DNA of 25,888 nucleotides from a virus: the IMG/VR virus record IMGVR_UViG_3300027233_000018, positions 1 to 25,888 of that record, one strand, 5' to 3'. A program made the translations under genes and the position numbers. Shown piece by piece: positions 1 through 25,888 of the stretch. The notes beneath the pieces were generated by a model. It was not told the origin of the DNA. It searched no databases and saw nothing but the letters and a program-made list of their open reading frames with translations. Numbering within the stretch: position 1 is the stretch's first letter; every line of letters starts with the position of its first letter.

Positions 1-188
1 AATCAGTGTTAGAAGGGCTAAAAGAAACTTGGGCTAGCCAAGGATTTAATGCAAAAGAAATTAAAACTCTAGAAGAGGCTTGGTCTTTAACAGCGGTTAA
101 AGATAAAGACAATTACAGAGCAGATAAAAAAGCTTCGAAAGCTCTATATAAAGAAGCTAGGGCTTCTAAAGCTTCGAGACAAAAATAA
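1..188 (+). CDS. 3' end of a small basic protein, truncated by the window edge
   Basis: The reading frame is open from the first bases of the window and ends at TAA 186-188. A GTG at position 6 could be a start, but the frame continues upstream to the edge and nothing resembling the A/T-rich leaders of the other genes is visible, so I treat it as a 5'-truncated gene. About 61 residues are visible. The C-terminal half is rich in Lys, Ala and Ser (KKASKALYKEARASKASRQK) and looks helical and strongly basic, which could mean nucleic-acid contact, but that is only inference. It is followed 9 bases later by the next gene in the same direction. I do not recognise the family. Confidence 0.5.
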   Translation, partial: SVLEGLKETWASQGFNAKEIKTLEEAWSLTAVKDKDNYRADKKASKALYKEARASKASRQK

Positions 189-197
189 AAATACAGA

Positions 198-521
198 ATG
201 ATTAGTATTCAAATAGAGCCAGCAGACAATGGTGTGTTAAAATTTCTAATTGACGATAATGTTAATGGAGGTGGAGAAGAATACACGACAAGAACCGTGT
301 ATGATTTTGAAGGTATTACAGCCAGACATAACCAAGTTAAATTTCTAAAAGATTTAGTATTGGATTTGGGATTATCTACCGGAACAGAATTAGACTCTAG
401 TTGTTTAAGAATTAAAACTGAATGGGGAACTCAGTATGCCCCAAATGATACTGAACTTAAAAATAAGATTGCAGTTACTGAAAAAGAATTAAAGAGGTTG
501 CAGTCTATGTTAAAGAAATGA
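198..521 (+). CDS. hypothetical protein, 107 aa
   Basis: A 107-residue acidic-to-neutral protein with no signal peptide or membrane segment. The N-terminal half looks beta-rich (MISIQIEPADNGVLKFLIDD) and the last 25 residues form a predicted charged helix (ELKNKIAVTEKELKRLQSML) with coiled-coil spacing. The start is preceded by an A-rich leader (AAAATACAGA) and no Shine-Dalgarno site, like its neighbours. It overlaps the following gene by 4 bases (ATGA at 518-521), which implies translational coupling. Its real-gene status rests on position, spacing and codon use similar to neighbours. I do not recognise a family and assign no function. Confidence 0.7.
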   Translation: MISIQIEPADNGVLKFLIDDNVNGGGEEYTTRTVYDFEGITARHNQVKFLKDLVLDLGLSTGTELDSSCLRIKTEWGTQYAPNDTELKNKIAVTEKELKRLQSMLKK

Positions 522-925
522 CACTACAAATAGAAGGTGTTTGGTGTAAAACTAGGACTGAGTTTGAAAAATTAGCAAAGTCTGGGAATTATGATTTGAC
601 TATATCCTATTTCGATATTGTAAATAGATTAGTTAAGAGTGACCCTTATAGTGAGGAGCCATCAGATGTTATCGTATCTCTTTATATTAGAAAGTTGATT
701 AAGAAATTAATTACTGATAATGTAGAAAAGGAGAACGAGAATGCTAAGTTACTTTATATGTTTAAAAACCTAGATGGTTCTGCTATCTTAAACTTTAAAG
801 ATTTTATTAGTGACTTAACTGGTGAACCATTCGATATAGATCTAATTATTATTAACAGATGCGATTACCCTAAAAGGGGAGTTCTCAGTAAGTTTGATAA
901 TGTTAGATTTATAGACCATGATTAA
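518..925 (+). CDS. hypothetical protein, 135 aa
   Basis: A soluble 135-residue protein rich in charged residues, predicted mostly alpha-helical in its middle (about residues 48-95), with a hydrophobic beta-like strand near the end (DIDLIIINRCD). No catalytic motif is recognisable. It overlaps the gene before by 4 bases and the gene after by 8 bases, so the three genes at 198-1514 look like one translationally coupled unit. The start codon lies inside the preceding gene and has no Shine-Dalgarno site. Function unknown; small genes next to tail modules in T4-like phages include assembly chaperones as well as unrelated accessory proteins, and the sequence does not decide between these. Confidence 0.7.
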   Translation: MTLQIEGVWCKTRTEFEKLAKSGNYDLTISYFDIVNRLVKSDPYSEEPSDVIVSLYIRKLIKKLITDNVEKENENAKLLYMFKNLDGSAILNFKDFISDLTGEPFDIDLIIINRCDYPKRGVLSKFDNVRFIDHD

Positions 926-1514
926 GCATAAAGTATTTACTAAAGGTGAATATGTACAGGCTTTAATCTCATCTACACAAAACCCGAACGTACTAATTCC
1001 GGTAAGAGCCCTAATTTACGACGTTAAATTCGACGATGTAAATCCTAGGTATCAACTTCGTATAAAAAAGTTCTATGATAATATAGTCTTTTTGAAGTCT
1101 TACTTGTTTGGTGGAAGATTCATAAGAGACTTCGAAGGTAAAGAAACCCGGATTAACTTAAAGAGGCAAGAATATAAAACTGTTAAAGTTCTAGAAGATA
1201 GAGTCTTTAATGGTGATAAATGGAAACAGTATCTTATCACTGTTGATTCAGTGTTTTGTGTGAAGACCAAGGCTGAACAAGACCGCCTATTTAATAAGAT
1301 ACAAGACTTCCAAGCAGAAGTTACCTTAAAAGAACTGTATGAGCTTACTAGCCGTACTACATATACTGGTCAATATAACTTTCATAGTAAAGGTGAATAT
1401 GTAAAAGCTTTACAAAAGTTTTTAGGTGAAAGATACCCTAAAGATAATGATTGGATAGATAAAGTACTATATAGACCAGATCACAATGAATTAGACCGGG
1501 GAGAATGGGTCTAA
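918..1514 (+). CDS. hypothetical protein, 198 aa, with two KGEYV motifs
   Basis: A basic, soluble 198-residue protein of unknown family. It carries the same short motif near both ends: FTKGEYVQAL at residues 7-16 and FHSKGEYVKAL at 155-165, encoded by a 16-base identical stretch (941-956 and 1388-1403). The middle (residues 25-115) looks beta-rich. The C-terminus is polar and aromatic (residues 168-198). It overlaps the upstream gene by 8 bases and ends 55 bases before the first recognisable structural gene, so it closes the small-gene cluster. No enzyme motif, signal peptide or transmembrane segment is visible. Confidence 0.7.
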   Translation: MIKHKVFTKGEYVQALISSTQNPNVLIPVRALIYDVKFDDVNPRYQLRIKKFYDNIVFLKSYLFGGRFIRDFEGKETRINLKRQEYKTVKVLEDRVFNGDKWKQYLITVDSVFCVKTKAEQDRLFNKIQDFQAEVTLKELYELTSRTTYTGQYNFHSKGEYVKALQKFLGERYPKDNDWIDKVLYRPDHNELDRGEWV

Positions 1515-1537
1515 ATATATTATCCTGATACATAGTC

Positions 1538-1549
1538 AGATATATATAA
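1538..1549 (+). promoter_or_regulatory. candidate late promoter element AGATATATATAA
   Basis: This A/T element lies in the 55-base gap before the first structural gene, 20 bases upstream of its ATG. Similar GATATATA elements stand at 11331 and 12679, each 25-30 bases before a gene start. T4-type late promoters consist of a single TATAAATA box near -10, and the position here would leave a short leader. The base composition is A+T-rich throughout, so chance occurrence is possible. Confidence 0.35.
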
Positions 1550-1569
1550 AAAACAAATAGATTTTTAAT

Positions 1570-3384
1570 ATGAGTTTAACTAAGATTGGCACTCTACCAG
1601 GTCCTCCTACGAAGCATATTTACGAGAATTCCGATACTGGTGACAGGACGGTAAGTAATTATCCGCTAAATGGAGACGGTACTAGAGCAGGTCAGCCGAC
1701 TTCTAACGCTGAGGCTCAAGATGCTTCAGATAATGCGGCGCTAGGTGCAGATGAAACAGCTGCAGTTGATCCAGTTAATCAAGGTACTTCTGAGAACACG
1801 GCAGTTCAAGGGCCGGCAGATACAAGTGGACCTGGTATTTATGGTAGTTCTGTATTAGATTCTAGAGCTTATGAGATTAAAGATCCAGAAAAAACAATTG
1901 AAGGTGTACAAACTGTTAGATCAAAAACTAACTCATGGACATTATTAAATTATAGAAATTATGTTGGAGGTACTACGTATGGAAGTCCTGAATATGGAGA
2001 TTGGGGAACTGCAGTTGTAGGTACTGGTGCTATGGCAGCAGAAGTTTTAAATCCAACTGCCCATAGAATTGTAACACATTGTGAAGAGAATGGTGGCGTA
2101 GGTTTTTCTTATGCATATAGAGATTTCATACAAACAGAACATTATGGTCAAATATCAAATGAATACTTAATTACTTTAAGAAGGTTTTCATTCCCAGTTG
2201 GAGATGATATTGTAAATGCTAGATCTTATGACGAGAGTGGTGCTGAATTAGATATTTCAGAACCGGATTTAGCTAGAGCTGTGACATGGTTATCACCAGC
2301 GTTAGGAAATGACTTAAAAGAAATACTTTCATTCGGTACTGGATTTGGATGGGAAGAAATTCAATCGTCTGTACAAACTGCATCTGGTGGTAGTAAAGAA
2401 AAGAGAAGAGGTACAATTGGTGCTTTAATTGACGGTAATCCGATTTCCAAAGCTGCAGAGGCTGGTGCAAATGGATATACTGCTTCAGAATCTGATCGTA
2501 TTAATACAATAGGACAACATGATGCACTAGGAGACACATATCCAAATATGGTATATGGACCTTACAATGCTATTAAAAGCGTACTAGCTAGAAATGATAA
2601 AGGTCTTAAATTTGATAATGAATTTAAACTTAACTTTTATTATGACTTAAGAGGATTTGACAATACATCGCCAAAGGTAGTCTTTATGGATGTAATATCA
2701 AACCTATTAGCAATAACATATAACAATGCTCCTTTCTGGGGTGGTGCTGTTAGACACACTGGTGGTAATGGTTCTACTGGTAAACCTTTTGGTGATTTTG
2801 ATAAATTAAAGTCTGGTGATTATTCTGGTTATTTAGGATCAGTAGTTACTCAATTAAAATCTACACTAGGTGCTGGATTTGATGATTTAGGTAAAGCTGC
2901 ATCTGGATTAATGAATGGTAAAGGACTTAATGCCTTAGGTGATTCTAAGATTTTAGATAACATGATTGGTGGAGCCTTAATGAAACATTTAGGTTCTCCT
3001 TCTGGTGGTGATATTATTAAAGCATTCTTAACAGGAGATCCAACAGGACAATGGCATTTAACAGTAGGTAATCCTATGAACCCGATGTTAGTTTGTGGTA
3101 ACCTGTGTTTAGAAAATGCTAAATTTGAATTTGATGGCCCATTAGGTTATGAAGGCTTTCCTAGTAAATTAAAAATGGAAGTAACTTTAAAACCTGGTAG
3201 ACCTAGAGATAAATCAGAAATTGAATCTATGTTTAACGCAGGTAGAGGTAGAATGTACTTACAACCAGAAGTTGAAGGCAAATCATTAGACGATGTATTA
3301 GATATGTCGGCATACGGAAATAAAGACAGAAGCAGGTTAACGCCAGATAGAGCGTTACGTAACTCTGACATGGCAGCAGGATAA
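1570..3384 (+). CDS. virion structural protein, probable tail-tube/baseplate junction component
   Basis: A 604-residue protein opening the structural block. Residues 1-90 are low in complexity (Gly, Ala, Asp, Thr, Asn) and probably flexible. The central part (residues about 100-390) is aromatic and beta-rich. A second flexible Gly-rich stretch lies at about 395-485. The C-terminal part from about residue 490 contains GQWHLTVGNPMNPM, then GPLGYEGFPSKLKMEVTLKP and RPRDKSEIESMFNAGRGRMY. A pattern like this, with a tube-like beta sheet followed by RPRDK and MFN.GRGR, recurs in structural proteins of contractile tails as far as I recall. The role next to the tail tube (gp48/gp54 or hub-associated) is inferred from position directly before gp53-, gp27- and gp5-like genes. 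No enzyme motif is visible. The stop is followed one base later by the next ATG. Confidence 0.6.
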   Translation: MSLTKIGTLPGPPTKHIYENSDTGDRTVSNYPLNGDGTRAGQPTSNAEAQDASDNAALGADETAAVDPVNQGTSENTAVQGPADTSGPGIYGSSVLDSRAYEIKDPEKTIEGVQTVRSKTNSWTLLNYRNYVGGTTYGSPEYGDWGTAVVGTGAMAAEVLNPTAHRIVTHCEENGGVGFSYAYRDFIQTEHYGQISNEYLITLRRFSFPVGDDIVNARSYDESGAELDISEPDLARAVTWLSPALGNDLKEILSFGTGFGWEEIQSSVQTASGGSKEKRRGTIGALIDGNPISKAAEAGANGYTASESDRINTIGQHDALGDTYPNMVYGPYNAIKSVLARNDKGLKFDNEFKLNFYYDLRGFDNTSPKVVFMDVISNLLAITYNNAPFWGGAVRHTGGNGSTGKPFGDFDKLKSGDYSGYLGSVVTQLKSTLGAGFDDLGKAASGLMNGKGLNALGDSKILDNMIGGALMKHLGSPSGGDIIKAFLTGDPTGQWHLTVGNPMNPMLVCGNLCLENAKFEFDGPLGYEGFPSKLKMEVTLKPGRPRDKSEIESMFNAGRGRMYLQPEVEGKSLDDVLDMSAYGNKDRSRLTPDRALRNSDMAAG

Positions 3385-3385
3385 T

Positions 3386-4351
3386 ATGAATTTTAGATCA
3401 CTAAGAAATAAAACACAAGGAGACGGCAAATATATTTTTGCTCAACCGTCTATGCTTTTTAGAAATAAAGCATTAGTCAATAGAGGCTTGCGCCTACATA
3501 TAGTTAGAGAAGATGAGGTTACAAGACCTGATTTAATAGCTTTAGAATATTATGGCGATCAAACTAAAACTGATTTAATTCTAAAATGGAATGGTATTTC
3601 GGATCCATTTGGTTTACAGCCAGGGGATGAATTAATTATACCACCATCTGGAGTTGCTTTTACTAAATTAGAGAGACCCTCTGCTTCAGAAGATAATAAG
3701 ATAAAGAATCAATTCTTACAGAGCAAGAGGTTTACTAAAAAAGATCAAAGAAGACTAGATGCTTTAAAAAAGAAATACAACAAAGAAGTATTACTACCTC
3801 CTAATGTTATTCCATTGGGACAGAAAAACTATAAGTTTGATAAAGACGGTAATATTATCTTTGGTGCGCAGGCTCAAAATGGCCCTGTTAATCCAAGGTC
3901 AGGTGGAAATGCAACCGGAGGTTCTGGTGGAAGCGGAAGCGGAAATGGTACAGGATCCGGTGGAACTGATGCAGTAGTTGATGAAATATTTAACGATTTA
4001 GGACAGGACTTAAGAGACAGTGTTTTAGCATCACAAGGATCTGGAAACGGATCGGGCTCAGGTGGAAACGGATCAGGTTCAGGTAATGGTAAAGGATTAA
4101 CTGAAACCCAATTAAACAACTTATTAGATAACAAGTCAGGTGGAAGTGGCCGTGGAAATGGATCTGGAAACGGAACTGGTTCAGGTGGAAACGGATCTGG
4201 AACTGGAAATGGAACTGGAAATGGAACTGGATCTGGAAGAGGTACTGGAAATACAGCAACAAATACAGGTAACAACAATAATTCGGGATCAGCTCCATCG
4301 GGTAGTAATAATGCATCAGGAGTTTCTAACGACGGAGCACCTTGTAATTAA
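3386..4351 (+). CDS. baseplate wedge protein, gp53-like (LysM-like domain) with Gly/Ser/Asn-rich tail
   Basis: A 321-residue protein. Residues about 15-95 match the pattern of T4 gp53-type wedge proteins, which contain a LysM-like fold: HIVREDEVTRPDLIALEYYG, then DLILKWNGISDPFGLQPGDE and LIIPP. In T4 gp53 joins neighbouring baseplate wedges. T4 gp53 is about 196 residues, so this one has a long extension. Residues 100-165 are Lys-rich and polar. Residues 170-321 are a low-complexity Gly/Ser/Asn/Thr tract interrupted by two short helix-like islands, DAVVDEIFNDLGQDLRDSVL (195-214) and LTETQLNNLLDN (238-249). The start at 3386 follows the upstream stop by one base (GATAATATG). The - strand frames under the Gly-rich part are Pro-rich mirror artefacts. 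Confidence 0.72.
   Translation: MNFRSLRNKTQGDGKYIFAQPSMLFRNKALVNRGLRLHIVREDEVTRPDLIALEYYGDQTKTDLILKWNGISDPFGLQPGDELIIPPSGVAFTKLERPSASEDNKIKNQFLQSKRFTKKDQRRLDALKKKYNKEVLLPPNVIPLGQKNYKFDKDGNIIFGAQAQNGPVNPRSGGNATGGSGGSGSGNGTGSGGTDAVVDEIFNDLGQDLRDSVLASQGSGNGSGSGGNGSGSGNGKGLTETQLNNLLDNKSGGSGRGNGSGNGTGSGGNGSGTGNGTGNGTGSGRGTGNTATNTGNNNNSGSAPSGSNNASGVSNDGAPCN
3901..4257 (+). repeat. degenerate GGN-rich repeat tract encoding GSGNGTGSGG-type units
   Basis: Within the gp53-like gene, three blocks (about 3901-3966, 4036-4098 and 4135-4257) consist of irregular tandem GGA/TCT/GGT/AAC/ACT codons that encode Gly-Ser-Gly-Asn-Gly-Thr units. The units are not exact copies, so they have diverged or been selected at protein level. 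Two unique segments of 30-60 bases separate the blocks. Confidence 0.75.
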
Positions 4352-4360
4352 TATTAAAGA

Positions 4361-5875
4361 ATGGAATTAGAAAATCACATTTTAGCGGTTGTAGAACCGG
4401 CAATACTCCCAACGGAAATCAAGATGGACGCACTGGCTGAAGAATCTGGTGAGAACGTAGATAAACAATCAAAAGAGATTGGTGGGTTTGAACCATTTAT
4501 TTTATGTAATGGTGTTCAAGTAACGTCAAATGAAATAGAAAGTGTTGCATTAGAATTAAAAGGGCAAATACCTAGATGTACTGTAAGTTTTGATGATTCA
4601 CATGGTGCCTTTAAAGTAGACTCTATGCCAAGAGATGGTGACTTCTTTACAATTCTTTTAAACTCAAAACACCAAGAGACTTTTAAATCAGTCCACATGG
4701 ATTTTGATATTACAGAAATTAAAACTGAAGCAGACAATGCTAATACACCAGGAGGTAGTATGATTACATTGAATGGTATTGCTAAAATACCTAGATTATT
4801 CGCAGAAGACTGCCAGGTATTAGATTCTGATACTTCTTTAAATCATTTAGAAACTATTGTTAGAGATTTAGAAATAGGTCTTGCTACAAATGTAGATTCT
4901 ACTGATGATGCTCAGCCTAGAATACAAGCTTATGATTCTTATCTTACTTTTATTAAATCAATTGTACAAGACTCATATATTTCTGACGATTCTTTTGTTA
5001 AATTTTATATAGACCAATATTACTATTTAAATTTTATAGATATTAATAAGATCTTTAATTCACCTAGCCCAAAATTAGATGAAGTAATGACAGTATTAAC
5101 TGGATTTGCAGAATCTGAAGGCAAGAAAGCGGGAAATGAAGATGCAACTGATTCTGATAATGTAGAAGTACCTCTATTGTTAACTAACCATAAAGACCTT
5201 TCAGGTTTAACCTGTTTTATTAATTCTTATGAACTAGTGAATAACTCATCTACAGTTAGTCTTAAGGCAGGGTATGCTAGAACGGCTCAGATATATGATA
5301 ATAACTCTGATTCTGGAGATAGATTTCAAGAATTTACAATTGAGCCTTTAGTAACAGAAGAATTATCTGAACTTGATGAACCATTAAGAGGAAATAGAAA
5401 AGATGAGCGCTATAAAGATCAAGTTAAGTTTAAATACATGGGCAGACAAAACGCCGGTGATGATGGGCTAGGTAATACTCATTCTAATGCTATTTACACT
5501 AAACTACATGACGCTCAAAATAACATGGAAATAGAAAAGATGAAGTTAATAGTTGATGTAGTTGGCTTTAACCCATCCATATATAAGTTTTGTAAAATAC
5601 CAATAGTAATGTATCATTATGATGGAGTAAAAATAGAGGCTGAACAAAAAGCAGACCAAAAGAGAGAAGAGGCTGGTTTAACAGAAAGACCTCTAGGTGC
5701 TGGAAAGCCAGATGGTGATCAAAATGACTTGACTCAAATGATGGACAAATTTATTTCAGGCTATTATATAGTAGAGAATATTGATTACTTATACGATAAA
5801 GAAGAGGCTATTACAACTAAGCTAACTCTAATTAGAAGAGAATGGCCTAGTAGATCTGCTAATTTAGCAGAATAA
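4361..5875 (+). CDS. baseplate hub protein, gp27-like
   Basis: A 504-residue protein of the size and layout of phage baseplate hub proteins (T4 gp27 has 391 residues; P2 gpD and VgrG share the fold). Residues about 45-160 form the first beta domain with a typical hub opening (FEPFILCNGVQVTSNEIES). The middle contains the helical segment YDSYLTFIKSIVQDSYISDD and an aromatic stretch ending in INKIF (residues about 190-235). The C-terminus ends with GYYIVENIDYLYDKEEAITT, then LTLIRREWP, a closing strand pair commonly seen in hub proteins. Residues 430-470 are charged and likely a flexible loop. It stands between the gp53-like wedge gene and the gp48/54- and gp5-like genes, which supports the hub role: a trimer on which the spike and the tube are mounted. 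Identification is by pattern, not by alignment. Confidence 0.65.
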   Translation: MELENHILAVVEPAILPTEIKMDALAEESGENVDKQSKEIGGFEPFILCNGVQVTSNEIESVALELKGQIPRCTVSFDDSHGAFKVDSMPRDGDFFTILLNSKHQETFKSVHMDFDITEIKTEADNANTPGGSMITLNGIAKIPRLFAEDCQVLDSDTSLNHLETIVRDLEIGLATNVDSTDDAQPRIQAYDSYLTFIKSIVQDSYISDDSFVKFYIDQYYYLNFIDINKIFNSPSPKLDEVMTVLTGFAESEGKKAGNEDATDSDNVEVPLLLTNHKDLSGLTCFINSYELVNNSSTVSLKAGYARTAQIYDNNSDSGDRFQEFTIEPLVTEELSELDEPLRGNRKDERYKDQVKFKYMGRQNAGDDGLGNTHSNAIYTKLHDAQNNMEIEKMKLIVDVVGFNPSIYKFCKIPIVMYHYDGVKIEAEQKADQKREEAGLTERPLGAGKPDGDQNDLTQMMDKFISGYYIVENIDYLYDKEEAITTKLTLIRREWPSRSANLAE

Positions 5876-5881
5876 AATAAA

Positions 5882-5894
5882 AGCTAGATAAATA
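5882..5894 (+). promoter_or_regulatory. A/T leader AGCTAGATAAATA, shared with position 10951
   Basis: This 13-base sequence ends 4 bases before the ATG at 5899. The same 13 bases recur at 10951-10963, 6 bases before the ATG at 10970. The core ATAAATA also precedes the starts at 8158, 15258 and 20167. It resembles the T4 late box TATAAATA, but it lies so close to the ATG that a promoter here would start transcription at or past the start codon. An A-rich translation-initiation element therefore seems more likely. Confidence 0.4.
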
Positions 5895-5898
5895 TAAC

Positions 5899-7446
5899 AT
5901 GGCTGAAAAAGATAACAGCAGAAATGCATTTAGAAAAGGAGCGAGAAGCGCTAAGATCCATGAAGATCCTACGTACTTGTCTTTTATGATTTTGTTTCAC
6001 GCGAACGATCATTCGAGTGAGGCCCATTCGCCCCTATTAAATGGTGAAGCAGAGAGATATTTAAGGAATGTTGTTAGAACAGACTTGGGTGACATATATG
6101 CTAATAATTTAGCCACTTTTAATAGAGTATTACTAAAGGTTAACAGAGAATTGCCTTGGTTTTGGCAAGGGCTTAAAGGTGTTGAAAAGGCTATGACTTA
6201 TGGCGATATGAAAGAGCCATGGAGAGGAAATGATAAACCACAACTAGAAATTGAATGTTTAGAAGAGAATGTTGAATTAACAGCAATAGGTCTTATGGAA
6301 TTATACAAGAACTCTTGTTTTGATTTAGATCGATACGTAGAGATTGTTCCTAAAAACTTAAGAGAGTTCTCAATGGATATTTACTTTTCAGAAATAAGAA
6401 CTTTTCAAAAAGATACAGATGCTAGAAACTTAGGAATTACAGATAACCCAGATTCTAGAATTAATTCATCAGGATCAGATGCTAAGACTGTAAAGGATAT
6501 TCATCCAGTATTTAATTCAAACCTAGTCGGCATGGGTGCTGATTCTAGGCCTTTCGTGGCATTAAGATTTACACATTGTGAATTTGACATTGATTCTATT
6601 GCAGATTACTTTGCAGATATGAGTAGAAACCCAGAGGCTAAAAAACCCACTCTTAAAATAAAGTGGGGAACTTGTAGACCTCTTGGTGCAAGAATAGGTC
6701 CAAATATGTTTAATGAAAACAGAGACGCTGGACTAGTAACTACAGGGCAGCCTGTAAATGATGCTACTGATCCAAGCCAAATACCATTAAATACAGTTAG
6801 TCCTAATGCTCAACAGAATGTTAGCTCAATGGATTCATTAACTAATGTACATGATGCTTCTGATCCTAGGGCACAATCTGTAACTGAAAGAAAAAGAATT
6901 GGACTTAAAGATCTAGCAAAAGATACAATAGGTAGTATTAAAGATGATATTCAAGATACTGCAGCAGGTTTAGTAGCTGGAGTAACAAATGCTATTGATA
7001 GTTTTAGCCTACAACCAAATGGAATTGGTAATGTACATGGTACACAAATCGGTGGTTTTGCAGGTAATCTATTAGATAGTGCCGTTGGTAATTTAAAAGG
7101 CAAATTATTATTAGATAATGTACATGGTGCTGGTGGATTAGGTAGTATACAAGATGCTATTAATGGCGGTCTAATTAATGCCGTTGGTAATTTAATCCAA
7201 GGCCAACTTAATAGCGGTGGAAGTGCTGCAAGTGCATTTGCAAGCGGTGGCGGCGGTTCTGGCGTTGGTGATAGAATACATGAATTTGCAATCGATAGTA
7301 CACCAGATGGTAACTTAAACGCTAATGTAAACGATCCAATTGCTCAAAAACAAGCAGGTCCATTAAATGATAATGTACACGGAGGTGTTAATACAGGAAT
7401 AGACTCAACACCAGACGGTAACTTAAACAGCAATATACATGAATGA
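5899..7446 (+). CDS. tail structural protein, gp48/gp54-like candidate, with repetitive C-terminus
   Basis: A 515-residue protein in two parts. Residues 1-270 look like a folded beta-rich domain, with TYLSFMILFHAND (25-37), EFSMDIYFSEIRTF (156-169) and a closing segment RPFVALRFTHCEFDIDS (217-233) followed by PTLKIKWGTCRPLGARIGP. Such strand patterns recall tail-tube-fold proteins such as T4 gp54/gp48/gp19, which link hub and tube. From residue about 300 the sequence is low in complexity, with recurring NVHG (378, 407, 492), AVGNL (395, 428) and IDSTPDGNLN (465-474 and 501-510), plus a Gly/Ser run at 439-457. This part is likely extended or fibrous. The last codons overlap the gp5-like gene by 8 bases, implying coupled synthesis with the spike. 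The specific gp48/gp54 assignment is inference. Confidence 0.55.
   Translation: MAEKDNSRNAFRKGARSAKIHEDPTYLSFMILFHANDHSSEAHSPLLNGEAERYLRNVVRTDLGDIYANNLATFNRVLLKVNRELPWFWQGLKGVEKAMTYGDMKEPWRGNDKPQLEIECLEENVELTAIGLMELYKNSCFDLDRYVEIVPKNLREFSMDIYFSEIRTFQKDTDARNLGITDNPDSRINSSGSDAKTVKDIHPVFNSNLVGMGADSRPFVALRFTHCEFDIDSIADYFADMSRNPEAKKPTLKIKWGTCRPLGARIGPNMFNENRDAGLVTTGQPVNDATDPSQIPLNTVSPNAQQNVSSMDSLTNVHDASDPRAQSVTERKRIGLKDLAKDTIGSIKDDIQDTAAGLVAGVTNAIDSFSLQPNGIGNVHGTQIGGFAGNLLDSAVGNLKGKLLLDNVHGAGGLGSIQDAINGGLINAVGNLIQGQLNSGGSAASAFASGGGGSGVGDRIHEFAIDSTPDGNLNANVNDPIAQKQAGPLNDNVHGGVNTGIDSTPDGNLNSNIHE
7291..7428 (+). repeat. duplicated coding unit for IDSTPDGNLN
   Basis: The segments 7291-7320 and 7399-7428, in the same frame of one gene, both encode IDSTPDGNLN but differ at several third codon positions. 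The protein repeat has therefore been kept while the DNA diverged, which points to selection on the peptide rather than to a recent duplication. Confidence 0.7.
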
Positions 7447-8155
7447 TAAAGAACTTTTCAAAGATAATATTCGAGAAACACATTGGCTCGGAGAAGTAGT
7501 TATCAATGAAGATCCACTACTGCAGGGTAGAGTGCGCGTAAAAGTTTTCGGTAAATTTGATAAATTAACAGATGACGCTATTCCATGGGCAACTCCTATG
7601 AATAGGGATCAGGTTGGTGCGCATGCAGTTCCTAGAGTTGGAGATGTTGTTGCAGTTAGATTTGATAACGGTAACATTTATCACCCAGAATACTGGTTTC
7701 AAGTAGATCAAAACGAAGACTTAAAGGGAGACATCTTAGAGGCATCTGATGCACCGCATGATGTAATTAGTTTAGTCTACGATGCAGAACGTAACGTAAG
7801 AATTTACCACTCACCAGAAGATGGCCTAGTCATTACAAGAGGCGAGGGTAAAAAAGAAAGACCTATCATTCAATTAGACGAAGAAGGCATTATTAAGATC
7901 TCAACTGATAATAAGATCTTTATGGATTGTGGAGATATATTTGTATCTAATACAGGGGAAGGCGGAGCAGATGAAACTGAACCGGCGGTAAGAGGTCAAT
8001 CTCTACAAGATTGGTTACAAGCCCTATTAGATGATTACAATGCACATATCCATCCAACAGGAGTTGGACCATCAGGTCCACCAATGCCACCAACACCGGC
8101 AACTGTTGCAAAATTATCTAGCACACATATTAAGTATCAACAAAAGAATAAATAA
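7439..8155 (+). CDS. baseplate central spike / assembly protein V, gp5-like OB-fold, no lysozyme domain
   Basis: A 238-residue spike protein. Residues 14-92 have the classical gp5/gpV N-terminal OB-fold pattern: HWLGEVVINEDPLLQGRVRV, DDAIPWATPM, HAVPRVGDVVAVRF and HPEYWFQ. Residues about 105-170 form short repeating strands (VRIYHSPEDGLVITRG, IIQLDEEGIIKIST, KIFMDCGDIFVSN), consistent with a trimeric beta-helix needle. Residues 183-218 contain RGQSLQDWLQALLDDYNAHI then HPTGVGPSGPPMPP, a common ending of phage puncturing devices. The HIH pair (203-205) could bind metal, as the HxH iron site does in P2-type spike tips. The protein would pierce the outer membrane after sheath contraction. Unlike T4 gp5 (575 residues) it has no lysozyme domain. 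It overlaps the upstream gene by 8 bases. Confidence 0.85.
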   Translation: MNDKELFKDNIRETHWLGEVVINEDPLLQGRVRVKVFGKFDKLTDDAIPWATPMNRDQVGAHAVPRVGDVVAVRFDNGNIYHPEYWFQVDQNEDLKGDILEASDAPHDVISLVYDAERNVRIYHSPEDGLVITRGEGKKERPIIQLDEEGIIKISTDNKIFMDCGDIFVSNTGEGGADETEPAVRGQSLQDWLQALLDDYNAHIHPTGVGPSGPPMPPTPATVAKLSSTHIKYQQKNK

Positions 8156-8157
8156 CT

Positions 8158-10032
8158 ATGCCTGCACTGTGGCCCAAATTTATTCCTGAACTCGCTAATA
8201 CAATAATGAGTCAGCAGTTTACTAAACCAGGTGGAGCGATACTTTCATATCCACTGCCAAAGGTTGGAACTGATCAAGTGCCTATATTTCCCCCATCCGG
8301 AGACTTAATAAAATCTATTGCTCCTGGAAATCCTATCAATGGACAATTAACTACGAATCCTGCAGGGATGATAAACGCTATTAATCTTGCACCACTAAGT
8401 GGACGTTATGATTTTGGTAAAGCAGTTGCTCAACATTATATTGATGCAGTAAAAGGAGCACCAAAAGCTCAAACTCCTTTCGGAGCGTTCCATGCTAATA
8501 ATGGTCTTGCTGAATTAATATTAAAAGAGGGTTATGGTATTGCGTTCGAGCGATTATTAAAAGAGGGAGATATACCTCTAATGGACCAATATGATGAAGA
8601 TGGTAATCTAACAGAAATGGGTAAAGAATCTCATCCTGCATACGCTGACTTTTGTCCAGATGTTGATGCTCCGCCAGATGAAGAGGAGTTAGCAGAAATG
8701 AGAAAGAAGAATGATTTAGCATTTAATAAGTTTGTTGATTCTAAAAAAACAGAATATAATTTACATAAGTTTAGATTCTTTCAATTCCCATGTCTTTTAG
8801 GCGGAGAGTCTCAATCAGATCTAGAAAAGATATTTGCATCTAGACTTTTACAACAGTTTGAAAGAATTACAAATAGAACTACTAAGTGGGAATTCTATAT
8901 CTGGGTAGCATGTCTTGGTAAAGAAAATTATAGCAACTCTAGTGGTTTTGGAGGCGGGTGGTCAGGTATGCCTTATCCAAATATAAACACACAGGCAAGA
9001 ACAGATATTAATGCTGCCGGATATGATTGGAGAAAACTAGCAGATAATGTAAGTAAGTTAGTTACTGATGCTATTTTAGAAGTACATCCTGAAAGAGAAA
9101 CTAATACATCGATGTTTTTTAACACCTCTGTTTTAAAGAGGAGAATTAAAGCCGATCCTTCCGGACCAATTACATTACCACATAATTTAGAATGTCCACT
9201 AAATGAATATAAGATACAAGTACCTTATGATTTTGAACATAGCCCACCGGAAAACCCAAGTGCTAGACCGAAAGTTTTAACATCAAATGTTGTGGCTACT
9301 TTTAGCTGGTACCCAAATAAAAGGACTGGTTCATTTAGTATAAGTAATGCAAATGATCCCCCGATAATCACGAATGCGCCAAAATTTACTAAGACTGAGA
9401 ATTGGGTAAAATCAAAATATGAAAACGATGAGTGGAAAAACCATTGGAGAAAAGTGCCTGCAAATAAACTAGCGGCGGCTGCTCAAAAGCCAGATGCGCA
9501 AGCAGCATTTTTTGAAATTGATCCTAAGCCAGAAGGTACTCTATTTAAATTTGAATATCATAAAGCTAAATGTGCTAAAGAGGCAGCGGCAGCATGTGAA
9601 GAAGATGCGGCAGCAGTCGATCACCCATTTGAACCAAGTGGCACTACGCCTGGTGGTAAATCTTTTAGTGGAGATCCGTATGAAATGATGGCAAAAGTAA
9701 CAATAGCTTATTGGTATGCTTGTATTGTTAAACCATTCGGTCCAATGCCAGCAGCTCTACCAGCAATGATTAACGCTCCATTAGGAGGTTTATACATTCC
9801 AATCTATTATGGAAGTGCAAATAGACTTGCTAACAATTTAAGAAAGGCATGGAATACCGGTAAAGTCTTTAATAAAGTACCTATGACTCAACCGCCAGCA
9901 TTTGCAACATCCACAGCAGTTGCAGGAGCTTATGCCCTGCATCTACTTGAATTTAAACTATTATATCTTGGTGGTATTCCAACACCAGTCGGTCCAGTGC
10001 CGATGGTTGGTTTTGTACCGGTGGTATTTTAA
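8158..10032 (+). CDS. large structural protein of unknown role, downstream of the spike
   Basis: A 624-residue protein I cannot assign to a family. It starts two bases after the spike gene, behind ATAAATAACT, so it is probably co-translated with it. The N-terminus (MPALWPKFIPELANTIM) and residues 80-130 look helical. Residues about 140-200 are acidic and helical (PPDEEELAEMRKKND). The centre (210-410) is aromatic and beta-rich. An Ala/Lys/Cys-rich helical part follows at about 468-500 (CAKEAAAACEED). The C-terminal 110 residues are hydrophobic and Pro/Gly-rich, ending in PTPVGPVPMVGFVPVVF, which could be a tip or an insertion into another subunit. Position suggests a baseplate hub or tail-tip component. 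Its stop codon overlaps that of the convergent gene on the other strand (TTAA, 10029-10032). Confidence 0.55.
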   Translation: MPALWPKFIPELANTIMSQQFTKPGGAILSYPLPKVGTDQVPIFPPSGDLIKSIAPGNPINGQLTTNPAGMINAINLAPLSGRYDFGKAVAQHYIDAVKGAPKAQTPFGAFHANNGLAELILKEGYGIAFERLLKEGDIPLMDQYDEDGNLTEMGKESHPAYADFCPDVDAPPDEEELAEMRKKNDLAFNKFVDSKKTEYNLHKFRFFQFPCLLGGESQSDLEKIFASRLLQQFERITNRTTKWEFYIWVACLGKENYSNSSGFGGGWSGMPYPNINTQARTDINAAGYDWRKLADNVSKLVTDAILEVHPERETNTSMFFNTSVLKRRIKADPSGPITLPHNLECPLNEYKIQVPYDFEHSPPENPSARPKVLTSNVVATFSWYPNKRTGSFSISNANDPPIITNAPKFTKTENWVKSKYENDEWKNHWRKVPANKLAAAAQKPDAQAAFFEIDPKPEGTLFKFEYHKAKCAKEAAAACEEDAAAVDHPFEPSGTTPGGKSFSGDPYEMMAKVTIAYWYACIVKPFGPMPAALPAMINAPLGGLYIPIYYGSANRLANNLRKAWNTGKVFNKVPMTQPPAFATSTAVAGAYALHLLEFKLLYLGGIPTPVGPVPMVGFVPVVF

Positions 10033-10427
10033 CCCCAGTCTTTTTCGAAGGTATACCAATGGTCTGCAGACGCACAGTCCCTACAAGCATCGGCAACAAG
10101 TGTTACCTTATCTTTCATTGTTAACATCGGTAGAATGGCTCCTACGTGCATCTCGATTAACTCACTTGTCGGGAGATATTCAGCCACGTGTCCTGCTATT
10201 CCAGTAATAAGTCGGTATGCATTATCTTCTACAGAATTAAATCTAGTACCTTGGTGATAATCCACATTAGGATCTGTAGTTGCTAGTTCCCATAGTTTTT
10301 CAATACCGATAAGATCTCTAACTTCTTGACAAATCCCTTGGATTGCATCCTTGTGTTTAAGAACTGCCTGGTAACCGGAGCCACCGACTCCATTACATGT
10401 TACTTCATTTACATTAAATTTACTCAT
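10029..10427 (-). CDS. hypothetical protein, 132 aa, antisense to the structural operon
   Basis: The - strand frame reads from ATG at 10427 to TAA at 10029-10031. It is a soluble protein, predicted mainly helical (residues 20-110), with three Cys and two His near the ends (CNGVGGSG at 11-18; CRDCASADHW at 115-124). I do not recognise the family, and CRDC alone is too short to call a zinc site. It is believed real because it begins behind the same 52-bp cassette that precedes the neighbouring - strand gene, has an A-rich leader (AAAACAAAAAAAT) and occupies otherwise gene-free DNA. The shorter + strand frame across it has no leader and a poor composition. It lies convergent with the 624-residue structural gene, the two stops sharing TTAA. 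Confidence 0.72.
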   Translation of the reverse strand: MSKFNVNEVTCNGVGGSGYQAVLKHKDAIQGICQEVRDLIGIEKLWELATTDPNVDYHQGTRFNSVEDNAYRLITGIAGHVAEYLPTSELIEMHVGAILPMLTMKDKVTLVADACRDCASADHWYTFEKDWG

Positions 10428-10432
10428 ATTTT

Positions 10433-10484
10433 TTTGTTTTTAATTACAGTACTAATATACGAAAAATAATTGACATAAAAAAAT
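10433..10484 (-). promoter_or_regulatory. 52-bp repeated promoter/leader cassette, copy 1
   Basis: These 52 bases are identical to 10860-10911. Read on the - strand the cassette ends 5 bases before the ATG of the 132-residue gene. It contains TATATTAG (complement of 10452-10459), one mismatch from the Bacteroidota -7 box TAnnTTTG; I see no clear -33 TTTG element at the usual distance. The last 20 bases (TACTGTAATTAAAAACAAA and adjoining) would form an A-rich leader. The perfect identity, outside coding sequence, speaks for recent copying or strong selection. Confidence 0.6.
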
Positions 10485-10494
10485 CTAGAGGCAA

Positions 10495-10857
10495 TTATTT
10501 TGCAGTAACTAGCAAAGTTTTTTTAGCCTTGATGTGTTTACAATCTCCTCTAAAGAAATTCATTGCCGGGCAATTACAACCCCATGCTCCATTTGCCTCA
10601 GTAACTTCATAGAATTTACCAGGTTTAGAAGACTCTACTTTCCACGTCTTAGCTTTAACTTTAGCTTTAGTAACTACGGGTGTTGGTTTTGGTTTTACTA
10701 TTTTAGCACTCTTGTCAAATTTGATTTGATCTCTAGTAGTTCCTTTAGGTATTGGATGCCATCCTGGACAGACATAAGATTTATCCATTAGATTTACTAT
10801 CGCGAATACGTCACCGTAACAGTGATCTTGCGGGAATGTATATGTTTTATCTGACAT
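10495..10857 (-). CDS. small SWIM-type zinc-finger protein, 120 aa
   Basis: Read on the - strand from ATG at 10857. The C-terminal third (residues about 71-113) matches the SWIM zinc-finger pattern CxCx(n)CxH: KFYEVTEANGAWGCNCPAMN followed by FFRGDCKHIKA, with Cys-Asn-Cys, then Cys-Lys-His. SWIM domains bind DNA or protein partners and occur in bacterial, viral and eukaryotic proteins. The N-terminal half (1-45) carries two further Cys and a His (CYGDVF, CPGWHPIP). A basic linker (residues 50-70, Lys/Pro/Val-rich) connects the two. It has its own copy of the 52-bp upstream cassette and is followed by the 132-residue gene, so the pair may be co-regulated. A role in regulation or host interaction is inferred; the target is unknown. 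Confidence 0.75.
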   Translation of the reverse strand: MSDKTYTFPQDHCYGDVFAIVNLMDKSYVCPGWHPIPKGTTRDQIKFDKSAKIVKPKPTPVVTKAKVKAKTWKVESSKPGKFYEVTEANGAWGCNCPAMNFFRGDCKHIKAKKTLLVTAK

Positions 10858-10859
10858 AG

Positions 10860-10911
10860 TTTGTTTTTAATTACAGTACTAATATACGAAAAATAATTGA
10901 CATAAAAAAAT
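10860..10911 (-). promoter_or_regulatory. 52-bp repeated promoter/leader cassette, copy 2
   Basis: Identical to 10433-10484. On the - strand it ends 2 bases before the ATG of the SWIM gene. The candidate -7 box TATATTAG is the complement of 10879-10886. Because the same cassette stands before both - strand genes, it most likely contains promoter and leader. An operator or an origin-like function cannot be excluded from sequence alone. Confidence 0.6.
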
Positions 10912-10950
10912 TATTTGGTATTTATTTTGTAAGAAAAGCCAACTCTTTTG

Positions 10951-10963
10951 AGCTAGATAAATA
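10951..10963 (+). promoter_or_regulatory. A/T leader AGCTAGATAAATA before the zincin-like gene
   Basis: Second copy of the 13-base sequence seen at 5882-5894. It extends into ATAAATAACT (10957-10966), which is also found directly before the starts at 8158 and 15258. It lies in the 112-base gap between the divergent SWIM gene and the + strand gene at 10970. The gap also holds the second 52-bp cassette; the rest shows only A/T-rich sequence. Confidence 0.4.
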
Positions 10964-10969
10964 ACTTAT

Positions 10970-11332
10970 ATGAAAACACCTATTATTAAGTACAGTGATA
11001 AATTTTTAAACAGCATCAGCTGGTTTATGAAAGTTGGTGGTATTACTCTTTGGCCGTTTGTTGTTTTAAGAGAACGATATAATGTACCGAATGCTGATTA
11101 TGGTAAGAGAATTGTTAATCACGAATCTATCCACATTAAGCAACAAGAAGAATTATTAGTTATACCATTTTATATTTTGTATATTATTGAGTGGTTTATT
11201 AAGCTATTCTTTTATGGCAAAGATGCATACTATAATATCTCGTTTGAAAGAGAGGCTTATAGCAATGAATATGATTATGAATACCTTGAAAATAGGAAAA
11301 AGTACGCATGGATAAAACGTGTGGTTAAGTAG
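10970..11332 (+). CDS. small membrane-associated zincin-like (HExxH-type) protein, 120 aa
   Basis: A 120-residue protein with NHESIHIKQQEELL at residues 44-57, an HExxH zincin motif (HESIH) followed by FEREAYSNEYD (residues 90-100), whose Glu could be the third zinc ligand. Between them, residues about 58-76 (VIPFYILYIIEWFIKLFFY) are hydrophobic enough to span or lie in a membrane. Small proteins with HExIHxxQQ, a hydrophobic helix and FEREAY are, as far as I recall, common in Bacteroidota genomes, usually unannotated. Such a zinc metallopeptidase could process a host envelope or phage protein, but substrate and activity are inference. It is divergent from the SWIM gene and opens the + strand part of the island. 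The start at 10970 follows the AGCTAGATAAATA leader. Confidence 0.65.
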   Translation: MKTPIIKYSDKFLNSISWFMKVGGITLWPFVVLRERYNVPNADYGKRIVNHESIHIKQQEELLVIPFYILYIIEWFIKLFFYGKDAYYNISFEREAYSNEYDYEYLENRKKYAWIKRVVK

Positions 11333-11340
11333 ATATATAA
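11331..11340 (+). promoter_or_regulatory. candidate late promoter element AGATATATAA
   Basis: Overlaps the end of the zincin-like gene and lies about 30 bases before the ATG of the S1-like gene. It resembles the elements at 1538 and 12679. A second A-rich tract (TTTTAAATAAAAAATAA) directly precedes the ATG and would act as translation leader. Confidence 0.35.
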
Positions 11341-11369
11341 TATGTTAATACCTTTTAAATAAAAAATAA

Positions 11370-12662
11370 ATGTCAGACAAAAAAAGACGAAGAATTAATT
11401 CTTCAGCCCCAGAGGCAAACACAGTAGAACTAGTTCAAACAGTTCAAAACCCAAACAACCAGGAAGAAGTAAAAATAGAAACAAAGATCGAAGATGACGG
11501 TCCGGACTATTTACTACCAGATGGAGAATTCGATTGGAACGCGTACGAGGCAACCTGCCCAACAAGAACGCGAAAAGCAAATCCACATATTAAAACCAAA
11601 AACGGAGATAAAGTATTCTCTCGTGAGTCTTATGCTCAAGAGTTATATGATCTCATGGAAGGTACTAATGCATGTGACATCATACCTCAATTATTTATAG
11701 GTGAGATTCATGAAGGTATCATTTATGCAGTGGACCAAGAATATATCACGGTAGATATTAAATATAGAGAGTTAGTCTATATTAAAGCTAATAAGGAATC
11801 AGATGAGGTTAGGCAAATGCTTCCAGGGCAAGAAACTGCAGTTTTAATTACAGAAACTAAAGGTACATTAACTGGTACTATTACTGGTGGTGTAAAACAT
11901 AAAACATTCATGGATCTTAGAGCTGCGATCGACGAAGGCAATACTGCTTGGATCGGTACAGTAAATAACATGATTGAAAATGGTGGTTATATTGTAAAAG
12001 TACAAGGCGTAGATTGCTTTATGCCAGGATCACTTGCAGGTATTAATAAATTATCAGACTTTAGTTCTATCGTTGGAGAAGAATTATATGTTGTTCCAGT
12101 AAGTTTCTCACCAGATAGAGGTACGTTAGTGGTTTCACATAGAAAATATTTACAAGCTCTAATACCGAGTCAAATTAATGAATTAAAAGAAACTCTTGAT
12201 GAACCTAAATCCGGTTTAGTTACAGGTACTGCAAAATATGGAGTATTTGTTGAATTCAATAAATGTTTAACTGGTATGATTCATACAAATGAACTTGATG
12301 AAGCAACATCTGCAAGATTTAAATCTAGAGACATTAAGCCAGGGGAGCCAATTGAATTCTTTGTAAAAGATATTATTACTAATAATAAAATTACATTAAC
12401 TCAAAAGGAAACTACTACAGCTAATCCATGGATCAATATATCAACTAGGTATCAAATACCTTCGGTTATTAAGGCTAAAATTAAGACTAAAAAAGAATAT
12501 GGAGTCTTTGTAAATATTGAAGATGGTGTAACTGGGTTACTGCATGTAAGTGAATTACCTGGTGATACATTAGATAACTATATGGTTGGTGATGAGATCG
12601 AAGTACAAATTACTAGGATTGATGAGGACTCCATGAAGGTGTTTCTTAAACTACCCCAATAA
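11370..12662 (+). CDS. ribosomal protein S1-like protein with four S1 RNA-binding domains
   Basis: A 430-residue protein with four S1 (OB-fold) repeats: about residues 107-172, 188-258, 279-347 and 362-429. The last two are the most typical, with SGLVTGTAKYGVFVEF and CLTGMIHTNEL, then KAKIKTKKEYGVFVNIEDGV and TGLLHVSELP. Residues 1-45 are basic then acidic and disordered. GEFDWNAYE (52-60) resembles the N-terminus of Bacteroidota S1, suggesting capture from a host. Cellular S1 binds mRNA leaders on the 30S subunit; E. coli S1 has six repeats and 557 residues, so this version is shorter. It probably binds RNA; helping ribosomes onto phage messages, or acting as a decoy or replicase factor, are inferences. 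It stands alone in the island behind AGATATATAA, 53 bases before the amidoligase gene. Confidence 0.85.
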   Translation: MSDKKRRRINSSAPEANTVELVQTVQNPNNQEEVKIETKIEDDGPDYLLPDGEFDWNAYEATCPTRTRKANPHIKTKNGDKVFSRESYAQELYDLMEGTNACDIIPQLFIGEIHEGIIYAVDQEYITVDIKYRELVYIKANKESDEVRQMLPGQETAVLITETKGTLTGTITGGVKHKTFMDLRAAIDEGNTAWIGTVNNMIENGGYIVKVQGVDCFMPGSLAGINKLSDFSSIVGEELYVVPVSFSPDRGTLVVSHRKYLQALIPSQINELKETLDEPKSGLVTGTAKYGVFVEFNKCLTGMIHTNELDEATSARFKSRDIKPGEPIEFFVKDIITNNKITLTQKETTTANPWINISTRYQIPSVIKAKIKTKKEYGVFVNIEDGVTGLLHVSELPGDTLDNYMVGDEIEVQITRIDEDSMKVFLKLPQ

Positions 12663-12678
12663 CTATTGCCACAGAGTT

Positions 12679-12690
12679 TGATATATATTG
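12679..12690 (+). promoter_or_regulatory. candidate late promoter element TGATATATATTG
   Basis: Lies in the 53-base gap between the S1-like and amidoligase-like genes, about 25 bases before the ATG. It shares GATATATA with the elements at 1538 and 11331. TATATTG within it also partly resembles the Bacteroidota -7 box TAnnTTTG. Evidence is limited to recurrence and position. Confidence 0.35.
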
Positions 12691-12715
12691 AAAAGTAATA
12701 TCATACTCTTAATTA

Positions 12716-14029
12716 ATGCAAAAGTTAAAAAGTAATTCAACAAGGCACGAAGTACTGAATGCCAGTCAAATGGGAATCGAATTTGAGTTCTATTCTAACC
12801 TAGAACTTGAAGAGACGCAAAAGTCTGTATCTAAACTATTAAATAGAAAGATACAACTAGAAGAAAAAGCCCATTCTGACTTTGTACCATCTGCAGATGT
12901 GTTTAAGATGGAACCAGATATGTCTGGTGGCGCAGGACTAATTGAACTTGTGACTGGCCCGATGCCTTATAGGAGTGCCAGATTAGTTATTATTCAAATG
13001 TTAGGGTGGATTCGTGAAAACGGGTACACATCTGATCGAGCATCGATCCACCTTAATATGTCCTTTAATCCTGATTATTTAGAAAAACCAAATATGATAC
13101 AACACATGGACGTGTTGAAATTTATACTTGAGTTTGATGAATCTAGGGTATATAAGTATTTCCCTGGCAGAGAGAATTCTACTTATGCAAAATCTATTAA
13201 ATGGATAATGCCTAAACATGAAGCCTTTTATTACAACGCAGATTTAATTAATAAGGATAACTTTACATTTGCCAACACTAAATATTATGGTATTAACTTT
13301 GAAAAGGCTCAAAGTAATTATTTAGAATTTAGATATATTGGTGGTAAAGATTATGAAAAGAAACAAGAGGATATTCTAACGTTAGCCGATAGATTTATAT
13401 TAGCAATATTTAGATCTTGTAGAGATCCTAGGTTTACAGATGCTAATAAAATAGAGTTACAACGTATTTTAAGAAAGAACGAACCCCTAATGGCGATGTT
13501 AAAAGACTATACCGCCGTAAATAAGCATTGGCCTAAGATAGATATATTAGTAGATTTACAATCAGATCCTACGGTAATTAACGTACAATGGGATAGGTTT
13601 AAACATAAAGTATTAGATTTACTATCAAACGGTACAATGGAAGAGGGAATTATTAACTACGATTCAGATTATTCTACAGTTCAAGTTAAAGATGGTAGGT
13701 TTAAAACTGCATATTTATTAGATGGTTTTGAATTTATAGACTGTGAACTATCAGGTAATATTGAAAACTCAGCAATATATGGAGGGGATATAAAAGGAGC
13801 ACAAGTCCTAAGATCTCAAATATATAAAGGATGTGCAGTTATAGATTCTAAAATAGAATCTTGTTTTGTGCATGGTAGTGTAGAAGTTAAAAACTGTTTT
13901 GTTTTTGGAAGAGATGGTATCTTTAAAGGCAGAATGGAAGGAGGCATCTTTAGAGAAGGCGGTATGGGACCTCATGCCAGAATCTCAGATGAAACCGAAG
14001 TTGTGGTAAGTAAAAAAATAAAATCATAA
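12716..14029 (+). CDS. amidoligase-like enzyme with C-terminal beta-helix-like repeats
   Basis: A 437-residue protein. Residues 19-27 (MGIEFEFYS) match the opening GxExEf motif of the COOH-NH2 amidoligase family, which has a glutamine-synthetase-like fold and uses ATP to form amide bonds. Further hallmarks follow: EPDMSGGAGLIELVTGPMPY (66-85), DRASIHLNMSFN (107-118) and YLEFRYIGGKDYEKKQ (202-217), matching the D.S, ElvTgP, HxN and E.R positions of these enzymes. Residues 240-305 are helical. Residues about 310-412 are a series of short strands with regular turns (FEFIDCELSGN, NSAIYGGDIKG, SQIYKGCAVIDSKI, GSVEVKNCFVFG), resembling a beta-helix. Substrate unknown: modification of a peptide, cell-wall peptide or virion protein is possible. 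The next gene starts one base after its stop, so it may be expressed with structural genes. The amidoligase call is good, activity unproven. Confidence 0.7.
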   Translation: MQKLKSNSTRHEVLNASQMGIEFEFYSNLELEETQKSVSKLLNRKIQLEEKAHSDFVPSADVFKMEPDMSGGAGLIELVTGPMPYRSARLVIIQMLGWIRENGYTSDRASIHLNMSFNPDYLEKPNMIQHMDVLKFILEFDESRVYKYFPGRENSTYAKSIKWIMPKHEAFYYNADLINKDNFTFANTKYYGINFEKAQSNYLEFRYIGGKDYEKKQEDILTLADRFILAIFRSCRDPRFTDANKIELQRILRKNEPLMAMLKDYTAVNKHWPKIDILVDLQSDPTVINVQWDRFKHKVLDLLSNGTMEEGIINYDSDYSTVQVKDGRFKTAYLLDGFEFIDCELSGNIENSAIYGGDIKGAQVLRSQIYKGCAVIDSKIESCFVHGSVEVKNCFVFGRDGIFKGRMEGGIFREGGMGPHARISDETEVVVSKKIKS

Positions 14030-14030
14030 A

Positions 14031-14873
14031 ATGAGTGAAATTAGAAGCGGCAATGAAAATAACTTAAACGTTGGAAGAAGTTTCGGCGATGGTTGTTTAA
14101 ACGCATTTTTACAAGAGCTTGGTGATGAGCTAACTGGAGCATGTATGGTCCCAGTAAATTTACCACAGAGAGAAATAGTGAATATTATTAAAAGAGCTAA
14201 GAAATGGTTCTATAAACAATATGAAGATTCTGTACTAGAAAATTATTATCATATACCAAATGCTGTGTTTAGCAGTGAATATTTTAAAAAGAATAGAACA
14301 TTAAATTTACCTGGAGCAAGTGAAGATGGATCTGGGTCTGTATTTTCAGTATTTGGAGTACACGATATTGCATCTGGTTTTGGTTCAACCGGTGGTGGAT
14401 TAGATGTTAGATTTCAAAGCGGTGGAGACTTTGCAGTAGAGAAGATGTTATTCAGAGGAATGTACGACGGATCTGGAGCAGCAGAATCTGCAGAAGAATT
14501 AGAATATTATGTACTAAATCAGTCTTTAGCAGATATGGCTAGACAGATTTTAGAAAACCCAATTTCTTTTCAATACTCTAGACTGACTGGAGAGCTAAAG
14601 ATAATGGGAGATACTCCGAAGGGAGATCTGATACTTGATGTGTACGAAACGATTCCGGATTGTGCACTATTTGACGACGAAATCTTTTTTAGATATTGTT
14701 CTGCTAAGATTAAGCAATCACTAGGCGCTAAGCTTGGTATTTTTAAGTTTGCATTACCTGGTAATGTGGAATTCGACTACGACGCAATAAAAGACATGGG
14801 AGACACCGAATTAGAGTCAATTATTGAGGAGATAAAGGGAGACGAAGGAGTGGACTGGATGTTTCACTCATAA
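14031..14873 (+). CDS. putative virion structural (connector/neck or baseplate) protein, 280 aa
   Basis: A 280-residue protein starting one base after the amidoligase stop. Residues 47-75 contain REIVNIIKRAKKWFYKQYED, an amphipathic helix with aromatic residues, followed by a Gly/Ser-rich loop region (95-145). A second helix (160-180, LADMARQILENP) precedes SFQYSRLTGELKIMGDTPKG (residues 181-200), a strand pair often seen in head-tail connector and neck-type proteins. The C-terminus is acidic. Size (T4 gp14 has 256 residues) and the place before gp25 and gp6 suggest a structural role; a neck protein is one option, a baseplate component another. I could not confirm either. There is no enzyme motif. 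Confidence 0.5.
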   Translation: MSEIRSGNENNLNVGRSFGDGCLNAFLQELGDELTGACMVPVNLPQREIVNIIKRAKKWFYKQYEDSVLENYYHIPNAVFSSEYFKKNRTLNLPGASEDGSGSVFSVFGVHDIASGFGSTGGGLDVRFQSGGDFAVEKMLFRGMYDGSGAAESAEELEYYVLNQSLADMARQILENPISFQYSRLTGELKIMGDTPKGDLILDVYETIPDCALFDDEIFFRYCSAKIKQSLGAKLGIFKFALPGNVEFDYDAIKDMGDTELESIIEEIKGDEGVDWMFHS

Positions 14874-14893
14874 AAAGTAGAATACATATATAA

Positions 14894-15250
14894 ATGGATT
14901 TTTATATAAAATACATAGGAGACCCTAATTATCAAACTGGCATTGTTCAAAACGTAAGTGAAGTTGAACAGTTACTAGCTCAGATAGAAACAGTTCTTTT
15001 CACAAGAAAGAGAGATGTTTTAGGTGCTCCAGGATTTGGTTGTAACTTAGAAGATATTGTATATAGTTTAGGTCAAAATGAATTTCAAATTAAAAATGAA
15101 ATACAGGGGCAATTAGCTAACCACGTACCTCTTGCTAGTAAGTATAGAGTTAGTGTAAGCGTTAAGTTTATGCGAGGTGAAGTTAGGGATGTTGCGTTCA
15201 TTGATATTACTGTTAACAACGAGTATATAATCAAAGTAAATTTAAGATAA
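14894..15250 (+). CDS. 25: baseplate wedge protein gp25-like
   Basis: A 118-residue protein of the gp25/GPW family, with the usual length (T4 gp25 has 132 residues). LFTRKRDVLGAPGFGCNLED (residues 35-54) is the family's central motif. It is followed by a helix with EIQGQLANHVP and a C-terminal strand pair (YRVSVSVKFMRG, DVAFIDITVN). gp25 forms part of the inner baseplate ring and provides the site where sheath polymerisation starts, next to gp6 and gp53. The gene lies 7 bases before the gp6-like gene, the same order as in many contractile phages and related injection systems. Its ATG follows ATACATATATAA. Confidence 0.88.
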   Translation: MDFYIKYIGDPNYQTGIVQNVSEVEQLLAQIETVLFTRKRDVLGAPGFGCNLEDIVYSLGQNEFQIKNEIQGQLANHVPLASKYRVSVSVKFMRGEVRDVAFIDITVNNEYIIKVNLR

Positions 15251-15257
15251 ATAACTA

Positions 15258-17087
15258 ATGGCAGAATTAAAATTTTTAAGCACACTAAAAATATCGGCTA
15301 ATCAAATCAAGACCGATGCTCGAACATATATCTCGAGGGTATATAAACGTGCAAACACTTTATTTAGTGAAGCGTCGCCATTTGCTCAGATTATCTCTGT
15401 TATGGCAGAGCTCGGTGAATTAATAATGTTCTATATAGAAGACTCTTTAGTAGAACAAAACATATACACTGCTCAGCAGCCAGAATCTATATATGGTTTA
15501 TCAAGGCTAACAGGACATGATGCGACTAGAGGCTTTGCAGCAACCGGTGAGATAGAGTTTAGATGGAAAGTTGGAGCAGATCTTAGTAAGGTTGCAGGTA
15601 CTGGATTAAATATTGATGCCAGATCAGAATTACAATGTGAATTAAATGGATTAACTTATACTTTACTATCTTCACAAGAAAAATTCAGATTAGAAAAGGC
15701 TAATAAGTATAACATAAAATGTGCAATCATTCAAGGTAAATTTGAAAAGCAAACCTTTACTGGAACTGGAGAATCAATGCAATCATATAATATACAAACA
15801 AGCTCTTTAACAGATCATTCTAAAGTTAGTGTTTCTATAAACGGTGAAAAATGGACGAAGCATGATTCTATGTACGATCTATTAAATAACGAAAAAGCAT
15901 ATATTCTTAAAACAGGTATTTCCGGTGGCCTTGATGTTTATTTTGGAACTGGTAATTTTGGAGCACTGCCTCCAGCTGGATCTGCAATAGAAATTGAATA
16001 CATTAAACATGCTGGATTTCAAGGTAATTTAGATGATGCACAAGACATCACATTTAAATGGGATGCAGAAGGATCGGATTCTAACGGTGATGAGTTTGAT
16101 TTAAATGAATATTTAGAAATGACTGTAACATCATCTCCTAAAATGGGAGCTGATAAAGAGTCAACTGATTTTACAAAGTTAATGGCCCCTTTGGCGTCAA
16201 AATCATACGTTCTAGCGACACCTGATAACTATGAGTATTTCCTATCAAGATATGGAATGTTCTCGTATGTGGATGCTTACAACACGACTGCGGATCAATA
16301 TTTAGATGATGATAACGTAATTTATATTTTTGCTATCCCCGATGCTAGAAGAAAGTTATTAGCAGATCAAGATTATTTCTCAATACCAATGAATGAAATG
16401 TTTTTTGATCAGAATGAATATGACAAAATGTCACAAGTAATTCAGGATAGTGGACAACAAATGGTTACGACTGAAGTAGTATTTGTAAAACCACAGGTTA
16501 GAAAATATAGTATGGATATTAATATTAGATATTTTGAAGGATATACTAAACAAGAAATATTCGCTGATGTTAGAGTAGCAGTAAGTGATTATATGCTTAA
16601 TATTACAAGAAGAGATAAATTGCCTAAATCAGATATAGTGTATATCCTAGAATCGATTGATGGTATTGATGCAGTAAATGTGAGATTTATATCTGAAACA
16701 GAAGAGACTGCAAGAAGATTAGGCTATTATGAGTCTAAGACTGTTACTGTTGTACCACAAGAACCTGTAGTTCTAGAAGAGATAGGTAATGGTAAACAAA
16801 AATATATTTTCTTTAAACAAATAGAAGAGGTTAAGACCGTAACGGTTGATGCGACTACTGCAATTCCGTATACTGTAGCTGGATTAGATGAGTGGGGTGA
16901 TATTATTATGGAAAAGGAAGAAGTTGCAGTCTTTAGAGGCGGATGGCAAGACCGAGATGGTGATCAAATCGTTGACGAGGCTTTAATGAATGCAGAAGCT
17001 GCACTTTCAGTTAATTTTGACGCAGTAGCTGTACCTAGAACTATTTACACTAGAGTACAGGCTGGAAATAGAAAATCCTTAAAATAA
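15258..17087 (+). CDS. 6: baseplate wedge protein gp6-like (baseplate J family)
   Basis: A 609-residue protein, close to T4 gp6 (660 residues). Residues 1-75 are the helical N-terminal part (ISVMAELGELIMFYIEDSLV, then EQNIYTAQQPESIYGLSRLT) typical of gp6/gpJ. A beta-rich central domain follows at about 90-255 (TGEIEFRWKVG, YILKTGISGGLDVYFGTGNF, GSAIEIEYI). The C-terminal part contains TTEVVFVKPQVRKYSMDINI (residues 410-429) and EIFADVRVAVSDYM, the J-type wedge core. gp6 makes the continuous ring of the baseplate inner part as a dimer and changes shape when the sheath contracts. It stands directly behind gp25, and its stop overlaps the next ATG by one base (TAATG). The start follows AGATAAATAACT. 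Confidence 0.85.
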   Translation: MAELKFLSTLKISANQIKTDARTYISRVYKRANTLFSEASPFAQIISVMAELGELIMFYIEDSLVEQNIYTAQQPESIYGLSRLTGHDATRGFAATGEIEFRWKVGADLSKVAGTGLNIDARSELQCELNGLTYTLLSSQEKFRLEKANKYNIKCAIIQGKFEKQTFTGTGESMQSYNIQTSSLTDHSKVSVSINGEKWTKHDSMYDLLNNEKAYILKTGISGGLDVYFGTGNFGALPPAGSAIEIEYIKHAGFQGNLDDAQDITFKWDAEGSDSNGDEFDLNEYLEMTVTSSPKMGADKESTDFTKLMAPLASKSYVLATPDNYEYFLSRYGMFSYVDAYNTTADQYLDDDNVIYIFAIPDARRKLLADQDYFSIPMNEMFFDQNEYDKMSQVIQDSGQQMVTTEVVFVKPQVRKYSMDINIRYFEGYTKQEIFADVRVAVSDYMLNITRRDKLPKSDIVYILESIDGIDAVNVRFISETEETARRLGYYESKTVTVVPQEPVVLEEIGNGKQKYIFFKQIEEVKTVTVDATTAIPYTVAGLDEWGDIIMEKEEVAVFRGGWQDRDGDQIVDEALMNAEAALSVNFDAVAVPRTIYTRVQAGNRKSLK

Positions 17088-17356
17088 TGTTATTTAAAGA
17101 TCTATTAGTATACAAGCGTAAAAGGCTATATAAAATAGCTAAGCATAGAAAGGATGAAAATCTTAATGTCAAATATGACTATAAGAAGCATGGTTTATTA
17201 AAGAATCAAGTATCGCCGCATATCATGAGAAATCAAACAATGAGAGAATTTCTTTTATTTGTTAATGATTATATGGTTGCGTTGTTAGATCAGGTTAGAT
17301 ACTTAAAGAATTTTGGTAATTTTACGGTAGAAAAAGACGAAGAAAGAACTAGATAA
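17087..17356 (+). CDS. small basic protein between gp6 and gp7-like genes, 89 aa
   Basis: An 89-residue, Lys/Arg-rich protein with helical character. Residues 1-35 are strongly basic (YKRKRLYKIAKHRKDENLNV), and residues 50-75 form a hydrophobic helix (MREFLLFVNDYMVALLDQV). It overlaps the gp6-like stop by one base and ends one base before the next gene, so it is likely translated in step with its neighbours. A role as wedge connector or assembly factor is inferred from position only; I do not recognise a family. Real-gene status is supported by the tight packing and the absence of any other frame here. Confidence 0.65.
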   Translation: MLFKDLLVYKRKRLYKIAKHRKDENLNVKYDYKKHGLLKNQVSPHIMRNQTMREFLLFVNDYMVALLDQVRYLKNFGNFTVEKDEERTR

Positions 17357-17357
17357 T

Positions 17358-20159
17358 ATGTGGAATAATTTAAGATTTTTTAATGGTACTATTTCAGAGC
17401 TACAGTTAGTTCAAGACGAAAATAATGTCTGGGCAGGAACTGTATACTTACCTGAAGTATCTGCATCGTTATATGAGACAGTCAATCTTTTTATTTTAGA
17501 GGAATGTATTCAAAATAGCGATTTAGTTGTTAATAAACCTTTGTCGCCAGATAATATAATTAATACCTTTAAATTTTCATGGGAATTAACGAGACCTGAT
17601 GAATCTGAAGATGTTATTATGTATGGCATGAGAATGAACAATGGTTCAGCGTTTGTTAAAGAAATTAAAACTCAAGAATTAGAATTAGCACCTAATAGTA
17701 ATATTGAATCCCAGGATGCTGATTTCTTTAAAACTATAACCGATCATGATAATGTTGCTTTACAAGTAAATATCGCAATTGCATCTGAAAACCCAGGTAT
17801 TCATAAGAGGACTTTATTAGTTACTGCAGGGGATGTTGTGGTTGCTAGAATTAAATTTTATGGTGAAGTAGAAACAGAAGATGATAGATTTAAAGTATTG
17901 CTTGCTAACTTAGGAGCATCTTTAGAAGCTGAAGACTTTATGATATTTAAGTCTCATGATATTTCTGAAATGCACCCTGATTATCAACTATTAAACCAAA
18001 AGAGAAAGGAACTATTATTAGAACTTAATAATATTAAACCTTTTGTTGGTACATATAAAGCAATCTTAAATGCGATTGATTTCTTTGGCTATGATAAAAT
18101 TACACTTAAAGAATATTGGATTAACATAGATAACGCATCGAAAACTTTCGGTAAGTTACATGCAATTCCAGTACCTAACTCATCTGTTAGGGGTGAAATG
18201 ACTAGAAAGAGACTAAGATTTAAAGTACCTTCTAAAACACAAAAGAAAACTAGTAGGTTCTCATTAGTTTACAGACTAAACGAACCGAATGGAACTTTCG
18301 ATCAGTGGGATTTTGCTAATGTTGATGAAGTCTTTGATTTCACACCAGAAGAAGTCCTAATCAAATTATATGGTTTAAAGAATAGATTACAAAGAGATTT
18401 TTTACCCCTCGAATCTAAAATCGTAGACATTACAGGAGAAGGCGACTATTTCACTCAGAAGAATATGAACATGTGGAAGATTCAAAATCCAATTGGATTC
18501 TTCTCAGAGGGACATAGGGTTAAATTTGATGTATGGCCAAGAGATAGAGATCTTTTTATTGAAGATACTTCAGTTGTTTTAAAATCTACATTAGATCAAA
18601 ACGATGCTGCTAGTAATTACGATGAATTCTTAACGTTAGGAATTGGTAATGAGTCTACTATATCAAATAAGAAAAGATCTGAAATAAAAAACATCTTTGA
18701 AGATTTTTATGGATCATACCACGATAGAACTTTAGAATCGTATAACCAAAACTTTTCAAATACTAATATACCGATAGGCTGTCCTGTTATTCTAGATTCT
18801 ACTGAATCTTGGGATGATATTTGGGACGAGGCTACTTTTGTATGGGACGATGCAGTTGATGCTAATCAAAACTTAAAAGTAACTTGGAATAATTGGTATA
18901 AAAGATGGGTATATGAAATTGAATGGATTATTGATGGGCCAAATGATTTTCATCAAGAGTACAGAGGTCCGGTTGATTATATAGATGATAATGGACTTGC
19001 AGCAGATGACTATAAAAGATTACCGATTACTTTACCATACGTTGGAAACTACACGGTAGAGATGCGAATGTACGATCTATTTGGTCACATGTCATTCTAT
19101 AAAAAATCAGATCTTTTTGAAGTTAAAGCAAAGGAATTAGAGTTATACGGAGTCTATAAATGGTTAGAAACTGATGCGAAGGGCAATGCAATTCCATGGA
19201 ATTCTAAAACATTAGACTGGGACCTATCAGGTGGCTACTGGGATATGCCACAAGACAATACCCAAAAGGTAGAAGATACTATTGCAACTTTATACCAAAC
19301 CTTAGACAGGGCAAACTATTTACATAATGATACAATAGACCAGGGTTTAAGATTTTCAATGGTAAGAAGACATAAAGATCTATTCTCAGATACAGGTTAT
19401 TCTGAAACTACAGGCCCTTATCAATGGGACGAATGCAGATTTAGATGGAAAGATACTGAACATAACTGGTGGGACAATTTAAGAGTTGGTCCGGATTTAA
19501 CAGCATCTTTTAAAATAGACTGGATTGAAAACGGAGATATACTTACAATTACTCACAAAAACCCTACAACAAACGTAGTTAGAACAGGAACACATGTAAT
19601 CATGTCTCCGACACCAGCTGGCGTAAATGATACAGATGGTTGGAAATTAATAGCGAATGAATTAGAGGCATCGATAGATCCTGTAATTTCAAAGTTTAAT
19701 TACAATCCTGTATTTAAAGATATAGATTCTGATAATGATATAGATTCATTAGATCAGTTCTACTATATTTTATGTACTGGGCAAGAATATTCTAAAAACT
19801 ATGATTTTGAAACAGTAGCAATAGATACTGATTCAAATATTTCTGCGGTAAGTGGCGAGGTGCATGTAGTCCACTATAATCCGACATGGGATAACTTAAA
19901 AGTATTTAAAGACTATGCCGTGGTCGAAAGATCTACGCATTTGACTATATCAACTGACATTTCTAAGTTTCCTGGTGCTAGAAAACCAAAATGGACTATC
20001 ACCAATATAACTAACCCAGAAATTAATGATATATACTATAATAATATGTGGCTTACTTACATTTTTCAAGAACCGGGAGATTACTCGATTCAACTGGAAG
20101 CAGAAGACACGTATGGAAATAAGAACGTTGTAAAACGCAACATGTTAAAAGTAAAATAA
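17358..20159 (+). CDS. large baseplate wedge protein, gp7/gpI-like, with two PKD-like domains
   Basis: A 933-residue protein, comparable to T4 gp7 (1032 residues), and located right after gp25, gp6 and the small linker gene. Residues 1-190 are beta-rich. Residues about 205-255 (QKRKELLLELNNIKPFVGTY, then ILNAIDFFGYDKITLKEYW) resemble the core of P2 gpI-type tail proteins, which pair with gpJ/gp6. Residues about 505-590 include YVGNYTVEMRMYDLFGH and residues about 845-933 include EPGDYSIQLEAEDTYGN. Both are PKD-type (Ig-like) strand patterns, ending in DLFEVKAKE and NMLKVK. Trp/Asp-rich segments (WDDIWDEATFVWDDAV at 485-500; WDECRFRWKD) recur in between. It likely forms the wedge arm; PKD-like domains may contact host glycan or other appendages. 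The start follows GATAATATG. Confidence 0.65.
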   Translation: MWNNLRFFNGTISELQLVQDENNVWAGTVYLPEVSASLYETVNLFILEECIQNSDLVVNKPLSPDNIINTFKFSWELTRPDESEDVIMYGMRMNNGSAFVKEIKTQELELAPNSNIESQDADFFKTITDHDNVALQVNIAIASENPGIHKRTLLVTAGDVVVARIKFYGEVETEDDRFKVLLANLGASLEAEDFMIFKSHDISEMHPDYQLLNQKRKELLLELNNIKPFVGTYKAILNAIDFFGYDKITLKEYWINIDNASKTFGKLHAIPVPNSSVRGEMTRKRLRFKVPSKTQKKTSRFSLVYRLNEPNGTFDQWDFANVDEVFDFTPEEVLIKLYGLKNRLQRDFLPLESKIVDITGEGDYFTQKNMNMWKIQNPIGFFSEGHRVKFDVWPRDRDLFIEDTSVVLKSTLDQNDAASNYDEFLTLGIGNESTISNKKRSEIKNIFEDFYGSYHDRTLESYNQNFSNTNIPIGCPVILDSTESWDDIWDEATFVWDDAVDANQNLKVTWNNWYKRWVYEIEWIIDGPNDFHQEYRGPVDYIDDNGLAADDYKRLPITLPYVGNYTVEMRMYDLFGHMSFYKKSDLFEVKAKELELYGVYKWLETDAKGNAIPWNSKTLDWDLSGGYWDMPQDNTQKVEDTIATLYQTLDRANYLHNDTIDQGLRFSMVRRHKDLFSDTGYSETTGPYQWDECRFRWKDTEHNWWDNLRVGPDLTASFKIDWIENGDILTITHKNPTTNVVRTGTHVIMSPTPAGVNDTDGWKLIANELEASIDPVISKFNYNPVFKDIDSDNDIDSLDQFYYILCTGQEYSKNYDFETVAIDTDSNISAVSGEVHVVHYNPTWDNLKVFKDYAVVERSTHLTISTDISKFPGARKPKWTITNITNPEINDIYYNNMWLTYIFQEPGDYSIQLEAEDTYGNKNVVKRNMLKVK

Positions 20160-20166
20160 ATATAAA

Positions 20167-20730
20167 ATGGCAAACATTACTGAAATTTTAGGTACAGACT
20201 CGGTTTCATCAACAAGACCCGTTATTAATAGTAACTTTGAATTGTTAAATGACGAATTGGCGTCTGTAACAGCATTATTAAACCCTGTGACTGGAGTCTT
20301 AAGCGGTTTAACATCTGCTACATCACAACAACTAAGCGTAGTTGATGGTACAACACTATTCGTTGTAAATTCATCTGGCGCTCAATTTGGTACAGCTGCA
20401 GCATTTACTAGCTCTGCGACATTTGGTGGTTCAATCATCAAATCAGGAGCATCTGGATCTGCAACTAACGGAACTGGCCAGTCAACACCTTCTAGTTTAA
20501 ATAAGAGTACTTACTTTATTGATGAAGGCTTTCAACTTCCGGTTGGAGTTGACGGACAAGAAGTTACACTTATTAATGTAGCGAGTGCTCTAGTAGCAAT
20601 CTCTGCTGGAACTGGTGCAACTCTTGGTGCAGCTACAATTGCGCTAAACAATGCAAATTCAACTATAACACTTAGAAGCTTTAACTCTAAATGGTATATT
20701 ATTGGTTCGCATAACGCAACAATATCGTAA
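20167..20730 (+). CDS. small appendage-type structural protein, 187 aa
   Basis: A 187-residue protein rich in Ser, Thr, Ala, Gly and Asn, nearly free of Cys and Trp, as is usual for fibrous or surface virion proteins. The N-terminus (SSTRPVINSNFELLNDELAS, residues 14-33) is a short helix motif often found at the start of phage fibre or appendage proteins, which dock to the baseplate. The rest alternates short beta strands with Ser/Gly/Thr turns and closes with ANSTITLRSFNSKWYIIGSH (163-182), a compact beta tip reminiscent of trimeric fibre heads. The role (short fibre, decoration or adhesin tip) is inferred. It follows the gp7-like gene by 7 bases behind AAATAAATATAAA. Confidence 0.6.
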   Translation: MANITEILGTDSVSSTRPVINSNFELLNDELASVTALLNPVTGVLSGLTSATSQQLSVVDGTTLFVVNSSGAQFGTAAAFTSSATFGGSIIKSGASGSATNGTGQSTPSSLNKSTYFIDEGFQLPVGVDGQEVTLINVASALVAISAGTGATLGAATIALNNANSTITLRSFNSKWYIIGSHNATIS

Positions 20731-20753
20731 ATTAAACAAAAACCAAACTGTAG

Positions 20754-22691
20754 ATGGCAACTCCGTTAGTTAGAATACCACAGCCGCAAGGTGGCACAAT
20801 GTATGCTTTTGCTTCATCAGCAAGAGATATTACCAGAGCGTTTAACAGTGCTGATATTAATTTTGAGTTTAGTAAATATGCTTTACTAGACTTACCTGAT
20901 TTTACACAATCTGTTAATAATGAAAATTCAATTAATTTTGGATTAAATCTGAAGCAACCTTCTGGTCAGCCTTATGTGGCTGGCATGCCGAATGTGGATT
21001 TCGCACAAACATTTCAAAACTATGCATTAAATTTAGAAGAGCTTCTTTTAAATGATGATGATTATGACCCGATTATTTTAGCATCTGATGCTGAAAAGAT
21101 CTTTTTTAAGTGGTTATCAGCATTAGGTGCAATAGATTTTAGACCGTCGGATTCTAATGAATCTTCGACTGGTGCTTATGCGGAGAATGACAACGCAATT
21201 TTAGGGGGATCAAATTATGATAGAGTGGTAAAGTATTTAGGTAGCATCGACGCAGAGAATGACGTTGCATACCAGGGAAATACATATCATGAAGTTTATA
21301 TTAACGTACCAACATCGGTAGGTTATACTCCTCAAGTCTTATTTAAGCCTACTGACTATAATACAACAGCAACTAAATTATTTCCTAGCGATGTAAATGC
21401 TGTAAATATAGAGGGTAGAGAGGGACAAACACACCCAGATCCTAATATTGACTTATTGCCAGTTGTAGATCAATGGACTGCTAATTCAGGTCCATTTTAT
21501 GATGTGCAAACAAATGCTACAAATTCTGTACAAATAGATTGGGACACTGCTTCTTATGAGCAGATTCAAAATAATCCTGACGTTAAATCGTTATTGGATT
21601 ATGCCAAAACTGGACAACAGTTCAGATTTAATGCCGTTTTAGTATACTATGATTTATATAGCTCTTCTGTACCTGCTAATAGATCTACAAATTTATATGG
21701 TATCTTAATATTAGATGATATTACAGATTCTCCAGGACCTGGTTCAAAGATACATGAACAAATTAAATTTAAGCCTAACGAAGTAACAGGCCTAAATGGT
21801 AATGCATATTCTTTAAAGTTAAATCTTAAATTCAATTCATCTCTTGATAACGTAGGTGTTGAGACTAGTGTGAATGATTTCACTACATTCTCTATGGATT
21901 TATTCATGGACACTACTACAGCGCTTGAGAACGCGACTGATCTACTATTACAAGCTAATAATAGATATGGTGCACTTGCAGATAGATTTACTAATTTAGA
22001 AAATGTAATTTTAGGAACAGCTCAAGCTGCTCAACTAGAAACAAGAATAAAAGAATTAGAAGATGACTTTACTGCGTCTTCATTACAGTTACAAGATTCA
22101 AATGCGCTATTAAGTTTAATTAATAATGCACATGAAAAAATTAATCAACTAATAGACGGTACAATCCCAGTAGAATTACAATATAACACAGATGTAATAT
22201 TCTCAGGTAAAGGTACTACAGTTGATAAATCAATCGCTGGTAAAATTAAAATTAATAACGAGGTTGAAGGTTATGTAGTATCTGATTTATACAAATGGGA
22301 TATTGCTTCTAAAATTACAACAGGAGTTTTAAATTCATCAAGCTTATTCGATAATTCACAGGCTAATCAATACGGAGTATGGGCTAAATTAAACCTTTAC
22401 ACTAATAGATTAAGTCTGAATAACATATTAAATAACGAGTCACTAAATAGTAGCCTAGATATATACATTGATGATTCCACTAACGGGTGGAAGAAAGGTC
22501 AAGTATTTAAAATAGCGATAGATACTATTGATGTAAATGGTAACAACATAAAGGTTTTAACTAACAAATCTGGAGGTTGGCAAAATATCGCAGACATCGA
22601 CCCATCACAGTTAATAACGACTAAACCTTACATTGAATTGGTTTGTATAGATCCAATAAACTATGTATTTGAAGTAGATATTTTAAGATAA
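20754..22691 (+). CDS. virion structural protein, probable baseplate appendage, with coiled coil
   Basis: A 645-residue protein. Residues 1-390 are a mix of beta and loop with Asp/Asn-rich turns (LLNDDDYDPIILASDAEKIF). Residues about 392-465 form a predicted coiled coil (ANNRYGALADRFTNLENVIL, then QLETRIKELEDDF), typical of trimeric fibre or wedge-appendage shafts. The C-terminal 175 residues are beta-rich with Asn-rich loops (LSLNNILNNESLNSSLDIYI). The gene is placed where T4 has gp8-gp10 and in the same direction as the wedge genes, suggesting an outer baseplate or fibre-attachment protein. No enzymatic motif is visible. The leader before the ATG is AAACAAAAACCAAACTGTAG; the next gene starts one base after its stop. 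Confidence 0.55.
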   Translation: MATPLVRIPQPQGGTMYAFASSARDITRAFNSADINFEFSKYALLDLPDFTQSVNNENSINFGLNLKQPSGQPYVAGMPNVDFAQTFQNYALNLEELLLNDDDYDPIILASDAEKIFFKWLSALGAIDFRPSDSNESSTGAYAENDNAILGGSNYDRVVKYLGSIDAENDVAYQGNTYHEVYINVPTSVGYTPQVLFKPTDYNTTATKLFPSDVNAVNIEGREGQTHPDPNIDLLPVVDQWTANSGPFYDVQTNATNSVQIDWDTASYEQIQNNPDVKSLLDYAKTGQQFRFNAVLVYYDLYSSSVPANRSTNLYGILILDDITDSPGPGSKIHEQIKFKPNEVTGLNGNAYSLKLNLKFNSSLDNVGVETSVNDFTTFSMDLFMDTTTALENATDLLLQANNRYGALADRFTNLENVILGTAQAAQLETRIKELEDDFTASSLQLQDSNALLSLINNAHEKINQLIDGTIPVELQYNTDVIFSGKGTTVDKSIAGKIKINNEVEGYVVSDLYKWDIASKITTGVLNSSSLFDNSQANQYGVWAKLNLYTNRLSLNNILNNESLNSSLDIYIDDSTNGWKKGQVFKIAIDTIDVNGNNIKVLTNKSGGWQNIADIDPSQLITTKPYIELVCIDPINYVFEVDILR

Positions 22692-22692
22692 T

Positions 22693-25600
22693 ATGAACAC
22701 TAACAATTCCATATCTAATTCCTTAAAGAAGCTTTTAGAAATTAATACTAATTCTCTAAAGACATTTGAAAGAATCAACGAAGCAGTAACTACTAATGCG
22801 AAATCTATTCCATTAGAAATACTGACCGACGAGGGTACTAAAATAGTATCAATTCCTGGGTTTGGTTATATGAAACAAGAATTACTAAGATTAGATAATA
22901 ATCTTAAAGCACTTGCTGGATTAGGAAAAGGTAGCACTAAAGTAAAATTACCAGATGGTACTTTTCAAAATATTATTACAACTTCATTAAAGACTCCTGC
23001 TAATGATATTACTACATTAGCTAGACCTACTTCATTTGCATCTAAAGCAAACTATTTTGCTGAAGACTTTTTAAACCCAATGTTAACTACATCTATTGAT
23101 GTAAGCGGTCAAATACCAAATGATACGGAAAGGATTCTTGTTAAAAGAATTTTATTCGATGGAACAAATCAAGTTGCTGTAGATTTCTTTAACGAGAATT
23201 ACAGAGACCAGGATGGCATCGATTACTTAACGGCAATTAGAGATATTGTCAATAATAATATAGCATATACTCTTGACGAAGAATTAAGAGATATGCCTTA
23301 TAGAACTACACAATATACTGGAAAGTTTGACGTTCTATCAATTTCAAATTCTAAGAGAGAAGTTATTGAAGCTGGTGTAACTAAAAAACAGGCTATAAAA
23401 TTATACACATTAGATAGCTTAACTTATTCAGATAATAATAAAGACTTAGACTCTACTGAATTACTTCGCGTAGGAGATCAATTGATGGTCACTGGCGGTT
23501 CTAAAAACACTAGATATGTAATTGACAGGCTGGATTCTTCGTCTAGACAGGTTGAGCTTAGATTAGTCGAAGGCTATGAAGCTATTAAAATTGGAGCAGG
23601 TACTTTATCTTTATCAATCTACAAGACTGAAGATAACAATTTAAGTATTGAAGTTCCTGTAGGATTTGATGAAAGAATCTTAATGTTTGTAAAAGCAGTT
23701 GATGCTGAATCAAAAATCTTAGCTGAGAAATGGTCGCCAGGTGCTGGATTCTATTCAAACGATTTAGAAGTATTACAAGAAGATGGTAGTATTATTTTCT
23801 TATCAGAATTCTATAAAGAGAACGTAGCTGACTTTGGTAAGTTTATTACTTCTATTAAAGAAGATAACATTCCTCCGGCAACAGTTGGTGTTACACCAGA
23901 TGCTCCGGAATTAAATGGAGAGAACTTTAAAGTAGTTCAAATCAATAAACATTTAACTGAAAATGATGCGGCTGATAAAATTAAGAAATTATCTGCTGAT
24001 AAAATATCTGTACAAGAGGCTATTAAAAAGCTAGACGAAACGATTACTAAAAAGAGATCGGTTATTGCTAGTACTAAATATGCTTCTCAAGTACAAAAAG
24101 ATAAAGATAAAAATGAGTTAATAGCTTTAATAGAAGAAAGAGCTTCTGAGGCAAAATTATATAACTCGATTGTAACACAAATACAAGCGTTATCTTCTTC
24201 TTCAAATGCAAAGAATATAAACCCTAAATATAGAGTTAGAGGTTTTTGGAAAGTGCCTACTGCAAAACAAGTTGCTGATACGTTAGATCAAGAAGTTGTA
24301 CAATTTATTATACAATATAGATACCTATCAACATCCGGTAAAGCTGCAGAAGCTGCTCAATTAAAGTTTACTGTTGATGGTAGAGATAAATCTGCAATCT
24401 TCTCGAACTGGAATGAGCGTAAAGGCAAAGTAAGACAAAGAGCTAAGACTATTAATAGCGATGGAACTATCGAAAAGAGGTTTACATGGCAAGCTAGTAA
24501 AATAGAAGACGGTCAAGAGATCAACTTTAATCAATTAGATATTGCAATTAATCAAGGAGAACTAGTAGAAATTAGAGCTAAATCTGTTTCTGAGGCTGGA
24601 TTCCCTGGTAACCCAATAATGTCTGATTGGTCAGAGCCAGTAACTATTTCATTCCCAGAAGAAGAAATCGATACAACCGATGTTGCTGCAGTAGTTCAAG
24701 TTAATACTGCTGAATTAGCAAAAGTACAAATTACTGAAGAATTAACAGGGCAAGGAGTATTCACTCACGTTAGTGATGCATTTACTGCAAATGAAAACTA
24801 TTATGCTCACGTTGCAACTAATATTGCATCAGGGTTCTTATCTCCAGAACAAAAGCCAATTTCTGTATATGACAAGATAGCGGAGCTTGAAGCTCAGATC
24901 GCAGGTCTTAAAGGTACAGTTGAAGCTGAAGTTGGAGAATTAGTTGTTAAAGTTGTAACAGAAGACGGAACAGTAACAAATATCAATAAAGATACTACGA
25001 CTCAATTATTTGCAGGATATTATGTTGATGAGGTTGCAGATTTAACTGTAAGAAAGGGACATATTGTAACTAAAACATTTAAGCTACAATTAGAAAATAG
25101 TAAATCTACTAAATTGGAATTAGTTTCTAGACTAATTGGTGATAGAAGCAAACCTGTATATAGATCTATTAGTGGTGGAACAGATGCGTCTACGAATAAG
25201 TTTGGTATTGAAAACGAAACAAATTCTACAGATGCTAACATTGATACTAAGGTTCAAAGAGATAATTATTATTTAGAAGAAGGTAACTATGATTTAGTTC
25301 CGGTTCAATATCAAAATATTTCATCTGGAGACTTTGAAAAAACCTCAGACGCTCCATATCAATCTGCACAAAGAAGAGGTCAATTTATCTATAGTAGATA
25401 TATGGATATTGCAAACCAAAATCCGCATTACATGACATCTGCGATTGGCAATGAAGGTGATGGTAATATTGTTAATTATGAACACAATCTTTCAAATACA
25501 GGCTCAGGTGCCGGTGGTGGCGTATGGCCATCAAGTGCTCCGGCAACAGATGAGAATAATAACTTTATATGGTCTGGTGGATTTGCAGACGGTGCTGGTG

Positions 25601-25888
25601 AATGGAGTAAAGATAAAGTAAATGTATCTCCTATTAGTGCAGTAACTGTTAATCAATATAACTCTGGATTGTTTGTACATAAAGACCACCCTAGTTTAGC
25701 TAATATATGGGATGGCGCAGTAGATAGTGGTAATTTTGGGAACTACTCATTTACCAACGTAATTGAATCTATGATATTTTCAATGCCTAAAACTGCAACA
25801 TTAGCTACCGGAGCAACTTTATTTAGTATTTTTGGTTCAGGTGCTGATAGTAACAATCAAACTCAGGCTAAACAACAAATAGCATATC
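22693..25888 (+). CDS. large fibre/baseplate protein with coiled-coil and fibronectin-III-like parts, cut by the window end
   Basis: An open frame runs from ATG 22693 to the last base (1065 codons, no stop). The start is one base behind the upstream stop in the same GATAATATG junction seen at 3386 and 17358. Residues 1-140 begin with a helical segment (NSISNSLKKLLEINTNSLKT). Residues about 140-410 are beta-rich. Residues about 414-508 form a coiled coil (DKIKKLSADKISVQEAIKKL, KDKNELIALIEERASEAKLY). Residues about 510-656 show a fibronectin-type-III-like pattern, ending in GELVEIRAKSVSEAG and DWSEPVTISFPEE. A second short coiled coil follows at about 725 (DKIAELEAQIAGLKGTVEAE). The remainder has Gly/Asn/Ser-rich surface-type sequence. 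It is probably a long tail fibre or an outer baseplate protein; the C-terminal receptor-binding part lies outside the window. Confidence 0.7.
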   Translation, partial: MNTNNSISNSLKKLLEINTNSLKTFERINEAVTTNAKSIPLEILTDEGTKIVSIPGFGYMKQELLRLDNNLKALAGLGKGSTKVKLPDGTFQNIITTSLKTPANDITTLARPTSFASKANYFAEDFLNPMLTTSIDVSGQIPNDTERILVKRILFDGTNQVAVDFFNENYRDQDGIDYLTAIRDIVNNNIAYTLDEELRDMPYRTTQYTGKFDVLSISNSKREVIEAGVTKKQAIKLYTLDSLTYSDNNKDLDSTELLRVGDQLMVTGGSKNTRYVIDRLDSSSRQVELRLVEGYEAIKIGAGTLSLSIYKTEDNNLSIEVPVGFDERILMFVKAVDAESKILAEKWSPGAGFYSNDLEVLQEDGSIIFLSEFYKENVADFGKFITSIKEDNIPPATVGVTPDAPELNGENFKVVQINKHLTENDAADKIKKLSADKISVQEAIKKLDETITKKRSVIASTKYASQVQKDKDKNELIALIEERASEAKLYNSIVTQIQALSSSSNAKNINPKYRVRGFWKVPTAKQVADTLDQEVVQFIIQYRYLSTSGKAAEAAQLKFTVDGRDKSAIFSNWNERKGKVRQRAKTINSDGTIEKRFTWQASKIEDGQEINFNQLDIAINQGELVEIRAKSVSEAGFPGNPIMSDWSEPVTISFPEEEIDTTDVAAVVQVNTAELAKVQITEELTGQGVFTHVSDAFTANENYYAHVATNIASGFLSPEQKPISVYDKIAELEAQIAGLKGTVEAEVGELVVKVVTEDGTVTNINKDTTTQLFAGYYVDEVADLTVRKGHIVTKTFKLQLENSKSTKLELVSRLIGDRSKPVYRSISGGTDASTNKFGIENETNSTDANIDTKVQRDNYYLEEGNYDLVPVQYQNISSGDFEKTSDAPYQSAQRRGQFIYSRYMDIANQNPHYMTSAIGNEGDGNIVNYEHNLSNTGSGAGGGVWPSSAPATDENNNFIWSGGFADGAGEWSKDKVNVSPISAVTVNQYNSGLFVHKDHPSLANIWDGAVDSGNFGNYSFTNVIESMIFSMPKTATLATGATLFSIFGSGADSNNQTQAKQQIAY

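Follow-up and report, generated by a model that had tools for sequence, protein, structure and literature searches.

The stretch of DNA analysed here (the window) is an entire virus record of 25,888 bases and encodes, between genes for tail components, an enzyme of the amidoligase type fused to a C-terminal beta-solenoid (Table 1). The strings GIEFEFYS, ELVTGPMP, SIHLNMSF and YLEFRYIGG, which the initial annotation had read as the motif series of COOH-NH2 amidoligases, are all present in the frame, and the assignment stands: the Pfam score lies above the cut-off and a glutamine-synthetase (GS) core was modelled. The description of the gene as lying inside a tail operon is also right for the window, where a head-tail adaptor (neck) gene starts 1 nt past the end of the amidoligase frame and baseplate genes are found on both sides.

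Table 1 Features of the window and of the encoded amidoligase
Feature	Position	Strand	Basis or description
604-aa gene, head of the upstream baseplate cluster	1570-3384	+	
Homologue of 30S ribosomal protein S1, upstream	11370-12662	+	S1 domain, E 1.6e-20
Hairpin behind the S1 gene, before the amidoligase start codon	12673-12709	+	15 pairs in three runs; -11.7 kcal/mol, z -3.5
Amidoligase/beta-solenoid fusion gene, 437 aa	12716-14029	+	Open frame, ATG start, Pfam, structure model
GS-like catalytic domain, residues ~8-239	12737-13432	+	VIA Z 11.7, invariant motif residues
Catalytic-domain motifs			G20-E22-E24, P67-D68-S70-G71-G72, E77-T80-G81, H112-N114-S116
Further catalytic-domain motifs			R152, K159, K162, K189-Y190-G192-N194, E204-R206
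Helical linker, residues ~240-305	13433-13630	+	Secondary structure of the model
C-terminal beta-solenoid, residues ~306-425, pentapeptide-repeat-like	13631-13990	+	Structure model, VIA, Foldseek
Head-tail adaptor (neck) protein, downstream	14031-14873	+	phrog_211, E 6.8e-10
gp25-like wedge gene	14894-15250	+	Below Pfam's cut-off
gp6/Baseplate_J-like wedge gene	15258-17087	+	

Neighbouring genes and the intergenic hairpin

NCBIfam models of ribosomal protein S1 matched the upstream neighbour with E-values down to 1e-45, all below the NCBIfam cut-offs. The tail genes upstream of the amidoligase include an OB-fold hub gene and the 604-aa gene, whose product had no match in PHROG or Pfam; the latter is followed by a protein (3386-4351) that resembles LysM and baseplate-wedge proteins and ends in a long stretch rich in Gly, Ser, Asn and Thr. 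Two reverse-strand genes (10029-10857), one with a weak match to a SWIM zinc finger, lie amid the tail cluster in a slot that is variable and in L029 holds a 700-aa ORF. A small gene at 10970-11332 matched phrog_15610, labelled protease (E 1.7e-27), with no match in L036 and L058, and an ORF running past the end of the window (22693-25888) matched phrog_29329 of unknown function (E 1.2e-137). A PADLOC search with the amidoligase and four neighbours gave no match, and at gathering scores no part of the window matched Rfam.

The hairpin between the S1 and amidoligase genes is conserved in sequence across the aligned rows. These rows covered 37 of the 40 distinct sequences from that region; L002, L016 and L144 were left out, and by eye L144 has no such hairpin. 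Among five relatives folded, z ranged from -3.3 to -5.2 in four and was 0.4 in L081. Covariation was slight, with changes on both sides in one of six consensus pairs, and this, together with L081 folding no better than shuffles, led us to demote the hairpin as a candidate element. In 12 of the 13 LR745206-like rows listed (e.g. L084, L117, L124), TAATATATA was found a few bases 5' of the amidoligase start codon and is possibly a promoter or leader signal.

Family assignment and predicted structure

The match to Amidoligase_2 (PF12224) covered residues 18-130 and scored 22.2 bits (cut-off 22; E 1.4e-4), and only 12 of 40 relatives were matched at E ≤ 0.01. When seven records were searched at genome level with PF12224, no score exceeded the cut-off; two records gave E ≤ 0.1, one at the known amidoligase and one elsewhere, and the known amidoligase was missed in the remaining records, so the search is unfit for counting copies. 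Given the score near the cut-off, the fraction of relatives matched and the seven records without a score above it, the family is, judged by its sequence, a divergent branch of PF12224. An NCBIfam search with the amidoligase protein gave no match.

An AlphaFold2 model built from an alignment of 40 sequences reached a pLDDT of 91.8 and a pTM of 0.85 over the full length, and structural comparison recovered the GS core. With VIA, model residues 8-239 matched 8fbp_O (Z 11.7, rmsd 3.2, 182 aligned) and 5dm3_C (Z 11.7, rmsd 3.5), and the best Foldseek match in the PDB was a glutamine synthetase (E 7.9e-4). Among the 50 BFVD matches listed, 22 were named amidoligase and many carried no name; rank 1 was A0A6J5PQ40, which matched end to end (TM 0.87), and ranks 2-46 were aligned over 229-383 columns. 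The model also agrees with the earlier view of an enzyme joined to a beta-helix-like domain, as it has a two-domain architecture with residues ~306-425 forming a beta-solenoid.

Modelled alone, the C-terminal 132 residues again gave a beta-solenoid (pLDDT 92.9). Foldseek placed mostly pentapeptide-repeat proteins in the top rows, with nothing at E ≤ 0.001. The VIA scores (4kh3 10.0, 2j8k 9.5, AhQnr 9.1, Ag43b 9.1, QnrB1 8.4, MfpA 8.4 and AlbG 8.2) fall in the range where, by VIA's own caution, repeats with Z under ~13 may reflect only a common arrangement; 5b04_J, at the top of the list with Z 10.3, was discounted for its rmsd of 11.3. At the sequence level, Pentapeptide_4 matched 15 of 40 relatives, the window protein had no match to the Pfam pentapeptide-repeat families, and a profile search of PDB sequences returned seven rows up to E 10, all over the solenoid, with AlbG as the best (E 0.02). 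The domain is thus probably a solenoid of the pentapeptide kind with mixed structural neighbours, as far as the model can tell. The initial annotation had noted a beta-helix-like character and called it typical of virion or surface-binding parts; the solenoid is nearer to cellular pentapeptide-repeat and autotransporter proteins than to virion parts, and a single tailspike appeared among its VIA matches (Z 6.7).

Relatives and conservation of the catalytic residues

A tblastn search requiring ≥80% query coverage found relatives in 6 of 50,697 phage records at 31-39% identity. All six are uncultured phages of 462-735 kb, two of which (735,411 bases each) yielded an identical match, and five of the accessions are megaphages by name in the accessible part of the source (PMC9723777). 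In IMG/VR, 98 of 99 stretches were confirmed from an initial scan and at least 547 of at least 598 from a scan with a profile; with two distant members as queries, 28 and 6 loci were found. From the genome contigs collection, none of 22 pattern-matching stretches was confirmed. In LR756501.1, a 692-aa frame at 617797-618402 on the minus strand (L273, L274) weakly matched the family's solenoid in two places (E 0.02 and 0.08).

Conservation was assessed in a sample of 147 loci, the window being the first; L080 and L141 were left out, and 145 of the 148 profile hits were kept at a length of ≥400 aa. As these 145 loci include near-identical contigs, residues were counted over the 100 distinct proteins. 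Of 37 motif positions, chosen from columns previously seen to be conserved, 29 were invariant in all 100 proteins: G20, E22, E24, P67, D68, S70, G71, G72, E77, T80, G81, H112, N114, S116, K135, E142, P150, R152, Y157, K159, K162, K189, Y190, G192, N194, E204, R206, Y207 and G209. The other eight were kept in most of the 100 (K64 99, E66 98, P82 79, S110 96, S160 93, Y191 94, F205 88, G210 99), and the motif residues are retained among sequences of as low as 31% identity. E22 and E24 would correspond to E129 and E131 of glutamine synthetase, H112 to the metal ligand H269, and E204 and R206 to the pair E357/R359. A chance occurrence of the motifs is excluded by the GS core found with VIA, the alignment to a reference profile described below, and the invariance of the residues. 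The initial annotation would have failed on a fold without the GS core or on unconserved catalytic positions; the modelled core (Z 11.7) and the 29 invariant positions speak for it on both counts.

Genomic context of the amidoligase gene

The loci fall into two sets, a window-like group and an LR745206-like group. An S1 homologue lies immediately upstream of the amidoligase in 109 of the 145 loci, with a gap of 48-59 nt in 107, and in three more the upstream side is at the contig end. The neck gene follows immediately downstream in 112 of the 145, separated by -14 to +7 nt. Because these loci had been found by the amidoligase itself, sampling was repeated from the neck gene, confirming 90 of 94 stretches; the 80 kept are close relatives only, with many contigs identical to the earlier set. 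Among them the amidoligase lies upstream of the neck gene in 79 of 80, or in 79 of 79 informative cases, as the last locus has a single upstream base. Within one huge-phage group, linkage between the two genes is tight.

The remaining 33 full-length loci, with 27 distinct proteins, come from other lineages (L082 and L142 form one lineage). In 32 of them, relatives of the tail genes occur no farther than 6 kb from the amidoligase, the exception being a 735-kb phage with its nearest tail-gene match ~10 kb off. The 604-aa gene has a relative within 6 kb in 29 of the 33 loci, and in 20 it lies divergently at 0.5-0.64 kb. The tail genes of huge phages are scattered: four of the five records fetched have gp6 at a distance of ~170-450 kb from the amidoligase. 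With tail genes so dispersed, coincidence could more readily place one of them close by, and the 32 of 33 is a raw count. In 28 of the 145 loci the gene upstream of the amidoligase is on the reverse strand, so the amidoligase is often its own unit. N-termini of the capsid-targeting type were seen on many LR745206-like genes (e.g. L084 13350, L134 7377 and L138 7699).

Phages with related tail genes

Relatives of the gp6-like protein were found in 49 phage records and those of the 604-aa protein in 31, including phages of Tenacibaculum, Chryseobacterium, Flavobacterium and Prevotella (Lak) as well as PAU; the relatives of these two baseplate genes hint at a Bacteroidota host. Whole-record searches with the family profile and PF12224 found an amidoligase in none of seven phages with related tail genes (Tenacibaculum phages PTm5 and pT24, PAU, MaF61, MA9V-1, Lak-C1 and Lak-B6). 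The family profile found the amidoligase in all five huge phages and missed those of LUZ24 and phiEco32, both found by PF12224, so very distant amidoligases could escape the search. The absence from all seven suggests that such a tail does not need the enzyme, which weakens the case for a function in tail construction as such. From these comparisons the amidoligase appears to be an addition in one lineage, and tails of this type can do without it.

Comparison with the amidoligase cassette of small phages

In all 12 annotated small-phage reference regions, the amidoligase is grouped with one or more further genes encoding a ligase, a glutamine amidotransferase or an ATP-grasp enzyme, where we take the GP100 cassette gene annotated as D-Ala-D-Ala ligase to be ATP-grasp. 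According to the accessible passages of two papers, such a gene group is a cassette for modifying peptidoglycan, with prevention of superinfection as its proposed role (PMC5498523, PMC10580990), and that of UFV-P2 is described, in the part of the text available, as an early module. GATase_6 and COOH-NH2_lig were each found in none of the five huge phage records and in both small-phage controls (LUZ24 and UFV-P2), on which grounds the standard cassette was rejected. A RimK-type ATP-grasp gene was found in one of the five records by a search that missed the annotated RimK-domain gene of LUZ24 and placed that of UFV-P2 below the cut-off; it lies in LR756501.1 (86996-87481, minus strand, L158; E 6.3e-22), ~154 kb from the amidoligase. 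In the window and the sampled loci, the gene position also departs from the early or replication-region placement typical of the cassette.

An alignment by hhalign to the single amidoligase of UFV-P2 covered only a meaningless stretch (probability 0.3%) and was rejected. A reference profile of 13 LUZ24/phiEco32-type amidoligases, built after this failure, was aligned over residues 77-228 with E 2.6e-4 at a probability of only 42%; a local rerun gave residues 61-228 with E 4.5e-4 (33%), and reversing the reference columns gave E 0.25.

Proposed function and alternative explanations

Our preferred reading, to which we assign a probability of roughly 40%, is that of an active ATP-dependent ligase acting on a phage protein during morphogenesis. 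The gene would encode a catalytically intact COOH-NH2 ligase of the GS fold; judging from the fold and the invariant residues, a carboxylate would be activated by ATP-dependent phosphorylation at a two-metal site and then coupled to an amine, with the C-terminal beta-solenoid possibly serving as a docking arm for the substrate or a partner. The enzyme would belong to the virion-morphogenesis programme of one huge-phage lineage, added onto an older tail and probably expressed late. Within such a programme the likeliest substrate would be a phage protein made simultaneously, either a part of the neck, baseplate or tail or the S1 homologue encoded next door. We counted in favour of this reading the GS core, the invariant motifs, the linkage to the neck gene, the nearness to tail genes and the missing cassette partners, and against it the seven of seven tail relatives without the enzyme, the scattered tail genes, the 735-kb phage with no tail gene close by, the reverse-strand genes upstream in 28 loci, the near-identical contigs among the loci and the replacement of His by Asn at position 114. 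A narrower proposal is that the ligase covalently attaches an amino acid or peptide to a protein of the neck, baseplate or tail (or to the phage S1), with the solenoid docking; it is rather unlikely to hold, and if correct it would mean that phage structural proteins are post-translationally modified by an amidoligase.

That the enzyme alters the side chains of peptidoglycan, or a different molecule on the host surface, for instance to block superinfection as proposed for phiEco32 and LUZ24, strikes us as rather unlikely. The ligase family is common to the window and those phages, such a role has been proposed for their enzymes in the accessible parts of PMC5498523 and PMC10580990, and it would suit an enzyme dispensable to the tail itself; however, with the two cassette partners missing and the gene lying among tail genes outside such a cassette, the cell-wall substrate that the initial annotation had listed as one option is weakened. 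A substrate in the translation apparatus, with the enzyme modifying the adjoining S1 homologue in the manner of RimK, would fit the position of the S1 gene directly upstream in 109 loci and its presence in all five huge phages; we consider it improbable, as four of the five huge phage records have at least ~48 kb between the S1 gene and the amidoligase, and the conserved hairpin between the two genes may split them into separate expression units.

The initial annotation had further suggested an association of the enzyme with the particle, by targeting or as cargo, which was not borne out in the window: the N-terminus lacks the capsid-targeting pattern, and the solenoid resembles cellular proteins more than virion parts. 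That the protein is packaged, ejected into the host and acts there on a host molecule is also improbable. It draws on the LR745206-like group, where KYS[DE][KE]F stands at or near the start in 29 of the 30 amidoligases listed (absent in L086, and in L125 placed after an upstream in-frame start) and where 26 of 399 distinct ORFs fit a T4-like capsid-targeting pattern compared with 2 after shuffling. However, the pattern was composed after the sequences had been seen, only two of the 26 matches (L135 and L138) are amidoligases, the sole ones to match, and in the window-like group, the window protein included, none of 699 ORFs fits (2 after shuffling). A former enzyme that now serves as a structural or chaperone-like part would be in keeping with the tail-gene context, the solenoid and the Asn at position 114, yet is very improbable given that the other motif residues are retained in sequences down to 31% identity.

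Relation to known systems

The core fold is common to glutamine synthetase and gamma-glutamylmethylamide synthetase (VIA Z 10.6-11.7 over 174-209 residues at 8-16% identity, among the 50 matches listed), to which the window protein adds the solenoid. A beta-solenoid, as predicted here, is also found in the pentapeptide-repeat proteins MfpA, Qnr, AlbG and NP275/276 (VIA Z 8.2-9.5); other solenoids score equally (4kh3 Z 10.0, Ag43b 9.1), and that of the window is fused to a ligase. The closest relation over the whole length, among the BFVD matches listed, is the uncharacterized A0A6J5PQ40 from an uncultured Caudovirales phage, aligned over 438 columns with TM 0.87/0.86 and 21% identity. Unlike the T4-like internal head proteins that are ejected, the window protein has no N-terminal match to the capsid-targeting pattern used. 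In the accessible parts of the literature, amidoligase was found beside pentapeptide repeat only within a reference, and in that on huge phages, among the matches listed, only within a reference title.

The Amidoligase_2 enzymes of LUZ24, phiEco32 and PaP3 carry the GS-fold motif series in identical order, and 12 of the 18 invariant positions of the LUZ24 type coincide with invariant positions of the window family, three (G-x-E-x-E) placed by eye and nine from alignments. The LUZ24-type invariant residues E37, L56, R57, G187 and G259 have no counterpart among the invariants of the window family, and H100, the second His of HxH and invariant in the 13 reference enzymes, corresponds to N114, which is Asn in 100 of 100 proteins. 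Phage amidoligases have previously been read as cell-wall modifiers within multi-enzyme cassettes. Compared with these cassette enzymes, the window amidoligase looks intact, stands by tail genes without two of the partners, pairs with the neck gene in one huge-phage group and carries a C-terminal solenoid. It is thereby a defined candidate, open to testing, for an enzyme that modifies proteins as phages assemble, and its substrate can be sought among a small number of proteins encoded nearby. The gene is real and conserved, and it represents a new architecture and a new setting for a known enzyme fold.
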